The position numbers and the translations under genes were made by a program. The notes under the pieces were generated by a model. It saw nothing but the letters and a program-made list of their open reading frames with translations. It was not told the origin of the DNA and did no database searches. Positions 1-64,000 of a stretch of DNA of 64,000 nucleotides are shown here, one piece after another; the first letter of the stretch is position 1, and every line of letters begins with the position of its first letter. The stretch comes from Agrococcus pavilionensis RW1 (GTDB taxonomy: Bacteria; Actinomycetota; Actinomycetes; Actinomycetales; Microbacteriaceae). The DNA lies in NCBI RefSeq assembly GCF_000400485.1, contig NZ_ASHR01000014.1:62001-126000 (forward strand), read 5' to 3'.

Positions 1-305
1 GGCTCGCCCTCCCAGTGCAGCGCGACGCGGTCGCCGTTGCCCGCCTCGACGTGCCGGTCGAGGCAGTTGACGGCGACGTTGAGGGTGCCGTCGTGGAACC
101 ACTTCGCGTGCGGCGGCTGCCAGTCGAGCACCTCGGTGAAGGGCGTCTCCCACTGCAGCTCGCGCGCCTGCTCCGCCCAGAACCCGAGGCGATCCTCGGC
201 CGCGCGCTCGTAGAGCTCCGCGCTGGTGGTCGACGCGCTCGCGAGCGCCTCCGGGGGCGCGAATCGGCGGGTCTCGGTGAGCAGGTGATCGATGCGGTCC
301 GACAC
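1..305 (-). CDS. acs: Acetyl-CoA synthetase, N-terminal part (cut by window edge)
   Basis: Reading the minus strand from a GTG at 305 gives about 101 residues with the N-terminal cap typical of AMP-forming acetyl-CoA synthetase: WAEQARELQWETPF, then LDWQPPHAKWFHDG and LNVAVNCLDRHV. The enzyme makes acetyl-CoA from acetate, ATP and CoA in the cytoplasm. An AGGAG sequence lies a few bases before the GTG. The adenylation motifs lie beyond the left edge, so only the start is seen. It is divergent from the tad pilus genes, with about 280 bases between them. The family call is firm; the rest of the gene is not visible. Confidence 0.88.
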   Translation of the reverse strand, partial: MSDRIDHLLTETRRFAPPEALASASTTSAELYERAAEDRLGFWAEQARELQWETPFTEVLDWQPPHAKWFHDGTLNVAVNCLDRHVEAGNGDRVALHWEGE

Positions 306-524
306 TGGGCTTCTCCTGACTTCTTCGTCCGCGGTCGAGTCTATGCACGCGCCGATGCGAGCGCCGCAGTGTTGCTCCCGGTTGCGCATGATTGCGTGCC
401 TAGCATTGGCCTCGTCGGCCCTGCCGACGCGAGCAGGCGACCGACGGATCCCCCCCCATTCGTCCCCCTGCGGCGGCGTCCTCCATCCCCCGGTGGGCGC
501 CGCCTTGCTCGTCCTGCGGCACTG

Positions 525-538
525 GCTCTCCACAGGCG
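525..538 (+). promoter_or_regulatory. Shared upstream element of the tad ATPase gene
   Basis: The 14-mer GCTCTCCACAGGCG occurs here and again at 2611-2624 before the pilin gene. In both places a possible -10 box (TACCGT at 574-579; CACGCT at 2661-2666) begins 36-37 bases after the motif. Conserved sequence plus conserved spacing suggests a common activator site for pilus genes. It is an inference from two copies. Confidence 0.5.
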
Positions 539-587
539 GATGCGTCGGGCCGGCCGGGTCGCGCTCGCGCCGCTACCGTGCGGGCTC

Positions 588-1592
588 GTGCAGGCTCGAT
601 CGCGGGGCGTCCCCTTCGTCGCCGGCGCCGATCGCGCGGTCGACGCGGGGCCGGCGCGGACGAGCGCCGCCGGGGCGCCGCTGCGCGAGTTCGCCGAGCT
701 CGCGCCGCTCGTGGCTGAGGCGGCGGTGACGGATGTGTTCGTCACCGGCGGGCAGGTGTGGGTCGATCGCGGCGCGGGCGCCGAGCTGGTGCCGCTGCGG
801 CTCGCGCCGGAGCGGGCGCGGGCGCTCGCCGTCGCGCTCGTCGCCGCCGGCGGCCGGCACGTCGACGAGGCGACGCCATGCGTCGACGTGCGGCTCCACG
901 ACGGCATCCGGGTGCACGCCGTGCTGCCGCCGATCGCGGTGGCGGGCGCGCAGCTCTCGATCCGGCTGCCGCGCGTGCAGCCGCTCTCGCTCGACGAGCT
1001 CGAGGCGAGCGGCTGCTTCGCGATCGTGCCGCTCGATCGGGTGCGCGAGCTTGTCGATCGGCGCGCGAACGTGCTCGTCACCGGTGCGGCCGGCTCGGGC
1101 AAGACGACGCTGCTCGGCGCGATGCTCTCGGGCGCGTCGCCCGCCGAGCGCATCGTGACGATCGAGGACGTCGCCGAGCTGCGCATCCGCCACCCGCACG
1201 TCGTCGCGCTCGAGGCTCGGCAGGCGAACGCCGAGGGCGCGGGTGCGATCGGCCTCGAGCAGCTCGTGCGCGAGGCGCTGCGCATGCGACCCGACCGGCT
1301 CGTGCTGGGGGAGTGCCGCGGCGCGGAGGTGCGCGAGCTGCTCTCGGCGCTCAACACCGGGCACGACGGCGGCGCCGGCACGCTGCACGCCAACTCGCTG
1401 AGCGACGTGCCCGCGCGGCTCGAGGCGCTCGGCGCCGTCGCGGGGCTCTCGCCGCCCGCGCTCGCGCGGCAGGCGGTGAGCGCGCTCGACGCGGTGCTGC
1501 ACGTCGAGCGCGACGCGCGCGGCCGCCGGAGCATCGCTGCGATCGGATCGCTCGCGCTCGACGGCGAGCGGCTCGCGGTGCGGCCGCGATGA
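588..1592 (+). CDS. tadA: TadA/CpaF-family pilus assembly ATPase
   Basis: Secretion ATPase of the type II/IV family that powers assembly of Flp (Tad) pili at the cytoplasmic membrane. The Walker A motif GAAGSGKTT lies near residue 165-173, followed by TIEDVAELRI (Asp box), the LVLGECRGAEV Walker B region, and the His-box region TGHDGGAGTLHANS. At 334 aa it is short for the family but keeps the whole catalytic core. The reading frame is open far upstream. I take GTG 588 because a possible -10 (TACCGT) sits just before it, which would make it leaderless; ATG 540 is the alternative. It overlaps the next gene by 4 bases (ATGA). Confidence 0.88.
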   Translation: MQARSRGVPFVAGADRAVDAGPARTSAAGAPLREFAELAPLVAEAAVTDVFVTGGQVWVDRGAGAELVPLRLAPERARALAVALVAAGGRHVDEATPCVDVRLHDGIRVHAVLPPIAVAGAQLSIRLPRVQPLSLDELEASGCFAIVPLDRVRELVDRRANVLVTGAAGSGKTTLLGAMLSGASPAERIVTIEDVAELRIRHPHVVALEARQANAEGAGAIGLEQLVREALRMRPDRLVLGECRGAEVRELLSALNTGHDGGAGTLHANSLSDVPARLEALGAVAGLSPPALARQAVSALDAVLHVERDARGRRSIAAIGSLALDGERLAVRPR

Positions 1593-2419
1593 GCGGCGAC
1601 GTCGCGCTCGACGACACCGCCGCGACGGTGCACCGGCTCGCGGCGCTCGTCGCGGGCGGGGTGCCGCTGGCGCGAGCCTGGGCGGTGCTCGGCACGGATG
1701 CGTCGGCGCTCGACGCGCGAGCCGGCGGGCTCGTGCGCGCGGTGCTCGCGGTCGCCGGCGAGGCGGGCGCCCCGATGGCGCCGACGCTCGAGCGGCTCGC
1801 GGCCCTGCTGCGCGAGCAGTCAGCGCAGCGCCGCGCGCTCGAGGCGGCGCTCGCCGGTCCGCGGGCGACCGCGCGGCTCGTGATGCTGCTGCCGGTGGTC
1901 GCGCTCGGCTTCGGGCTCGCGCTCGGGCTCGACGTGGTGGGCGCCGCGACGGGCGGCGGGATCGGGTCGTGGTCGGTCGCGGCAGGGGCGCTGCTGATGG
2001 TCGGCGCGTGGCTCTGGTCGCGGGCGATCGTGCGCCGCGCGGCGCGCGGCGACCCGGCGCCGGGGCTCGCGCTCGACCTCGTCGCGGTGGCGCTCGCGGG
2101 CGGCGGCGCGGCCGATCGCGCCCGAGCGAGCGCCGCTCGCGCGCTGCGGGACGCGCGGATCGAGACGAGCGGCTGGGACGACGTCGACGCCGCGCTCGCG
2201 CTCGCCGAGCGCGCCGGCGTCCCGGTGCGCGGACTGCTGCTCGCCGAGGCGACCGCCGCGCGCACGCGCGCTCGGCTCGACGGCGAGACCCGCGCCCAGC
2301 GCGCGGCGGTGCAGCTCGCGCTGCCGCTCGGCGCGTGCGTGCTGCCCGCGTTCACGCTGCTCGTGATCGTGCCGCTCGTCGTCTCGATGCTCGACGGTGC
2401 GCTCGCGCCGCTCGGGTGA
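1589..2419 (+). CDS. Type II secretion F-family pilus platform protein (TadB/TadC-like)
   Basis: 276-aa membrane protein translationally coupled to the ATPase. Residues 1-85 are an Ala/Leu-rich helical domain, with hydrophobic segments near residues 90-115 and 125-145. A second helical region (ALDLVAVALAGGGAADRA) follows, then a C-terminal membrane segment (LPAFTLLVIVPLVVSML). This is the GspF/TadB-TadC layout, so the protein probably forms the inner-membrane platform. Many tad loci have separate tadB and tadC genes. Only one F-type gene is visible here, with features of both, so I leave the symbol open. Confidence 0.78.
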   Translation: MSGDVALDDTAATVHRLAALVAGGVPLARAWAVLGTDASALDARAGGLVRAVLAVAGEAGAPMAPTLERLAALLREQSAQRRALEAALAGPRATARLVMLLPVVALGFGLALGLDVVGAATGGGIGSWSVAAGALLMVGAWLWSRAIVRRAARGDPAPGLALDLVAVALAGGGAADRARASAARALRDARIETSGWDDVDAALALAERAGVPVRGLLLAEATAARTRARLDGETRAQRAAVQLALPLGACVLPAFTLLVIVPLVVSMLDGALAPLG

Positions 2420-2471
2420 ACGCCGGCCGGACCGCTCGCCGCCAGAGCGCCGCGTCGGCTAGGTTCGAGCC

Positions 2472-2600
2472 ATGCGCAACGCCTGGAACGCCGTCGTCAA
2501 CTGGATCGCGGCGCTCTTCGCGAGCTCGGCCGGAGCTCCGCACCCGATGGTCGCGACCGACGACCCCCGCGCGGCGGAGGAGCGCTCGCCCGAGCGCTGA
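2472..2600 (+). CDS. Small ORF between the pilus platform and pilin genes
   Basis: A 42-codon ORF begins at ATG 2472, starts MRNAWNAVVNWIAALFASS and ends with a charged tail. A TAGGTT box about 6 bases before the ATG could be a -10 for a leaderless message. The N-terminal half is amphipathic and rich in Trp and Ala. No family recognised. Its place inside the pilus locus suggests co-expression, but it could be chance in GC-rich DNA. Confidence 0.4.
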   Translation: MRNAWNAVVNWIAALFASSAGAPHPMVATDDPRAAEERSPER

Positions 2601-2610
2601 CCGCCGCCGC

Positions 2611-2624
2611 GCTCTCCACAGGCG
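2611..2624 (+). promoter_or_regulatory. Second copy of the pilus upstream element
   Basis: Same 14-mer as at 525-538, placed 37 bases before a possible -10 (CACGCT, 2661-2666) and 69 bases before the pilin start. See the first copy. Confidence 0.5.
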
Positions 2625-2692
2625 ACCCCGCCGGCCGCTCGCGCGCGCCGGCTCCTGCCCCACGCTTGGCCTCCTGAGGGAAGGAGGCGAGC

Positions 2693-2866
2693 ATGCGGAT
2701 GCTCGAGAGGCTCGTGCACGAGGAGGACGGTGCGGCGACCGCCGAGTACGTCATCGCGACGATGGCTGCGGTCGGGTTCGCCGGGCTGCTGGTGGTGATC
2801 CTGCGCTCCGACGAGGTGCGGGCGGTGGTCACCGACATGGTCCGGCGTGCGCTCACCGTGCAGTAG
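2693..2866 (+). CDS. Flp-type pilin-like protein (DUF4244)
   Basis: 57-aa protein with a strong AGGAGG site just upstream. A short charged leader (MRMLERLVHEED) precedes GAATAEYVIATMAAVGFAGL, the prepilin-like GxxxxEY motif, followed by one hydrophobic helix and a short basic tail. This is the small pilin layout of actinobacterial tad loci, where the product would be cleaved by a prepilin peptidase and assembled by TadA/B. No prepilin peptidase gene is in view. Confidence 0.8.
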   Translation: MRMLERLVHEEDGAATAEYVIATMAAVGFAGLLVVILRSDEVRAVVTDMVRRALTVQ

Positions 2867-3176
2867 CGCACGGGGGCGCGGCGAGCTCGGTGCGGTCACG
2901 GCCGAGCTCGCCGCGGCGCTGCCCGCGGCGGTGCTCGCGATCGGGCTCGCGGTCGCGGCGGTCGCCGCGGCTGCCACGCAAGTGGGGCTCGAGCAGTCGG
3001 CCGGTGCCGCGGCCCGGGCGGCGGGGCGCGGCGACGATCCGGCGGCCTACGCCGACGGGGCGCTGCTGCGGCTCGAGGGGCAGGGCGAGCTCGTCTGCGC
3101 GGTGCTCGAGCGGCCGGCGCTCGGAGGAGCGGTGACGCTCGTGGCGCGGAGCTGCGCGCATGGCGGGGGCAGGTAG
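2847..3176 (+). CDS. TadE-like pilus protein
   Basis: 109-aa protein starting at GTG 2847, overlapping the pilin gene by 20 bases. No other start fits before the conserved motif. ELGAVTAELAAALPAAVLAIGLAVA gives the G(A)VTAE pseudopilin motif followed by a hydrophobic helix, as in TadE minor pilins. The remaining part carries two Cys residues (LVCAVLE, ARSCAHG) that could form a disulfide outside the cell. Probable minor pilus component. Confidence 0.72.
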   Translation: MRSPCSSARGRGELGAVTAELAAALPAAVLAIGLAVAAVAAAATQVGLEQSAGAAARAAGRGDDPAAYADGALLRLEGQGELVCAVLERPALGGAVTLVARSCAHGGGR

Positions 3177-3178
3177 CG

Positions 3179-3637
3179 GTGGCGTCTCGATACGGCCCTG
3201 CGGGCCTACTCGACGAGCGGAAGGGGCACGGCCCTGCGGGACTGCTCGACGGGCGGGGAGGGAACGGCCCTGCGGGCCTACTCGACGAGCGGGAGGGTGT
3301 AGGACTGCTCGACGAGCGGGGGAGCGGAGCCGTGCTCGCGCTTGCGGTCGCGACGGCGGCGCTGCTGCTCGCGATGCTCGTCGTCGGGGCGGGTGCCGCG
3401 TCCATCGCCCAGGCGCGCGCCGCCGCGGCGGCCGACGCCGGGGCGCTCGCGGCGGCGGATGCGCTCTCCGGCTACGCGGACGGCTCACCGTGCGGGCTCG
3501 CGCACGCGGTCGTCGGCGCGAGCGGCGCACGACTCGAGCGCTGCTCGCTGCGCGGTCTCGAGGCGAGCGTGACGGCCGTCGTCCCGGTCGGGCCGTGGCT
3601 CGCATCCGCCACCGCTCGGGCCGGTCCGCCGCCGTGA
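3179..3637 (+). CDS. TadE-like/Rv3654c-type pilus protein with repeat-derived N-terminus
   Basis: Last gene of the pilus locus. From residue ~47 on it is an ordinary small secreted/pilus protein: DERGSGAVLALAVATAALLL, a membrane helix, an ARAAAAADAGALAAAD helix, and two Cys (GSPCGLAH, LERCSLRG). The first ~46 residues are encoded by DNA repeats and read as 12-residue units of the type GPAGLLDERKGH, repeated three times plus a partial unit. GTG 3179 is the only start that includes the whole reading frame. A real start could be a GTG at about 3332, in which case the repeats would be leader DNA. Confidence 0.6.
   Translation: MASRYGPAGLLDERKGHGPAGLLDGRGGNGPAGLLDEREGVGLLDERGSGAVLALAVATAALLLAMLVVGAGAASIAQARAAAAADAGALAAADALSGYADGSPCGLAHAVVGASGARLERCSLRGLEASVTAVVPVGPWLASATARAGPPP
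3184..3319. repeat. Cluster of 36-bp palindromic repeats inside a pilus gene
   Basis: Three full units and one partial unit, all built on ACGGCCCTGCGGGCCTACTC and CGACGAGCGG, recur with a 36-bp period. The first is led by GTCTCGAT. GGCCCTGCGGGCC is itself a hairpin. This resembles the dispersed palindromic repeat (GTCTCGATACG...CTCGACGAGCGG) common between genes in Micrococcales. Here it lies in frame at the 5' end of a coding region. Confidence 0.8.
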
Positions 3638-3718
3638 GAGCGCAATGACTCCATGTGTATTGTGTCGACGTGATCCCGTCGGATCGATCCCCCAATCTAT
3701 AGAGCAGTGAGCGTGAGC

Positions 3719-6421
3719 ATGGGCAAGAAGCTCGTCATCGTCGAGTCCCCGGCGAAGGGAAAGACGATCGAGCGGTACCTCGGCGAGGGGTACCAGGTGC
3801 TGGCCTCGGTCGGCCACATCCGCGATCTCGTGAGCCCTCGCGACCTGCCCGCCGACCTCAAGAAGGGCGCCTTCGGCAAGTTCGCCGTCGACGTCGACAA
3901 CGGCTTCGCGCCCTACTACGTCGTGAGCGACGAGAAGAAGAAGACCGTCTCGGAGCTCAAGAAGGCGCTCAAGGACGCCGAGGAGCTCATCCTCGCCACG
4001 GATGAGGACCGCGAGGGCGAGGCGATCGCGTGGCACCTGCTCGAGGTGCTCAAGCCCAAGGTGCCCGTGAAGCGCATGGTGTTCCACGAGATCACCAAGG
4101 AGGCGATCGAGCAGGCCAAGGAGCAGATGCGCGAGCTCAACATGCCGCTCGTCGACGCGCAGGAGACCCGGCGCATCCTCGACCGGCTCTACGGCTACGA
4201 GGTGAGCCCCGTGCTGTGGCGCAAGGTGCGACAGGGCCTCTCGGCCGGTCGCGTGCAGTCGCCTACCGCGCGCCTCATCGTCGACCGCGAGCGGGAGCGC
4301 ATGGCGTTCGTGCCGGCCGCCTACTGGAGCCTCGCCGCGCAGTTCGAGGCCGAGGGATCGCGCTTCGGCGCTCGCCTCGTGCGGCTCGACGGCGCGCGCG
4401 TGGCGACCGGCAGCGACTTCGACGACCGCGGCCAGATCAAGGGCGTCCGCACGATCCTCGACGCCGAGGGCGCCGAGGCGCTCGCGAAGGAGCTCGAGCA
4501 GGCCGCCTTCCGGGTCGCGAGCGTCGAGTCGAAGCCCTACCGCCGGCGCCCGTCGGCACCCTTCACGACCTCGACGCTGCAGCAGGAGGCCGGTCGCAAG
4601 CTCAAGCTCTCGGCGAAGCAGACCATGTCGGTCGCGCAGTCGCTCTACGAGCAGGGCTACATCACCTACATGCGCACCGACTCGCCCTCGCTCTCGGCGC
4701 AGGCGATCAAGGCGGCGCGCGACCAGGCGACCGCGCTCTACGGCTCGGGGTCGGTCCCGCAGGCGGCGCGCCACTACGCGGGCAAGTCGAAGTCGGCGCA
4801 GGAGGCGCACGAGGCGATCCGTCCCTCGGGCGACGCCTTCCGCACCCCGGCCGAGGTCAGGGCATCCCTCACCCCGAACGAGCACCGCCTCTACGAGCTC
4901 ATCTGGAAGCGCACCGTCGCGAGTCAGATGATCGACGCGACCGGTCAGACCGCCACGATCACGATCGCGTCGGAGAAGACGAGCCGCGGCGTCGCCGAGT
5001 TCACCGCATCCGGCACCGTCATCACCGAGCCCGGCTTCCTGCAGGCGTACGAGGAGGGGAAGGACGCCTCGCGCTACGCCGACGACGCCGAGTCGGACGC
5101 GAACCTGCCCGACGTCAAGCAGTCCGACCCCGTCTCGCTCGCCGAGCTCGAGCGCAAGGACCACGTCACGACGCCCCCGCCCCGCTACACCGAGGCGAGC
5201 CTCGTGAAGGCACTCGAGGAGCTCGAGATCGGCCGCCCCTCGACGTACGCGTCGATCATCGACACGATCGTGCGGCGCGGCTTCGTGACGCAGCGCGGCG
5301 GCGCGCTCGTGCCCAACTGGATCGCGTTCTCGACCATCAAGCTGCTCGAGGACAACCTCGGCGACTACGTCGACTACGACTTCACCGCCGAGATGCTCGC
5401 CGACCTCGACCGCATCGCCGACGGCGACCTCGACCGGCAGGAGTGGCTGCGCCGCTTCTACTTCGGCAGCGACGAGCGCCCGGGCCTCAAGAGCACCGTC
5501 GAGAACCTCGGCGACATCGATGCCCGCGCGGTCAACTCGATCCCGGTCGCCGAGGGCGTCACGCTGCGCGTGGGCCAGTACGGTCCCTACCTCGAGGGGC
5601 AGGGCCCCGACGGCGAGGTGAAGCGCGCCAACATCCCCGAGGACCTCACCCCCGACCAGCTCACCCCCGAGAAGGCGGCGGAGCTCTTCGCCGCCGAGCC
5701 CGCCGAGGACCGCGTGCTCGGCCAGCACCCCGAGACCGGCCTCGACGTCGTCGTGAAGAACGGCCGCTTCGGCCCGTACATCGAGGAGGCGCTGCCGGTC
5801 GAGCTCGATGACGAGGGCAAGCCCGTCGCGCCCAAGAAGGGCAAGGCGGCGCCGAAGCCGCGCCGCGCGTCGCTCTTCAAGTCGATGGAGCCCGAGTCGG
5901 TCGACCTGCCGACCGCGCTCAAGCTGCTGTCGCTCCCGCGCATCGTGGGCGTCGACCCCGAGTCGGGCGAGGAGATCTCCGCCCGTCCGGGCCGCTACGG
6001 GCCGTTCCTCTCGAAGGGCACCGACACCCGCTCGCTCGACGACGAGGACCAGATCTTCTCGATCACGCTCGAGCAGGCGCTCGAGCGCTTCGCGCAGCCG
6101 AAGTACGGGGCGCGCAAGGCCGCGAGCGCGCTCAAGGAGTTCGACGCCGACCCCGTCTCGGGCAAGCCGGTGAAGGTGCGCGACGGCCGCTTCGGCCCGT
6201 ACGTGACCGACGGCGAGACGAATGCGACGATCCCGCGCGGGGAGGACGTCGAGGGCATCACCTTCGAGCGCGCGATCGAGCTGCTGCAGATCAAGCGCGA
6301 GAAGGGGCCGGCGAAGAAGCCCGCGCGGAAGCCCGCGGCGAAGAAGCCGGCCGCCAAGAAGCCCGCGGCGAAGAAGGCGCCCGCGAAGAAGCCCGCGGCG
6401 AAGAAGACCACCGAGTCGTGA
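3719..6421 (+). CDS. topA: DNA topoisomerase I
   Basis: Type IA topoisomerase that relaxes negative supercoils. The N-terminal TOPRIM domain begins KKLVIVESPAKGKTIERYLG and contains TDEDREGEAIAWH. The active-site Tyr is in YITYMRTDSPS near residue 316. The C-terminal part has several copies of the GRFGPY-type topoisomerase repeat rather than Cys4 zinc fingers, as is usual in Actinobacteria. The end is a Lys/Ala/Pro-rich tail (AAKKPAAKKP) expected to bind DNA. ATG 3719 is chosen; in-frame GTGs at 3707 and 3713 are alternatives. It ends in a 4-base overlap with tmk. Confidence 0.97.
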   Translation: MGKKLVIVESPAKGKTIERYLGEGYQVLASVGHIRDLVSPRDLPADLKKGAFGKFAVDVDNGFAPYYVVSDEKKKTVSELKKALKDAEELILATDEDREGEAIAWHLLEVLKPKVPVKRMVFHEITKEAIEQAKEQMRELNMPLVDAQETRRILDRLYGYEVSPVLWRKVRQGLSAGRVQSPTARLIVDRERERMAFVPAAYWSLAAQFEAEGSRFGARLVRLDGARVATGSDFDDRGQIKGVRTILDAEGAEALAKELEQAAFRVASVESKPYRRRPSAPFTTSTLQQEAGRKLKLSAKQTMSVAQSLYEQGYITYMRTDSPSLSAQAIKAARDQATALYGSGSVPQAARHYAGKSKSAQEAHEAIRPSGDAFRTPAEVRASLTPNEHRLYELIWKRTVASQMIDATGQTATITIASEKTSRGVAEFTASGTVITEPGFLQAYEEGKDASRYADDAESDANLPDVKQSDPVSLAELERKDHVTTPPPRYTEASLVKALEELEIGRPSTYASIIDTIVRRGFVTQRGGALVPNWIAFSTIKLLEDNLGDYVDYDFTAEMLADLDRIADGDLDRQEWLRRFYFGSDERPGLKSTVENLGDIDARAVNSIPVAEGVTLRVGQYGPYLEGQGPDGEVKRANIPEDLTPDQLTPEKAAELFAAEPAEDRVLGQHPETGLDVVVKNGRFGPYIEEALPVELDDEGKPVAPKKGKAAPKPRRASLFKSMEPESVDLPTALKLLSLPRIVGVDPESGEEISARPGRYGPFLSKGTDTRSLDDEDQIFSITLEQALERFAQPKYGARKAASALKEFDADPVSGKPVKVRDGRFGPYVTDGETNATIPRGEDVEGITFERAIELLQIKREKGPAKKPARKPAAKKPAAKKPAAKKAPAKKPAAKKTTES

Positions 6422-7050
6422 CCGGCGCGTTCATCACGCTCGAGGGCGGCGACGGCTCCGGCAAGTCGACGCAAGCGGGGATGCTCGTGGCCGCGCTCGA
6501 GGCGGAGGGCCGCTCCGTCGTGCGCACCCGGGAGCCCGGCGGCACCGAGCTCGGCGTCGAGATCCGCCGGCTCGTGCAGCACACCGACGGCCACGTCGCG
6601 CCGCGCGCGGAGGCGCTGCTCTACGCCGCCGACCGCGCGCAGCACGTCGCGACGCTCGTGCGCCCCGCGCTCGAGCGCGGTGACGTCGTGGTGCAGGACC
6701 GCTACCTCGACTCCTCGGTGGCCTACCAGGGCGCGGGCCGCGAGCTCGACGGGCAGCAGATCCGCGACCTGTCGCTGTGGGCGGTCGACGGGCTGCTGCC
6801 GCACCTGACGATCCTGCTCGATCTCGACCCCGCCGAGGGCCGCAAGCGGATGGCCGCCCGCGAGGACGCGCCGTTCGACCGGCTCGAGCAGACGGGCCTC
6901 GACTTCGCGCTGCGCGTGCGGGCCGCCTACCTCGCCCTCGCCGAGGCCGAGCCGGCGCGCTTCGCCGTCGTCGACGCGACCGGCAGCCCCGAGGCCGTGC
7001 ACGAGCGCGTCATGTCGCACGTGCGTGGCATGCTCGCTGCCGGGCGCTGA
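6418..7050 (+). CDS. tmk: Thymidylate kinase
   Basis: 210-aa dTMP kinase making dTDP for DNA synthesis. The P-loop GGDGSGKST is at residues ~10-18, followed by the DRYLDSSVAYQGAGREL substrate-binding motif and LDLDPAEGRKRM in the lid area. It starts at GTG 6418, overlapping topA by GTGA, so it is translationally coupled. The topA-tmk-holB order is the common actinobacterial arrangement and links thymidylate supply with replication proteins. Confidence 0.95.
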   Translation: MTGAFITLEGGDGSGKSTQAGMLVAALEAEGRSVVRTREPGGTELGVEIRRLVQHTDGHVAPRAEALLYAADRAQHVATLVRPALERGDVVVQDRYLDSSVAYQGAGRELDGQQIRDLSLWAVDGLLPHLTILLDLDPAEGRKRMAAREDAPFDRLEQTGLDFALRVRAAYLALAEAEPARFAVVDATGSPEAVHERVMSHVRGMLAAGR

Positions 7051-7069
7051 GCGAGAGCCAGGGGGAGCG

Positions 7070-8230
7070 ATGGGCGGCTGGAGCGAGATCGTCGGCCAGG
7101 CCGACGCGGTCGCGCAGCTGCGCCGCGCCGCGGCCGCGGATGCGGAGGGCGACGAGCACGGCGCGATGACGCACGCGTGGCTGCTCACCGGACCGCCGGG
7201 CTCGGGCCGGTCGAACCTCGCGTACGCGTTCGCCGCGGCGCTGCTCTCGGGCCCGGAGGGCATCGAGCCGGAGGTCGAGACGCTCGTCGAGGCACGCACC
7301 CACCCCGACCTCGTCACGCTCTCGACCGAGGGCGTGCTCATCACGATCGCGCAAGCGCGGTCGGTCGTGCAGCGCGCATCCCTCGCGCCCTCGACCGCGC
7401 GCTACCGGGTGGTCGTCGTCGAGGACGCCGACCGGATGGCCGAGCGCACCTCGAACGCGCTGCTGAAGGCGCTCGAGGAGCCGCCGCCCGAGACGGTCTG
7501 GATCCTCTGCGCGCCGAGCGAGGCCGACCTGCTGCCGACGATCCGCTCGCGCGTGCGCACGGTCAACCTGCAGGTGCCCGACCCCGTCGAGGTCGCGGCG
7601 CTGCTCGTCGAGCGCGACGGCGTCGACCCCGGCGTCGCCGAGCGCGCCGCGCGCGAAGCGCAGAGCCACATCGGCATGGCCCGCCGGCTCGCGACGAGCG
7701 AGGAGGCGCGCGCCCGGCGCGCCGAGACGCTGCAGATCGCGATGCGCGTCTCGACGGCGTCGTCGGCCGTGCTCGCGGCAGCGCGCTACGTCGAGATCGC
7801 GACCGCCGACGCCGACGCGCTCTCGGCAGAGCGCGATGAGGCCGAGCGAGCGCAAGCGCTGCGGCAGCTCGGGGTCGAGCCCGGCGGCACGGTGCCGCCC
7901 CAGCTGCGACGGCAGCTCAAGGAGCTCGAGGACGCGCAGAAGCAGCGGGCGAAGCGCGGCATGCGCGACGGCGTCGACCGCATCCTCGTCGACCTCCTCT
8001 CGCTCTACCGCGACATCCTCATCACGCAGCTCGGCGTCGGGCGCGAGCTCGTGAACGAGGCGATGCGGCCGACCGTGCAAGCGGCGGCCGACTACCTCGA
8101 GCGCGCCGCCGTCATCGACGTGCTCGACCAGATCCGCGTCGCCCGCGAGCGCATCGAGGCGAACGTGCCGCCGCTGCTCGCGCTCGAGGCGATGCTCGTG
8201 AGCGCCGCGCGCGCTGCGCAGCGCCGCTGA
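7070..8230 (+). CDS. holB: DNA polymerase III delta' subunit, without the usual zinc cysteines
   Basis: 386-aa clamp-loader subunit from ATG 7070, with GGGGGAG upstream. Motifs: WSEIVGQADAVAQLRRA, the degenerate P-loop GPPGSGRSN (Arg for Lys, usual for delta'), RYRVVVVEDADRM, SNALLKALEEPPPETV and LLPTIRSRVRTV (SRC-like motif with Val in place of Cys). The region between the P-loop and HPDLV normally holds a four-Cys zinc module. Here it reads SGPEGIEPEVETLVEAR and has no Cys at all. The other delta' features are intact, so loss of zinc binding seems real rather than gene decay. Confidence 0.93.
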   Translation: MGGWSEIVGQADAVAQLRRAAAADAEGDEHGAMTHAWLLTGPPGSGRSNLAYAFAAALLSGPEGIEPEVETLVEARTHPDLVTLSTEGVLITIAQARSVVQRASLAPSTARYRVVVVEDADRMAERTSNALLKALEEPPPETVWILCAPSEADLLPTIRSRVRTVNLQVPDPVEVAALLVERDGVDPGVAERAAREAQSHIGMARRLATSEEARARRAETLQIAMRVSTASSAVLAAARYVEIATADADALSAERDEAERAQALRQLGVEPGGTVPPQLRRQLKELEDAQKQRAKRGMRDGVDRILVDLLSLYRDILITQLGVGRELVNEAMRPTVQAAADYLERAAVIDVLDQIRVARERIEANVPPLLALEAMLVSAARAAQRR

Positions 8231-8252
8231 GCGAGACGCGACCGCGCGTCCC

Positions 8253-8678
8253 TCAGCGCAGGTCGATGGTCAGCAGCATGTCGTCCTCAACACCGCGCAG
8301 AAGGCGTTCGTCGACGTCGGTCAGCTGCACGCCGCGCGAGCGACGCGGCGCCACGGTGAGCTCCGACGGGCTCCAAGCGCGCAGCACGGAGATCCGACGG
8401 AGCTCGGCCGCTGATCCCGGCAGGGCGTGGAGCCAGTCGAGGAGGGCCGCGGCCGGCGTCTCGCCGTCCACCTGCTCGCGGCCACGGAGCCCGACGACGC
8501 CGTCGCAGTCGCACATGCGGCGCGTCAGCGTGAACGTCTCCGCATCCGCGCCGACGCGCTTGGATGCGACGGTGAACGGAGTCGGCTGCGGCTCGACCCC
8601 GAGGCGCTCGAGCGTCATGGCGCGGAACTCGTCGTCGAGCAGATCGGCGCGGAGCGCCCAGATCACGGTTGCGCACAT
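8253..8678 (-). CDS. Conserved-looking hypothetical protein
   Basis: 141-aa protein from ATG 8678 with GGAAGGA seven bases upstream. It starts MCATVIWALRADLLDDEF and has a cysteine cluster (RRMCDCDGVVGLRG) in the middle, no membrane segment and no signal peptide. The clean ribosome site and host-like codon use support a real gene. Function not recognised. It is divergent from the lipoprotein hydrolase gene, with 169 bases between them. Confidence 0.65.
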   Translation of the reverse strand: MCATVIWALRADLLDDEFRAMTLERLGVEPQPTPFTVASKRVGADAETFTLTRRMCDCDGVVGLRGREQVDGETPAAALLDWLHALPGSAAELRRISVLRAWSPSELTVAPRRSRGVQLTDVDERLLRGVEDDMLLTIDLR

Positions 8679-8847
8679 CGTTGGTCCTTCCGAGCCGGTA
8701 GGGACCCTCGGAATCGCCTCGGCAGCGGAGCCGGCTCCGCGGTCATCGAGACGATCGTATGCCAGCCTCGAGCCCTCCACGCGACTCGGCCGCGCGCCGC
8801 AGCACCGCTGATGCGGCTCGCATAGCCGCGCCGCATACCGTAGGAGC

Positions 8848-10419
8848 ATGCATCGCTCCCGCGGCCCGGCCGCCCTCGCCGTCGCGGCCGCCGCGCTCCT
8901 CGCGCTCACCGGCTGCCTCGTCCTGCCGGCACCGCCCGCGGCCGCGCCGCCGACCGGGCCGAGCAGCGTCGCCGTGCCACCGTGGGAGCCGACCGGCGAG
9001 GACGTCGCGCCCGGCCTCGAGCGGTACTACGGGCAGGACGTCGACTGGACCTCGTGCGGCGACAGCTGGTGCGGCACGATCACCGCGCCGATGGACTGGT
9101 TCGGCTCCGTCGACGACGACATCGAGCTCTCGGTCGTCGTCGCCCCCGCGACCGGGGTGCGCGAGGGCGCGATCCTCTACAACCCCGGCGGCCCCGGGGC
9201 ATCCGGCGTCGACTACGTCTCGCAGTACGCCGACTTCCTGCTCCCGCCCGAGGTGCGCGAGCACTACGACCTCGTCGGCTTCGACCCCCGCGGCGTCGGC
9301 GGATCGACGCCCATCTCCTGCTACGACGACCCGCAGGAGTTCTACGACTGGATGTGGGGGCTCCCCGAGGGCCCCGCGCCCGAGCCGCTGAGCGACGAGG
9401 ACCTGCAGCTGCAGCTCGAGTCGGCGCAGTGGTTCGCCGACGCGTGCCTCGAGCACACCGGCCCCTACCTCGAGTTCGTCGGCACCGAGCAGGTCGCGAG
9501 CGACATGGACCTCATGCGGGCGCTGCTCGGCGAGGAGCGGCTCAACTACCTCGGCGTCTCCTACGGCACGCTCATCGGCTCGACCTACGCCGACCTCTTC
9601 CCCGAGAACGTGGGCCGCATGGTGCTCGACGCCGCGGTCGCGCCCGACCGCTCCGAGTTCGAGGGCACGCTCTTCCAGGCCGCCGGCTTCGAGCTCGCCT
9701 ACGGCAACTTCGTCGCCGATTGCCTGCAGCAGCGCGACTGCCCGTTCACGGGCACGCAGGAGGAGGCGCTCGAGCAGACGCGCGCGCTCATCGACGGGCT
9801 CGACGCCGACCCGATCGAGGTCGCCGACGGCCGCCAGCTCGGCTCCGGTGCCTTCTTCATCGCCATCGCCGCGAACCTCTACAGCGACCTGCAGTGGCAG
9901 GTGCTGCGCGGCGTGATCGCCGACGTCATGGCGGGCAGCGGCGAGAGCGCGTACGCCGAGGCGGATGCGTACTACGGCGTGCGCCCGGACGGCACGTTCG
10001 AGGACAACTCCTACGAGGCGCTCGTGTCGGTCAACTGCCTCGACGCGCCGGCCGTGACGGACTTCGACGAGGTGCGCGCGAACGGCGCCGAGGTCATGGC
10101 GGCCGCGCCGACGCTCGGGCCCGGCTTCGTCGGGCTCAGCAGCTGCGCCGCGTGGCCGTTCGAGGCGACGCGCGAGCCGCACGCGATCACCGCGCCCGGC
10201 GCCGACCCGATCATCGTGATCGGCGGTCGCAACGACCCGGCGACGCCCTACGAGCAAGCCGTGGCGCTCGCCGACATGCTCGAGTCGGGCGTGCTCATCT
10301 CGGTCGAGGCCGAGGGTCACGGGCAGTACTACGCGCCGATGCCGAACGCGTGCGTCGACGAGCCGGTGAACGAGTACTTCCTGACCGGGGTCGCGCCGAC
10401 CGCCGATCTCGACTGCTGA
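8848..10419 (+). CDS. Secreted lipoprotein alpha/beta hydrolase (TAP-like peptidase family)
   Basis: 523-aa exported hydrolase. The signal peptide ends in a lipobox (ALTGC, Cys ~25), followed by a Pro/Ala-rich linker, so the enzyme should be anchored on the outer face of the membrane. Family motifs: LYNPGGPGASG (oxyanion loop), FDPRGVGGS, the nucleophile elbow GVSYGTLIG (Ser), then GGRNDPATPYEQA (Asp) and GHGQYY (His). This matches the actinobacterial tripeptidyl-aminopeptidase-like S33 group; the true substrate is unknown. The start at ATG 8848 has GGAG upstream and TACCGT as a possible -10. Confidence 0.85.
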   Translation: MHRSRGPAALAVAAAALLALTGCLVLPAPPAAAPPTGPSSVAVPPWEPTGEDVAPGLERYYGQDVDWTSCGDSWCGTITAPMDWFGSVDDDIELSVVVAPATGVREGAILYNPGGPGASGVDYVSQYADFLLPPEVREHYDLVGFDPRGVGGSTPISCYDDPQEFYDWMWGLPEGPAPEPLSDEDLQLQLESAQWFADACLEHTGPYLEFVGTEQVASDMDLMRALLGEERLNYLGVSYGTLIGSTYADLFPENVGRMVLDAAVAPDRSEFEGTLFQAAGFELAYGNFVADCLQQRDCPFTGTQEEALEQTRALIDGLDADPIEVADGRQLGSGAFFIAIAANLYSDLQWQVLRGVIADVMAGSGESAYAEADAYYGVRPDGTFEDNSYEALVSVNCLDAPAVTDFDEVRANGAEVMAAAPTLGPGFVGLSSCAAWPFEATREPHAITAPGADPIIVIGGRNDPATPYEQAVALADMLESGVLISVEAEGHGQYYAPMPNACVDEPVNEYFLTGVAPTADLDC

Positions 10420-10477
10420 GCGATCGCTCGGCGAGTCGAGCGAGACGGGCTCTTCTTCCGCAGCTCGAGCAGCAGTG

Positions 10478-10560
10478 CATGTGGGTGGTCACGCCTACCC
10501 TGCTCGCAACGAGGTCGAGAGTGGATGTGGGCGGCCCCATCTACCCTCCTCGCAAGGGAG
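10478..10560 (+). repeat. Duplicated promoter-like block before the DUF222-HNH gene
   Basis: Two ~35-base blocks 47 bases apart (from 10478 and from 10525) share ATGTGGG(T/C)GG and CTACCCT(G/C)CTCGCAA. TACCCT could be a -10 in each. The second block runs into the ribosome site of the HNH gene. It looks like a duplicated promoter/5' leader. Confidence 0.55.
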
Positions 10561-10566
10561 GCGACG

Positions 10567-12270
10567 ATGTCGAGCACCGAGCAGGCCAGGGCGGCGGTTG
10601 AGGCCGCTCGGGCGCTGCTCGCGGATGCGCCCTCGTTCGCTCGAGCCTCGGACGACGAGACGGTCGAGATCCTCGGCTGCGTCGCCGAGCTGACCCGCGT
10701 CACGGAGGCGCTGCAGGTGCGGCTCGCGCGCGAGGTCGAGGAGCGCTCGCAGGGCCCGGTCGACGAGCCGCTGTGCCTGCTGCTGGGTGCTCGGCACGCG
10801 AAGGAGGCAGTCGGCCGGGCGTTCGGCATGCGCCCGGGCCGCGCGTCCGACCTGCTGGTCGTGGCGCGGGCGACGTCACCGTCGATCGGCATCACCGGTG
10901 CCGCCATCCCCGCCAAGTATCCCGCCGTCGCGGCCGCGCTCGCCGAGGGCGAGCTGTCGTTCGCGCAGGCGCAGGCCATCGTCACGACCCTGGAGCCGGC
11001 CGCGGCCCGCGCGGACGTCGAGCGGCTTCGCGCCGCGGAGCGGACGCTCGTCGGCCACGCGACCGACCCGGCCATGCCGCGGCCGCCGGAGCAGCTGACG
11101 GTGCTCGCGCGCCGCTGCGTCGCGCTGCTCGATCCCGACGGGGTGCTGCCCAACGACGAGAAGCAGCGGGCGCTGCGGTTCCTGCGCATCCGGCAGCAGC
11201 CCGACGGGTCGTGGCTGACGACGATGCGCTCGCCTGCCGAGGAGGGGTCGAAGGTCAAGGCGATGGCGGATGCGTGGGGTGGCCCGCGCGTCAAGGTCGC
11301 CTTCCACGACGACCGCTGCGCACGGGGCGGCTGCGACGGCACCGACTGCGACGGGGAGGCCTCGCTCGACGACCGCACGCCGGAGCAGAAGGCGCACGAC
11401 GCGTTCATCGCGATGGTCACGGCGCACGCCGCGTCCGGAGATGCGCCGCTCGCCGGCGGTGAGCCGCCCGTGCTCACCTACGTCGGCACCATCGAGGCGT
11501 ACAGCGCCTACCTGCAGGGCATCGCCCACCCCGAGCGGACCGTCACGATCGAGCACACCGGATGCCTGCTCCCGATCGAGCACGTCGACCAGCTCCTCTG
11601 CCACGCCGCGATCGAGCAGCTGATCGTCGACGAGCACGGCCACCCGCTGTGGCTCGGCCGCACCAAGCGCGTGTTCAACCGCGCGCAGCGGCGCGCGCTC
11701 GCCAAGCGCGACAAGGGCTGCCGAGTTCCGGGCTGCGGCATGCCGGTCGCCTGGTGCGAAGCGCACCACATCGTCCCCTGGCAGCTCGGCGGCAAGACCG
11801 ACATCGACAACGGCATCCTCGTCTGCAGCTACCACCACCACGAGATCCACGCAGGCCGATTGCGAGTCGAGAAGGCCGGGCCAGGGCCAGGGCAATGGCG
11901 CATCGTCGCCGAGCTCGAGCCCGCGCGCACCCGCACCGCCGTCCTCGGGATGACCGCCGCGCCCGAGACCGAGATCGGCGCCCGTGGCCCATCGCGCCTC
12001 GCGGCGACCGCACCGCCCTCTCTCGCGGTGCGGCTTCCCGATCCGCCCGCGCGCGGCGTCGAGCTGCGCCACGCGACCACCATCGCACCCGACGAGCCGC
12101 GTCTTGCCGGGGTCGTGGCGCCATCCGTCCGCCGACCGCGGCGGCATCGGCAGCCGAGCTCCCTGACAGAGCCACGGCTCCGCGCGCGGCTCGAGCGGCA
12201 CGGCCCTGCTCGCGAGCATCCCGCACGCGCCGATCTGCTGCCACGGCCGGGGATCGTGCTGCGCCGCTGA
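10567..12270 (+). CDS. DUF222/13E12-type HNH endonuclease
   Basis: 567-aa protein. The first ~330 residues are the helical DUF222 (13E12) domain: LARRCVALLDPDGVLPNDEK is a typical stretch. A DRCARGGCDGTDC cysteine loop follows in the middle. The C-terminal HNH nuclease reads KGCRVPGCGMPVAWCEAHHI and later NGILVCSYHHHEIHA, giving a CxxxC zinc pair and the HH/H catalytic set. The family is multi-copy in Actinobacteria and often thought to be mobile or phage-related; its biological role is unsettled. ATG 10567 is chosen for GGGAGG upstream, although the frame is open earlier. Confidence 0.88.
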   Translation: MSSTEQARAAVEAARALLADAPSFARASDDETVEILGCVAELTRVTEALQVRLAREVEERSQGPVDEPLCLLLGARHAKEAVGRAFGMRPGRASDLLVVARATSPSIGITGAAIPAKYPAVAAALAEGELSFAQAQAIVTTLEPAAARADVERLRAAERTLVGHATDPAMPRPPEQLTVLARRCVALLDPDGVLPNDEKQRALRFLRIRQQPDGSWLTTMRSPAEEGSKVKAMADAWGGPRVKVAFHDDRCARGGCDGTDCDGEASLDDRTPEQKAHDAFIAMVTAHAASGDAPLAGGEPPVLTYVGTIEAYSAYLQGIAHPERTVTIEHTGCLLPIEHVDQLLCHAAIEQLIVDEHGHPLWLGRTKRVFNRAQRRALAKRDKGCRVPGCGMPVAWCEAHHIVPWQLGGKTDIDNGILVCSYHHHEIHAGRLRVEKAGPGPGQWRIVAELEPARTRTAVLGMTAAPETEIGARGPSRLAATAPPSLAVRLPDPPARGVELRHATTIAPDEPRLAGVVAPSVRRPRRHRQPSSLTEPRLRARLERHGPAREHPARADLLPRPGIVLRR

Positions 12271-12292
12271 TCCGCGGGCGGAACCTCGGCCC

Positions 12293-14710
12293 CTACTCCG
12301 CGGGCCCGCCGCCCTGCCACAGCCAGTCGGCGACCTCCGGGATGTCGACGCCGTGCTCTCGCGTGTGCGCGCGGGCGCGAGCACGCGCATCCGCCCACTC
12401 CTCGAGCACGTCGGCGCGCGACTCGGCGAGGCCCGGCACGCGCTCGATCACGTCCATCGCCAGTCGGTAGCGGTCGAGGTCGTTGAGCAGCACCATGTCG
12501 AACGGCGTTGTGGTCGTGCCGCGCTCGACGTAGCCCCGCACGTGCAGGTCGTCGTGCACCGCCCGCTTGTAGGTCAGCCGATGGATGAGCCACGGGTAGC
12601 CGTGGTACGCGAAGACCACTGGCCGGTCGCGGGTGAAGATCGCGTCGAAGTCGGCGTCCGGCAGGCCGTGCGGATGCTGCCCCTCGCTCTGCAGGCGCGT
12701 GAGGTCGACGACGTTCACGACGCGCAGCGAGAGCTCCGGCACGCGCTCGCGCAGGAGCGATGCGGCGGCGAGCGCCTCCAGGGTCGGGACGTCGCCCGCG
12801 GCCGCGAGCACGGCATCCGGAGCCCGATCCGCCGTCTCGGTGCCCGCCCACGGCAGCACGCCGAGGCCGCGCTCGCAGTGCTCGGCCGCCTCGGCCATCG
12901 AGAGCCACTGCGGCGCGGGCTGCTTGCCGGCGACGACGACGTTGACGTAGCCGGTCGAGCGCAAGCAGTGGTCGGCGGTCGAGAGCAGCGTGTTGGCGTC
13001 GAACGGCAGGTAGACCCGCACGACCTCGGGGCTCTTGTTGAGCGCGACATCGATGAAGCCCGGGTCCTGATGGCTGAAGCCGTTGTGGTCCTGTCGCCAC
13101 ACGTGGCTCGAGAGCAGGAAGTTGAGGCTCGAGATCGGCTCTCGCCAGGGCACGCGGGCGGCAGACTCGAGCCACTTCGCGTGCTGCCCGAGCATCGAGT
13201 CGACGATGTGCGCGAACGCCTCGTAGGTGTTGCAGAGGCCGTGCCGGCCGGTGAGCAGGTAGCCCTCGAGCCAGCCCTGGCAGAGGTGCTCGCTCAGCAC
13301 TTCCATCACGCGGCCGGTCGGCGCGAGGTGCTCGTCGCCGGGCAGCGTCTCGGCGTTCCACTGCCGATCGGTCGACGCGTAGACGTTCGGCGCGAGGCGA
13401 TTGGATGCGGTCTCGTCGGGCCCGAAGATGCGGAACGTCTCGGGGTTGTCGCGGATGACCTCGGCGAGCCAGGCGCCCAGGATCGCGGTCGCCTCCGCCT
13501 CGTCGGCGCCGCGAGAGGCGGCGTCGACCTCGACCGCGCGGTCGCGGAAGTCGGTGAGCCGCAGCGGCTCCCGCACCTCGCCGCCGTTCGCGACCGGGAT
13601 CGCGCCCATGCGCAGCTCGCCCTCCGGCGCGTGGCTCGCGACGAGCGGCACGGGCGCGCCGCGCTCGTCGAACAGCTCCCCGGGGCGGTACGAGCGCAGC
13701 CACTCGGCGAGCAGCCCTCGGTGCGCGTCGTCGTCGCGCACACCCGAGAGCGGCACCTGATGCGACCGCCAGGTGCCCTCGACCCGGGAGCCGTCGACCT
13801 CGCGCGGCCCCGTCCATCCCTTCGGGCTCCGCAGCACGATCATCGGCCACGCGGGACGCGCGGTGAGGCGGCCCGTCGACGCGTCCGCCTTGATCGTCGC
13901 GATCCGATCGAGCGCGTCGTCGAGCACCGCGGCGAAGCGCGCGTGCGCGTCGAGCGCCGGCTCGCCATCGGCGCCGACCTCGACGACGAGCGGCTCGTGG
14001 CCGTAGCCGCGCAGGAGCGCGACGAGCTCCTCCTCGGGGATGCGGGCCAGCAGCGTGGGGTTGGCGATCTTCCACCCGTTGAGGTGGAGGATCGGCAGCA
14101 CGGCGCCGTCGGCGGCGGGGTTCAGCAGCTTGTTGCTGTGCCACGAGGCAGCGAGCGGCCCGGTCTCGGCCTCGCCGTCGCCGATGACGCACGCGACGAG
14201 CAGGTCGGGGTCGTCGAACGCCGCCCCGTACGCGTGCGCGAGCGAGTAGCCCAGCTCGCCGCCCTCGTTGATCGAGCCAGGGGTCTCGGGCGCCGCGTGG
14301 CTCGGGATGCCGCCGGGGAACGAGAACTGCCGGAAGAGCCGCTGCATGCCCTGCTCGTCGAGGCTCACGTCGGGGTAGCGCTCGCTGTAGACGCCCTCGA
14401 GGTAGGCGCCGGCGACGACCCCCGGGCCGCCGTGGCCGGGACCGGTGACGAAGAGCGTGCGCTGGCGGCGCTCGCGGATCGTGCGGTTGAGGTGTGCCTG
14501 CACGAACGTGAGGCCCGGCGTCGTGCCCCAGTGGCCGAGCAGCCGCGGCTTGAGGTGCTCGCGCTCGAGCGGCTCGCGCAGCAGCGGGTTGTCGAGCAGG
14601 TAGATCTGCCCGACGCTCAAGTAGTTGGCGGCCCGCCACCACGCGTCGACCTGCTCGAGGTCGGATGCGGTGGGCTCGGCCCGTCGGAGCTGCCACGCGG
14701 TCGCCGTCAT
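12293..14710 (-). CDS. xfp: Xylulose-5-phosphate/fructose-6-phosphate phosphoketolase
   Basis: 805-aa thiamine-diphosphate enzyme that splits xylulose-5-P (or fructose-6-P) with phosphate to acetyl-phosphate and an aldose phosphate. Recognised by [15 protein letters not shown] near the N-terminus, [19 protein letters not shown], the signature [15 protein letters not shown], the ThDP/Mg motif GDGEAETGP, and [10 protein letters not shown] in the second half. ATG 14710 (MTATAW) gives the usual length; an in-frame ATG at 14770 would overlap the tRNA promoter. It converges on the HNH gene, with 22 bases between the stops. Its acetyl-P product could feed the acetate/acetyl-CoA pool served by acs. 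Confidence 0.95.
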
Positions 14711-14772
14711 GCCTCGAGCCTGGGGGAGCGCGCGCGGGCCGGTCAAGCGTTCGTCGAGGGCTCCGGGCATGC

Positions 14773-14778
14773 GGTAGT
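14773..14778 (+). promoter_or_regulatory. Probable -10 box of the tRNA-Thr gene
   Basis: TAGTAT lies 22 bases before the tRNA 5' end. No strong -35 is seen, though TTCGTC at about 14749 is near the right distance. Confidence 0.4.
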
Positions 14779-14800
14779 ATCGTTGATCGTGCCTCGGCAC

Positions 14801-14873
14801 GCCGCCTTAGCTCAGTCGGCAGAGCGATTCACTCGTAATGAATAGGTCCGGAGTTCGATTCTCCGAGGCGGCA
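14801..14873 (+). tRNA. tRNA-Thr (anticodon CGT)
   Basis: A 73-base cloverleaf folds fully. The acceptor stem GCCGCCT pairs with AGGCGGC (discriminator A). The D stem is GCTC/GAGC, the anticodon stem ATTCA/TGAAT encloses loop CTCGTAA (anticodon CGT, codon ACG), and the T stem CGGAG/CTCCG encloses TTCGATT. CCA is not encoded. Its 3' part is the integration site of the island and is repeated at 28593-28639. Confidence 0.97.
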
Positions 14874-14874
14874 C
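14828..14874 (+). other. attL: left 47-bp island end within tRNA-Thr
   Basis: The 47 bases from the anticodon stem through the acceptor end (TTCACTCGTAATGAATAG to GAGGCGGCAC) are identical to 28593-28639. Upstream sequence keeps the tRNA intact, so this copy lies on the gene side. Confidence 0.9.
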
Positions 14875-14881
14875 AAGGAAT

Positions 14882-14939
14882 AGGCCCCGCAGCGCTGGCC
14901 GGTACACCGAAAAAGTGCACCGGAAAGCATGCGGGGCCT
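14882..14939 (+). terminator. Nested hairpin just inside the left island end
   Basis: AGGCCCCGCA (14882-14891) pairs with TGCGGGGCCT (14930-14939). Inside it CCGGTACAC pairs with GTGCACCGG, with one mismatch. TTCGATTTT follows. It probably terminates the tRNA transcript. The outer stem matches that of the terminator beyond attR (28644-28673). Confidence 0.7.
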
Positions 14940-15065
14940 TCGATTTTGGGTGCGGACGGGGATCGTCCAGGCGTCCAGCAGATCGCTTTCATCGAGTTCC
15001 GGACAGCTATGCGAGCGGGCCCTGATCGGTAGCCGTGGGATCTGTCGCCCCGTGGGATTCTCCCC

Positions 15066-15097
15066 TTGACCTTCCCCTATGGGGAAAGGTGGACAGT
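15066..15097 (+). promoter_or_regulatory. MerR-type promoter/operator 1 (mer operon)
   Basis: TTGACC (15066-15071), a 20-base spacer, then GACAGT (15092-15097). The spacer holds a 22-bp near-palindrome (15069-15090, arms ACCTT...AAGGT around CCCC/GGGG). An over-long spacer with a central dyad is the hallmark of promoters that MerR proteins remodel. It lies about 75 bases before the first mer gene. Confidence 0.82.
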
Positions 15098-15172
15098 GGT
15101 TTCACCAGAGCAGTTGGAACCTCGCGTCGCCGCAACGGGAGTAGGTGGCGACGCACTGAAGGGAAGCCGGGC

Positions 15173-15517
15173 ATGTCCACCACATCGAAGAATGCGCGCA
15201 GGTTCACCTACGTCGCTGCGGGCGGGTTCGTGATCTTGCACGTGCTGTGCTGCGGTCTGCCGCTCTTGATCGCCGCCGGAGTCTTCGGCGGGATGAGCGG
15301 CGCGAGTCTTGCGACCGGCAACGCCGGGTTGGCCGCCGGCGCGGGCGTGCTGGTCGTGGGCTTGGTGGTCTGGCTCATCCGCCGCCGCGGTGCAGGTACC
15401 AGTAGTGATAGGGCTGATTGTTGCGTCCCGGACCAGCATCCCGTTGCCCGCAGCGAGTACGGGCCGGAGGCGCCGGATCGGGCACCGGCTGTGGGGGGCA
15501 CGGAGGCCGGCAAGTGA
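15173..15517 (+). CDS. MerT/MerF-like small mercuric transporter
   Basis: 114-aa membrane protein. Helix 1 contains a vicinal pair, HVLCCGLPLL (Cys26-27), the Hg-binding signature of MerT/MerF helices. Helix 2 spans ~52-69. The cytoplasmic tail has a second pair, RADCCVPD (Cys83-84). It would pass Hg(II) across the membrane to MerA. There is no separate MerP gene. GGGAAG precedes the ATG, and the stop overlaps the next gene's GTG. The mer role rests on the Cys pairs and context; the exact subfamily is uncertain. Confidence 0.72.
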   Translation: MSTTSKNARRFTYVAAGGFVILHVLCCGLPLLIAAGVFGGMSGASLATGNAGLAAGAGVLVVGLVVWLIRRRGAGTSSDRADCCVPDQHPVARSEYGPEAPDRAPAVGGTEAGK

Positions 15518-16482
15518 GCAGTTCGTGGGGGTTAGCGTTCTTGGCGGGGATGCTGGCGACGGTCAACCCGTGCGGGTTCGCGATGCTGCCGACGTACCTG
15601 GCGTATTTCATCGGCGCTGGCTCCCGGACAGGAGGCTCGCGACCATTGTGGGTCGGGGTGCGTTCTGGGGCCGCGCTGAGCGCGGGATTCTCCATGGTGT
15701 TTATCTCCGCGGGTTTGTTGGTGGCGGTGGGGCTGCGTTCTATCGCTTCAGCGATGCCGTGGGCGGCGGTGGGTATCGGCGGCGTGCTGATGGTCGCCGG
15801 GCTGGGCATGCTGGCCGGGTGGCGACTGTCCGGGTCCCGGCTGAACCTCAACCGGTTCCTCACACGGGACAAGCCAGGCTCCGGCCTTAAAGGGGCCTTC
15901 GCTTACGGGATCGCCTACGCGGTTGCCGCGCTCTCGTGCAGCCTGGCGCTGTTGTTGGTCGTTGCGGCTCAGGCCACTGCCACGGGCAGCCTGATCGGGT
16001 TGCTAGCCGTCTTCGCCGCCTACGCCGCGGGGTCCTCGGTGGTGCTGATGCTGCTGTCGGTCAGCGCGGCACTGGCCCATCACTCCCTGGCCAGGCGCAT
16101 GCAACGGCTACTGCCCCTGGTGCATCGCCTCAGCGCGATCGCGCTGATACTGGCCGGCCTGTACCTGATGCTCTACTGGCTTCCGGCCCTGTCCGGCGGG
16201 ACGGCCGGGTCGTGGCTGGGCTTTTTGGCCACACCGATCAGCGCAGCGAGTGTGGCCGTCACCGAGCTCGTAGTTCGCGCCTGGCCTGCACTGACTGGGG
16301 CAGCCATCCTTGCTGTGCTCCTGGCCGCCGTGCTGTCCCGGCGCCTCCGTCCCGCTGCCCGGACCGGACGCCCCGCGCGGGTAGCCGAGGACATCGACGG
16401 CGACCCGGACTCGTGCTGCGCGCCGGACCCGCAGGCCCTGGAGCCTTCCAGCGGCCCCGACAAGCAGGGAGGAACCCAATGA
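15514..16482 (+). CDS. CcdA/DsbD-type membrane thiol transporter in the mer operon
   Basis: 322-aa protein with about six to eight membrane helices. The CcdA signature ATVNPCGFAMLPTYLAY puts one redox Cys at residue 20; the partner is in AALSCSLALLL (Cys142). These two normally carry electrons from cytoplasmic thioredoxin to outside thiol proteins. An unusual cytoplasmic tail ends with GDPDSCCAPD (Cys301-302), a vicinal pair not part of the CcdA fold. Coupled to both neighbours by 4-base overlaps. It likely reduces the membrane-anchored thioredoxin encoded next. Confidence 0.85.
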   Translation: MSSSWGLAFLAGMLATVNPCGFAMLPTYLAYFIGAGSRTGGSRPLWVGVRSGAALSAGFSMVFISAGLLVAVGLRSIASAMPWAAVGIGGVLMVAGLGMLAGWRLSGSRLNLNRFLTRDKPGSGLKGAFAYGIAYAVAALSCSLALLLVVAAQATATGSLIGLLAVFAAYAAGSSVVLMLLSVSAALAHHSLARRMQRLLPLVHRLSAIALILAGLYLMLYWLPALSGGTAGSWLGFLATPISAASVAVTELVVRAWPALTGAAILAVLLAAVLSRRLRPAARTGRPARVAEDIDGDPDSCCAPDPQALEPSSGPDKQGGTQ

Positions 16483-17006
16483 CCCGCATCCGCAACCGCC
16501 GCGTTTACACCACTGTCGCCCTGTGCCTGGCCGCGGTGCTGGTGGCAGTCCTGGTGGTCATCGCCCTGAACCGAGGCGATCAGGCCCCCACCGTGGCCGG
16601 GGATGTGCCGGTGGAGATCACCTCCGTCGACGGCGAGGCGGTGGTGGTGCCTTCCGACCGCGCGACGGTGCTGTATTTCATGGCCAGCTGGTGCGCCTCC
16701 TGCGTCCCACAGGCGACGGCGATGGACGAGCTGGAGGAAGAGCTTGCCGATCAGGTCCGGTTCGTAGCGGTGGACGTGACCCCGGAGGGTTCTGAGATAG
16801 AGGTGGATCGGTTCCGTACCGCCGTTGGGGCACCCGGGCATCCGTACGTCGTGGATTTGACCGGGCGGCTCACCAGCCGCTACGGCATCACTTCGCTGGA
16901 CTCCACCGTGGTCGTGGCCCCGGATGGTGAGGTTCTGGCCCGGGCCGACGGCATGCCTATGGAGGCCGAGGCGCTGCGGGCATTCCTGGACGAAGCGCTC
17001 CGCTGA
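16479..17006 (+). CDS. Membrane-anchored thioredoxin-like protein (TlpA type)
   Basis: 175 aa. Residues ~10-30 form an N-terminal signal anchor (TTVALCLAAVLVAVLVVIAL). A thioredoxin fold follows, with the active site ASWCASCVPQ (Cys72, Cys75) and a cis-Pro region at GAPGHPYVVD. It should face the outside, where the upstream CcdA-like protein could reduce it. Within a mer operon it may keep Hg-binding thiols reduced or handle Hg-thiol adducts; that role is inferred. ATG overlaps the preceding stop. Confidence 0.87.
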   Translation: MTRIRNRRVYTTVALCLAAVLVAVLVVIALNRGDQAPTVAGDVPVEITSVDGEAVVVPSDRATVLYFMASWCASCVPQATAMDELEEELADQVRFVAVDVTPEGSEIEVDRFRTAVGAPGHPYVVDLTGRLTSRYGITSLDSTVVVAPDGEVLARADGMPMEAEALRAFLDEALR

Positions 17007-17127
17007 CCCGTAGCTCACCCGCGCCCCGTTAGTTCAACCGTCGACCCGACGTTGCTTGGCCGGTTCCGGCTGGGCGCAGGCGCCTGACTGACCGGCCTCT
17101 TCTTCATCTCCTTTCGGGCGGGCCCCT

Positions 17128-17159
17128 TGACCTTCTCCCGAAGGGGAAGGTGCACAGTA
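17128..17159 (+). promoter_or_regulatory. MerR-type promoter/operator 2 (before merA)
   Basis: Same design as operator 1: TTGACC (17128-17133), 20-base spacer, CACAGT (17154-17159), and a 22-bp dyad (17131-17152, ACCTTC...GAAGGT). Only the central bases differ from the first copy. It would give merA-merB its own Hg-induced promoter. Confidence 0.82.
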
Positions 17160-17187
17160 GGTATAGCCCGACAACAGGAAGGCTCCT

Positions 17188-18669
17188 GTGGAAGCTCTTC
17201 CTCAACCATCTGTGGAGGTTCCTGTGCCCGAAACTGCCGCTTCCGAGTTCGATCTGGCGATCATCGGCTCTGGTGGTGGCGCGTTCGCCGCCGCGATCCG
17301 GGCGACCAACCTGGGCCAGCGCGTGGTCATGATCGAGCGGGGCACCATCGGGGGCACCTGCGTGAACACCGGGTGCGTGCCGTCCAAGGCGTTGCTGGCC
17401 GCCGCCGATGCCCATCATGTTGCCCTGGACGCGTCGGTCAGGTTCCCCGGCGTCAGCACGTCCGTCGGTCGGGTGGACATGTCCGGGTTGGTGGCGGGGA
17501 AGGACGATCTGGTGGAGTGGATGCGCTCCGAGAAGTACGTAGACCTGATCGACGAGTACGGGTGGGGCCTGCGGCAAGGTGACGCCACGTTCACCGGCAG
17601 CGCCGAGGACCCGGTGCTGGAGATCACCGATGGCGGCGGGGCAGTGGAAACGCTGCGGGCCCGCCACTATCTGGTGGCGACGGGCTCGGCCCCGTGGGCT
17701 CCTCCGGTCGATGGTCTGTCTGAGGTCGACTACCTCACCTCGACGACGGCGATGGAGCTGCAGGAGGTTCCAGAGTCGATGATCGTGCTCGGCGGGGGCT
17801 ACGTGGCCCTGGAGCAGGCCCAGCTCTTCGCCCGGCTGGGCTCAAAGGTCACGGTGCTGGCCCGCTCCCGGCTGCTCTCCGGCGAGGAGCCCGAGGTCTC
17901 GAAAACCCTCATGGGTGTCTTCGCCGATGAGGGCCTCCGAGTGGTGCGCCGGGCTGTCGTCGAGTCCGTGGCCACCGACCCGGTCACCGGTGGCGTCGTC
18001 GTGGCCGCCACGACCCGCGCCGGGCGCGAGGAGTACACCGCGGACCGGTTGCTGGTGGCTACCGGGCGCCGGGCGGTCACCGAACGCCTTGGCCTCGCAA
18101 CGGTCGGGGTCGCCACCGGGGAAGGTGGGGAGATCATCGTGCAGGACACGTTGGCGACCTCCAACCCCCGGATCTGGGCGGCCGGGGACGTCACCGGGCA
18201 CCCAGAATTCGTCTACGTGGCCGCGGCCCATGGAGTCACCGCGGTGGAGAACGCCTTCAACGACGCTGGGCAACGGATCGATTACACCCACCTGCCTCGC
18301 GTCACCTTCACCTCTCCGGCTGTGGGCGCGGTGGGCATGACCGATAAGCAGGCGAGGGAGGCGGGCATCCGGTGTGAGTGTCGGGTGCTGCCCCTGGAAT
18401 ACGTCCCGAGGGCGTTGGTGAACCGTGACACCCGGGGTTTCGTCAAGATCGTCGCCGACGCCGACACCGGGCGGATCGTCGGGATCACCGCGGTGGCCAA
18501 GGAGGCCGGGGACCTGGCCGCGGCTGGGGTCTACGTCCTGTCCGCCGGGATGACGGTGGACCAGGTTGCGACCCTCTGGTGCCCGTACCTGACGATGGCC
18601 GAGGGCCTCAAGATCGCCGCCCAGTCGTTCCGCACCGACGTCTCGAAACTCTCCTGCTGCGCCGCGTGA
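17188..18669 (+). CDS. merA: Mercuric reductase
   Basis: 493-aa FAD/NAD(P)H disulfide oxidoreductase reducing Hg(II) to volatile Hg(0) in the cytoplasm. FAD motif GSGGGAFAAA, redox pair GGTCVNTGCVPSK (Cys58, Cys63), NAD motif VLGGGYVALEQAQ, and FAD motif IWAAGDVTG. The C-terminal vicinal pair KLSCCAA (Cys490-491) is diagnostic for MerA and accepts Hg from donors. No N-terminal HMA (NmerA) domain is present, only a ~20-residue leader. The GTG start has GGAAGG upstream; GTG 17224 is a possible alternative. Confidence 0.97.
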   Translation: MEALPQPSVEVPVPETAASEFDLAIIGSGGGAFAAAIRATNLGQRVVMIERGTIGGTCVNTGCVPSKALLAAADAHHVALDASVRFPGVSTSVGRVDMSGLVAGKDDLVEWMRSEKYVDLIDEYGWGLRQGDATFTGSAEDPVLEITDGGGAVETLRARHYLVATGSAPWAPPVDGLSEVDYLTSTTAMELQEVPESMIVLGGGYVALEQAQLFARLGSKVTVLARSRLLSGEEPEVSKTLMGVFADEGLRVVRRAVVESVATDPVTGGVVVAATTRAGREEYTADRLLVATGRRAVTERLGLATVGVATGEGGEIIVQDTLATSNPRIWAAGDVTGHPEFVYVAAAHGVTAVENAFNDAGQRIDYTHLPRVTFTSPAVGAVGMTDKQAREAGIRCECRVLPLEYVPRALVNRDTRGFVKIVADADTGRIVGITAVAKEAGDLAAAGVYVLSAGMTVDQVATLWCPYLTMAEGLKIAAQSFRTDVSKLSCCAA

Positions 18670-18713
18670 GAGCCACACCCTCCCCAGCACACCAGAGCCC
18701 GGAAGGAATGGAT

Positions 18714-19373
18714 ATGACGAACCCCGACGCTCGCCAGGTAACCGAACGGCTGGCCACCGCCGAGTCGGGGATGCAGCCATGGCTGTGGATGCCGATGCTG
18801 CGGCTGCTGGCCCAGGGCAACCCGGTGATCCTTGAGGACCTGGCAACCGCGGTGGGCCGCCCAGTCCAGGAGGTCCGTGGAGCCGTGGAAGCGGTGCCCG
18901 ATATCGAGTACGACGGTGAGGGGCGGATCATCGGCCTGGGTCTGACCCAGCGGGCGACCCCGCACCGCTACGAGACCGGCGGGGAGCAGCTCTATACCTG
19001 GTGCGCCCTGGACACGCTGATCTTCCCCACCATCCTCGGGGCCCCGGCCCGGATCGAATCGGCCGACCACGCCACCGGGGAGCCGGTGCGGCTCAGCGTC
19101 GACGGCTCCGGGGTCACAAGCCTGGAGCCGGCCACCGCCGTGGTCTCCCTGGTCAATCCCGAGGACCTCAGCTCCATCCGCTCGGCGTTCTGCCACCAGG
19201 TCCACTTCTTCGCCTCCGCTGGCGACGCCGCCCCCTGGGTGGAGAGCCACCCCGGGGCCAGTGTGGTCCCAGTGGCGCAGGCCTACCAGCTGGCCACCGC
19301 CCTGGCCCTGCAGATGCTCGCCCAAGCCAACAGCGACACTTTCGGCAACGGGGCGGACGGCGGCTGCTGCTGA
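18714..19373 (+). CDS. merB: Organomercurial lyase
   Basis: 219-aa enzyme that cleaves the C-Hg bond of organomercurials and hands Hg(II) to MerA. The catalytic set is present with near-canonical numbering: Cys97 and Asp100 in LYTWCALDTL, and Cys160 in FCHQVHFF. An odd feature is the extreme C-terminus, GGADGGCC, which ends in a vicinal Cys pair (218-219). ATG 18714 is chosen because GGAAGGA sits 7 bases upstream; ATG 18708 is too close to it. Its position directly after merA fits broad-spectrum resistance. Confidence 0.96.
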   Translation: MTNPDARQVTERLATAESGMQPWLWMPMLRLLAQGNPVILEDLATAVGRPVQEVRGAVEAVPDIEYDGEGRIIGLGLTQRATPHRYETGGEQLYTWCALDTLIFPTILGAPARIESADHATGEPVRLSVDGSGVTSLEPATAVVSLVNPEDLSSIRSAFCHQVHFFASAGDAAPWVESHPGASVVPVAQAYQLATALALQMLAQANSDTFGNGADGGCC

Positions 19374-19464
19374 ACCGCACGTCGCGCTACGCCACTGACT
19401 GCGCCGTCACGACGAGCTCGACGAGTAGAACCGAATGATCCCCCGAGTCTGAAGGAGAAAGATC

Positions 19465-20814
19465 ATGAGCGAACATTTCGACGTGGCGGTCCTGGGCATG
19501 GGTCCCGGTGGTGAAGTGGCAGCCAGCCGCCTGATCAAAGCAGGCAAGAAGGTTGCCGTGATGGAGCGGGAGCTGATCGGCGGAGAGTGCGCCTACTGGG
19601 CGTGCATTCCCTCCAAGACGGTGCTGCGTCCGGCCGAGGCACGCGCCGAGGTCCGCAAGGCTGCGGGTGTCTCCGGGGCCGAGGTGGATTGGGACGCCAC
19701 GAGGGAGTACCGGGACTACATGATCCGCAACCTCGACGACTCGGCCCAGGTTGCGGGTTACGACAGGCAGGGCGCCACCGTCATCAAGGACGAGGCCTAC
19801 GTCACCGGACCGGGGCGGATCCAGGCAGGGGACCGGGAGATCACCGCCGAGCACATCATCATCGCCACCGGCTCTGAACCCGTGATCCCCCCGATCGAGG
19901 GGATTGAAGAGATCACTGCCTGGACCAACCGGGAGACCTACACGACTCACGACCTGCCGCAGCGCGCCGTCATCGTCGGCGGCAGCGCCGTCGGAGTGGA
20001 GACCGCCACGTTCCTAGCCCACTTCGGCCTGCAGGTCACCCTCGTCCACCGCGGGGACCTCCTGCTGAACCGAGAGGACCCCCGGGTGGGAGAACTCGTC
20101 CACGACTACCTCGCCCAGACCGGTGTGGACATCCGCTTGAGCACCTCGGCGGCCAAGGCACGCCGTGACGGCGAGGACAGCGTCATCGAACTCGACGACG
20201 GCACCGAGGTCGCCGCCGACGTCGTGATCTTCGGCACCGGCCGCAAGCCCCGCACCCAGGGCCTGGGCTTCGAACACGCCGGGGCACAACTGGGCGAGCA
20301 CGGCCAAGTGCTCATCGACGAGCACGCACGGGCGGGAGAGAACCTATGGGCGATCGGCGACGTCACCGGGGTGATGCCGTTCACCCACGTGGCGAAGTAT
20401 CAAGGGCGGATCGCCGCCGACGCCATCCTGGGCCGCGCCCACGCCGCCACCTATGACGGGATCCCCCGAGTAGTGTTCGGCGACCCAGAGATCGCCGCTG
20501 CCGGCCTCACGCAGCAGCAGGCCGCGCAGCGCGGGATCCGCACCACTGCCACCGAACTGGACCTGTCCAACGCCATCGCGCGGCCCTGGACCTACGAGCA
20601 GGACCCTCGCGGACATCTGGGTCTGCTCGCCGACGCCGAGCGGAAGGTGCTGATCGGGGCGTGGGCGATCGGGCCGCAGGCCGGTGAGTGGATCCACCAG
20701 GCCTCCCTGGCCATCAGGGCGCAACTATCGCTGCAGACCCTGTTGGACCAGGTCGCTCAGTTCCCGACCTACCATGAGGCCTACCAGGCCGCGTTGGAGC
20801 AGCTGGAAGTTTGA
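19465..20814 (+). CDS. Second flavoprotein disulfide reductase of the mer operon
   Basis: 449-aa FAD/NAD(P)H oxidoreductase: GMGPGGEVAAS (FAD), GGECAYWACIPSK (Cys42, Cys47; the mercuric-reductase-like GGxCxxxxC site), GGSAVGVETATF (NAD), LWAIGDVTG. The C-terminal half has AQFPTYHEAYQAAL, with His and Glu as in dimer-interface catalytic His/Glu pairs. It lacks the terminal CC of MerA, so it is unlikely to be a second MerA. It could recycle a thiol (for example mycothione or oxidised thioredoxin) needed for Hg handling. GGAGAAAG precedes ATG. Confidence 0.85.
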   Translation: MSEHFDVAVLGMGPGGEVAASRLIKAGKKVAVMERELIGGECAYWACIPSKTVLRPAEARAEVRKAAGVSGAEVDWDATREYRDYMIRNLDDSAQVAGYDRQGATVIKDEAYVTGPGRIQAGDREITAEHIIIATGSEPVIPPIEGIEEITAWTNRETYTTHDLPQRAVIVGGSAVGVETATFLAHFGLQVTLVHRGDLLLNREDPRVGELVHDYLAQTGVDIRLSTSAAKARRDGEDSVIELDDGTEVAADVVIFGTGRKPRTQGLGFEHAGAQLGEHGQVLIDEHARAGENLWAIGDVTGVMPFTHVAKYQGRIAADAILGRAHAATYDGIPRVVFGDPEIAAAGLTQQQAAQRGIRTTATELDLSNAIARPWTYEQDPRGHLGLLADAERKVLIGAWAIGPQAGEWIHQASLAIRAQLSLQTLLDQVAQFPTYHEAYQAALEQLEV

Positions 20815-20966
20815 CGCCCCCGTGCCGACTCCACGTGCCCCACGACAGCCACCGGAGCCTCCCACAGGAACGGTTCCATACCCGCTTCATCGCAGCGGAG
20901 GCTACCCCGCACAGACATTTCCACCATTGTTGGGATTCAAAGGCCATCTCAGGACTGGGAGAAACC

Positions 20967-21356
20967 ATGCGTATCGGAGAGGCGGCTGCAGCCGTCGGCA
21001 TGACCACCAAGGCCCTCAGGTTCTACGAGAGCCAGGGACTGCTCCCACCGGCCGAGCGCTCCGCCAACGGCTACCGCGACTACCCGGACAAGACCGTCGA
21101 CAGACTAGAGTTCATCCACCGCGGCAAGGTCGCCGGACTGCCCCTGGCCGAGATCCGCGACATCCTCCGTGTCCGCGACGCGGGACAGGCCCCCTGCACT
21201 CATCTGACCCATCAACTGGCCCAGCAACTGGCCGGCCTGGACCGGCAGATCGCCGAGCTGACCGCTGTCCGGGAAACCGTTGCCGAGCACTACAAGAGAG
21301 CAGCGGAAGGCGACCCCGACCGGTGCGACGCCCAGCGGATCTGCAGCTATCTGTAA
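20967..21356 (+). CDS. merR: MerR-family mercury-responsive regulator
   Basis: 129-aa regulator. The N-terminal winged HTH reads MRIGEAAAAVGMTTKALRFY then ESQGLLPPAER. The dimer helix follows. Three Cys (77, 120, 126: APCTHL, DRCDAQRICSYL) align with the Hg-binding Cys spacing of classic MerR (82, 117, 126). It probably acts on the two dyads at 15069-15090 and 17131-17152. It is encoded last in the operon, 152 bases after the reductase. The frame is open upstream, but ATG 20967 is where family similarity begins. Confidence 0.9.
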   Translation: MRIGEAAAAVGMTTKALRFYESQGLLPPAERSANGYRDYPDKTVDRLEFIHRGKVAGLPLAEIRDILRVRDAGQAPCTHLTHQLAQQLAGLDRQIAELTAVRETVAEHYKRAAEGDPDRCDAQRICSYL

Positions 21357-21692
21357 CCCTGGCGACCGCGGTTCGACCCCGGGCCCATACGAAAAGTGAT
21401 CGCCTGCCACCGCTCAGGATGAGGACCGCGTCACCGCCCCTTCGGGTTCCGGCGGCTGCGGCACTACATCCACGGACAGCCCCGCCGACGGCCAGGCCGG
21501 GCGCATGACGGACCGCCCAACACGCGGACCCGCGGAAGTGAGTGCGATCGGGACGGCCGCGGAGTCTTTCTGCCCCTCGATCGCAGCCTTCTTCAGCAGC
21601 ACGGGTGTCAGCGGCAACCACGTGCCCAATAGGCGTTCCGTAACTGGGGCACGTTGCGGCAGCATCGACGGCCCGACCGACCCTGTGGCCGG
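21357..21692. other. Junction stretch without a convincing gene
   Basis: Follows merR and precedes the resolvase remnant. An 83-codon ORF on the minus strand (21414-21665, containing LGTWLPLTPVLLKKAAIEGQ) has no recognisable family or start context. Probably boundary DNA of a former transposon carrying the mer genes. Confidence 0.4.
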
Positions 21693-21949
21693 CTGCCGTT
21701 CAAGGCGCTCGGCATGGTCGCGGCGTTCGGAGCGAACCTCATCCGGGCGCGCACCCGCGAGGGAATGGCGGTTGCGAAGGCGAAGGGGCGCTTCCGTGGG
21801 AAGAAGCCGAAGCTCTCACCGCGCAGGAAGCGCACCTCGTGAGACTGCATCAGCAGGGCACCCACACCAGCGCCGAGATCGCCGAGCTCTTCGGCGTCGC
21901 CCGCTCGACGGTCCTCCGCGCCATCGAGCGCGCCGGCACCCGCCCCTAG
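21693..21949 (+). pseudogene. Serine resolvase/invertase, C-terminal remnant with frameshift
   Basis: The first frame gives LPFKALGMVAAFGANLIRAR, TREGMAVAKAKGR and RGKKPKLS, the end of a serine recombinase catalytic domain and its arm. The frame then breaks near 21820. The next frame continues LTAQEAHLVRLHQQGTHTSA and EIAELFGVARSTVLRAIERA, the HTH domain, to a TAG at 21947. The N-terminal catalytic Ser half is missing. Inactive; it marks a former Tn3-type or similar transposon. Confidence 0.85.
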
Positions 21950-21965
21950 CGACGAACCGCGGGGA

Positions 21966-22208
21966 GGTCTGGGGCGGGAGCGCAGCGAGCGTTGGATGGT
22001 CGAACGAGAGCGGGCCGAGCTTCGCTGCGCCGCCGGGTGAGCCAATCGTCTCGAAGAACTGCACGTTGACGTAACAGTCACTCCACTGCTCTGGTAGGTC
22101 GTCCTTGTATTGGATGGCCTCGACGGGCCGGGCAGGTTCGCAGGCGCCGCAGTCGACGCACGAACGGTCCGTCTCTTGGACGCACGGCAACGCGATCACC
22201 TAGGTCAT
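21966..22208 (-). pseudogene. Broken FdxA-type ferredoxin gene
   Basis: Minus-strand remnant of a 7Fe/bacterial-type ferredoxin: ATG ACC TAG, then VIALPCVQETDRSCVDCGAC, then EPARPVEAIQYKDDLPEQWS and GSPGGAAKLGP. Compared with the family there is a TAG stop at codon 3 (usually Tyr), loss of the segment between the first Cys cluster and CVDCGAC, and Arg where the last cluster Cys should be (CEPARP for CEPxCP). The homology ends at ALPPQ without a stop. Non-functional. It is divergent from the regulator at 22257. Confidence 0.85.
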
Positions 22209-22256
22209 GCCTCGACGGTAGGCATTGCACCCGACTTCAACGTCTAGCGTGTTCCC

Positions 22257-22700
22257 GTGCGGATCTCCGAAGTGTCCAGACACAGCGGCGTGCCCGCGTC
22301 GACGCTGCGCTGCTGCGAGCGCATCGGCCTCATCGCATCCGACCGGGAACGCAACGGCCCTCGCGACTACGACGCGCAGGTGCTCGAGCGGCTCGCGTTC
22401 GTCGGCACCGCCAAGCAGCTCGACCTGTCCCTACCCGAGATCGCCGCGCTGCTCGACGTCGTCGAGAGCGACACCTGCACGCAGGTGCGCGAGTCGTTCC
22501 GCCCCCGGATCGCAGCGCGCCTGCGCGAGGTCGACGCACGCCTCTACGCGCTGCAACGCCTCCCCACCCGGCTCGACGCCGCCTCCCGCAGCGCCGACCA
22601 GTGCCCCGACAGCGGCACCCAGTGCCGGAGCGAATGCGTGCTCCTCCGCAGCGACGCATGCGACCCCGCCCGCCCCGACCGATCGGGCATCCGACGATGA
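22257..22700 (+). CDS. Cysteine-rich MerR-family regulator
   Basis: 147-aa MerR-type protein from GTG 22257. The HTH reads VRISEVSRHSGVPASTLRCC then ERIGLIASDRERN. The usual Tyr-Tyr before Glu is replaced by Cys-Cys. A possible effector region follows the dimer helix: SDTCTQVRE, DQCPDSGTQCRSECVLL, SDACDP, seven or more Cys in all. It overlaps the next gene by ATGA, so it most likely controls that transporter in response to a soft metal(loid). The inducer is not known. Confidence 0.82.
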   Translation: MRISEVSRHSGVPASTLRCCERIGLIASDRERNGPRDYDAQVLERLAFVGTAKQLDLSLPEIAALLDVVESDTCTQVRESFRPRIAARLREVDARLYALQRLPTRLDAASRSADQCPDSGTQCRSECVLLRSDACDPARPDRSGIRR

Positions 22701-23680
22701 TCACGCGCCTCGTCGAGCGGTGGGATCGGCATCAGATCCCCCTCTATCTCGCCGCTATCGCGGCGGGGGCGGCCGCTGGGCTCGTCGCGCCGCAGATCGC
22801 ACCGACGCTCGAGCACGCGATCGAGCCGGTGCTCATGGCGCTGCTGTTCGCGACCTTCCTCGGCGTGCCGCTCATCGACGTCGGCCGCGCATTCCGCGAC
22901 TCACGCTTCATGCTGACCGTCCTGATCGCGAACTTCGTCGCCGTGCCCGCCATCGCGTGGGGCCTATCGCGGGTCGTCGCCGACGACCGCGCCCTGACCC
23001 TCGGCGTGCTGCTCGTGCTGCTGACGCCGTGCATCGACTACGTCATCGTGTTCACCGGACTCGCCGGCGGCGCCCGAGCCCGCCTCCTCGCAGCCGCACC
23101 GCTGCTGATGCTCGTCCAACTGCTTCTGCTGCCGCTCTACCTGCTGCTGTTCGTCGGCCCCGACTTGCTCGCCGTGATCGACGTCGCGCCATTCGCCGAG
23201 GCCTTCCTGCTGCTGATCGTCGTGCCCCTCGCGGGCGCCGCGATCGTGCAGGGCATCAGCCGTCGCCACCCGATCGGACATCGCATCGAGACCACGATGG
23301 CCGGCGCGATGGCGCCCCTCATGATGCTCACCCTCGCCATCGTCATCGGCTCTCAGATCGCCGCCGTCGGGTCCGAGATCACGAACCTCGTCCGAGTGCT
23401 GCCGCTCTTCGTCGTCTTCGTCGTCATCGCCGTCGCTGCCGGCCTGCTCGCCGGCCGCGCGGCACGGCTGGACGTGCCGGCGACGCGGGCGGTGATGTTC
23501 TCCCTGGCGACGAGGAACTCCCTCGTGGTCCTGCCCCTCGCACTCGCACTCCCGCCGACGCTCGGCCTCGCACCCCTCGCCGTCGTCACCCAGACGCTCG
23601 TCGAGCTCATCGCCATGGTCTTCCTCGTCCGCTTCGTCCCACGCCTCGCCCCAGAACCGGCGTCCCTCTCGCGCGAGTAG
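22697..23680 (+). CDS. ArsB/bile-acid-symporter-superfamily transporter (arsenic-resistance type)
   Basis: 327-aa membrane protein with about ten hydrophobic helices, no signal peptide and host-like codon use. Typical stretches are LLFATFLGVPLIDVGRAF, LLVLLTPCIDYVIVFTGLAG and SLATRNSLVVLPLALALPPT. The last, with N and P in a broken helix, matches the BASS/ACR3 fold. In such proteins the Cys in TPCID suggests arsenite or related export. Coupled to the Cys-rich regulator by a 4-base overlap, so the two form a small regulated operon. Substrate unproven. Confidence 0.82.
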   Translation: MITRLVERWDRHQIPLYLAAIAAGAAAGLVAPQIAPTLEHAIEPVLMALLFATFLGVPLIDVGRAFRDSRFMLTVLIANFVAVPAIAWGLSRVVADDRALTLGVLLVLLTPCIDYVIVFTGLAGGARARLLAAAPLLMLVQLLLLPLYLLLFVGPDLLAVIDVAPFAEAFLLLIVVPLAGAAIVQGISRRHPIGHRIETTMAGAMAPLMMLTLAIVIGSQIAAVGSEITNLVRVLPLFVVFVVIAVAAGLLAGRAARLDVPATRAVMFSLATRNSLVVLPLALALPPTLGLAPLAVVTQTLVELIAMVFLVRFVPRLAPEPASLSRE

Positions 23681-24148
23681 CTACACAGACTCGCGAGCAC
23701 TAGGAGGCCCGCGCGCCACCACACCCGCCCGGTTCAACTCCCGAAGAAATAGCAATGCGCTAATTGGTTGCGACCGCCCTTGTTTCTGGTGCTCGCCGGC
23801 TCCGTTGGTGACGGCGCGTAGTGCACTCTAGGGGTCTGCTCGCCGGGTGCGGCGGTAGCCGAACGAGGTGATCGTCCAAGCACACCGGCGCAACGCGGCC
23901 GCTCGGGGTTGCCGGGTACGAGGTCGTGCGGCTCCCCTTCCGTAGCATCGGCGGGCCGAAAAAACCCCCCAGACTCGTACACAGCGCGAGCACCAGAACG
24001 CGAAGCGGTACGGGCGGGACCTGCGCTAGGCCTCCCTCCCCCCCCTGTGAGACATCGATCGAGAGCGTCCTCAGATCGCGCGGCATTCGGGGGCCACGTG
24101 CGACGTGACCGCGCTGCAAGGAGCCGCTCGTAGCGCGAAGGCCCGTTT
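23681..24148. other. Degenerate stretch left of the IS element
   Basis: About 470 bases with no ORF that resembles a protein. It contains homopolymer runs (A6C6 near 23960, C9 near 24040). It lies where the rest of the truncated ATPase gene (25486-25905) would be if the IS were a simple insertion, but no continuation of that gene is seen. Confidence 0.5.
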
Positions 24149-24175
24149 TGAACCGTCCCCGGTTCTCTGCCGCTC

Positions 24176-25123
24176 CTATGCGGGTGCCAGCGCCGGGTGG
24201 CATGGCGTTTCGAGGTCAGCGTAGTACGCGGCCTCGAACTCCTCGGGCGGGACGTCGCCGAGGGTCGTGTGCAGGCGTCTGGCGTTGTACCAGTCGACCC
24301 ACTCGGCCGTCACCCACTCGACGTCCTCGAGCTGCTTGAGGGGTCCGGTCCGGAACGGTGAGTCGTCGCGGATCGCCTCGGTCTTGAACAGCCCGATCGT
24401 GGACTCGGCGAGCGCGTTGTCGTAGGCGTCACCGATCGATCCGATCGAGGCGGCGATGCCCTCGAGCGCGAGCGTCTCGGCGAAGCTCACGGACGTGAAT
24501 TGCGACCCGGCATCGCTGTGATGGATCAGGCCGTCGCCGGCCGCACGCCCGGCCCGGTCGCGCCGCCACAGACCCATGCGCAGCGCCGTGGTCACCAGCG
24601 GTGTCGTCTTGCTCGTCGCGGCCTGCCAGCCGACGATCGCGCGCGAGAAGCAGTCGATCACGAACGACACATAGACGAACCTGGCCCAGGTGCGCACGTA
24701 GGTGAAGTCCGCCACCCAGCGCTGGTTGGGGGCCAGCGCGGTGAAGTCGCGCTCGAGCAGATCCGGCGCGCGCTCGGCGTTCCGATCCGGGACCGTCGTC
24801 CGCACGCCGCGTCCGCGGACCCGGCCGTTGAGGCCGAGATCACGCATGAGCCGGTCCACGCGCCGCTGGGACACGTCGTGGCCGCTCCGGCGCAGATGCG
24901 CCGTCATCTTCCGCCGCCCGTACATACCCTCCGGCGTGCCCACGGTCGCCAGGAGCGCGTCGATCACAACCGCGTCGGCAAGGTCTCGGCTGCTGGGCTG
25001 GGCGCGCTTCCACCCCCGGTAGGTCCGCGCGGCGACCCGCACGCCCTGCTCGCGCAGGACCTGGCAGATCGACTCGACCGCGCGGCCCTTGGCTCGCTGC
25101 TCGTCGATGAACGCGACGATCAG
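24176..25123 (-). CDS. IS3-family transposase OrfB (DDE integrase)
   Basis: DDE-type catalytic protein. HTH_21-like region: EGMYGRRKMTAHLRRSGHDV and RVDRLMRDLGLNGR. Catalytic core: WVADFTYVRTW (first Asp), LIHHSDAGSQFTS (second Asp), SIGDAYDNALAESTIGLFKTE (Glu), then WVDWYNARRLHTTLGDVPP. The frame is intact from about 25123 (LIVAFIDEQRAKGR), without a good start, and is -1 relative to orfA in their overlap. OrfAB would therefore be made by programmed -1 frameshifting, the usual IS3 strategy. Confidence 0.9.
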   Translation of the reverse strand: MIVAFIDEQRAKGRAVESICQVLREQGVRVAARTYRGWKRAQPSSRDLADAVVIDALLATVGTPEGMYGRRKMTAHLRRSGHDVSQRRVDRLMRDLGLNGRVRGRGVRTTVPDRNAERAPDLLERDFTALAPNQRWVADFTYVRTWARFVYVSFVIDCFSRAIVGWQAATSKTTPLVTTALRMGLWRRDRAGRAAGDGLIHHSDAGSQFTSVSFAETLALEGIAASIGSIGDAYDNALAESTIGLFKTEAIRDDSPFRTGPLKQLEDVEWVTAEWVDWYNARRLHTTLGDVPPEEFEAAYYADLETPCHPALAPA

Positions 25124-25431
25124 CGGCGTCGGGGGTCGAGTTCCCCGGCGAAGAAAACCGCCGCGTCCCGCAGGATCGCGTTCGCCTCGCGCAGCTCACG
25201 GTTCTCCCGCTCCAGCCGCCGCACGCGCTCCGACTCGCTCGTCGATGCGCCTTGCCGCTCGCCGGCGTCGACCTGCGCCTGCCGCACCCATCGGCGCAGC
25301 GACTCGGCCCCGAAGCCGAGCCGTTTCGAGACCGTCTCGCACGCGGTCGTCAGGTTCGGATACTCATCGAGATGGTCGAGCACGAGCCGGACCGCTCGCT
25401 GCTTCGTCTCCTCCGGGATCTGCTTCGGCAT
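25120..25431 (-). CDS. IS3-family transposase OrfA
   Basis: 103-aa HTH protein that binds the IS ends: MPKQIPEETKQRAVRLVLDH then VSKRLGFGAESLRRWVRQAQ (HTH), then a leucine-zipper-like coiled coil (RVRRLERENRELREANAILR). ATG 25431 is taken; ATG 25440 is nearer to GGAAGGAAG and is possible. Ends in the overlap with orfB. Confidence 0.9.
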   Translation of the reverse strand: MPKQIPEETKQRAVRLVLDHLDEYPNLTTACETVSKRLGFGAESLRRWVRQAQVDAGERQGASTSESERVRRLERENRELREANAILRDAAVFFAGELDPRRR

Positions 25432-25485
25432 GATGACCATCTTCCTTCCAGACTCGAAAGGAACCGGCATCAAACCGGGGACGGT

Positions 25486-25905
25486 TCAGACGACCACGGC
25501 GAGTGCCGGCTGCCACAGCTCGGCCTCTGCCACGACGTGCAGTACAGCGCTCTGCTCATCGGGAACGGCCAGCCTGAACAGGGCCGGGTCGGTCAAGGTT
25601 GCCTTGGGCACCCCGAACCGGCGCAGCCGTGCCAGCGTTGCCGCGGGCCCATTGTGGTCGACGTCGATCCAGAGCACGGACTCACCGCGTGCGAGGCCCT
25701 CCGCCGCGATCGCCGTGGCGATGAGCGTCTTGCCCGTTTCGGGGTCCCCAACGAGGCCGTTAACCGCGCCGGCATAGAGCAGCCGCAGCCCGTCAACGCG
25801 CGTGGCCCCTCGGGTCGGCTCTCGACGCTCATAGCCACCTTCGAGAACGAGCGACGCGTCGACGTAGAGGGCTTGCGTGAAGGCTTCGGTGGTCCCGGCC
25901 ATCAT
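25486..25905 (-). pseudogene. AAA/RecA-like ATPase truncated by the IS
   Basis: The remaining 139 codons start MMAGTTEAFTQALYVDASLV and hold a Walker A (GLVGDPETGKTLIATAIAAE), then a beta strand (SVLWIDVDHNG) and ELWQPALAVVV. Here a RepA/KaiC-like ATPase would continue to its Walker B Asp. The stop codon TGA is the first three bases of the IS inverted repeat. Such ATPases serve replication in phage satellites and integrated plasmids, so this was probably the element's replication helicase. It overlaps the preceding gene by ATGA. Confidence 0.8.
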
Positions 25906-26252
25906 GAGGCAAGCCCTGCGGCGCCACGGAGGACGTGCGTGAAGTAGGCGACGCCGTGAGGCTCGACGTCAGGCGGGCAGGAGGCGATCGCCCGGGTCAT
26001 CCGGCGCTCGAACTCAGCGGCGCGCTCCTTGCCGTTCATCGCGTACAGCCACGCGCGGTCGCTGTCGCGACGCGCCTGCAGCAGCGGCTCGCGCATAGTA
26101 CCCACACCCACGTCGTAGCCGTGCGTCCACAGCCCCATCGCGGCCGGTGACGCCGCATGGAGCTCGTGCAGCCCCAGGCGCTGGCTCACGAGACCCTCCC
26201 ACATGGCGGTCAAGGAACGCTCGGTCGCAGGACCGAGGTGGATCGTCCCCAT
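25902..26252 (-). CDS. Small protein of the island backbone
   Basis: 116-aa soluble protein, MGTIHLGPATERSLTAMWEG onward, rich in Arg, Ala and Glu, with a YAMNGKERAAEFERRMTRAI helix. No family recognised. It overlaps both neighbours by 4 bases (excisionase-like gene before, ATPase after), so the three form one tightly packed operon, presumably for excision and replication of the element. Confidence 0.65.
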   Translation of the reverse strand: MGTIHLGPATERSLTAMWEGLVSQRLGLHELHAASPAAMGLWTHGYDVGVGTMREPLLQARRDSDRAWLYAMNGKERAAEFERRMTRAIASCPPDVEPHGVAYFTHVLRGAAGLAS

Positions 26253-26461
26253 CAGGCAGCGCCGTTCGTGCGGAGCCACGCGTCGACCGCATTCACATCG
26301 AAGCGCAGGCTGCCACTGAAGCCCGATACGGGCATGTTCCGCTCGCGCACCCACTTGTACACGCTCGTGCGGTGGATGTTGAGGTGAGTGGCGATCTCCT
26401 TCACCGTGCACCAACGCGTCGTCGTCGCAGTCGAGGTGATGCCGGTCATGGTCGTGTCCAT
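26252..26461 (-). CDS. Excisionase-like HTH protein
   Basis: 69-aa DNA-binding protein: WCTVKEIATHLNIHRTSVYK then WVRERNMPVSGFSGSLRFD and VDAWLR, the excisionase/MerR-like winged HTH found in Xis proteins. ATG 26461 has AGGAGA nine bases upstream. It heads the three-gene operon that continues with the small protein and the ATPase. It probably directs excision with the integrase and may regulate the operon. Confidence 0.82.
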   Translation of the reverse strand: MDTTMTGITSTATTTRWCTVKEIATHLNIHRTSVYKWVRERNMPVSGFSGSLRFDVNAVDAWLRTNGAA

Positions 26462-26524
26462 CAGTGCTATCTCCTGCCGCCCGCGGTCGAAGCGGGCTCT
26501 TGTAGAGGGCGAATATCCCGGAGA

Positions 26525-26600
26525 ATGCAAGAAGGGCCGTCGTCGACGGCCCTTCTTGAGGCTTCTCAGGGTATGCAAATGGGCCGTCGTCGACGGCCCT
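26525..26600. repeat. Two hairpin repeats before the excisionase operon
   Basis: ATGCAA followed by GGGCCGTCGTCGACGGCCC occurs twice, 47-48 bases apart. The first (26529-26557) forms a 13-bp stem with a GTC loop; the second (26581-26599) has an 8-bp stem. They could be operators, att-accessory sites or attenuators of the xis operon. Confidence 0.65.
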
Positions 26601-26657
26601 TTGTGATGCGCTGAGCACCGCGCGCGGCTCAGTGAGAGCTGCGAGACGGCACAAAAA

Positions 26658-26691
26658 AACGGCCCGCCCCAAGGGGCAAGCCGTTCGTTTT
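26658..26691 (-). terminator. Terminator of the integrase operon
   Basis: Stem AACGGC/GCCGTT enclosing GCCCC/GGGGC (26658-26685). Read on the minus strand it is followed by a run of seven T. It lies 72 bases after the stop of the coiled-coil/HTH gene. TTCGTTTT on the other side may let it work both ways. Confidence 0.85.
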
Positions 26692-26762
26692 AGTACCGGG
26701 ATTCAGTCCCAGCGCGTGCAGGAGCATATTGGCCGATTTCGCGGAGGTCGCCAAACACTCCA

Positions 26763-27062
26763 CTATGTTCCACTAAAGCGGCCGCCGAACATCGTGTCGA
26801 GCGTGTGACCGAGGAACGCCGCATCCACCTCGTTGAGGTCCCAGCGGTAGAGCCGCGGACGCCCGTAGCGGGTCAGTACGCCGCTCTTGGTCAGATCGCG
26901 CACGAGCCGGGTGCTGGCGCGGAGATGCTCCGCCACCTGGTAGACGTCGGCCCACCGTGGCTCGCGCGTAGCAGAGGAGACCACCTTCTCGAGCTGCTTG
27001 ACGCGCGACTCAAGCTCCTGGATCCGGAAGCTGAGCTGATCCGCTTCCGACCAGCGCGTCAC
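26763..27062 (-). CDS. Coiled-coil/HTH protein coupled to the integrase
   Basis: 99-aa protein. Residues ~10-35 form a coiled coil (FRIQELESRVKQLEKVVS). A helix-turn-helix follows: ADVYQVAEHLRASTRLVRDL then KSGVLTRYGRPRLYRWDL, of the excisionase/MerR-like type. GTG 27062 overlaps the integrase stop (GTGA), so it is made with the integrase. It may be a recombination directionality factor, separate from the other HTH protein at 26252-26461. Confidence 0.75.
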   Translation of the reverse strand: MTRWSEADQLSFRIQELESRVKQLEKVVSSATREPRWADVYQVAEHLRASTRLVRDLTKSGVLTRYGRPRLYRWDLNEVDAAFLGHTLDTMFGGRFSGT

Positions 27063-28438
27063 CGGCGAGCCCCCTTGGAAAGGAGCGCCGTGCCGGCCCG
27101 CGTCGCCGCACGCTTCTGCGCGGTGCGGTATCCGCGGTGCACCTGTTGCGAGGTCTGACCCACCATCGCCATGGCGATCTCGATAGGAACCCCGCTGAGG
27201 TGCAGATGGTCGATAAAGGAGTGCCGGGCGTCGTACGGCTTCGAGCCCGCGCCCAGGTCGAACGCGACCGCCAGGTCTTTCCATGCCCGCCGGAGCGTCG
27301 CTTCCGTCATCGGCTGCCCCCGGTTCTCCCACACGAGACCCCATCGCGCGGGTTCAGCGAGCGCGAGTTCGATCGCGTGCCGCAGCTCGGGGTACGCGTG
27401 GAAGTCGCGGTTGCCGGCGTCGGACTTCGGCCGCGACAGAACTCGGGCGGTCGAGATCTCGAGGCCCAGATTGTCGTCTGCGCGGGTGCCGATGATCCGG
27501 TCGTACTTGCTAGAGGCCAGCAGTTCCATCTCGCGCTTCGGGCAGTTGGCCGCTGCAACGCACGCTTCGCCGCATCCGCATGCCCAGTCAGGCTCCTCCA
27601 GCTGCCACGAGAGCCCGAGGTACATCTCGCCATCCTCGTCGACTTCGACGAGCTTCCGTCGCAGTCCGAGGAGCTCCCCTGGGCGAGCGCCAGTCAGGAT
27701 GAGGGCGGCGAGCACCGACCGGTACTGCCACCACGGCCGGACGCGGCTGCCCCGTCGACCTCGTCCCTCGCCGACAGGGGCAGAGAACGCATGCGGTGGG
27801 GGCTCGGCGGCGAGTAGCTGGTCGAGGACATCGCGCATCCGGTCAGGCGTCGCCCATGTTTCGGCCCGTCTCGGGGTCTCCGGGGGGCGTACCTGCTTGG
27901 CGACGTTCTCGGGAACGAGTCGAAGATGCTCGGCATCGGCTAGGCATGACTGCAGCACTGCCAGAGCCTTCCGGGCAGTGTCTGGTCCAAGCGGGGTTCC
28001 CGGCTTCGACTTCGATGTCGACTGCGCCACCGCAGCCAGCATCCGCTCGATCATCGGCACGTCGATGGCCGAGAGTGCAGCTTTCTCAAGGTGAGGCAGG
28101 ACGTGGTTGCTCATGGTCGATCGGTAAGCGCGCACGGTCGACAGTGCCAGCGGCTTCTTCGTCTTGGTCCGGGTGCCTCGGGTCTCGAGAGCCGACATCC
28201 ATTCCTCGGCCCAGGACCCGAACGTGCGGCGACGCGCGGGCTTCACGTGGCTCGATCGCCAAGCTTGCACCTTCGCGTCGAGCGCGTTCTGTGCCTTGGT
28301 CTTGGTGGCTGCTACCGCCTCGAGCCGCTTCGTCGTGCCCCACTCGTCACTCACCGTACGCTGCGCGCGGAAGCGCCCGTTGGCCAGTTTGATGGTGCTG
28401 CCCTTGCCGCTGCCAGCCGGCCGTCCGATCTGAGACAC
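27059..28438 (-). CDS. int: Tyrosine-type site-specific integrase
   Basis: 459-aa phage-type integrase. An N-terminal arm-binding region (KLANGRFRAQRTVSDEWGTT) leads into a SAM-like core-binding domain (LALSTVRAYRSTMSNHVLPHL). Catalytic domain: TGARPGELLGLRRK (Arg I), KPYDARHSFIDHLHLSGVP (Arg II region with His), and the Tyr in HRGYRTAQ. An unusual insert WACGCGEACVAAANCPKR, with four Cys, lies between box I and box II and may bind zinc. GTG 28438 (VSQIGRPAG) has GGAAAGGG upstream; the frame is open earlier. It lies next to attR. Confidence 0.95.
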   Translation of the reverse strand: MSQIGRPAGSGKGSTIKLANGRFRAQRTVSDEWGTTKRLEAVAATKTKAQNALDAKVQAWRSSHVKPARRRTFGSWAEEWMSALETRGTRTKTKKPLALSTVRAYRSTMSNHVLPHLEKAALSAIDVPMIERMLAAVAQSTSKSKPGTPLGPDTARKALAVLQSCLADAEHLRLVPENVAKQVRPPETPRRAETWATPDRMRDVLDQLLAAEPPPHAFSAPVGEGRGRRGSRVRPWWQYRSVLAALILTGARPGELLGLRRKLVEVDEDGEMYLGLSWQLEEPDWACGCGEACVAAANCPKREMELLASSKYDRIIGTRADDNLGLEISTARVLSRPKSDAGNRDFHAYPELRHAIELALAEPARWGLVWENRGQPMTEATLRRAWKDLAVAFDLGAGSKPYDARHSFIDHLHLSGVPIEIAMAMVGQTSQQVHRGYRTAQKRAATRAGTALLSKGARR

Positions 28439-28592
28439 GATGCCCTTTCCGTTGGTGCACCGTAAACCTACACCGAGAAGGCGGTTGTCGACCGCTGTAG
28501 CGTCGTGTTGCCGACCGTTGTTGCGGCTCCAGATTCGCACCAAACCAGCGTCAAATCGCAACACGCAGCGTCGCCAGGCTTCAAGCTCGCCG

Positions 28593-28639
28593 TTCACTCG
28601 TAATGAATAGGTCCGGAGTTCGATTCTCCGAGGCGGCAC
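28593..28639 (+). other. attR: right 47-bp island end
   Basis: Identical to 14828-14874. It holds only the 3' half of tRNA-Thr (no acceptor 5' strand or D arm), so it is an attachment site and not a gene. The resident tRNA terminator follows. Confidence 0.92.
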
Positions 28640-28643
28640 CAGC

Positions 28644-28673
28644 ACGAAGGCCCCGCATCCGCGGGGCCTTCGT
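28644..28673 (+). terminator. Original tRNA-Thr terminator, now beyond attR
   Basis: ACGAAGGCCCCGC pairs with GCGGGGCCTTCGT around an ATCC loop: a 13-bp stem. It also faces the end of the VOC gene (minus strand). Confidence 0.8.
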
Positions 28674-28687
28674 CGTCTCCGCCCGAG

Positions 28688-29080
28688 CTAAGTGCGAGCG
28701 ATGCCGGCCTCCTCGGCCGGCGTCGCGAGCACGCAGAACTCGTTCCCCTCCGGGTCGGCCAGCACGACCCATCCGCCGTCCTCGAATCCGCGGCGGTCGT
28801 CGACGACGCTCGCGCCCAGGCCGACGATGCGCTCGACCTCCGCGTCGCACGTCGTGCCGACCGGGCGGAGGCAGACGTGCATGCGGTTCTTCACGACCTT
28901 GGGCTCGGGCACCTTGAGGAACTCGAGCCAGCGGCCGCCGGGGCCGCGCAGCTCGGCCTCGTGCTCGTTCCACGCGCCGTCGAGCACGACCTCGAAGTCG
29001 TCGAGCACGCGGGACCACCACTGCGCCTGCGCGATGGGGTCGGATGCGTCGAAGCAGAAGTTGGCCGTGCGCGACACCAT
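28688..29080 (-). CDS. VOC (glyoxalase/bleomycin-resistance fold) protein
   Basis: 130-aa single-domain protein: NFCFDASDPIAQAQWWSRVL at the N-terminus, GPGGRWLEFLKVPEPK, NRMHVCLRP and VLADPEGNEFCVLATP at the end. This is the paired beta-alpha-beta-beta-beta VOC fold with His/Glu metal positions (the Glu in DPEGNEFCVL). The start at ATG 29080 is the only one before the conserved motif. Substrate unknown. Confidence 0.85.
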   Translation of the reverse strand: MVSRTANFCFDASDPIAQAQWWSRVLDDFEVVLDGAWNEHEAELRGPGGRWLEFLKVPEPKVVKNRMHVCLRPVGTTCDAEVERIVGLGASVVDDRRGFEDGGWVVLADPEGNEFCVLATPAEEAGIART

Positions 29081-29123
29081 GGGGGTCACGATAGTGGCGG
29101 TGATCGCCGGGCGGAACGATGCG

Positions 29124-29470
29124 TCAGGACGGGGCGACCACCGCCAGGCCGATGGACCGCGCGGCGTCTGCGAGCCGATCGTCGTACGTCGCCGCCCCTC
29201 AGAGGCTCGTAGCAGAGGCTCGCGGACGGCTCCGTAGAGCGATGCCCCGTCCAGGATCGACGAGACGGCCATCTGCGGCGGGTCGCGCCGGACCACGTGT
29301 CGACGCAGCGCGGCGAAGCCGCCGTGCCGAGAGGCCCGCCGAGCGATCGGCAGCTCGGTCGGGACGCGCTCCACAGCGACGAGCCGTGCGACTGGGGTCC
29401 CATGGTTCGTGACGGTGGAGGACTCGCCGGCGGCCACTGCTCGCAGCACCTCGCTGCTGCGGTTGCGCAT
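29124..29470 (-). pseudogene. Decayed VapBC/Phd-type toxin-antitoxin pair
   Basis: The minus strand reads ISHREMRNRSSEVLRAVAAG and ESSTVTNHGTPVARLV, an excellent Phd/YefM antitoxin N-terminus, but no start codon precedes ISHREM. Downstream, in another frame, AATYDDRLADAARSIGLAVV then APS-stop is the C-terminus of a VapC PIN-domain toxin. The catalytic body of the toxin is missing. It is therefore an internally deleted, inactive TA locus. Confidence 0.75.
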
Positions 29471-29545
29471 CTCGCGGTGGCTGATCGGTTCCTCGCGTGG
29501 AACGCAGCACCGCGCAGCGCGGATGCTTCGTCGTACTCTGGCGTC

Positions 29546-30118
29546 ATGGCCAAGGGCATCCTGATCGTCGACGTGCAGAACGACTTCACCGAGGGCGGCG
29601 CGCTCGGGACCGAGGGCGGAGCGGCGGTCGCCGCCGCGATCACCGAGCACCTCCGCACCCATTCCTACGACCTCGTCGTCGCGAGCCGCGACTGGCACGA
29701 CGGCGACAACGACAACGGCGGCCACTTCGCCGCGGGGGAGCCCGACTTCGTCGGCACGTGGCCCGTGCACTGCGTCGCGGGCACGCCGGGCGCCGACTAC
29801 CACCCCGCGCTCGACGCGCTCGCGATCGACGTCCACGTCAAGAAGGGGCAGGGCAAGCCCGCCTACTCGGCCTTCGAGGGCACGACCGACGACGGCGAGA
29901 CGCTCGGCGAGGTGCTCGAGGAGCAGGGGATCGACGAGCTCGACGTCGTCGGCATCGCGACCGACTACTGCGTGAAGGCGTCGGCGCTCGACGCTGCGCT
30001 CGCGGGAATCACGGTCACCGTGATCGACGCGCTCACCTCGGCGGTGTCGCCGGAGACGCGCGCGACGGCGCTCGACGAGATGCGCGACGGCGGCGTGCAG
30101 GTCGCGCGCCGACACTAG
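29546..30118 (+). CDS. pncA: Nicotinamidase (isochorismatase family)
   Basis: 190-aa hydrolase turning nicotinamide into nicotinate for NAD salvage. Catalytic Asp in LIVDVQNDFTEGGAL, metal site SRDWHDGDND with GGHF (Asp/His), Lys in VHVKKGQGKPAYS, nucleophilic Cys in GIATDYCVKASALDA. ATG 29546 follows a TACTCT -10-like box by six bases, so the mRNA may be leaderless. Family call strong; it stands alone. Confidence 0.93.
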   Translation: MAKGILIVDVQNDFTEGGALGTEGGAAVAAAITEHLRTHSYDLVVASRDWHDGDNDNGGHFAAGEPDFVGTWPVHCVAGTPGADYHPALDALAIDVHVKKGQGKPAYSAFEGTTDDGETLGEVLEEQGIDELDVVGIATDYCVKASALDAALAGITVTVIDALTSAVSPETRATALDEMRDGGVQVARRH

Positions 30119-30128
30119 CGTGAGCTGT

Positions 30129-30224
30129 AGCCAGTCTACGTGTAGGCTGTCTGTGGTTCGGTCTCGACGCCTCGCTGTTCGGCTGCCCGGACTTTACATA
30201 GACCGCCTAACAGATAGACTGGCT
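30129..30224 (+). promoter_or_regulatory. MMPL-transporter promoter with inverted repeats
   Basis: TTTACA (30193-30198), 16-base spacer, TAGACT (30215-30220), then GTG 30227: a good promoter with a probably leaderless message. AGCCAGTCTA (30129-30138) and TAGACTGGCT (30215-30224) are perfect inverted repeats; the second covers the -10. Looks like a repressor operator pair. Confidence 0.7.
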
Positions 30225-30226
30225 AA

Positions 30227-32437
30227 GTGTCCACGCGATCCACGCCCCGCTCGTCATCGTCCTCGCGCGTCCCCAGGTGGCTGCGCGTCCTGCTCCCCGC
30301 GGCCCTGATCCTCGGTTGGCTCGCCGCCGCCGGCATCGGCGGGCCCACCTTCGGCAGCCTCTCGAGCGTCGTGTCCAACGACCAGGCGAGCTTCCTGCCG
30401 TCGAGCGCCGAGTCGACGCTCGTGCAGGAGCAGCTCGGCGAGTTCCTCGGCGACGATGAGATCCCCGCGATCGTGGTCGCCGCCTCGGACGAGGAGCTCG
30501 ACGCGACCGCGCTCGAGTCGATCGCCGGGCTGCAGGAGGAGATCGCCGCGCTCGAGGGCGTCGTGCAGGCGTCGCCGGTCGTGCCGAGCGAGGACGGTCA
30601 GGCGGCGCAGATCGTGGCGCTGCTCGACAGCTCCGGCGAGTCGGGCGAGGTGGGCGATCTCGTCGGCGAGCTGCGCGCGCTCGTGGCGGACACCGACCTC
30701 GGCCCCGGCGTGGAGTCGAAGGTCACCGGCCCGGCCGGCTTCACGGCCGACATCGCCGAGGCCTTCGGCGGCATCGACGGGCTGCTGCTGCTCGTCGCCC
30801 TCGGCGCCGTGCTCGTCATCCTCGTGATCGTCTACCGCTCGCCGCTCCTGCCGATCCTCGTGCTGTTCACCTCGGTCGCCGCGCTGTGCCTCGCGATCCT
30901 CGTCGTCTTCGAGCTCGCGAAGGCGGAGGTGCTCACGCTCAGCGGGCAGACGCAGGGCATCCTCTTCATCCTCGTCGTCGGTGCGGCGACCGACTACGGC
31001 CTGCTCTACACGGCGCGCTTCCGCGAGGCGCTCGGGCAGACACGATCGCGCTGGCAAGCGACCGTCGCCGCGCTCAAGGGATCGTTCGAGCCGATCATCG
31101 CGTCGGGCGGCACGGTCATCGCGGGCCTCCTGTGCCTCCTGCTGAGCGACCTCGTCTCGAACCAGCAGCTCGGCCCGGTGGCCGCGATCGGCATCGCCGC
31201 CTCGATCCTCGCGGGGCTCACCCTGCTGCCGGCGCTGCTGCTCGCCTTCGGCCGCGTCGCCTTCTGGCCGGTCGCGCCGACGCCCGAGAAGCCGCGCGTC
31301 AAGGCCGACGGCGAGGGTCTGTGGGGCGCGGTCTCGAACCTCGTCGATCGCCGCGCCCGCACGGTGTGGATCGTCACGGCGCTCGTGCTCGGCGCCGGCG
31401 CGCTCGGCGTCACGCAGCTGCGCGCCGAGGGCGTGCCCTCGAGCGACTTCGTCGTCGGCGAGTCGGAGGCCCGCGACGGCCAGGCGCTGCTCTCGGCGCA
31501 CTTCCCCGGCGGCTCCGGCACCCCTACGCAGATCGTCGCGCCCGAGGGCGAGCTCGACGCGGTCGCCGAGGCGGTCGCCGACATCGACGGCGTCGAGAGC
31601 CTCGCGCTCGCGAGCGAGGACTCGCCCTCGGGCACTCTCCCGTGGCCGGCCGATCCCGCGTCGCCGTTCGCGGCGTTCGAGCCGACCGTCGTCGACGGCA
31701 GCGTGCTGCTGCAGGCGACGCTCGTCGACGCTCCGGACTCGACCGAGGCGCAGGAGGTCGTGCGCGAGATCCGCGAGGCGGCGCACGACGTCACCGACGA
31801 GGCGATCGTCGGCGGCACGACCGCGACCGCGATCGACACGAACGACGCATCCTCGCGCGACCGCGCCGTCATCATCCCGATCGTGCTGCTCGTCATCGGG
31901 CTCATCCTGATGGTGCTGCTGCGCTCGATCGTGGCTGCGGCGGTGCTGCTGGCCACGACCGTGCTGTCGTACTACACGGCGCTCGGCGTCGGCGCGATCA
32001 TCCTGCAGTGGCTCGGGGTCCCCGACATGGATCCGGCGGTGCCGCTGTTCGCGTTCGTGTTCCTCGTCGCGCTCGGCGTCGACTACAACATCTTCCTCAT
32101 GACCCGCGTGCGCGAGGAGGTCGGCAAGCGCGGCCACCGCGCGGGCGTGCTCCGCGGCCTGCGCGTGACCGGCGGCGTCATCACCTCGGCGGGCGTCGTG
32201 CTCGCGGCCACCTTCGCGGCGCTCGGCGTCATCCCGGTGCTGTTCCTGCTGCAGCTCGCGATCATCGTCGCGCTCGGCGTGCTCATCGACACGACGCTCG
32301 TCCGCTCGCTGCTCGTGCCCGCACTCGCGCTCGAGATCGGGCCGAAGACCTGGTGGCCGTCGAAGCTCGCGAGGGAGCCGCGCACTCCCGCGGCGGACCG
32401 ATCGGACGCGGAGGTGAGCGCCGCCGCGTCGCGCTGA
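30227..32437 (+). CDS. MMPL/RND-family membrane transporter
   Basis: 736-aa protein with two similar halves. Each has one N-terminal helix, a large extracytoplasmic domain (SFLPSSAESTLVQEQL in the first half) and a bundle of five helices. LFILVVGAATDYGLLYTARF and FVFLVALGVDYNIFLMTRVRE hold the conserved Asp-Tyr pairs thought to carry protons. This is the MmpL/YdfJ-type layout, exporting lipids or hydrophobic drugs. GTG start just after the promoter. A missing adjacent regulator is noteworthy, because the promoter carries a clear operator-like repeat. Confidence 0.92.
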   Translation: MSTRSTPRSSSSSRVPRWLRVLLPAALILGWLAAAGIGGPTFGSLSSVVSNDQASFLPSSAESTLVQEQLGEFLGDDEIPAIVVAASDEELDATALESIAGLQEEIAALEGVVQASPVVPSEDGQAAQIVALLDSSGESGEVGDLVGELRALVADTDLGPGVESKVTGPAGFTADIAEAFGGIDGLLLLVALGAVLVILVIVYRSPLLPILVLFTSVAALCLAILVVFELAKAEVLTLSGQTQGILFILVVGAATDYGLLYTARFREALGQTRSRWQATVAALKGSFEPIIASGGTVIAGLLCLLLSDLVSNQQLGPVAAIGIAASILAGLTLLPALLLAFGRVAFWPVAPTPEKPRVKADGEGLWGAVSNLVDRRARTVWIVTALVLGAGALGVTQLRAEGVPSSDFVVGESEARDGQALLSAHFPGGSGTPTQIVAPEGELDAVAEAVADIDGVESLALASEDSPSGTLPWPADPASPFAAFEPTVVDGSVLLQATLVDAPDSTEAQEVVREIREAAHDVTDEAIVGGTTATAIDTNDASSRDRAVIIPIVLLVIGLILMVLLRSIVAAAVLLATTVLSYYTALGVGAIILQWLGVPDMDPAVPLFAFVFLVALGVDYNIFLMTRVREEVGKRGHRAGVLRGLRVTGGVITSAGVVLAATFAALGVIPVLFLLQLAIIVALGVLIDTTLVRSLLVPALALEIGPKTWWPSKLAREPRTPAADRSDAEVSAAASR

Positions 32438-32468
32438 CCTCGGGTGCGCGGTCGCGGCTTGCGCCGAT

Positions 32469-32482
32469 CGTATGACGATAAT
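32469..32482 (+). promoter_or_regulatory. Operator-like element before the GntR gene
   Basis: CGTATGACGATAAT, extended by ACGG into a dyad (CGTAT...ATACG). The same 14 bases recur at 38105-38118 before the MHS transporter. It suits a FadR-type GntR protein acting on its own gene. Confidence 0.72.
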
Positions 32483-32511
32483 ACGGTTGGTGTGAGCGAG
32501 AGGCGGCGTCG

Positions 32512-33177
32512 ATGCTGGAACGGAAGGCTGCGCCCCTGCGGGAGCAGGCGGTGGAGGTGCTGCGCGCATCGATCGTGCGCGGGGAGCTCGTGCCGGGCGC
32601 GCGCATCACGGAGAAGGCGATCGAGCAGCGCCTCGGCGTCAGCCGGACCGTCGTGCGCGAGGCCCTGCGGCAGCTCGAGAGCGAGCGGCTCATCCGCATC
32701 CAGCCGGGTGTCGGCCCGGTCGTCGCCGAGCTGACGCTCGACGAGGCCCGGCAGCTCTACGAGGTGCGCGCGGCGCTCGAGGCGACCGCCGCGCGGCTCG
32801 CGGCGCGCAACGCCGACGACGCGCAGATCGCCGCGCTCCGGGCGGCCTTCGACTCGATCCCGGAGCAGCGCCCCGACGAGATCGACGCGCTGCTGGCCAT
32901 CAAGAACGGCTTCTACGTCGCGCTCATCGCCGCGAGCGGCAACCACATCATCGGCGAGCAGCTGGCCAACGTGCAGGCGCGCATCAGCCAGCTGCGCGCC
33001 GTGACCCTCGGTGCGCCCGACCGGCAGGCCGCGATGCGCGCCGAGCTCGGCGCCGTCGTCGACGCCATCGCGCGGCGAGACGAGGATGCGGCCTACCGGC
33101 TCTCCGTTGCGCACGTCATGGCCGCATCGAGCATCGCCCTCGACCACCTCAGCACCCGCGCGAAGGACATCGCATGA
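32512..33177 (+). CDS. GntR-family (FadR/FCD) transcriptional regulator
   Basis: 221 aa. Winged HTH: REQAVEVLRASIVRGELVPG then ITEKAIEQRLGVSRTVVREA and LRQLESERLIRI, ending GVGPVVAEL. The C-terminal helical FCD domain begins LDEARQLYEVRAALEATAAR and ends SVAHVMAASSIALDH, with Asp/His positions for a metal and an organic-acid effector. It overlaps the next gene by ATGA and heads the catabolic cluster. The repeated 14-mer at 32469 and 38105 is the likely binding site. Confidence 0.92.
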   Translation: MLERKAAPLREQAVEVLRASIVRGELVPGARITEKAIEQRLGVSRTVVREALRQLESERLIRIQPGVGPVVAELTLDEARQLYEVRAALEATAARLAARNADDAQIAALRAAFDSIPEQRPDEIDALLAIKNGFYVALIAASGNHIIGEQLANVQARISQLRAVTLGAPDRQAAMRAELGAVVDAIARRDEDAAYRLSVAHVMAASSIALDHLSTRAKDIA

Positions 33178-34073
33178 GCCACACCCTCTTCCTCGGCCTC
33201 GGGCGCATGGGCGCGCCGATGGCGCGACTCCACGCGGAGGCGTTCGAGACGCACGTCTTCGACGTGTTCCCCGACGCCGTCTCGGCGGTCGTCGAGGGCT
33301 CGAGCGCCCGGCCGGTGGCCGACCTCGTGAGCGAGGGCGCCGACGTCGACGTCGTGATCCTCATGCTCCCGACGAGCCGCCACGTCGAGGATGCGCTCAC
33401 CGGCGAGGGCGCGCTCCTCGAGCGCCTGCCCGCGGGGTCGCTCGTGATCGACATGGGCTCGAGCGAGCCCGGGAGCACGCGGTCGCTCGCCGCCGCCGCG
33501 GGGGAGCGCGGCGTCGACTACGTCGACGCGCCGGTCTCCGGTGGCATCGCGAAGGCCGAGACGGGTGAGCTGACCATCATGGCGGGCGGCACGGACGACG
33601 CGGTCGCGCGCGCCATGCCGCACCTCGAGACGGTCGGCAACTCGATCGTCCACGTCGGGCCAGCCGGCGCCGGCCACGCGGCCAAGGCGCTCAACAACCT
33701 CGTCAGCGCGACGAACATCGCGGCCGCGACGGAGGCGGTGCTCATCGCGAAGCACTTCGGCATCGAGCCGGCGGCGATGATCGAGGTGCTCAACGCCTCG
33801 ACCGGCATGAGCCAGGCGACGCAGGTCAAGTTCCCGCAGCACATCCTGCCCGGCACGTACGCCTCGAAGTTCGCGTACGACCTCATGCTCAAGGACATGG
33901 GCATCGCGAGGCGCATGGCCGACGAGGTCGGATTCGCACCGGTCACGGGCGCGGCGTTCGACACGCTCTCGGAGGGCCGATCGGCGCTCGGCGAGCACGC
34001 AGACCACACCGAGATCGCGCGCGTGTACACGCGGACGACCGGGATCTCCATCGACGAAGGGCACGCACGATGA
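33174..34073 (+). CDS. 3-hydroxyisobutyrate dehydrogenase-family oxidoreductase
   Basis: 299-aa NAD(P)-dependent beta-hydroxyacid dehydrogenase. Rossmann motif GLGRMGAPMA at the N-terminus, substrate motif VDAPVSGGIAKAE, catalytic Lys in HAAKALNNLVSATN (about residue 170). It oxidises a beta-hydroxy acid to a semialdehyde, or the reverse as in tartronate-semialdehyde reductase. With the aldehyde dehydrogenase downstream it could make a two-step hydroxyacid-semialdehyde-acid route. Coupled to gntR and the CMD gene by 4-base overlaps. Confidence 0.9.
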   Translation: MSHTLFLGLGRMGAPMARLHAEAFETHVFDVFPDAVSAVVEGSSARPVADLVSEGADVDVVILMLPTSRHVEDALTGEGALLERLPAGSLVIDMGSSEPGSTRSLAAAAGERGVDYVDAPVSGGIAKAETGELTIMAGGTDDAVARAMPHLETVGNSIVHVGPAGAGHAAKALNNLVSATNIAAATEAVLIAKHFGIEPAAMIEVLNASTGMSQATQVKFPQHILPGTYASKFAYDLMLKDMGIARRMADEVGFAPVTGAAFDTLSEGRSALGEHADHTEIARVYTRTTGISIDEGHAR

Positions 34074-34489
34074 CTGACATCGACCCGCAGGAGTACATCG
34101 ACGACATGGCGCGCAAGCGCGGCTACGTCCTCGACTACCACAAGGTGATGGCGAAGCAGGACTTCCCGGTGCTGCAGGCGGCGAACCACATGGTCTCCGC
34201 CGCCTACCTCGACCAGCGCACGCTCGACCGCAAGACGAAGGAGCTCATCTTCATCGTCTCGCTGACGGTCATGCGCGCCTCGAAGGGCCACATCCAGTCG
34301 CACATCCGGGTCGCGCTCGACCTCGGCCTCACGCCGACCGAGATCCTCGAGGCGATCGAGATCGCCCTGCCCGAGGCGGGCATCGTCGCGTTCCAGACCG
34401 GCTTCGAGGCATGGCGGGAGGTCGTCGGCGCCGATGGCATCGAGCCGACCGTCGCCGTCCACGAGGGCGGCTCCGGCTCGGGCGAGTAG
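34070..34489 (+). CDS. Carboxymuconolactone decarboxylase-family protein
   Basis: 139-aa helical protein: LDRKTKELIFIVSLTVMRAS then GHIQSHIRVALDLGLTPTEI, the CMD core. The AhpD-type CxxC is absent (Ala-Ser-Lys-Gly-His), so it is not a peroxidase of that sort. In lactone pathways such proteins decarboxylate gamma-carboxymuconolactone-like compounds; here the substrate is unknown. Lies between a dehydrogenase and a lactonase-like hydrolase. Confidence 0.85.
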   Translation: MTDIDPQEYIDDMARKRGYVLDYHKVMAKQDFPVLQAANHMVSAAYLDQRTLDRKTKELIFIVSLTVMRASKGHIQSHIRVALDLGLTPTEILEAIEIALPEAGIVAFQTGFEAWREVVGADGIEPTVAVHEGGSGSGE

Positions 34490-34497
34490 CTCGCGCC

Positions 34498-35295
34498 ATG
34501 GCATCGCACGAGCCGTGGGAGGTCGTGGTCATCCGCCACGGCACGCGCAGCACCCGACGCAGCGAGGTCTTCCTCAACTACGCCTTCTACGGGGAAGACG
34601 ACGGGCCGTTCCGGCTCGACTACTTCCTGTGGGTGCTCCGCCGCGGCGATGAGGCCATCGTGGTCGACACCGGGTACTCGGAGGCGGGGGCGACCGCGCG
34701 CGGCCGCGAGATCCTCATCGACCCCGTGGATGCGCTGCGGCGCCTCGGGATCGAGCCGGGCTCCGGCGTGCCCGTCGTCGTGACGCACGCGCACTACGAC
34801 CACATCGGGAACCTGCCGGCGTTCGCGTCGTCGGAGATCCACATCGCCCGGTCAGAGCTCGACTTCTGGACGAGCGACGTCGCCGACCGGCCGCTCTTCT
34901 CGCACTTCGGCGATCCCGCCGAGATCGAGGAGCTGCTGCGCGCCGAGGCGGAGGGAAGGCTCCGCCCCTTCTCGGGCACGGCGACGATCGCCGAGGGGGT
35001 CGAGCTCGTCGAGGTGGGCGGCCACACCCCGGGCCAGGCCATGGTGTCGGTCGCCACGAGCGCCGGCACGGTGCTGATCGCGAGCGACGCGGCGCACTTC
35101 GTCGAGGAGCTCGAGCGCGACATGCCGTTCGTGTCGATGGCCGACGTGCCGCAGTCGTACCGCGTGCTCGATCGGATCCGCGAGACGGACGCAGCGCTCG
35201 TGCTCACGGGCCACGATGCGGGCACGCTCGATGGGCTCGAGCCGCTCGGCGAGCCGCTGCCGGGGCTCGCCGGCGTGATCGGCCGGCGCGCGTGA
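34498..35295 (+). CDS. MBL-fold metallo-hydrolase (lactonase-like)
   Basis: 265-aa zinc hydrolase. The metal motif THAHYDHIGNLP (HxHxDH) is near residue 100; later ligands are in GGHTPGQAMVS (His), ASDAAHF (Asp) and LTGHDAG (His). The layout matches the N-acyl-homoserine-lactonase group. It would open a lactone or thioester ring. ATG 34498 lacks a good ribosome site but fits the family start. The stop overlaps the next GTG by 4 bases. Confidence 0.88.
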   Translation: MASHEPWEVVVIRHGTRSTRRSEVFLNYAFYGEDDGPFRLDYFLWVLRRGDEAIVVDTGYSEAGATARGREILIDPVDALRRLGIEPGSGVPVVVTHAHYDHIGNLPAFASSEIHIARSELDFWTSDVADRPLFSHFGDPAEIEELLRAEAEGRLRPFSGTATIAEGVELVEVGGHTPGQAMVSVATSAGTVLIASDAAHFVEELERDMPFVSMADVPQSYRVLDRIRETDAALVLTGHDAGTLDGLEPLGEPLPGLAGVIGRRA

Positions 35296-36527
35296 GCCTG
35301 CCCGCCGACGTCGTCGAGCGCTGCCGCGCCGACGCGCGCCTCGCCGCCGCGAGCCGCGGTGCCGACGTCACGATCGCGCTGCGCGACAGCAGCGGCGAGC
35401 ACGTCCTCCGCCTCCACGACGGGCGCGTCGCCGCGGGCAGAGCCGCCGACTGCTCGATCGCCATGGCGGACGAGGCGTGGTCGGCGCTGCTCGCCGCGGA
35501 GCCGAGCGCGGGCGATCAGCACGTGCTCGCACTCGTGCGGGACGGCCGTGCGAGCGTCGAGGGCGACGAGCTCGCCTTCGCGCAGCACCTGCACCTCGTG
35601 CGCCGCATCGTCGAGGCGATCCGCCCGGCGGCCGCCGCGCCCCGGGCCCCCGAGCGCCGACCGCTGTCGCTGCGCGGGCAGTACGTCCGCATCGACGGGC
35701 CGCAGGGCGCATCCGACGTCTTCGTCGAGCGCGCCGGCACCGGCCCGCAAGTGCTGTGCCTCGCGACCGCCGGCAGCGACTCGAGCCAGTACCACGGGCT
35801 CGTCGCCGAGACCGATGTCACGGACCGCTTCGAGCTCATCGCCGTCGACCTCCCGTGGCACGGCAAGTCGACGCCCGTGCCCGGCGTCGATCCGCTCGAG
35901 TACCGGCTCGATTCCGCGACGTACACCCAGCTCATCGTCGCGATCGCGGATGCCGCCGACCTGCGGCGGCCCATCCTGCTCGGCCCGTCGATGGCGGGCG
36001 CGGCCGTCGTGCGGGCGATCGCGCTGCACCCCGACCGCTTCGCAGGCGCTGTCTCGTGCCAGGCCGGCCCCAGCGTGCGCGGCCGCAGCACGCCGGCGCT
36101 GCGCTCCGCGGTCGTCAACCAGGCGCTCCACGTGCCCGAGTGGACCTACGGGCTCATGAACCCGGCCTCGCCGCTCGAGCACCGCGACCGCGTGTGGTGG
36201 GGCTACTCGTCCGGCGCCTACGGCGTCTACGACGCCGACATCACCGGATACCAGCAGTGGGATCTCGACGAGGTCGAGCACCTGCTCACGCCCGAGTCGC
36301 CGCACGTCGCGGTGCTGTCGGGCGCCTTCGACACGAGCGTGCCACCAGCCGCATCTCGCGAGCTCGCGGACCGCATCCCGAACTCGTCGTTCGAGCTCAT
36401 GCCCGAGCTCGGCCACTTCCCGCACGCCGAGCACCCCGCGGCGTTCGCGCCGCACCTCGAGCGGGCGATCGCTCGCGTGCTCCGGAGCGAGCGACCCCCG
36501 GCGGATACGATGGACACAACCAGTTGA
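35292..36527 (+). CDS. SCP2-like domain fused to alpha/beta hydrolase
   Basis: 411 aa. The first ~110 residues (DVTIALRDSSGEHVLRLHDG, then AGRAADCSIAMADEAW) look like a small SCP2-type lipid-binding domain. The rest is an alpha/beta hydrolase: IAVDLPWHGKSTP, elbow LLGPSMAGAAVV (Ser; Ala in place of the last Gly), Asp in LSGAFDTSVPP, His in ELGHFPHAEHP. It resembles enol-lactone hydrolases. The fusion suggests a hydrophobic or acyl-linked substrate. Translationally coupled to the MBL gene. Confidence 0.82.
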   Translation: MSLPADVVERCRADARLAAASRGADVTIALRDSSGEHVLRLHDGRVAAGRAADCSIAMADEAWSALLAAEPSAGDQHVLALVRDGRASVEGDELAFAQHLHLVRRIVEAIRPAAAAPRAPERRPLSLRGQYVRIDGPQGASDVFVERAGTGPQVLCLATAGSDSSQYHGLVAETDVTDRFELIAVDLPWHGKSTPVPGVDPLEYRLDSATYTQLIVAIADAADLRRPILLGPSMAGAAVVRAIALHPDRFAGAVSCQAGPSVRGRSTPALRSAVVNQALHVPEWTYGLMNPASPLEHRDRVWWGYSSGAYGVYDADITGYQQWDLDEVEHLLTPESPHVAVLSGAFDTSVPPAASRELADRIPNSSFELMPELGHFPHAEHPAAFAPHLERAIARVLRSERPPADTMDTTS

Positions 36528-36537
36528 AGGAGTTCGC

Positions 36538-38010
36538 ATGAGCGCGACCACCACCGAGATGCAGGTGCTCGACGGCATCCACGGCAAGCTCTTCATCGGC
36601 GGCGAATGGGTCGACGGTGAGCAGGGCACGATCGAGGTCAGGGACCCCGCTACCGGCGAGGTGATCAAGGAGATCGCGAACGGCTCGGTCGAGGACGGCG
36701 TGCGCGCGCTCGACGCGGCCGTCGCGGCGCAGGACTCCTGGGCCCGGACGCCCGCGCGCGTGCGCGGCGAGATCCTGCGCAAGGCCTTCGACCTCCTCCA
36801 GGAGCGCAAGGAGGAGTTCGCGCTCCTCATGACGATGGAGATGGGCAAGCCGCTCGCCGAGGCCCGCGGCGAGGTCGCCTACGGCGGCGAGTTCCTGCGC
36901 TGGTTCTCGGAGGAGGCCGTGCGCATCGACGGTCGCTACTCCATGACGCCCGAGGGCACCGGCCAGATGATCGTCACGCACCGCCCCGTCGGCCCGTGCT
37001 TCCTCATCACTCCCTGGAACTTCCCGCTCGCGATGGCGACCCGCAAGCTCGGCCCGGCGCTCGCCGCGGGCTGCACCGCGGTCGTGAAGCCCGCGACGCT
37101 CACGCCCCTCACGACGCTCGCGCTCGTCGCGCTGCTCGAGGAGGCGGGTCTGCCGAAGGGCGTCGTGAACGTCATCACGACCAAGTCGACCGGCGCGCTC
37201 TCCGAGCGGCTGCTCGCCGACCCGCGCCTGCGCAAGGTCTCGTTCACGGGATCGACCCCGGTCGGCGTGCAGCTGCTGAAGCAGGCCGCCGACAACGTGC
37301 TGAAGTCGTCGATGGAGCTCGGCGGCAACGCGCCGTTCGTCGTCTTCGAGGATGCCGACCTCGACAAGGCGGTCGAGGGCGCGCTGCTGGCGAAGTTCCG
37401 CAACATCGGCCAGGCCTGCACTGCGGCCAACCGCTTCATCGTGCACGAGTCGGTCGCCGACGAGTTCTCGCGCCGCATCGGCGAGGCGGTCAAGGCGATG
37501 AAGATCGGCCGCGGCACCGAGGAGGGCGTGCAGATCGGCCCGCTCGTCGAGGACAAGGCCGTCGACAACGCGGTGCGGCTCGTCGAGTCGGCGGTCGGCG
37601 ACGGCGCGACCCTCGTCACCGGCGGCAAGGCGATCGACGGCCCCGGCTCGTTCTTCGAGCCGACCGTGCTCGACGGCGTCACGCCCGACATGGCCGTCTC
37701 GATCGAGGAGATCTTCGGCCCGGTCGTCGCGATCCAGCGCTTCTCGACCGAGGAGGACGCCGTGCGCCTCGCGAACGCGACCGAGTACGGCCTCGTCGGC
37801 TACGTCTTCACCGAGGACACGAAGCGCGGCCAGCGGATGATCGACCTCATCGACACCGGCATGATGGGGCTCAACGTCGGCGTCGTCTCGAACGCGGCCG
37901 GTCCGTTCGGCGGCGTCAAGCAGTCGGGCCTCGGGCGCGAGGGCGGCGCCGAGGGTATCCACGAGTACCTCGAGACGAAGTACACGCTCATGCCCAACCC
38001 GTTCGCCTAG
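36538..38010 (+). CDS. NAD(P)-dependent aldehyde (semialdehyde) dehydrogenase
   Basis: 490-aa ALDH-superfamily enzyme close to succinate-semialdehyde dehydrogenases: FIGGEWVDGEQGTIEVRDPA at the start, PWNFPLAMATRKLGPALAAG, FTGSTPVG (NAD site), general base Glu260 in SMELGGNAP, catalytic Cys294 in NIGQACTAANRF, and EIFGPVVAIQRF. It turns a semialdehyde into an acid, presumably the product of the 33174 dehydrogenase. A good ribosome site (AAGGAG) lies before ATG. A strong terminator follows. Confidence 0.92.
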   Translation: MSATTTEMQVLDGIHGKLFIGGEWVDGEQGTIEVRDPATGEVIKEIANGSVEDGVRALDAAVAAQDSWARTPARVRGEILRKAFDLLQERKEEFALLMTMEMGKPLAEARGEVAYGGEFLRWFSEEAVRIDGRYSMTPEGTGQMIVTHRPVGPCFLITPWNFPLAMATRKLGPALAAGCTAVVKPATLTPLTTLALVALLEEAGLPKGVVNVITTKSTGALSERLLADPRLRKVSFTGSTPVGVQLLKQAADNVLKSSMELGGNAPFVVFEDADLDKAVEGALLAKFRNIGQACTAANRFIVHESVADEFSRRIGEAVKAMKIGRGTEEGVQIGPLVEDKAVDNAVRLVESAVGDGATLVTGGKAIDGPGSFFEPTVLDGVTPDMAVSIEEIFGPVVAIQRFSTEEDAVRLANATEYGLVGYVFTEDTKRGQRMIDLIDTGMMGLNVGVVSNAAGPFGGVKQSGLGREGGAEGIHEYLETKYTLMPNPFA

Positions 38011-38030
38011 CGGCGACGGGCCGCACGGCG

Positions 38031-38074
38031 GCACGAGAGAGGGCGAGCGGGGAACCGCTCGCCCTCTCTCGTGC
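38031..38074 (+). terminator. Strong terminator of the catabolic operon
   Basis: A stem of about 20 bp (CACGAGAGAGGGCGAGCGG paired with its complement at 38055-38073) around a GGAA loop. No T-run follows, which is common in high-GC Actinobacteria. It separates the regulator-led operon from the transporter. Confidence 0.85.
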
Positions 38075-38104
38075 GCCGCCGCGAAGCCGGCTCGACAGTA
38101 TTAC

Positions 38105-38118
38105 CGTATGACGATAAT
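38105..38118 (+). promoter_or_regulatory. Second GntR operator-like element (before the transporter)
   Basis: Same CGTATGACGATAAT as at 32469-32482, 37 bases before the MHS transporter start. Flanking ATTAC...TAAT adds symmetry. It puts transporter and nitrilase in the same regulon as the first operon. Confidence 0.72.
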
Positions 38119-38154
38119 GTGATCACACCGCGCGAGTGGACCAAGGGAGATCAC

Positions 38155-39480
38155 ATGTCGCAGCACACCGTCGATCAGGAGATCGGCACGCCAACCATCC
38201 GCCAGCTCTCGAAGAGCGATCGCCGGAAGCGCATGGTCGCGGTCGGCATCGGCAACTTCATGGAGTGGTTCGACTTCGCCATCTACGGCTACTTCGCCGC
38301 GATTATCGGTGCGCAGTTCTTCCCGTCCGGCAACCCCACGGCCGAGATGCTCTCCGCCCTCGCCGTCTTCGCCGTCGGCTTCCTCTCGCGCCCCATCGGC
38401 GCCCTGTTCCTCGGCCCGATGGGCGACCGGCTCGGTCGCCGCGCCGTGCTCATCATCACCGTCATGGGGATGGGCATCATCACAGCGCTCATCGGCCTCG
38501 TGCCGTCGTTCGCAGCCATCGGGATCGCGGCGCCCATCATCGTCGTCATCCTGCGCCTGCTGCAGGGCATGATGGTCGGCGGCGAGTGGACGAGCGCGGC
38601 CGCCTACATCGGCGAGAGCGCGCCCGCCGGGAAGCGGGGGCTCTACGCGAGCCTCATCACCGCGACGGCCGGCCTCGCGTTCCTCGTCGGCACGCTCACC
38701 GCAGTGCTGCTGACCGCCGTCATGGAGCAGTCCGCCCTCGAGTCGTGGGGCTGGCGCATCCCGTTCGTCGCCTCGTTCCTCATGGCGGTCGTCGCCGTCT
38801 ACATCCGCCGCAAGCTCGAGGACACCCCGGTCTACGAGGAGCTCGAGCGCAAGCGCAAGGCCAACGAGATCGAGCACACGAGCCGCGGCGACAAGGCGCG
38901 CGCGTTCGTCATGACCCTCGCCTTCGCCGGCATCTTCGGCGTCGCGCTCTACTACCTCGTCACGTACGCCAACAACCACCTCACCGGCGCGGTCGGCATG
39001 GAGCGCTTCGAGGCCCTGTGGGCGACGGCCGTCGTCATGGTCATCTACGTGATCTTCAACCCGCTCATGGGCATGGCGGCCGACCGCTGGGGGCGCAAGC
39101 CGGTGAACCACATCGGCATCGCGGGCCTCGTGATCTGGGCCATCCCGGCGTTCGCCCTCATGAACACCGGCAACCCGTGGCTCGTGATCGTCGGGCTCGT
39201 GCCCTTCGCCCTCTTCGTCGCGGCGGCCGCGGTGACGAACAACGTGCTGCTCGTCGAGGTGTTCCCCGCGTCGGTGCGCGCGACCGGTTCGGCGATCGGC
39301 TACAACGTCGCGTACGCGCTGCTCGCCGGCCCCGGCCCGCTCATCGCGGCCTCGCTCGTGGCAGCGACCGGTCTGCTGATCTCGCCGGCGTTCTACGTCA
39401 TCGCCGTCGGCATCGTCGCGCTCGCCGTGCTGTGGCCGCTGCTGCCCGAGACCAAGGGCCGCGACATCTCGCGCGGCTGA
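38155..39480 (+). CDS. MFS transporter, metabolite:H+ symporter (MHS) type
   Basis: 441-aa, 12 helices. Family marks: GIGNFMEWFDFAIYGYFAAI in helix 1, GPMGDRLGRRAVL in loop 2-3, LLQGMMVGGEWTSAAAYIGE, and LPETKGRDISRG at the end. MHS carriers import organic acids such as alpha-ketoglutarate, shikimate or aromatic acids. ATG 38155 has AAGGGAG upstream. Under the shared GntR-type element, it should bring in the substrate of this cluster. Confidence 0.92.
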   Translation: MSQHTVDQEIGTPTIRQLSKSDRRKRMVAVGIGNFMEWFDFAIYGYFAAIIGAQFFPSGNPTAEMLSALAVFAVGFLSRPIGALFLGPMGDRLGRRAVLIITVMGMGIITALIGLVPSFAAIGIAAPIIVVILRLLQGMMVGGEWTSAAAYIGESAPAGKRGLYASLITATAGLAFLVGTLTAVLLTAVMEQSALESWGWRIPFVASFLMAVVAVYIRRKLEDTPVYEELERKRKANEIEHTSRGDKARAFVMTLAFAGIFGVALYYLVTYANNHLTGAVGMERFEALWATAVVMVIYVIFNPLMGMAADRWGRKPVNHIGIAGLVIWAIPAFALMNTGNPWLVIVGLVPFALFVAAAAVTNNVLLVEVFPASVRATGSAIGYNVAYALLAGPGPLIAASLVAATGLLISPAFYVIAVGIVALAVLWPLLPETKGRDISRG

Positions 39481-39502
39481 TCGAGAAGACAGGAGCTCCA
39501 TC

Positions 39503-40426
39503 ATGTACAAGGTCGCGGTCGTGCAGGCTGCATCGGTCCCGTTCGACGCCGACGCGGCGACGGCGAAGGCGGAGCGGCTCATCGCCGAGGTGGCCGCGAA
39601 CGGCGGCGAGCTCGCGGTCTTCCCCGAGGCGTTCATCGGCGGCTACCCGAAGGGCACGTCCTTCGGCACCGCGATCGGGACGCGGACGGACGCCGGGCGC
39701 GTGGAGTACGAGCGCTACGTCTCGGGCGCGATAGCGCTCGACGGCGAGGAGGTCGGCCGGCTCGAGCGCGCGAGCGCCGAGCACGGCGTGCACCTCGTGA
39801 TGGGCATCATCGAGCGGCTCGGCAACACCCTCTACTGCACCGCGCTCATGATCGACCCGGCGGCGGGCCTCGTCGGCAAGCACCGCAAGCTCATGCCCAC
39901 CGCGACCGAGCGCCTCGTCTGGGGCTTCGGCGACGGCTCGACGCTCGACACGATGGAGACGCCCGGAGGCCGCGTCGGCACGGTCATCTGCTGGGAGAAC
40001 TACATGCCGCTCATGCGGCAGGCGATGTACGCGAAGGGCGTGCAGATCTACTGCGCGCCGACCGCGGACGACCGCCCGACCTGGCAGTCGACCATGCAGC
40101 ACGTGGCGATCGAGGGCCGGACCTTCGTGCTCTCGAGCTGCCAGGTGATCATGAGGGACGCCTTCCCGGCGGACCACCCCGTCGAGTACGAGCTGCCGGG
40201 CGGCGACACCCTCATGCGCGGCGGCAGCGTCATCATCGACCCGAGCGGTAGCGTGCTCGCCGGCCCGGTGTTCGACGAGGAGGCGATCCTGTACGCCGAG
40301 ATCGATCAGGCGGCCAAGGTCCGATCGCACCTCGACTTCGACGCCGTCGGCCACTACGCGCGGCCCGACGTGTTCAGCCTCACGGTGAACACCGCGCCGA
40401 CCGAATCGGTGCGCTTCACGTCCTGA
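39503..40426 (+). CDS. Nitrilase-family carbon-nitrogen hydrolase
   Basis: 307-aa enzyme with the full catalytic triad: Glu42 (AVFPEAFIGGYP), Lys129 (GKHRKLMPT), Cys163 (VGTVICWENYMPL). Length and motifs fit true nitrilases, which turn R-CN into R-COOH and ammonia. It follows the transporter by 22 bases with AGGAG upstream, so the two are co-transcribed. The cluster may use a nitrile or cyano-substituted acid. Confidence 0.92.
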   Translation: MYKVAVVQAASVPFDADAATAKAERLIAEVAANGGELAVFPEAFIGGYPKGTSFGTAIGTRTDAGRVEYERYVSGAIALDGEEVGRLERASAEHGVHLVMGIIERLGNTLYCTALMIDPAAGLVGKHRKLMPTATERLVWGFGDGSTLDTMETPGGRVGTVICWENYMPLMRQAMYAKGVQIYCAPTADDRPTWQSTMQHVAIEGRTFVLSSCQVIMRDAFPADHPVEYELPGGDTLMRGGSVIIDPSGSVLAGPVFDEEAILYAEIDQAAKVRSHLDFDAVGHYARPDVFSLTVNTAPTESVRFTS

Positions 40427-40433
40427 GCGCGAT

Positions 40434-40465
40434 CGAGGCCGCCTCCCGCAGCGGGGGCGGCCTCG
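40434..40465. terminator. Bidirectional terminator between convergent genes
   Basis: CGAGGCCGCC pairs with GGCGGCCTCG, and CCCGC with GCGGG inside. It lies between the nitrilase stop and the stop of the nitronate monooxygenase gene. Confidence 0.8.
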
Positions 40466-40475
40466 TCGCGTCGGT

Positions 40476-41501
40476 TCAGGCGGATCCGGCGAGCCAGCGG
40501 ATGACGTCGGCGACCGGTCCGCTGCGGGCGCTGCGGTAGCCGCTGCCAGCCCACAGGTGCAGGCGATCGGCATCGCCGGCCGCGCTCGCCGCGCGACGCA
40601 GCTCGCGCGTGAGGTGGTGGACCGCGGGGTAGGCGAGCGGCGCCTCGGCGCCGTGGCGATCGATGAAGGCGTTCCGCAGCGCGCGAGCCGGCCGCCCGGT
40701 GAAGGCGCGCGTGATGACCGTCTCGTCGAAGCGCAAATCGGCCAGCGCCGCTCGATGGGTCGGCGACGTGCCGGCCTCGTCGGTGCGCAGCAGCAGGGTC
40801 CCGACCGCGACCGCGACGGCGCCGGCCGAGAGGAGCCCCTGCACCGCGCGGGGGCCGTCGACCCCGCCCGCGGCGACGACGGGCAGTTCGGCGGCGACCA
40901 GCACGTCGCGCACGAGCCGCTCCGTCGCGACGGGCTCGAGCGCGCGCCCCGGGTCGTGCGTGGCCGAGTGGCCGCCGGCGTCCGTGCCCTGCACGATCAG
41001 TCCGTCGACGCCCGCCTCCGCGGCGGCTCGCGCCTCGCTCGCCGTCGTGACCGTCGCGAGCACGCGGGTGCCGGCGGCCTGCAGGGCGCCGATGTCGCGG
41101 CGCGACGGGAGCCCGAAGGTGAGCGACACGACGGGCACCGGGTGCGCGACCAGCTGCGCGACCTTCGCGTCCCACTCGTCGTCGTCGCGAGCGGGCGGCA
41201 CGCCGAGGTCGACGCCGAGCGCGACCGCCTCGGGACGGATGCGCTGCGCGTACGCGTCGAGGGCCGCGGCGTCCCAGGCCTGCTCGCCCGGCACGAACAG
41301 GTTGACGCCGAACGGCAGGCCCAGCTCGCGCATCCGCTCGATCTCGGCGGCCATGGCCGCCGTCGTCTTGTAGCCGGCGGCGAGGAACGGGAACGCGCCC
41401 GCCCGCGCCGCTCCGGTCGCGAGCGCGGTCGAGGTCGGTCCGCCGGCCATCGGCGCCGCCACGATCGGCAGGCGCGAGTCGAGCAGGGCGGGTGCGGCCA
41501 T
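40476..41501 (-). CDS. Nitronate monooxygenase
   Basis: 341-aa FMN TIM-barrel of the 2-nitropropane dioxygenase family: LPIVAAPMAGGPTSTALATG at the N-terminus, LPFGVNLFVPGEQ, DGLIVQGTDAGGHSATHD (FMN/phosphate loop with the catalytic His), VVAAGGVDGPRAVQGLLSAG and VAVGTLLLRTDEAG. It oxidises propionate-3-nitronate and similar toxins. Host-like codons. It lies 13 bases upstream of... the ABC exporter's stop is on the right, so it may be read with that exporter. Confidence 0.9.
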   Translation of the reverse strand: MAAPALLDSRLPIVAAPMAGGPTSTALATGAARAGAFPFLAAGYKTTAAMAAEIERMRELGLPFGVNLFVPGEQAWDAAALDAYAQRIRPEAVALGVDLGVPPARDDDEWDAKVAQLVAHPVPVVSLTFGLPSRRDIGALQAAGTRVLATVTTASEARAAAEAGVDGLIVQGTDAGGHSATHDPGRALEPVATERLVRDVLVAAELPVVAAGGVDGPRAVQGLLSAGAVAVAVGTLLLRTDEAGTSPTHRAALADLRFDETVITRAFTGRPARALRNAFIDRHGAEAPLAYPAVHHLTRELRRAASAAGDADRLHLWAGSGYRSARSGPVADVIRWLAGSA

Positions 41502-41514
41502 GGGCGTCCTCCGA

Positions 41515-43302
41515 TCAGTCGAGTGCGGCGGGGGCGAGCAGCTGGTGCGCGGCGAGCTCGCGGTAGAGCGGGGACGCGTCGAGCAGCTCCTCGTGGGTGC
41601 CGCGCGCGAGCACGCGGCCGCCGTCGAGCACGACGATCTGGTCGGCGTCGACGACCGTCGCGAGCCGGTGCGCGATCACGAGCGTCGTGCGGCCCTCGCT
41701 CGCTACGTCGAGCGCGGCCTTGAGCGACGCCTCGTTGCGGGCGTCGAGGTTGGCGGTCGACTCGTCGAGCAGCAGCACGGGCGTCGCCGCGAGCAGCGCC
41801 CGGGCGATCGCGAGCCGCTGCCGCTCGCCGCCCGAGAGCAGCACGCCTGCCTCGCCGACCTCAGTGTCGAGACCGCGCGGCGAGCGGCCGACGAGGTCGC
41901 CGAGGTTGACGGCGTCGAGCGCCTCGAGCAGCCGCTCGTCGGTCGCGTCGGGCGCGCCGAGCCGCAGGTTCTCGCGCAGCGAGCCGGCGAGCGCGGGCGC
42001 GTCCTGCTCGACGTAGCCGATGAGCGAGCGGAGGCTCTCGCGATCGACGTCGCGCACGTCGCTGCCGCCGACGATCACGCGGCCGGCGGTCGCGTCGTAG
42101 AAGCGCTCGACGAGCGCGAACGTCGTCGACTTGCCCGCGCCCGAAGGGCCCACGAGCGCGGTGCGGGAGCCGGCGGGCACCTCGAACGAGACGTCCTCGA
42201 GCACGGTGCGCGGCTCGTCGGCCGAGGGGTAGGCGAAGGTGACGCCCTCGAACGCGACCATGGGCGCGCCCGGGCGCGGCTCGAGCGCGACGCGCGCATC
42301 CGCATCCGACTCCGACGGGAGCCGCACGATCTCCTGGATGCGGCCGAGCGCGCCGAGCGCGACGCTCACGGCCGAGATCGCGCCCGCGAGCTGGCCGAGC
42401 GGCATGATCATGAGGAACAGGAACAGCAGGAATCCGACGAGCTGCGAGATGGCGATCTCGCCCGTCGCGACCCGCAGGCCGCCGACGCCGAGCACGACGA
42501 GGAACGCGAGCTGCACGGCGATGCCGAAGATCGGCACGACGAGCGCCGAGATCCGGGCGACCCGCACGCCGGCGCGGAAGGCGTCGCCCGCGCGGTCGCC
42601 GATCGCGTCGACCTCTCGCGCGGTCGCGCCCGCCGCCCGCACGGTGCGCACGGCGCTGATCGCGCGCTCGAGCGCGCTCGTGAGGTGGCCGACCTGCTCC
42701 TGCGCGGCGCCGGAGGCGCGGGTGAGGAGCGGCATGACGACGAGCATCGCGCCGATCGCGACGGCGAGCACGAGCACGGTGAGGCCGAGCAGCAGCGGAT
42801 CGATGATGAGCATCGCGATGACGGCGCCGACGAGCGTCAGCACGCCGCCGATCGACTCGACGAGCCCCTGCGTGAGCACCGCGCGCAGCAGCGTCGTGTC
42901 GCTGCCGACGCGGCTCACGAGGTCGCCGACCCGGCGCGCGTCGAACTCGGCGATCGGCAGCCGCAGCATCGAGGCGACGAGCGTGCGGCGCGTGCGCAGC
43001 ACGACGTGCTCGCCGAGCACCTGCAGCAGGAAGTGCTGGAAGCCGTCGACGATCGCGCCGATCACGACGACCGCGAGCAGCAGCCACGGCAGCCACTCGA
43101 GCGCTCGCGACTGCTCGACGCGCGCGATGAGCTCCTGCGCCATGAGCGGCTGAGCGAGGGCGAAGCCGGCGCCGAGCACCGAGAGCGCGATCGCGCCCGC
43201 GAGCAGCCCCTTCTTGGGGAAGAGGTAGGGGAGCAGCTCGCCGACGCTGGCGCGCGGCCCGTCGTCGCCCCGGCGTCGGAGCATCCCGCGTCGCTCGCTC
43301 AT
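41515..43302 (-). CDS. ABC exporter, fused permease-ATPase (MsbA/LmrA type)
   Basis: 595-aa half-transporter. Six helices in residues ~30-310 form the exporter domain, then the ATPase: GPSGAGKSTTFALVERFYD (Walker A), IGYVEQDAPALAGSLRENLR (Q-loop), LLSGGERQRLAIARALL (signature), VLLLDESTANLD (Walker B) and VIAHRLATV (H-loop). It likely works as a homodimer for drugs or lipids. ATG 43302 (MSERRGM) is 28 bases after the stop of the small HTH gene, with which it should form an operon. Confidence 0.92.
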   Translation of the reverse strand: MSERRGMLRRRGDDGPRASVGELLPYLFPKKGLLAGAIALSVLGAGFALAQPLMAQELIARVEQSRALEWLPWLLLAVVVIGAIVDGFQHFLLQVLGEHVVLRTRRTLVASMLRLPIAEFDARRVGDLVSRVGSDTTLLRAVLTQGLVESIGGVLTLVGAVIAMLIIDPLLLGLTVLVLAVAIGAMLVVMPLLTRASGAAQEQVGHLTSALERAISAVRTVRAAGATAREVDAIGDRAGDAFRAGVRVARISALVVPIFGIAVQLAFLVVLGVGGLRVATGEIAISQLVGFLLFLFLMIMPLGQLAGAISAVSVALGALGRIQEIVRLPSESDADARVALEPRPGAPMVAFEGVTFAYPSADEPRTVLEDVSFEVPAGSRTALVGPSGAGKSTTFALVERFYDATAGRVIVGGSDVRDVDRESLRSLIGYVEQDAPALAGSLRENLRLGAPDATDERLLEALDAVNLGDLVGRSPRGLDTEVGEAGVLLSGGERQRLAIARALLAATPVLLLDESTANLDARNEASLKAALDVASEGRTTLVIAHRLATVVDADQIVVLDGGRVLARGTHEELLDASPLYRELAAHQLLAPAALD

Positions 43303-43330
43303 GTCTCGCTTCCGTCGTCGTGCGCGGCCG

Positions 43331-43534
43331 TCACCGCTTGCCGTGCTTCTTGTGCACCGCCTGGCGGCTGACGCCGAGCGCATCGGCGATCGCCTGCCAG
43401 GCGAACCCCTCCATTCTCGCGCGTCTCGCGAGCGCCGCTTCCTCCCGCTCGAGCTCGCGCCGCGTCGCGGCGAGCGCCGCGAGCTGCTCGAGCACCCCAC
43501 GGGGCTGCTCCCCGGTCACCGTCACCTCGCCCAT
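43331..43534 (-). CDS. Small HTH regulator of the ABC exporter
   Basis: 67-aa protein. Residues 15-40 form a charged helix (RRELEREEAALARRARMEG), followed by an HTH: FAWQAIADALGVSRQAVHKK. Its start, ATG 43534, lies 2 bases beyond a perfect GTCAAC-N4-GTTGAC palindrome, and a second palindrome lies 28 bases upstream. It very likely represses itself and the exporter gene downstream. The ligand is unknown; the protein has no separate sensor domain, so control may be by competition or a partner. Confidence 0.85.
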   Translation of the reverse strand: MGEVTVTGEQPRGVLEQLAALAATRRELEREEAALARRARMEGFAWQAIADALGVSRQAVHKKHGKR

Positions 43535-43536
43535 GC

Positions 43537-43580
43537 GTCAACCGTAGTTGACACAGCGGGTTGCGTCAACCTGCGTTGAC
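43537..43580. promoter_or_regulatory. Twin GTCAAC-N4-GTTGAC palindromes
   Basis: Two perfect palindromes, 43537-43552 (spacer CGTA) and 43565-43580 (spacer CTGC), are 28 bp apart centre to centre and lie directly upstream of the small HTH gene. Near three helical turns apart, they suit cooperative binding on one DNA face. Confidence 0.88.
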
Positions 43581-43717
43581 ACGCGCAGCGCGCCGTCGGC
43601 GACTGGAAGACGGAGGGATGCGCGGAGCGGGGTGGGCAGCTCGCGCTGCACGGGCGGGGAGGCGGACCGTCGCCCGGCCGACCGGGATGTCCGCGGCACG
43701 GTCTACTGTGGGGTCTC

Positions 43718-44644
43718 GTGCCAGCACCCGTGATCGAGGCGACCGGACTCCGCAAGCAGTACGGCGACTTCACCGCAGTCGACGGGATCGACTTCGCGAT
43801 CGAGCCGGGGGAGGCGTTCGGCTTCCTCGGGCCCAACGGCGCGGGCAAGTCGACGACGATGCGGATGATCGCCGCGACGTCGACGCGCTCGGCGGGCGAC
43901 CTCCGCGTGCTCGGCTTCGACCCCGAGACGCACGGGCCCGAGGTGCGGGCGCAGCTCGGCATCGTGCCGCAGGCCGACCAGCTCGACGAGGAGCTGCGGG
44001 TCGTCGACAACCTCATCGTCTACGGCCGCTACTTCGGGCTGCCGCTCGACTACGTCAAGCGACGCTCGGAGGAGCTGCTCGAGTTCGCGCAGCTGACCGA
44101 GAAGCGCACGGCGCGCGTCGACGGCCTCTCGGGCGGCATGAAGCGGCGCCTCACGATCGCGCGAGGCCTCATCAACGCGCCGAAGGCGATGCTGCTCGAC
44201 GAGCCGACGACCGGCCTCGACCCGCAGGCGCGGCACGTGCTGTGGGACCGGCTGTTCCGGCTCAAGGAGGAGGGCACGACGCTCGTGCTCACCACGCACT
44301 ACATGGACGAGGCCGAGCAGCTGTGCGACCGGCTCGTCGTGATCGACAAGGGCACGATCGTCGCCGAGGGCAGCCCGGCCGCGCTCATCCGCGAGTACTC
44401 GACGCGCGAGGTGCTCGAGGTGCGCTTCGGCTCGGCCCGCAACGCCCAGGCCGCCGAGGCCATGGCCGGCATCGGCCAGCGCATCGAGGTGCTGCCCGAC
44501 CGCGTGCTCGTCTACGACCACGACGGCGAGGCCGCGATGTCGGCCGTGCACGAGCGCGGGCTGAGCCCCATCACGAGCCTCGTGCGGCGCTCGAGCCTCG
44601 AGGACGTCTTCCTCCGCCTCACGGGAAGGTCGCTGATCGAATGA
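43718..44644 (+). CDS. ABC-2 exporter ATPase (drug-resistance type)
   Basis: 308-aa ATPase: FLGPNGAGKSTTMRMI (Walker A), GIVPQADQLDEELRV (Q-loop), GLSGGMKRRLTIARGL (signature), MLLDEPTTGLDPQARH (Walker B), LTTHYMDEAEQLCDR (H-loop). The C-terminal ~80-residue extension is typical of the DrrA/NodI group. The GTG at 43718 follows a TACTGT -10-like box by 8 bases, so it may be leaderless. Overlaps the first permease by ATGA. Confidence 0.93.
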   Translation: MPAPVIEATGLRKQYGDFTAVDGIDFAIEPGEAFGFLGPNGAGKSTTMRMIAATSTRSAGDLRVLGFDPETHGPEVRAQLGIVPQADQLDEELRVVDNLIVYGRYFGLPLDYVKRRSEELLEFAQLTEKRTARVDGLSGGMKRRLTIARGLINAPKAMLLDEPTTGLDPQARHVLWDRLFRLKEEGTTLVLTTHYMDEAEQLCDRLVVIDKGTIVAEGSPAALIREYSTREVLEVRFGSARNAQAAEAMAGIGQRIEVLPDRVLVYDHDGEAAMSAVHERGLSPITSLVRRSSLEDVFLRLTGRSLIE

Positions 44645-45498
44645 GCGAGTCGATGCCCACGCGCACGCTCGCCGATGCCGGCGGCGTCGACCACGGCGCG
44701 GTCGCCCGCCGCTCGCGCACGTGGGGCTGGTGGTTCGTCGCCGAGCACCGCATCCGCGCCATGCGCTCGTACGTCTTCTCGTGGGTCGGGCTCGGCATCG
44801 GCGAGCCCTTCCTCTACATCGTCGGCCTCGGCTTCGGCCTCGGCATGCTCGTCGACGCGAACCAAGGGGAGCAGGGCGTCGACGGCGTGCCCTACATCGT
44901 CTTCGTCGCGCCCGCGCTCGCGCTCGCGGCGGCGATGCAGACCGCCGCGCAGGAGAACACCTACGGCGTCTTCGGCGGCTTCAAGTGGTTCCCGATGTTC
45001 TTCTCGATGGGCGGCACCCCGATCTCGGCCGCGCACATCGTGCTCGGCTTCCAGCTCTCGGTGCTCGTGCGCGTGCTGCTGCCGCTCACCGCGTTCGCGG
45101 TCGTCATGATCGTGCTGCAGCTCGGCACGGTCGGCGGCGCGCTCGTGCTCATCGGCATCGGGCTGCTGCTCGCGACCGCCTTCGGGTTCGCGGTCATGTC
45201 GTGGGTGTCGACGCAGACGGATGACCGGGGCCAGCTCTCGTTCATCGAGCGGTTCGTCGTCGTGCCCCTCACGCTCTTCTCGGGCACCTACTTCCCGCTC
45301 GAGACCCTGCCGCTCCTGCTGCAGTGGATCGGCTGGATCTCGCCGCTCTGGCACGCGGTCGAGCTCGGCCGCACGGCGCTCTACGGCGCCGCGATCGAGC
45401 CGATGATGCTGCTCGTGCACGTCGGCTACCTCGTCGCGATCGCGGTCGTCTGCTGCCTGCTCTCGATCCGCACCTTCGCGAAGCGGCTCGACAAGTGA
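44641..45498 (+). CDS. ABC-2 exporter permease 1
   Basis: 285-aa membrane protein of the NodJ/DrrB type with six helices. Residues 1-45 are cytoplasmic, FLYIVGLGFGLGMLVD marks the first helix, and VPLTLFSGTYFPLETLPLLL plus WISPLWHAVELGRTALYG are the conserved ABC2 motifs near the C-terminus. It pairs with the ATPase and with permease 2 as a heterodimer. 4-base overlaps on both sides mean strict co-expression. Confidence 0.9.
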   Translation: MSESMPTRTLADAGGVDHGAVARRSRTWGWWFVAEHRIRAMRSYVFSWVGLGIGEPFLYIVGLGFGLGMLVDANQGEQGVDGVPYIVFVAPALALAAAMQTAAQENTYGVFGGFKWFPMFFSMGGTPISAAHIVLGFQLSVLVRVLLPLTAFAVVMIVLQLGTVGGALVLIGIGLLLATAFGFAVMSWVSTQTDDRGQLSFIERFVVVPLTLFSGTYFPLETLPLLLQWIGWISPLWHAVELGRTALYGAAIEPMMLLVHVGYLVAIAVVCCLLSIRTFAKRLDK

Positions 45499-46319
45499 GC
45501 GAGCTGCTGCTCGAGGCCCCGGCGCCCACCGTGCGCGGGCCGCTCCGCGGCATCTACGCGGGCAACACGCGCTCGGTCGTCGCCCGCGGCCTGCGCGTCA
45601 TCGCGCGCAACAACTGGCTCATCGTCGTGACGGGCTTCTTCGAGCCGGTCTTCTACCTGCTCTCGATGGGCATCGGGCTCGGCGCGCTCATCGGCGGCGT
45701 CGAGTTCTACGGCACCGAGGTGCCGTACGCCGCGTACATCGCACCGGCCCTCATGGCCGTGAGCGCGATGAACGGCGCCGTCTACGACTCGACGATGAAC
45801 GTCTTCTTCAAGATGAACTACGCGAAGCTCTACCAGCAGATGCTCTCGACGTCGCTCGGCCCGCTCGACGTCGCGCTCGGCGAGATCCTGCTCGCGCTCT
45901 TCCGCGGCCTCCTCTACGCGAGCGGCTTCATGCTCGTCACGACGCTCATGGGGCTCAACCTCGCGTGGACGGCCGTGCTCGCGATCCCCGCGGCGCTCGT
46001 CATCGCCTTCGCGTTCGCGTCGTTCGGCATGGCGATCACGAGCTACATGAAGACGTTCCAGCACCTCGACTACGTGTGGGTCGTGATGATGCCGATGTTC
46101 CTGCTCTCGGCGACGTTCTTCCCGATCGAGGTCTACCCGCAGGGCGTGCAGTGGGTCATCCAGGCGCTGCCGCTCTGGCACGGCGTCGACATGATCCGCC
46201 AGCTCACGACCGGGCTCGTGCAGCCGTCGATCCTGCTGCACCTCGCGTACTTCGCGGTCATGATCCTCGTCGGGCTCGTGTTCACGACCGCGAGGCTGCG
46301 CGCCCTCTTCCTGCGCTGA
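45495..46319 (+). CDS. ABC-2 exporter permease 2
   Basis: 274-aa protein paralogous to permease 1: FFEPVFYLLSMGIGLGALIG, FLLSATFFPIEVYPQGVQWV and ALPLWHGVDMIRQLTTG. GTG 45495 overlaps the previous stop. With two distinct permeases and one ATPase the exporter resembles NodIJ-like heteromeric drug or polysaccharide exporters. The substrate is not evident from the neighbours. Confidence 0.9.
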   Translation: MSELLLEAPAPTVRGPLRGIYAGNTRSVVARGLRVIARNNWLIVVTGFFEPVFYLLSMGIGLGALIGGVEFYGTEVPYAAYIAPALMAVSAMNGAVYDSTMNVFFKMNYAKLYQQMLSTSLGPLDVALGEILLALFRGLLYASGFMLVTTLMGLNLAWTAVLAIPAALVIAFAFASFGMAITSYMKTFQHLDYVWVVMMPMFLLSATFFPIEVYPQGVQWVIQALPLWHGVDMIRQLTTGLVQPSILLHLAYFAVMILVGLVFTTARLRALFLR

Positions 46320-46350
46320 CGCCCAGCGAGCGCCCCTACGCTGGGGCGCC

Positions 46351-47289
46351 ATGGCTCGAGTGCTCATCTTCGCCCCCGCACCCCTGCTCACCGTCACGAT
46401 CGAGGAGTTCCGCGGCGCTCCCGACGTGCACGTGCACGTCGGCGGCCAGGGCGTGTGGCAGGGGCGGATGCTGCGGTCGCTCGGCGTCGACGTCGCACTC
46501 GTGTGCTCGGTGGCGGGCGAGACGGGGCTCGTGGTGCGGCAGCTGCTCGAGCGCGAGGGCTTCGGCGTCGTCGCGATCGAGCGCGACGCGATCGGCCCGG
46601 CGTACGTGCACGACGGCCGCGACGACGACCGCGAGCCGATCGTCGAGGCGGAGGGCGAGCCGCTCGCCCGGCACGAGCTCGACGCGCTCTACTCCGCCGC
46701 GCTGAGCGAGGCGCCGAAGGCCGACCTCGTCATCCTCTCGGGCCCCGAGGGCGGGGCGATGCTCGAGCCCGACGCCTACCGGCGGCTCGCGAGCGACGTG
46801 CGGCAGCTCGGCGTGCCCGTGCTCGTCGACCTCGCCGGGCCGCGGCTCGAGGCGGCGCTCGAGGGCGGCGTCGACGTGCTCAAGGTGAGCCACGAGGAGC
46901 TCGAGCAGGACGGCAGGGTCGACGACGGCGACGACGAGCGGCAGCTGCTGCGCGCCGCCCGGAAGCTCGCCGACGAGGGCATCGGCCTCGTCGCGATCAC
47001 GCGCGCCGATGCCGGCTCGCTCGTCGTCGGCGAGGAGGGCGCGTGGCGCGTCGTCGCGCCGGAGCTCGAGCCGGTCGAGACGCGCGGCGCGGGCGACTCC
47101 TACACGGCCGCGGTCGCCGCGGTGCTCGCGGAGGGCGGGAGCCATGCCGACGCCATCCGGCTCGGCGCCGCCGCGGGAGCGGTCAACGCGACGCGCCGCG
47201 GCCTCGGCACGGGCGACGCCGACGCCATCCGGGCGATCGCCGCGCGGGTCGAGCTGCAGCCGATCGAGCCGGAGCAGGAGGAGGACTGA
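46351..47289 (+). CDS. PfkB-family sugar kinase (1-phosphofructokinase-like)
   Basis: 312-aa ribokinase-fold kinase. Substrate end: PLLTVTIEEF and VHVGGQGVWQGRMLRSLG. ATP/anion-hole end: AITRADAGSLVV and TRGAGDSYTAAVAAVLAEGG, with the catalytic Asp in GAGD. The N-terminal pattern resembles 1-phosphofructokinase more than ribokinase, but the substrate cannot be fixed. It runs into surE with a one-base overlap (TGATG), which couples the two. Confidence 0.82.
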   Translation: MARVLIFAPAPLLTVTIEEFRGAPDVHVHVGGQGVWQGRMLRSLGVDVALVCSVAGETGLVVRQLLEREGFGVVAIERDAIGPAYVHDGRDDDREPIVEAEGEPLARHELDALYSAALSEAPKADLVILSGPEGGAMLEPDAYRRLASDVRQLGVPVLVDLAGPRLEAALEGGVDVLKVSHEELEQDGRVDDGDDERQLLRAARKLADEGIGLVAITRADAGSLVVGEEGAWRVVAPELEPVETRGAGDSYTAAVAAVLAEGGSHADAIRLGAAAGAVNATRRGLGTGDADAIRAIAARVELQPIEPEQEED

Positions 47290-48044
47290 TGCGAGCCCTG
47301 ATCACGAACGACGACGGCATCGACGCCCCGGGCCTCGCGGCCCTCGCGCGCGTCGCCGCGGAAGCGGGGCTCGATGTCGTCGTCGCCGCGCCCGCCGAGG
47401 AGCACTCGGGTGCCAGCGCATCCATCATCGCCACGGAGGGCACCGCCGTCACCGCCGCGGGCGGGAGGGGCGTCGTGCACACCGAGCGGCGCGAGCTGCC
47501 GGGCGTCGCCGAGGCGCACGCGGTGCACGCGGCCCCCGCGCTCATCGTGCTGCTCGCGCTCCACGGCGCCTTCGGCCCCGTGCCCGACGTCGTGCTGAGC
47601 GGCATCAACCGCGGCGCGAACGTCGGGAGCGCCATCCTGCATTCCGGCACGGTCGGCGCCGCGCTCACCGCGGGCCAGGGCGGCGTGCGAGCGCTCGCCG
47701 TCTCGCTCGACGTGGGCCTCCGCGAGGGCGGCGGCGAGCACTGGGAGACCGCGGCCGCGGTCGCGGCGCGCGTGCTGCCCGACCTGCTCGCCGCGCCGGC
47801 CGGCACGGTGCTCAACCTCAACGCGCCGGATGTCGACGCGCCCGACGGCGTCGAGCTCGTCGAGGCACCGCTCGCGCCGTTCGGGATCGTGCAGACGACG
47901 ATGACGGAGCAGGACGGCGACGACGTGCGGCTCGCGATCCGGCAGCACCGCGCCGACGACGCACCCGGCTCCGACATGGAGCGCCTCGCGGCCGGCTTGG
48001 CGACCGTGACGGCCGTGCCGACCCTCGGCTCGCCCGCCGGGTAG
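47289..48044 (+). CDS. surE: 5'/3'-nucleotidase SurE
   Basis: 251-aa phosphatase. The metal site TNDDGIDAPGL is at the N-terminus, followed by PAEEHSGASASI, the conserved DVVLSGINRGANVGSAILHS and SGTVGAALTAGQGG. It removes phosphate from nucleoside monophosphates and short polyphosphates under stress. The C-terminal part is shorter than in E. coli. Co-translated with the sugar kinase. Confidence 0.9.
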   Translation: MRALITNDDGIDAPGLAALARVAAEAGLDVVVAAPAEEHSGASASIIATEGTAVTAAGGRGVVHTERRELPGVAEAHAVHAAPALIVLLALHGAFGPVPDVVLSGINRGANVGSAILHSGTVGAALTAGQGGVRALAVSLDVGLREGGGEHWETAAAVAARVLPDLLAAPAGTVLNLNAPDVDAPDGVELVEAPLAPFGIVQTTMTEQDGDDVRLAIRQHRADDAPGSDMERLAAGLATVTAVPTLGSPAG

Positions 48045-48047
48045 GGG

Positions 48048-49943
48048 TCAGCGCGCGACGGGCGCGCGATCGGCCGGTGCCGACGCCGTGCTCGCGCGCC
48101 GCGGCACGGCAGGATCACCCGGCCTGCTCACTGCCCGCAGCGCCCACAGGATCGTCACGAGATCGACGACCTCCTGGGTCAGCGCGCCCGCGGTGGCGGG
48201 GATGATCCCGAACGCGGCGACGAGCATGAGCGCGACGCTGATCGCGATGCCGAGCCAGATGCTCTGGAGCGCGATGCGCTTCGTGTCGCGGCCGATGCGC
48301 ACCGCGAGGGCGGTGCGCGAGAGGTCGTCGAGCGTGATGACGACGTCGGCCGACTCGCTCGCCGCCGTCGCGCCTCGCGCGCCCATCGCCACGCCGACAT
48401 CCGCTGCCGCGAGCACCGGGGCGTCGTTGACGCCGTCGCCGACCATGAGCACCGGTCGCCGCTCGATCGCGTGCACCGCCTCGACCTTGTCGGCCGGCAG
48501 GCACTCGGCGCGCACCTCGGTGATGCCGAGCTCATCGGCCACGTGCCGGGCGGTCGGCCAGGCATCCCCCGTGAGCATGACCGTCTCCCGGATGCCGATG
48601 GCGTCGAGCGCGGCGATCGTGGCGGCGGCCTCCGGGCGCACCGGGTCGCGAGCGATGATCGCTCCGGCGAACCGGTCGCCGACCGCGACGTAGATCGCGA
48701 GCTCGCCGCTCTCGAGGCTCGCCTCCCGCGCATCCGCGGCGTGCTCGCGCACGAACGCGAGCTTGCCCACGACGACGCGGCGGCCGTCGATCTCGGCGAC
48801 GACCCCGAAGGTCGCCTCCTCCGACGCGCTGCGCGCCTCGCGCAGCTCGAGGCCGCGCTCACGCGCAGCGAGCATGACCGAGCTGGCCAGCACGTGCGAC
48901 GAGTACTGCTCGGCCGAGGCGGCGAGGGCCAGCAGCTCGTCGTCGTCGACGCCGGCCGCGGGCAGCACCCGCTCGACGGTCGGCGCGCCGCCCGTGAGCG
49001 TGCCCGTCTTGTCGAACACCGCCGTGCGCGCCGTCGCGAGCTGCTCGAGCACGCCCGCGCCCTTGACGATGATGCCGTGCCGCGCCGCGCGGCTCATGCC
49101 GCCCATGAACGCGACGGGCGCGGCGATGAGCAGCGGGCACGGCGTCGCCACGACGAGCACCTCCGCGAAGCGCACCGGATCGCCGGACACGGCCCACGCG
49201 ATGCCCGCGATGAGCAGCGAGACCGCGGTGAACGGCACCGCGTAGCGGTCGGCGAGGCGCACGACGGGCGCGCGGCTCTCGGCGGCCTCCTCGACGAGCC
49301 GCACGATGCGCTGGTACTGGCTCTCGGCGGCGGTCGCCGTCGCCCGGATCCGCACCGCGAGCTGGGCGTTCACCGACCCGCTCAGCAGCCGGTCGCCCGC
49401 CGTGAGCTCCACGGGCAGGCTCTCGCCCGTGAGCGACGACTCGTCGACCACCGCGTGCTCGCTCAGCAGCTCGGCGTCGACGGGCACGATCTCGGCGGGG
49501 CGCAGCAGCAGCACGTCGCCCGCGCGCACGTCATCGGCGCCGATGTCCTCGAGCTCGCCGTCCGGCAGCTCGCGGTGCGCCCGCTGCGGTGCCCGCTCGA
49601 GGAGCGCCGTCAGCTCGCGCTTCGCGCGCCCTGCCGCGTAGTCCTCGAGCGCCTCGCCGCCGGTGAGCATGAGCACGACGATGATCGCCGCGACGTACTC
49701 GTCGACGAGCAGCGTCGCGACGATCGCGGTGATCGCGAGGATGTCGAGGCCCCAGTGGCCGCGCAGCACGTCGCGCACCATCCCGACGCCCTGGATGACG
49801 ACCACGACCGCGGCCCACGCGATGCACAGCCAGCGCGCGGCGTCGCCCGCCCCCAGCGCGGCGGCGACGGTCGCCGCGGCGCCGACGAGCACGGTGATGG
49901 CGACCAGGGGATAGCGTCGCGCCGCGCGACCGAGCCACAGCAT
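48048..49943 (-). CDS. P1B-type heavy-metal-transporting ATPase
   Basis: 631-aa pump. No N-terminal HMA domain; the first helices begin almost at once. Actuator: DESSLTGESLPVE. Metal helix: VVATPCPLLIAAPVAFMGG (CPx motif). Phosphorylation: VFDKTGTLTGG. N-domain: EQYSSHVLASSVML, where the usual HP pair is His-Val. Hinge: MVGDGVNDAPVLAAADVGVA. The family exports Cu, Zn, Cd or Co; the CPL core with no HMA domain leaves the metal open. Stands alone on the minus strand. Confidence 0.9.
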   Translation of the reverse strand: MLWLGRAARRYPLVAITVLVGAAATVAAALGAGDAARWLCIAWAAVVVVIQGVGMVRDVLRGHWGLDILAITAIVATLLVDEYVAAIIVVLMLTGGEALEDYAAGRAKRELTALLERAPQRAHRELPDGELEDIGADDVRAGDVLLLRPAEIVPVDAELLSEHAVVDESSLTGESLPVELTAGDRLLSGSVNAQLAVRIRATATAAESQYQRIVRLVEEAAESRAPVVRLADRYAVPFTAVSLLIAGIAWAVSGDPVRFAEVLVVATPCPLLIAAPVAFMGGMSRAARHGIIVKGAGVLEQLATARTAVFDKTGTLTGGAPTVERVLPAAGVDDDELLALAASAEQYSSHVLASSVMLAARERGLELREARSASEEATFGVVAEIDGRRVVVGKLAFVREHAADAREASLESGELAIYVAVGDRFAGAIIARDPVRPEAAATIAALDAIGIRETVMLTGDAWPTARHVADELGITEVRAECLPADKVEAVHAIERRPVLMVGDGVNDAPVLAAADVGVAMGARGATAASESADVVITLDDLSRTALAVRIGRDTKRIALQSIWLGIAISVALMLVAAFGIIPATAGALTQEVVDLVTILWALRAVSRPGDPAVPRRASTASAPADRAPVAR

Positions 49944-50010
49944 GCCCTCAGTGTGGCCCGCGACAGGCGGCGGTGCCAGCGAGGCGAAGCTTCCCTGCAC
50001 GGGGAACGAA

Positions 50011-50042
50011 GCGGCCCGCCACCCTCCAGGGCAGCGGGCCGC
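50011..50042 (-). terminator. Terminator of the MHS transporter gene
   Basis: GCGGCCCGC (50011-50019) pairs with GCGGGCCGC (50034-50042), with CCCT/AGGG inside. It lies after the stop at 50059 on the minus strand. Confidence 0.75.
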
Positions 50043-50058
50043 ACGCATCCGTCGCTCG

Positions 50059-51414
50059 TCAGCGCTCGATGTCGACGTCCTTCGTCTCCTTCGAGACGAT
50101 GAGCGCGATGAGCGTCAGCAGGCCTGCGCCGGCGAGGTAGATGCCCACCCAGAACGGGCTGCCCTCGCCGAGCGTCCACAGCGCGACGGCGATGAACGGC
50201 GCGACGGCGGCGCCGAGGATCGACGAGACGTTGTAGGAGATGCCCGAGCCGGTGTAGCGCACGTTGGTCGGGAACAGCTCCGGCAGGAGGGCGCCCATCG
50301 GGCCGAAGGTGAAGCCCATGAGCGACATGCCGATGATGAGCCACGCCATGACGCCGAAGAGCCCGCCGCCCGTGAGCGGCACCCACAGCAGGCCGAAGAC
50401 GATGATGGCTGCGGTGACCCAGATGAGCGTCTTGCGGCGGCCGAAGCGATCGGCGAGCGGGCCCGAGACGAGCGTGAAGATGCCGAAGAAGACGACGCCC
50501 ACGATGAGCATGAGCACGAAGGTGTTGTACGAGTAGCCGAGGCCCGGCACCGCCGCATCCACCGGCGCGCGGCCGTAGGTGAGCGAGAACGCCGTCATCA
50601 GGTAGAAGAGCACGTACGTCGCGAGCATGAAGAAGGTGCCGAGGATGAGCTCCTTCCAGTGGTCGCGGAACACGGTCGCGAGCGGCAGGCGCTGCACCGC
50701 GCCGCTCGACTTCGCCTTCGAGAACGCGGTCGACTCGACGAGCTTGAGGCGCACGTAGAGGCCGACGATGACCATCACGGCGGAGAACAGGAACGGGATG
50801 CGCCAGCCCCACTCGAGGAACGCCTCGGACGGCATCGAGGGGTCGTCGCTCGGCAGCGCCGCGGCGATGATGAGGAAGAGGCCGTTCGCGATGATGAAGC
50901 CGATCGGCGCGCCGAGCTGCGGGAACGTGCCGTACCAGGCGCGCTTGCCCACCGGGGCGTTCTCGGTTGCGACGAGCGCCGCGCCCGACCACTCACCGCC
51001 GAGCGCGAAGCCCTGCGCGAGGCGCATGAGCACGAGCAGCGCCGCCGCGATCCAGCCCACCTGGGCGTAGGTCGGCAGCACGCCGATGAGGAACGTCGCG
51101 ACGCCCATCGTGAGGAGGGCGCCGACGAGCGTCACCTTGCGGCCGTGCTTGTCGCCGAGGTGGCCGAAGACGATCGAGCCGACCGGGCGCGCGACCATCG
51201 CGGCGCCGAAGACCGCGAACGACGACAGCAGCGCCGTCGTCTCGTCGCCGGCCGGGAAGAAGAGGTGCGGGAACACGAGCACGGCGGCGGTCGCGTAGAC
51301 GTAGAAGTCGTAGAACTCGATCGTGGTGCCGACGAGGCTCGCGAAGATGACGCGGCCGCGGGAGTTGGCCGGCTTGGACGGCGCGGAGGACGCCTGGGTT
51401 GCGGAGATGGACAT
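50059..51414 (-). CDS. MFS transporter, MHS type (second)
   Basis: 451-aa, 12 helices: ASLVGTTIEFYDFYVYATAA in helix 1, GHLGDKHGRKVTLV in loop 2-3, LMRLAQGFALGGEWSGAALV, ENAPVGKRAWYG and LPELFPTNVRYTGSGISYN. It belongs to the same family as 38155-39480 but to the GTTIEFYDF subgroup (shikimate/benzoate-like). No catabolic genes adjoin it, so the substrate is open. ATG 51414 has GGAAG upstream; the 150-base leader has TACACT (51538-51543, minus) as a possible -10. Confidence 0.92.
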   Translation of the reverse strand: MSISATQASSAPSKPANSRGRVIFASLVGTTIEFYDFYVYATAAVLVFPHLFFPAGDETTALLSSFAVFGAAMVARPVGSIVFGHLGDKHGRKVTLVGALLTMGVATFLIGVLPTYAQVGWIAAALLVLMRLAQGFALGGEWSGAALVATENAPVGKRAWYGTFPQLGAPIGFIIANGLFLIIAAALPSDDPSMPSEAFLEWGWRIPFLFSAVMVIVGLYVRLKLVESTAFSKAKSSGAVQRLPLATVFRDHWKELILGTFFMLATYVLFYLMTAFSLTYGRAPVDAAVPGLGYSYNTFVLMLIVGVVFFGIFTLVSGPLADRFGRRKTLIWVTAAIIVFGLLWVPLTGGGLFGVMAWLIIGMSLMGFTFGPMGALLPELFPTNVRYTGSGISYNVSSILGAAVAPFIAVALWTLGEGSPFWVGIYLAGAGLLTLIALIVSKETKDVDIER

Positions 51415-51573
51415 GCTGCTTCCTGGTAAGCGTCGCGCGCGCGATGGTCGCGGGTGTGCTGGCGCGCGTTGGAGCGGTCCGCTCGTGACGGCCCGGCCGC
51501 GTGGGAGCCACTTTCGGCTCCGGGGGACGACCTGCCCAGTGTAACGAGTGTCTGATACCTCGGTCCCTGCCGG

Positions 51574-52056
51574 CTACGGCCGCATGGACGACAGCGACCG
51601 GAGCGCGAGCGCGGCCTCGACGACCGCCTCGGCCGCCTCGCGGCCCTTGTCCTCCTTCGAGCCGGGCAGGCCCGCGCGATCGATGCCCTGCTGCTCGTCC
51701 TCGAGGGTGAGCACCCCGAAGCCGACGGGCTTGCCCGTGCGCACGGCGACCTCCGTCAGCCCCATGGTGGCGGCGTGCGAGACGTACTCGAAGTGCGGGG
51801 TGCCCCCGCGGATGATCACGCCGAGCGCGACCGCGCCGTCGAAGCCGGCTTCGAGCGCGCCCTGCGCGACGACCGGCAGTTCGAACGCGCCCGGCACGGG
51901 CAGCTCGACGACCTCCGCGCCGGTCTCCGCGAGCGCGCGGCGCGCGCCCTCCAGCAGGCCGTCCGCGATGCGCTCGTGCCAGCGGCCGTGCACGATCGCG
52001 ATGCGCAGCCCGCGTCCGTCGAGGCGGTGGGTCTCGGGGCGTCCCTCTCCGGCCAT
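51574..52056 (-). CDS. ribH: 6,7-dimethyl-8-ribityllumazine synthase
   Basis: 160-aa lumazine synthase joining the RibB product with the pyrimidine made by RibA/RibD. Motifs: [51 protein letters not shown] (catalytic His), [18 protein letters not shown]. Last gene of the rib operon; its ATG overlaps the ribAB stop by one base. Confidence 0.96.
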
Positions 52057-53317
52057 CAGTGCTCTCCCTGCTCGTCGTTCTGGGTGATGACCGCCGGCAG
52101 CTGGTGCCCCATGCGGTCGCGCTTCGCCTGCAGGTACTGCTCGTTGAAGGTGCCGACCCCGACGAGCAGCGGCACGAGCTCGGAGACCTCGACGCCGTGC
52201 TTCTCGAGCTCCGCCTGCTTGAGCGGGTTGTTCGAGAGCAGCCGGATCGACTCGAGCCCCTGCTGCTTGAGGATCGCCGCCGCGGCGCCGTACTCGCGCG
52301 CGTCAGCGGGCAGGCCGAGCGCGAGGTTGGCGTCGAGCGTGTCGAGGCCGTCCTCCTGCAGGCGGTAGGCCTTGAGCTTGTTGATGAGGCCGATGCCGCG
52401 CCCCTCCTGCCCGCGCAGGTACACGACCATGCCGTTGCCCGACTCCTGCACCTGCTGCATCGCCGCGTCGAGCTGCGGGCCGCACTCGCACTTGAGCGAG
52501 TGGAGGGCTTCGCCCGTGAGGCACTCGGAGTGCACGCGCACGAGCGCGCCGTCGGAGAGCTGCCCGGCGATGATCGCGACGTGGTCGGCGCCCGTCTGGC
52601 GGTCGCGGTAGGCGGCCATGCGGAAGGTGCCCCAGCGGGTCGGCACGTTCGTCTCGACCTCGAACGACACGCGCGCCGACTCCTCGTTCGCGCCCTTGCA
52701 CGCGGTCGGCAGGCCGCCGGCGTCGAGGTAGTCGATGAGGTCGGCGATCGTGATGACGGGCAGGCCGTGCTCCTCGCCGAACGCGATGAGCGAGGGGAGC
52801 CGGCGCAGCTCGCCCGAGTCCTCGACGAGCTCGCCGATCGCCGCGACCGGCTCGAGGCCCGCGAGCTGCATGAGCTCGACGGCCGCCTCGGTGTGGCCGG
52901 GGCGCTGCCGCACGCCGCCCTCGACGGCGCGCAGCGGCACGATGTGGCCGGGCCGGCGGAGGTCGGCGGGCGTCGCGGCCGGGTTCGCGAGCACGCGCAG
53001 CGTGTGCGCGCGGTCGTCGGCGGAGATGCCCGTGCTGTCGCGGTCGGCGGCGTCGACGGTGATCGTGTACGCCGTCTGCCGCGAGTCCTCGTTCTCGAGC
53101 ACCATGAGCGGCAGCCCGAGCTCGTCGGCCCGCTCGCCCGTGAGCGGCGCGCACAGGTAGCCGGAGCTGTGGCGCACCAGGAAGGCGATCCACTCGGCCG
53201 TCGCGAGCTGCGCCGAGAGGATGAGGTCGCCCTCGTTCTCGCGGCCCTCGTCGTCGACGACGATGATCGGCTTCCGGGCGCGGAGCGCCTCGAGCGCCGC
53301 GTCGATCGTGGTGATGC

Positions 53318-53321
<4 letters not shown>
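52056..53321 (-). CDS. ribAB: Bifunctional DHBP synthase / GTP cyclohydrolase II
   Basis: 421 aa. N-terminal RibB half: [20 protein letters not shown] (acidic metal site), [13 protein letters not shown] and [15 protein letters not shown]-terminal RibA half (from ~205): [20 protein letters not shown] (three zinc Cys), [39 protein letters not shown]. It makes both entry compounds for riboflavin. It starts at ATG 53321, overlapping ribE by 4 bases. Confidence 0.97.
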
Positions 53322-53943
<622 letters not shown>

Positions 53944-53944
<1 letters not shown>

Positions 53945-54975
53945 CACTGCTCGCTCTCTGTCGTGGCCTCGACCAGCAGGTCGCGGCCGAGCTGCTCGAG
54001 TCGCGTGACCGCGAGGCGGCGCTGCTCGTCGATGGTGCCGACGCCGATGGCGTCGATCGCGGTGCGCGGGCCCCCGAGGAGGGTCGGCGCGAGGTAGATC
54101 GTGAAACGGTCGGCGAGCCCGGCGCGGATGAACGCGCTCGCGAGCGTCGGGCCGCCCTCGACGTAGAGGGATTGGATGCCGTCGGCGGCGAGGGCGCGGA
54201 GCTCGGCCTCGATGTCGCGGCCGGCCGTGCGGAGGCCGCGCGGGTGCGCGCGGAGCGCGGCGGCTGCGGGGATGTCCCGCTCGCCGAAGACGACGGGGAG
54301 CGGCTGCGGGGCGTCGTCGACGCCGGGGATGCGCGCGGTGAGCTTGGGGTCGTCGGCGAGCACCGTGCCCGTGCCGACGGCGATCGCGTCGTGCGCGCTG
54401 CGCTCGCGGTGCACGTGCGCCCGCGCCTCGGGGCCGGTGATCCACCGACTCGAGCCGTCGGCGGCGGCGGCGCGGCCGTCGAGCGACTGCGCCCACTTGA
54501 CGGTCACGCGGGGCCGGCCGGTGCGCTGCACGAAGAGCCAGTCGGCGATGAGCGCCTCGCCCTCGGCCTCGTCGAGCCGCTCGACCTCGACGCCGGCCAC
54601 GGCGAGGCGCGCGGCGCCGCCGGAGGAGGCCTCGCCGGGATCGGCGGCGGCGTGCACGACGCGGGCGACGCCGGCCTCGAGCAGCGCGACCGCGCAGGGG
54701 CCGGTGCGGCCGGTGTGGTTGCAGGGCTCGAGGGTGACGACGGCGGTGGCGCCTCGGGCCTCGCCGGGCGCGAGCTTCGAGAGCGCGTCGACCTCGGCGT
54801 GCGGAGTGCCGGCGCCGCGGTGCCAGCCCTCGGCGAGCACGCGCCCGTCGGGGGAGAGGATGACGGCGCCGACCTGCGGGTTCACGCCCCGAGGGCCGAG
54901 CAGCGCGAGCTCGCGCGCGCGAGCCATCGCGCTGCGCTCCGCCGCGCTGATGCTCGCGGTGCCGTTGCCTGCCAT
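53944..54975 (-). CDS. ribD: Bifunctional pyrimidine deaminase/reductase
   Basis: 343 aa. Deaminase half: TPHAEVDALSKLAPGEARGA (zinc His, catalytic Glu) and TLEPCNHTGRTGPCAVALLE (two zinc Cys). Reductase half: RVTVKWAQSLDGRAAAADGS, SSRWITGPEAR, LYVEGGPTLASAFI. First gene of the operon, about 50 bases after the FMN riboswitch. It performs steps two and three of riboflavin synthesis. Confidence 0.96.
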
Positions 54976-55024
54976 GCCGTTCCCTTCCGAACGCGCGCGG
55001 GGAACGGGGGGTCGCGAGCGACCC

Positions 55025-55168
55025 CACGTGCGCCTCCCCTCCGGACTCTCACCGTCGGTGCTGGAATTCCACCAGCTCAGCCGATCGGCCGCTCGGGTTC
55101 GAGCGGGCCTCTCGGGTCGCGGACTGTCACCGCCGGTTCAGACTTGCACTGACCCCGGGCACGTTGCA
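55025..55168 (-). promoter_or_regulatory. FMN riboswitch (RFN element)
   Basis: Read on the minus strand: GGGGTCAGTGCAAGTCTGAA, CCGGCGGTGACAGTCCGCGA, a variable stem, then CTGGTGGAATTCCAGCACCG and GACGGTGAGAGTCCGGAGGG. These are the conserved RFN blocks in order. TAGGGT (about 55177-55182, minus) may be the -10. It turns off the rib operon when FMN is high. Confidence 0.95.
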
Positions 55169-55229
55169 CTTGCCACCCTACAACTCGACTCCCGCGCGCC
55201 CCATTCCCGCCCGACGCAGCCCGGCCTCG

Positions 55230-55291
55230 CGCAGAATTCCGGCACTCTGCGCGGAACGGGCCCGCTGAGCGCAGAGTTCCGGCACTCTGCG
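55230..55291. repeat. Two 22-bp dyad repeats with 40-bp period
   Basis: CGCAGA-(A/G)TTCCGGCAC-TCTGCG occurs at 55230-55251 and 55270-55291. Each is a CGCAGA/TCTGCG hairpin with a 10-base loop. They lie between the GNAT stop and the rib promoter. Possibly a terminator pair or a dispersed repeat family. Confidence 0.75.
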
Positions 55292-55310
55292 GCGGGCGCG
55301 GCGGCGGCGG

Positions 55311-55886
55311 TCAGTCGAGGGGCGGCCAGGGGCGGGCGTCGGCGGGCATGCCCGACGCGACCCGCACGGCGTGGTGCTGCAGCACCGGCTCGCCGCGCTG
55401 CGTGCCCTGCTCGGTGCCGAGGTAGGCGAAGCCGGCGGCCTTCGCGACCCGCATCGAGCCGAGGTTGCCGTCGTAGCAGCGCCAGTGCACCTCGGGCCAC
55501 GTCAAGCAGCCCTCCGCGTGCCCGACCACGGTGCGCAGCGCATCCGCCATGAGTCCCTTGCCCTGCGCGTCGGGGTGCAGCCAGAAGCCGACCTCGCCGC
55601 GCTCGGTGCGGAGCCCGATGACCCCCGCGAGCGGCCCGCGCAGCGATTCGCGGATCGCCCACACGCGCTCATCGTGCTCGCCGCGCCAGCCGGCGGGCGC
55701 GAACCCCCGCACGAAGCCCTCCGCGTCGGCGCGCGAGTAGGGCCACGGGGTGTCGAGGAACCGCCGCGCCTGCTCGGTCGAGCACGCCTCGACGACCCGG
55801 TCGACGTCGTCCTCGCGCAGCGCCGTCAGCAGCACCGTGCGGCCGAGCACCGGCAGCGAGGGTCCCGCGAGCGGCGCGGCGCTCAT
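55311..55886 (-). CDS. GNAT-family N-acetyltransferase (RimJ-like)
   Basis: 191 aa with the RimJ/RimL-type fold: [40 protein letters not shown], the acetyl-CoA loop [19 protein letters not shown] (a Q/RxxGxG/A variant), and [20 protein letters not shown]. It overlaps the trpS stop by ATGA, so it is read with the tRNA synthetase. The acceptor may be a protein N-terminus or a small amine. Confidence 0.87.
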
Positions 55887-56878
55887 CGCAGCCCCATCGC
55901 CTCCAGCGCGCGGGCGAGCGTCGCGTCGGCCACCTCGGCCGCGCGCTCGGCGTTCGCGGCGAGCAGCCGGTCGAGCTCGGCGGGATCGGCGAGCAGCTCG
56001 AGCGTGCGCTCCCGCACTGGCGCGAGCTCGGCGACGACCGCGTCCGCGACCGCGGTCTTGAAGACGCCGTAGCCCTCGCCCGCGAACTCTGCCTCGAGCG
56101 ACGCGACGGGTGTGCCCGTCATCGCCGAGAGGATGTCGAGCAGGTTCGTCACCCCGGGCTTCGCGGCCCGGTCGGCGCGGATCGAGCCGTCGGTGTCGGT
56201 GACGGCCGAGCGGATCTTCTTCGCCGTCCTCGAGGGCTCGTCGAGCAGCCAGATGACGCCCTTGTCGTTGTCGGCCGACTTCGACATCTTCGACTCGGGC
56301 GATTGGAGGTCGTAGATGCGCGCGCCGCCCGCGAGGATGACGGGCTTCGGCACCGTGAACGTCTTCCCGAAGCGCTTGTTGAAGCGCTCGGCGAGGTCGC
56401 GCGTGAGCTCGACGTGCTGCTTCTGGTCGTCGCCGACCGGCACGACCTCGGTGTCGTAGAGCAGGATGTCGGCGGCCATGAGGATCGGGTACGTGAACAG
56501 GCCGACCGAGGCCGCCTCCTGCCCGCCCTTGACCGTCTTGTCCTTGAACTGCGTCATCCGGCTCGCCTCGCCGAAGCCCGTGATGGTCGCGAGCAGCCAC
56601 TGCAGCTGCGCGTGCGCGGCGACGTGCGACTGCACGTACAGGCACGAGCGATCGGGGTCGATGCCGCCCGCGATGTACTGCGCGGCGAGCGTCCGCACCT
56701 GCTCGCGCAGCACATCCGGAGCCTGCGGCACCGTGATCGCGTGCAGGTCGACGATCGAGAAGAAGGCGTCGAAGTCGCCCTGCATCGCGCGCCACTGCTG
56801 CAGCGCGCCGATGTAGTTGCCGAGGTGGAGCGAGCCCGAGGAGGGCTGCATCCCCGAGTAGAGGCGGGGGTTGGGCAT
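55883..56878 (-). CDS. trpS: Tryptophanyl-tRNA synthetase
   Basis: 331-aa class I synthetase. [20 protein letters not shown] holds the HIGH-like [15 protein letters not shown] follows, then [20 protein letters not shown] and [18 protein letters not shown] (Trp/ATP pocket), and KMSKS in [13 protein letters not shown] 56878 (MPNPR) is right for the family. It charges tRNA-Trp. Coupled to the GNAT gene. Confidence 0.97.
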
Positions 56879-56901
56879 GGATGCGTTCCTGGGGTTCGTG
56901 A

Positions 56902-57732
56902 TCAGAGGTCGTAGTCGACGATGACGGGGGCGTGGTCGGACCATCGCGTGTCCCACGCGCTCGCCCGGTCGATCCGGTAGTCGCGCGCGACCTGCGCGAG
57001 GGCGGGGGAGGCCATGTGGTAGTCGATGCGCCAGCCGGTGTCGGTGTCGAACGCCTTGCCGCGCTGCGACCACCACGTGTAGGGGCCCTCGACGTCGGGG
57101 TGCGCGGCGCGGCCGACGTCGACCCAGCCGTGCCCGCGACCGCGCTTGCCGTCGACGCCCGTCACCATGCCGGTGCCGAAGAAGCGGTCGAGGTAGCTGC
57201 GCTCCTCGGGCAGGAAGCCGGCGTTCTTCTGGTTGCCCTTCCAGTTCTTGATGTCGAGGGGCGTGTGGCCGACGTTGAAGTCGCCCATCACGACGACGTG
57301 CTCGGCGTGCTGCCGCAGCTGCGGCAGCCGCTTGGCCATCGACTCGAGGAAGCGGTACTTGTCGTCCTGCTTCTGGCTGCCGACCTCGCCGCCCGAGTGG
57401 ACGTAGGCCGAGACGACCGTCAGCAGCGTCTCGCCGACGAGGAAGTCGGCCTCGAGCCAGCGGCCCTTCGTGTCGAAGGTCTTCAGCCCGATGTCGGTGC
57501 GGTGCTCGATCGAGGGCTCGCGCGAGAGCACGGCGACGCCTGCGCGGCCCTTCGCGGTCGCGGGGTCGTGCAGCACGTGCCAGCCCGGCACGAGCGGCAG
57601 CAGGTCCTCGTCGAGGGCGCGCACCTCCTGCAGCGCGACGATGTCGAAGCCGCCGGCCTCGAGCCACTCGCCCATGCCCTTGCGGAAGGCGGCGCGCACG
57701 CCGTTGACGTTGACGGAGGCGATGCGGACCAT
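56902..57732 (-). CDS. xth: Exodeoxyribonuclease III
   Basis: 276-aa AP endonuclease/3'-5' exonuclease of base-excision repair. EEP-fold motifs: [23 protein letters not shown] (metal Glu), [14 protein letters not shown] (catalytic Asp/Asn), [11 protein letters not shown] and the terminal [13 protein letters not shown] (Asp-His). It lies 23 bases upstream of trpS in the same direction. Confidence 0.95.
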
Positions 57733-57792
57733 GCGATCGAGCCTACCGAGGCTCGCCGACGCGCGGCTCCGCGGCGGGCGCGCCTCCGCTGC

Positions 57793-58758
57793 TCAGCGGA
57801 GCCGCTTCGCGAGCCGGCGGTGCACCTTCGCGGCGTCGTCGCCGTCGCGGCGGGCGGCCCGCACCTCCTCGAGCAGCTCCGCCGCCCGCTCGGGGGTGAG
57901 CGTCGCGTCGAGCCCGCCGATCTCGACGAGCCTCGTGTAGGCGCGGCCCGTGTCGGTGACCGCGACGAGCGCGAGCACGACGAGCAGCACCTGCATGATG
58001 AAGCCGAGCCAGATGAGGATGATGACGGGCGCGGCGATCCCCGCGAGCAGCGGGTTGTTCTCGACCCCGCGGAACAGCAGCGTCGCGAGCTGCTTGAGCA
58101 CGAAGAAGGCGACGCCGCACGCGAGGGCCGCGGGCACCATCTGCTTCGCGGGCAGCCGCAGCCGCCCGCCGAAGCGGTAGAGCAGCAGCACGACCGTCGA
58201 GTCGAGCACGAGCTGCACCGCGTAGCCGATCAGCTGCGCCGACCAGCCGAGCCCGAGCGCGTCCGCGAGGCTCTGCGTCACGACGAGCACGGCGGAGGAG
58301 ACGACGACGAGCAGCCCGATGCCGATCGCGACGCCGAGGTCGCCGAGCTTGAGCAACAGGAAGTTCGACGGTGCCGCGCCGAGGTCGAACATCGCGCGGA
58401 AGCCCTCGCGGCTCACCGCGATCCACGCGATCGCGGTGATGAGGATCGCGACCGAGGCGATGAGGCCCGTGTAGCCGACGATGCTCGAGCCCGTGAGCTG
58501 CTCGACGTCGAGTGCCCCCTCGGGCCCGAGCAGCCCGGGGATCGCGGATCCGACCGACTCGATGACGGCCTCGCGCAGCACGACGTTGTCGCCCAGCACC
58601 GCCATGAAGATGGAGAAGGCGAGGAAGAGGGCGGCGAAGAGCGACAGGAACGCCTGCAGCGTCATGCCCTGCGCGAGCACGGGGCCGCGCATCTCGAGGA
58701 AGCGCTGCCACGCCCGCACCGGCCACGACCGCATCACGCGGTCGACCAGCTGCTTCAT
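57793..58758 (-). CDS. YihY/BrkB-family membrane protein
   Basis: 321 aa with six or so helices: GMTLQAFLSLFAALFLAFSI, the long region GYTGLIASVAILITAIAWIA, LLLKLGDLGVAIGIGLLVVV, ALACGVAFFVLKQLATLLF and LIWLGFIMQVLLVVLALVA. A basic ~40-residue cytoplasmic tail ends in HRRLAKRLR. The family was once misnamed ribonuclease BN; its function is not settled. ATG 58758 gives the usual start. Confidence 0.85.
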   Translation of the reverse strand: MKQLVDRVMRSWPVRAWQRFLEMRGPVLAQGMTLQAFLSLFAALFLAFSIFMAVLGDNVVLREAVIESVGSAIPGLLGPEGALDVEQLTGSSIVGYTGLIASVAILITAIAWIAVSREGFRAMFDLGAAPSNFLLLKLGDLGVAIGIGLLVVVSSAVLVVTQSLADALGLGWSAQLIGYAVQLVLDSTVVLLLYRFGGRLRLPAKQMVPAALACGVAFFVLKQLATLLFRGVENNPLLAGIAAPVIILIWLGFIMQVLLVVLALVAVTDTGRAYTRLVEIGGLDATLTPERAAELLEEVRAARRDGDDAAKVHRRLAKRLR

Positions 58759-58813
58759 GGGCCCCCTCGCACGCTCGTGGCAACGCTCGGCGAGGCCAGC
58801 GTAGTGTTGCCGC

Positions 58814-60472
58814 ATGAGTGCGCTCGCAGGAGTCGGGGTCGGGCGCGGCATCGCTGCCGCGAAGGTGCTGAGGATGCCGGAGCCGCTCGCCCCGCCGAGC
58901 GACGAGCCCCTCGCAGCCGCCCCCGACGCGGAGCACGCGCGCGTGCAGGAGGCGCTCCAGCACGTCGCCGACGAGCTCAACGCTCGGGCCGCCGCCGCGG
59001 GCGGCGAGGCGCAGCAGGTGCTCGAGGCGGCGGCGCTCATGGCGCAGGATCCGGCGATCCTCGACGACGTGCGCTCGCGGCTCGAGGGCGGTGCGAACGC
59101 CGAGCGGGCGACGTGGGATGCGTACGCGGCGTTCCGCGAGATGCTCACGGCGATGGGCGGCTACATGGGCGAGCGGGCGACCGACCTCGACGACGTGGCC
59201 CAGCGGGTCGTGGCGCGGCTGCGAGGCGTGCCGGCGCCGGGCGTGCCGGTCTCGGACGAGCCCTTCATCCTCGTCGCGCGCGACCTCGCGCCCGCCGACA
59301 CCGCGACCCTCGACCTCGAGCGCACGCTCGCGCTCGTCACCCAGGAGGGCGGGCCCACCTCCCACACCGCCATCCTCGCGCGCTCGAAGTCGCTCCCGGC
59401 GGTCGTCGGCGTCGTGGGGCTGCTCGACGCGGCCGCCGACGGGCAGCGCGCGATCGTGGACGCGCGGGCCGGCACGGTCGAGCTCGACCCCGACGACGCA
59501 TCCGTCGACGCCGCGCTCGCCGAGCGGGAGGCGCGCCTCGCCGCCGCCTCCGCGCCGATCACCGAGGGCGCGCTCGCCGACGGCACGAAGGTGCCGCTGC
59601 TCGCGAACGTCGGCTCGCCGAAGGACGCGGCGGCCGCGGTCGCAGCCGGTGCCGAGGGCGTGGGGCTCTTCCGCACCGAGTTCCTCTTCCTGGACGCGTC
59701 CGCGGCGCCGAGCGTCGAGCAGCAGACGGCGTCGTACACCGAGCTGCTGCAGGCATTCCCCGGCAAGAAGGTCGTCGCGCGCGTGCTCGACGCGGGCGCC
59801 GACAAGCCGCTGTCGTTCCTGAACGACGCGCACGAGGAGAACCCGGCGCTCGGGCTGCGCGGCATCCGCGCGCTGCGCGCGAACGAGGCGATCCTGCGCG
59901 ACCAGCTCACGGCGCTCGCGAACGCCGACGCGGCGACCGAGGCCGAGCTGTGGGTGATGGCGCCCATGATCGCCGACGTGGAGGAGGCGGAGTACTTCGT
60001 CGCGCTCGGCCGCGAGCTCGGCCTCAAGGTCGTGGGCGCGATGGCGGAGGTGCCCTCGATCGCCGTCGTCGCCGACCAGGTGGTCGAGGCGTGCGACTTC
60101 GTCTCGATCGGCACGAACGACCTCACGCAGTACACGCTCGCCGCCGACCGGCAGCTCGGCTCGGTCGCGGCGCTGCAGGACCCGTGGCACCCGGCGGTGC
60201 TGCGGCTCGTGAAGATGCTGGGGGATGCGGGGGCTCGCGCGGGCACGCCGGTGGGCGTGTGCGGCGAGGCGGCTGCCGACCCCGCGCTCGCGGTCGTGCT
60301 CGTCGGGCTCGGCGTCACGACGCTCTCGATGAGCGCGTCGGCGATCGCCGACGTGCGCGCCGAGCTGCTGACGGTGACGCTGGATGAGGCGCGCGCGCGG
60401 GCTGAGCGCGTGCTCGCCGCCCGGTCGGCCGCCGAGGCGCGGCAGCTCGCCGCCGCCGTCTCTGCGGGCTGA
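58814..60472 (+). CDS. ptsI: PTS enzyme I (phosphoenolpyruvate-protein phosphotransferase)
   Basis: 552-aa cytoplasmic enzyme that takes phosphate from PEP and gives it to HPr. N-terminal: GVGVGRGIAAAKVL. Phospho-His in TQEGGPTSHTAILARS. PEP-binding barrel: GVGLFRTEFLFLDASAAPSV, RVLDAGADKPLSFL, FVSIGTNDLTQYTLAADR and GVCGEAAADPALAVVLVGLG (catalytic Cys). Slightly short at the N-terminal helical domain but complete. No HPr gene adjoins. It is divergent from the YihY gene, with 55 bases between them. Confidence 0.95.
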   Translation: MSALAGVGVGRGIAAAKVLRMPEPLAPPSDEPLAAAPDAEHARVQEALQHVADELNARAAAAGGEAQQVLEAAALMAQDPAILDDVRSRLEGGANAERATWDAYAAFREMLTAMGGYMGERATDLDDVAQRVVARLRGVPAPGVPVSDEPFILVARDLAPADTATLDLERTLALVTQEGGPTSHTAILARSKSLPAVVGVVGLLDAAADGQRAIVDARAGTVELDPDDASVDAALAEREARLAAASAPITEGALADGTKVPLLANVGSPKDAAAAVAAGAEGVGLFRTEFLFLDASAAPSVEQQTASYTELLQAFPGKKVVARVLDAGADKPLSFLNDAHEENPALGLRGIRALRANEAILRDQLTALANADAATEAELWVMAPMIADVEEAEYFVALGRELGLKVVGAMAEVPSIAVVADQVVEACDFVSIGTNDLTQYTLAADRQLGSVAALQDPWHPAVLRLVKMLGDAGARAGTPVGVCGEAAADPALAVVLVGLGVTTLSMSASAIADVRAELLTVTLDEARARAERVLAARSAAEARQLAAAVSAG

Positions 60473-60475
60473 GGC

Positions 60476-62113
60476 TCAGCCCACCCCGGAGGTCCGCTTC
60501 CGCGAGCCCTGCGCCCGCGCGATCGCGACCGCGAACTCGCGGGCCCGCTCGCGCTCGCCCTCGATCGGCAGCACGACGACCTCGCGCGCCACGGCGCCCA
60601 CCTGCTTGCGCAGCCGACGCCTCGCGCGCGATCGCCGCGCCGCGCCGACGGCGCCGCCGATGATCGCGCCGACGACGCCGAGCACGACGCCGAGCAGCAG
60701 CCCGCCGATGAGCAGGGCGAGCGGGATCGGCCAGCCGTCGAGCCACGTCGCGGTGCCCTCGACCTGCGGGATGACCGGCGCGACCATGCCCCACAGCGGC
60801 AGCAGCACCGGCAGCAGCAGCCACACGCCGCCGAGCACGGCGGCGATGAGCGCGAGCCACTGGAGCGCGCCGAGCAGCGGCCACCACCACGAGGCGCGAG
60901 CGCCGAGGTCGGTGCGCGCGACCGCCCGGTCGAGCTCGGAGGGCAGCGACTCGAGCGCGACCGCCGCGTGCTCGTGGATCGCCGCCGACCAGCCCTCGCC
61001 GAGCCCCGCCGCGGCCGCGTCGGCGTAGCTGCGCACCGCGGTGCCGGCCTGCGCGCGCTGCGCGGCGCTCATCGGCGGCAGGCTCGTGCGGTGCACCTCG
61101 GCGTCGCGCCGCGCGTCGCGACCGGGCGAGAGGTGGAGGCGCCGCAGCGGGTCGGGCGCGAGCCGCAGCACCCACGACGTGAGCGGCCAGCCCGTCACCT
61201 GCCCGGCGCGCTTGCGGTAGGAGCCGGCGACCGCGTTCGCGACCGCGTCGACGTTCGCGGCGGCCGCGAGGCCGCGCTCGAGCGACTGGGTGTCGGCGGC
61301 GCGCACCCTGCCCGGCACGCCCGCGGCCTCGAGCCGGCCCGCGACCGAGCGGATGTCGGCGGCGAGCCGCTGCGACGCCGCCTTCCGCTCCGCCGCGAAG
61401 CGGGCGATCACGCGCCGCAGGTCGTCGACCCCCGCGCCCGTCGTCGCCGACACCGGCAGCACGAGCACGTCGCCGAGCCCGTCGCGGCGGAGCAGCCCGC
61501 GCAGCGACTCGACGACGCGGCCGACCTCGGCCTCCGGCAGTCGGTCGACCTGGTTGAGCACCGCGGTCGTCACGGCCGCGTGGCTCGCGAGCGGCGCGAT
61601 GAAGTCGCGGTGGATGACGGCGTCGGCGTACTTCTGCGGGTCGACGACCCAGACGAGCACGTCGACCTGGCCCGCGAGCCGCTCGGCGATCGCCCGGTGC
61701 TCGAGCGCCACCGAGTCGAAGTCGGGCAGGTCGAGCACGATGAGCGAGAGGTCCTGCCCCTCGGCGAACGGCCGCTCGACGATGCGCCGGTCGCTCACCT
61801 GCAGCCAGTCGAGCAGGGCGGATGCGCCGCGCGGGTTCCAGACGGCGGCGAGCGGCACCGAGGTGGTCGGGCGCCGCACGTGCGTCGTGGCGATCGGCTC
61901 GCCGACGAGCGCGTTCATGAGCGACGACTTGCCGGAGCCCGTCGCGCCGAAGAAGCCGACGACGGTGTGCTCCGACGAGAGCGCGCGGCGCTCGGCGGCG
62001 CTCGCGACGATGCGCCGCACCGCCTCGAGCTCGTCCTCCGGCACCCGGCCCGCGCCGAGCTCGGCCGCCTCGGAGAGCGCGCCGAGCAGCGCGTCGACGG
62101 TCGGCTCGCTCAC
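60476..62113 (-). CDS. Dynamin-like GTPase with C-terminal membrane helices
   Basis: 545 aa. G1 motif GFFGATGSGKSSLMNALVG, G2 region HVRRPTTSVPL, G3 LDLPDFDSVALEHR, G4 LNQVDRLPE. Two to three hydrophobic segments in residues ~420-510 (LALIAAVLGGVWLLLPVLLP; IPLALLIGGLLLGVVLGVVG) precede a basic tail. It resembles the YfjP group of bacterial GTPases. GTG 62113 overlaps the previous gene by GTGA, so the two GTPases should be made together and may work as a hetero-oligomer on membranes. Confidence 0.87.
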   Translation of the reverse strand: MSEPTVDALLGALSEAAELGAGRVPEDELEAVRRIVASAAERRALSSEHTVVGFFGATGSGKSSLMNALVGEPIATTHVRRPTTSVPLAAVWNPRGASALLDWLQVSDRRIVERPFAEGQDLSLIVLDLPDFDSVALEHRAIAERLAGQVDVLVWVVDPQKYADAVIHRDFIAPLASHAAVTTAVLNQVDRLPEAEVGRVVESLRGLLRRDGLGDVLVLPVSATTGAGVDDLRRVIARFAAERKAASQRLAADIRSVAGRLEAAGVPGRVRAADTQSLERGLAAAANVDAVANAVAGSYRKRAGQVTGWPLTSWVLRLAPDPLRRLHLSPGRDARRDAEVHRTSLPPMSAAQRAQAGTAVRSYADAAAAGLGEGWSAAIHEHAAVALESLPSELDRAVARTDLGARASWWWPLLGALQWLALIAAVLGGVWLLLPVLLPLWGMVAPVIPQVEGTATWLDGWPIPLALLIGGLLLGVVLGVVGAIIGGAVGAARRSRARRRLRKQVGAVAREVVVLPIEGERERAREFAVAIARAQGSRKRTSGVG

Positions 62114-64000
62114 CGGCCGGCCTCGTCGTCGTGGTCGGGGCGGGCGCGCGGCAGCACCGGCGGCGGCGCCCAGCGCGAGGGCCGCTCGAGCTCACGCACC
62201 TCGTCGGCCTCGCCCTCGAGCGGCGGCTCCCCGTCGTCGTCGAGCACCTCCGCCTCGACGAGGTCGCTGCGCTGCACCTCGCGCGAGGTCGGGCTCGCGG
62301 CGCCCACCGACCGCATCGCGGTCTCGAGCTCCGCCGCCCGGTCGCGCAGCGCATCCGCCGTCGTGCCCCGCTCGACCGGCTCGAGCAGCGCGTCCCAGCG
62401 GGCCGCCTCGGCGTCCATGAGCGCGCGCACGCGGGCGTCGAGGTCGTCGCGCGCCTGCGCGGCGAGGCGACGCACGGCGTCCTCGCCGAAGATCGTCTCG
62501 AGCAGCTTCTGCCCGACGACCGCCGAGCCGCCGGCGATCGCGAGCTCGGCGCCCGTGAGGCCGCCGGTCGAGCCGAACACGACGACCATGAGCGCGACCG
62601 TGATGACGTTGAGGCCGAGCGACATGACGCGCGCCTTCGTGCGCTTGCCCGCGGCCTGCTCGGTGATGAGCTCGATGAGGCCCTGCTGCCACTCGCGCAC
62701 GAGCCGGCTCGCGCGCTCGGAGAGGTCGGGGGACGGATGCGCGAGGTCGATGCCGCTCGTCAGCTGCCGCCCGACCGCGCCCTGCCGCACGCGCGACCAG
62801 GCGTCGGATGCGGCGCGACCGGCCTCGTCGACCATGACGGCGAGCAGGCCGCTCTCGATCTCGTGCTCGACCTCGACGGCGGGCGCGGGCCTGCCCTGGA
62901 ACCACGCGACGACGCGGTCGCGCGTGCGGGAGTACCAGGACTCGACGGTGCGGAAGACGTCGGAGGTGCCGACGAAGTCCTGCCAGCGCGCGAGCACCTC
63001 GCCGCGCAGCAGCACGCCGTCGCGCGTCGCCTCGTGCACGCGCTCGGCCGCGTCGTCGTGGGCCGTGCGCACCGTGGCGCGCAGATCGCGGACGACGACG
63101 AGCTGCTCGTCGCGCGCCTCGGCGACCGCGCGAGCGGTGACCGCGAGCCGCTCGACCGCCCCGGCGAGCGTGCGCCCGGCGACGCGGGCGCGCTCGGCGC
63201 GATCGCCGGCGATGCCCTGCAGCCACCCGCCGACCGCCGCGGCGGCGCTCGCGGGCAGCATCCCGCGCTCGTCGAGCGGCGACTCGGTGACGACGAAGAC
63301 GGGCGCGGTGCCGAGGCCGCGCGCGGCGAGCATCTGCCGCAGGTCGGCCTCGACCTCGGCCTCGGCGCCCGGCGGCACGCGTCCCAGCACGACGCCGACC
63401 GTGATGTCGCGCGCGGCGGCGTCGTCGAGCAGCCGCCACGGCACCGCGTCGGCGTAGCGGTTCGCGGTCGTGCAGAAGAGCCACAGGTCGGCCGCGGCGA
63501 GCAGCTGCGCCGCGAGCTGCCGGTTCTCGTCGGCGATCGAGTCGACGTCGGGCGCGTCGAGGATCGCGAGCTCGCGCGGCACGCGGTCGTCGGCGACGAG
63601 CACGACCGAGCCGACGAGCGCGGCATCGGGGTCGTCGCCCGCCTCGTGCGACGGTGGCTCGCGCACGACGCCCGTGATGCGGGAGAGCCCCGGCAGGATG
63701 CGTGAGGAGGCGAACCACGCGGCATCGGCGGGGGAGTGGAGCAGGATCGGCTGCCGGGTCGTCGGGCGGATGACGCCCGTGCGGGTCACGGGGTGGCCGA
63801 CGAGGGCGTTGACGAGCGTCGACTTGCCCGCACCGGTCGAGCCGCCGACCACCGCGAGCAGCGGCGCGTCGAGGTGCGCGAGCCGCGGCTGGATGTAGTC
63901 GTCGATCTGCCGCACCGCGGCCTTCCGGGCGTCGCGCGCGGCGTCGGCGCCCGCGACCGCGAGCGGGAGGGCGACGCCCTCGAGCGCTGCCCGCAGCGCG
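62110..64000 (-). CDS. Dynamin-like GTPase, partner of the previous one (N-terminus beyond window)
   Basis: The frame is open through the right edge (RALRAALEGVALPLAVAGAD... before VRQIDDYIQPRL), so the true start is outside. G1: VVGGSTGAGKSTLVNALVGH; G2: RTGVIRPTTRQP; G3: ILDAPDVDSIADENR; the G4 motif is weak (VVLGRVP). A long helical stalk-like region follows, with one hydrophobic stretch (VITVALMVVVFGSTGGLTGA), and a Pro/Arg/Asp-rich tail closes it. More than 630 residues. With its coupled partner it recalls the paired dynamin-like proteins of Streptomyces and mycobacteria. Confidence 0.87.
   Translation of the reverse strand, partial: ALRAALEGVALPLAVAGADAARDARKAAVRQIDDYIQPRLAHLDAPLLAVVGGSTGAGKSTLVNALVGHPVTRTGVIRPTTRQPILLHSPADAAWFASSRILPGLSRITGVVREPPSHEAGDDPDAALVGSVVLVADDRVPRELAILDAPDVDSIADENRQLAAQLLAAADLWLFCTTANRYADAVPWRLLDDAAARDITVGVVLGRVPPGAEAEVEADLRQMLAARGLGTAPVFVVTESPLDERGMLPASAAAAVGGWLQGIAGDRAERARVAGRTLAGAVERLAVTARAVAEARDEQLVVVRDLRATVRTAHDDAAERVHEATRDGVLLRGEVLARWQDFVGTSDVFRTVESWYSRTRDRVVAWFQGRPAPAVEVEHEIESGLLAVMVDEAGRAASDAWSRVRQGAVGRQLTSGIDLAHPSPDLSERASRLVREWQQGLIELITEQAAGKRTKARVMSLGLNVITVALMVVVFGSTGGLTGAELAIAGGSAVVGQKLLETIFGEDAVRRLAAQARDDLDARVRALMDAEAARWDALLEPVERGTTADALRDRAAELETAMRSVGAASPTSREVQRSDLVEAEVLDDDGEPPLEGEADEVRELERPSRWAPPPVLPRARPDHDDEAGR

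Follow-up and report, generated by a model that had tools for sequence, protein, structure and literature searches.

Tail cysteine pairs in actinobacterial mer proteins and their possible role in the delivery of Hg(II) to MerA

Do the vicinal cysteine pairs found towards the C-termini of several mer proteins in Agrococcus pavilionensis RW1 share a role in the handling of Hg(II)? Work on how free Hg(II) is prevented from reaching cellular thiols, after import or C-Hg cleavage and before reduction, has for the most part concerned NmerA-containing proteobacterial systems. The mer block considered here lies within a 64,000 nt stretch of contig NZ_ASHR01000014.1 (the window), and the genes described are all on the + strand. 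A small MerT/MerF-like membrane protein with two transmembrane (TM) helices (15173..15517, 114 aa) is followed by a CcdA-like membrane protein with seven predicted TM helices (15514..16482, 322 aa, GTG start; PF02683), a TlpA-like protein of thioredoxin fold that has a single TM segment, at its N-terminus (16479..17006; WCASC, C72/C75), the core of the mercuric reductase MerA (17188..18669, 493 aa, GTG start; TIGR02053) and the organomercurial lyase MerB (18714..19373, 219 aa; PF03243, NF009710, NF033555). Further along are a second pyridine-nucleotide disulphide oxidoreductase (second flavoprotein, 19465..20814), for which the best NCBIfam matches, MerA and lipoamide dehydrogenase, are below cut-off, and, closing the block on its downstream side, a MerR-family regulator (20967..21356) that does not reach the specific NCBIfam cut-offs for MerR, CadR or CueR.

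An earlier note on this DNA had placed CC pairs in the MerT-like protein (26-27 and 83-84), the CcdA-like protein (301-302), MerA (490-491) and MerB (218-219), and all of these residues were confirmed. The cysteines of the MerT-like protein are C26, C27, C83 and C84 (CC83-84, nt 15419-15424), and those of the CcdA-like protein are C20, C142, C301 and C302 (CC301-302, nt 16414-16419). MerA carries its redox pair, C58/C63, and CC490-491 (nt 18655-18660), and the cysteines of MerB are C97, C160, C218 and C219 (CC218-219, nt 19365-19370). The full Cys complement of MerB, and likewise of the CcdA-like protein, consists of one active-site pair and one tail pair, and there is no CC anywhere in the sequences of the TlpA-like protein, the second flavoprotein or MerR. 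The description of the pairs as lying in a tail is apt for MerA and MerB, where they are terminal or nearly so, but loose for the membrane proteins, where the CC starts 32 (MerT-like) and 22 (CcdA-like) residues before the C-terminus.

We consider it moderately probable that the tails are cytoplasmic thiol arms, which take Hg(II) from its site of entry or production to the Cys pair at the C-terminus of MerA. We infer that they bind Hg(II) and pass it on in the following directions. Imported Hg(II) would be delivered by the MerT/F-like protein, from the intramembrane CC26-27 to CC83-84, and by the mer-type CcdA, from C20/C142 to CC301-302, while Hg(II) freed from organomercurials would be delivered by MerB, from C97/C160 to CC218-219. 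MerA would receive the ion at CC490-491, hand it to C58/C63 and reduce it. A computed transfer of Hg(II) from the C-terminal pair of MerA to the buried pair (Lian et al.) is described in an excerpt of PMC4525700.

The window MerB scores well above the family cut-offs (PF03243, 126.8 vs. 27 bits; NF009710, 278 vs. 193; NF033555, 259 vs. 200) and has the fold of R831b-type MerB (3f2h_B, TM 0.78/0.84). Its equivalents of Cys96, Asp99 and Cys159 are C97, D100 and C160, which are unchanged in 56 of 56 MerB representatives (90% identity clusters). The equivalent of position 117 is D118, and Cys occurs there in 20/56 representatives. An excerpt of PMC8261052 gives Cys117 as the fourth MerB signature, and names its variants 'MerB-like 117alt', with activity untested to those authors' knowledge; judged by its sequence, the window protein would strictly carry this label. 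The tail pair is found in 32/36 actinobacterial 117alt MerB and in 8/12 with Cys117, showing no clear link between the two features.

In a search seeded with the window protein, and so enriched in its near kin, a terminal CC (28) or CxC (12) was present in 40 of the 48 actinobacterial MerB representatives, with or without merA in the locus, and in both of the Bacillota representatives, whereas none of the six proteobacterial ones has either ending. Six of the eight actinobacterial proteins without it adjoin a core MerA. The loci included 49 regions fetched from a part of the places found by the MerB search and a class scan, and the count left out contig-cut ORFs, matches below 120 bits, and those that began beyond query residue 40 or stopped short of 180. 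Among the excluded proteins, a truncated MerB (L047) has a tail CC like that of L038, and those of L048 (Acidobacteria) and L049 (Acidimicrobiia) have no Cys in the last 30 residues. Of 18 distinct, divergent MerB-like proteins (about 102 bits or less), a CC tail is present in one, the truncated MerB of L138, which adjoins MerT/F-like and CcdA-like genes. In four regions fetched later, the three MerB of actinobacterial origin all terminate in CC, and the sole CcdA and the sole MerT/F-like protein both bear a tail CC. The AlphaFold model of the window MerB shows no secondary structure at residues 212-219, and pLDDT is below 50 for residues 210-219; the alignment behind it was hand-picked and excluded tail-less MerB, so its invariant C218-219 does not amount to a count.

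The earlier note had read the pairs as a chain of docking sites leading from the membrane to the reductase. A linear chain overreaches, because 17 MerB representatives retain the tail pair in fetched loci, of unequal length, that show no MerT/F-like or CcdA-like gene, and separate, parallel donors that converge on MerA fit better. What stands of that proposal is that tail CC is tied to mer and is kept while its surroundings diverge.

The small membrane protein of the window gave no match to MerF, MerT or MerE models at E values up to 1, and profile-based membership of MerF or MerT was rejected, as the family cut-offs are not reached. Among ten homologues, weak matches were found to Pfam MerT (four, best E 0.0007), NCBIfam MerT (two, best 0.0002), MerE (two or three) and MerF (two, best E 0.055). 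Its anatomy is nonetheless MerF-like, with two predicted TM segments, CC26-27 in helix 1, and CC83-84 in a tail that opens with RRR and is predicted from K+R counts to lie in the cytoplasm. MerF likewise has two TM helices and a second vicinal CC pair, the first pair presumably also being in helix 1, but is 81 aa long rather than 114 aa. Both pairs, together with P86, are unchanged across ten aligned MerT/F-like proteins, and 26 of 30 distinct MerT/F-like tails carry CC. The tail CC of a small mer membrane protein has a precedent, as an excerpt of PMC5500634 describes MerF with two vicinal Cys pairs, one of which, Cys71-72, is exposed to the cytoplasm; the MerA pair had been taken for the only known family feature, which this precedent does not support. 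The same excerpt refers to mutagenesis that found importance for the first CC alone in MerT and MerF, says also that both MerF pairs participate in transport, and describes Gram-positive mer operons as without merF.

The report that the second MerF pair is unimportant would suit another reading, which we regard as unlikely, namely that the tails are protective thiol sinks, buffering stray Hg(II) around the membrane and the MerB active site, with no directed transfer. The tail CC of MerB, CcdA and the MerT/F-like proteins fits a sink equally, and a few CcdA tails (L051, L056 and L224) carry two CC pairs, as a sink might. However, MerB tails hold hardly any Cys beyond the terminal pair: counted from the C-terminus of the 48 actinobacterial proteins, Cys is found in 33, 25 and 20 at positions -1 to -3, in 3, 2, 1 and 1 at the next four (-4 to -7), and in 0-1 per position further in (-8 to -30). 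A two-thiol tail would also add little capacity, which is small compared with that of mycothiol.

The CcdA-like protein barely passes PF02683 (27.4 vs. a cut-off of 27.1 bits). It shares with CcdA/DsbD proteins (PF02683) the pair C20 (TM1) and C142 (TM4) and the adjacent TlpA-like gene, but adds a seventh TM-like helix and a CC-bearing tail. The solved CcdA, 5VKV, has 232 residues and, we assume, six TM helices, in contrast to the 322 residues, seven TM candidates and charged tail of the window protein. The alternation of K+R counts over the seven TM segments places the tail inside, and a cytoplasmic location is predicted for it. In the AlphaFold model, which is modest (mean pLDDT 70.7) and was built from a hand-picked alignment of related loci, residues 278-322 have no secondary structure, and block pLDDT is about 40-50 from residue 281. 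A comparison of mer operons with other settings had been proposed in the earlier note, and tail CC was found in 27/37 distinct CcdA-like proteins beside merA or merB vs. 2/72 elsewhere, both on a mer plasmid (Fisher p ~4e-15, uncorrected for kinship). Among proteins with a TM7-like segment, the counts are 27/36 linked vs. 0/11 unlinked, and in the set examined the seventh helix and CC tail occur together only in mer-linked CcdA and on one mer plasmid. Ten of the 37 linked proteins lack the pair; as with MerB, most mer homologues thus carry it, contrary to what the earlier note had named as grounds for abandoning its reading. Tail CC would mark out mer-type CcdA proteins, whose current annotation is as cytochrome c biogenesis factors.

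The CcdA fold also brings in a redox explanation, in which the CcdA CC accepts electrons from cytoplasmic thioredoxin, TlpA keeps extracytoplasmic thiols reduced, and the MerB pair protects or regenerates active-site thiols. C20 and C142 are unchanged in 20 aligned CcdA-like proteins, CxxC is present in 32 of 33 matched TlpA-like proteins, and 5VKV is both the sole PDB sequence match at E values up to 0.01 (1.8e-22, profile positions 1-228) and the top Foldseek match of the model (E 0.043, with none below 0.001); electron transport of the CcdA type may persist in the window protein. As an account of the tails we find it distinctly unlikely, since such a CC occurs in 0/68 unlinked CcdA, including the 11 with a TM7-like extension, and no one cause of this kind covers the MerB and MerT/F-like tails.

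Descent alone is a further candidate: each tail could have had one or a few origins in an actinobacterial mer lineage and persist through inheritance and linkage without strong selection. On a tree of the 56 MerB representatives, the terminal pair was gained or lost only about seven times (fewest changes); most rows thus have their tails by common descent, and Fisher values overstate independence. In addition, mer-type CcdA score apart from other CcdA as a group. Yet the linker before the MerB pair is poorly conserved, varying in sequence and length, while 40/48 proteins keep the pair, and CC and CxC interchange. Moreover, loci L036 and L063 lack both the MerB pair and the membrane CC (30/3/1/2 table; Fisher 0.045, from small numbers uncorrected for kinship). 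This makes inherited decoration improbable in our view, and the reading of the tails as donor arms for Hg(II) remains the preferred one.

Seventeen actinobacterial plasmid mer regions were surveyed for CC within the last 40 residues of each protein, omitting CDS cut by region ends, a few tiny or split CDS and one without a clean translation. Tail CC was present in MerA (15/15), MerB (9/16, CxC ends uncounted), CcdA (9/11) and the small MerT/F-like proteins (9/12), but in only 6/148 other CDS (a MerR, four ArsR-type regulators and ArsI), so that the occurrence in mer proteins exceeds chance; three lone entries without CC (a MerT, a second MerT/F-like protein and a second MerA) were counted separately. 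A general actinobacterial habit of adding such tails to proteins for As(III), Cd(II) and Hg(II), with no mercury relay, seems very improbable, for although ArsI and an ArsR-like regulator of L065 end in CC, and a CC is near the end of ArsR-type mer regulators in five loci (L056, L060, L064, L224 and L226), the arsenic examples come down to two proteins encoded on a single plasmid, and only metal-related proteins carry CC in the 17 regions, with mer proteins dominating (42 of 48 tail-CC proteins). Same-locus controls had no tail Cys (TlpA, 0/30; second flavoprotein, 0/19), and the second flavoprotein accompanies merB in many loci. A role as a C-terminal peptide recognition signal is unlikely because the endings vary (CC, CxC, CCG, CCH, CCS, CCAL, CCAP and CCNI), and such variety fits metal thiols better.

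The window MerA (TIGR02053, 557 vs. a cut-off of 454 bits) has the core, redox pair and C-terminal CC common to its family. Its comparison with the first 75 residues of the L146 MerA, the one NmerA query used and one that a divergent domain could escape, gave no blastp match at E values up to 1e-3, and there was none in the loci of 42 actinobacterial MerB representatives with a MerA match (L066, where MerA is cut by the record end and was hence scored as core, was left out). Going by the titles of Hong et al. (2010) and Ledwidge et al. (2005), NmerA conveys Hg(II) from other proteins to the core of MerA. Donor tails would serve the same step, but as a metal-binding domain, which not every MerA has, NmerA belongs to the acceptor; here it is the donor proteins that bear the thiols. 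It is possible, though doubtful, that short Cys-pair arms were separately acquired on a MerF-like channel, on a seven-helix CcdA converted from electron to Hg(II) transport and on MerB, forming a donor-borne system that docks on the MerA pair and mirrors NmerA from the other side. From the sequences compared, the tail pair is conserved in actinobacterial MerB and mer-type CcdA; no description of either was found in the literature searched, most subscription papers being outside its scope, and older MerB papers may contain one. A donor tail on MerB and the CcdA-like protein could explain how Hg(II) is shielded in actinobacterial operons without a fused NmerA. As a strict replacement for NmerA the tail fails as a rule, and both occur together in Enterococcus (L150), where MerB has a tail CC and MerA carries NmerA.

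The mer block of the window (15173–21356, forward strand) encodes, in order, a small MerT/F-like membrane protein, a CcdA-like protein, a TlpA-like protein, MerA, MerB, a second flavoprotein and MerR, with a 4-base overlap at each junction among the first three genes. An earlier note had named four vicinal Cys pairs in the tails of proteins from this block, and all were found at the residues it gave. The only Cys residues are 26, 27, 83 and 84 in the MerT/F-like protein, 20, 142, 301 and 302 in the CcdA-like protein, and 97, 160, 218 and 219 in MerB, i.e., each protein has a site pair plus a tail pair and no further Cys. The nearest relatives of MerB and CcdA point to an actinobacterial genome. 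Because a tRNA-Thr(cgt) gene lies immediately upstream (14801–14874) and MerB was found in none of the 23 same-genus genomes searched, the block looks horizontally acquired. Plasmid pCP2 of R. qingshengii carries the first six genes in unchanged order. Protein identity is 80–92% over CcdA through the second flavoprotein and 64% in the small protein; one additional gene sits before merA and three before the downstream merR. The second flavoprotein (19465–20814) is MerA/lipoamide-dehydrogenase-like and lies downstream of merB in many related loci.

Hydropathy gave two TM segments for the small membrane protein, with 3, 0 and 7 Lys plus Arg residues in its successive stretches. It reached none of the Mer family models. 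CC26-27, CC83-84 and P86 are common to ten aligned small membrane proteins, and a tail CC is present in 26 of 30 distinct tails, the misses being L036, L061, L063 and one of three in L051, which has CxC instead. In the Arthrobacter operon L036 (6001–6660 and 6664–7038), MerB lacks its pair and the MerT/F-like tail, which reads DCYPP, lacks one Cys as well. The earlier claim that only the MerA pair is a known feature was wrong for this protein: MerF has the same anatomy, and PMC5500634 describes for it two vicinal pairs, one of them at Cys71-72, and cytoplasmic exposure. According to that paper, Gram-positive mer operons lack merF.

CcdA proteins were searched for with a profile of the mer-region proteins over the loci fetched to that point, among them 70 of the 99 CcdA/DsbD_TM places from 60 related genomes chosen regardless of mercury. 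CcdA proteins at most 6 kb away from MerA or MerB are called linked here. A tail CC occurs in 27 of 37 distinct linked proteins, compared with 2 of 72 elsewhere; these two are encoded on pACHL02, a plasmid whose merAB lies about 8 kb from one and 13 kb from the other. When the four sequences of L051 and L138 are excluded, the unlinked count is 0/68. With this exclusion, the counts among proteins with a TM7-like segment are 27/36 linked versus 0/11 unlinked. The ten linked misses include L036, an ordinary CcdA near mer, and L142, where the reading-frame end looks unrelated. The solved CcdA structure 5VKV matches profile positions 1–228 of 310 only, marking TM7 and the tail of the mer-type CcdA as additions; it was also the top Foldseek match to the predicted model (E 0.043, with no match under 0.001), which has no predicted structure past residue 277. 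Seven TM segments were found by hydropathy, and the Lys plus Arg counts of successive stretches (0 on the outside, then 3, 1, 6, 0, 4, 1 and 7) place the CC tail, by prediction, on the inner side of the membrane. The CcdA/thioredoxin pair may have been reported first among the transport genes of the mer operon in Streptomyces lividans. A link of CcdA/TrxA with mercury resistance is already on record, since Table 4 of PMC12195606 lists such proteins from Actinomycetes with an annotation as mercury transporters.

With the window MerB as seed, a search through genome contigs gave 44 loci, to which plasmid records and genomes of the window's class were added (a match in 36 of 394 of the latter). 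The 101 canonical rows, in which some loci are present twice, were clustered at 90% identity to 56 representatives (48 actinobacterial, 6 proteobacterial and 2 Bacillota). A Cys pair lies in the last 14 residues of 40/48 actinobacterial (28 CC, 12 CxC), 2/2 Bacillota and 0/6 proteobacterial representatives; the actinobacterial exceptions are L024, L036, L063, L064, L067, L102, L117 and L118. Counted from the C-terminus, Cys occupies the last three positions in 33, 25 and 20 of the 48 actinobacterial rows, positions -4 to -7 in 3, 2, 1 and 1, and each position from -8 to -30 in 0 or 1. The linker ahead of the pair varies in both length and sequence. On a tree of the 56 rows, built with tail residues excluded save the first few, pair presence requires at least 7 changes, and a three-way scoring as CC, CxC or no pair requires 10 or more. 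Four regions were fetched after the pattern had been formulated; in these, 3/3 actinobacterial MerB have a terminal CC, the sole Staphylococcus MerB ends CCNI, and the sole CcdA and sole MerT/F-like protein both carry CC. The AlphaFold model of the window MerB (mean pLDDT 77.8) has the lyase core, matching 3f2f and its kin (E down to 7e-19), and a C-terminal helix to residue 211, followed by a low-confidence end. Residue 118 is Asp in place of Cys117, so that, judged on sequence, the protein is a 117alt MerB under the scheme of PMC8261052, as are 36 of the 48 actinobacterial representatives. In that paper, the activity of 117alt MerB is called untested, and MerB was screened by Cys96, Asp99, Cys117 and Cys159 only, and MerA by its C-terminal vicinal pair.

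In the loci of the MerT/F-like count, a CC was found in 30/30 MerA, as expected, and in 2/42 MerR, and no Cys was found in 30 distinct TlpA tails or 19 distinct tails of the second flavoprotein. In a survey of most annotated CDS that lie completely within 17 actinobacterial plasmid regions, 42 of 48 tail CC belong to the four mer families; the remaining 148 CDS hold six, all on metal regulators or ArsI. CC near the C-terminus (LDCC, LTCC, LSCC) is also seen on ArsR-type mer regulators (L056:3436–3813, L060:4022–4396, L064:3504–3893, L224:3437–3820 and L226:3505–3888), while those of L061–L063 have a single Cys there. On a Tsukamurella plasmid (L065:7317–7778 and 7874–8227), ArsI and an ArsR-like regulator both finish with CC (...ACCTPAAANCC and ...ATCC, respectively), so the tail motif is found on arsenic proteins too.

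The MerA C-terminal pair is regarded as the port to the buried site, with a computed transfer cited in PMC4525700. The simplest common cause of the tails is most likely that the donors bear the thiols: the import protein or proteins and MerB would each present a flexible Cys pair to MerA. We infer Hg(II) binding, transfer and order. The donors would form a star around MerA rather than the membrane-to-reductase chain first proposed, since the MerB pair is kept in 17 representatives without a MerT/F-like or CcdA-like gene in the fetched locus (loci of unequal length, some short). Among 36 loci with a membrane partner, 30 have both the MerB pair and a membrane CC, 3 the MerB pair alone, 1 the membrane CC alone and 2 neither (Fisher 0.045, kinship ignored; all p values are inflated by the kinship of the sequences). 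Against the hand-off reading are the ten linked CcdA without a pair, an Enterococcus locus (L150) with NmerA and a tailed MerB together, and mutagenesis cited in PMC5500634, where importance was confined to the first CC of MerT/MerF; the same paper also assigns transport to both MerF pairs. A MerB or CcdA tail pair was described nowhere in the literature examined; PMC3466566 refers to many uncharacterised homologues inside mer operons.

A single NmerA query matched neither the window MerA nor any of the 42 actinobacterial representatives whose locus has a MerA match. The MerB tail as a simple substitute for NmerA is ruled out by the Enterococcus locus, which has both. Five loci encode a free-standing protein of about 105 aa close to merA (L050:6038–6370, L052:4090–4401, L006:3952–4401, L033:3961–4350 and L049:2644–3087; the L006 and L052 copies are identical); none was found in the window. 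The protein's resemblance to HMA domains is weak: PF00403 gave E 0.0005 for L050, which is below cut-off, and no match for L052. A GGGCC or GSGCC loop stands at the place of the CxxC of HMA domains; the protein may be an NmerA that has become detached and bears a vicinal pair.
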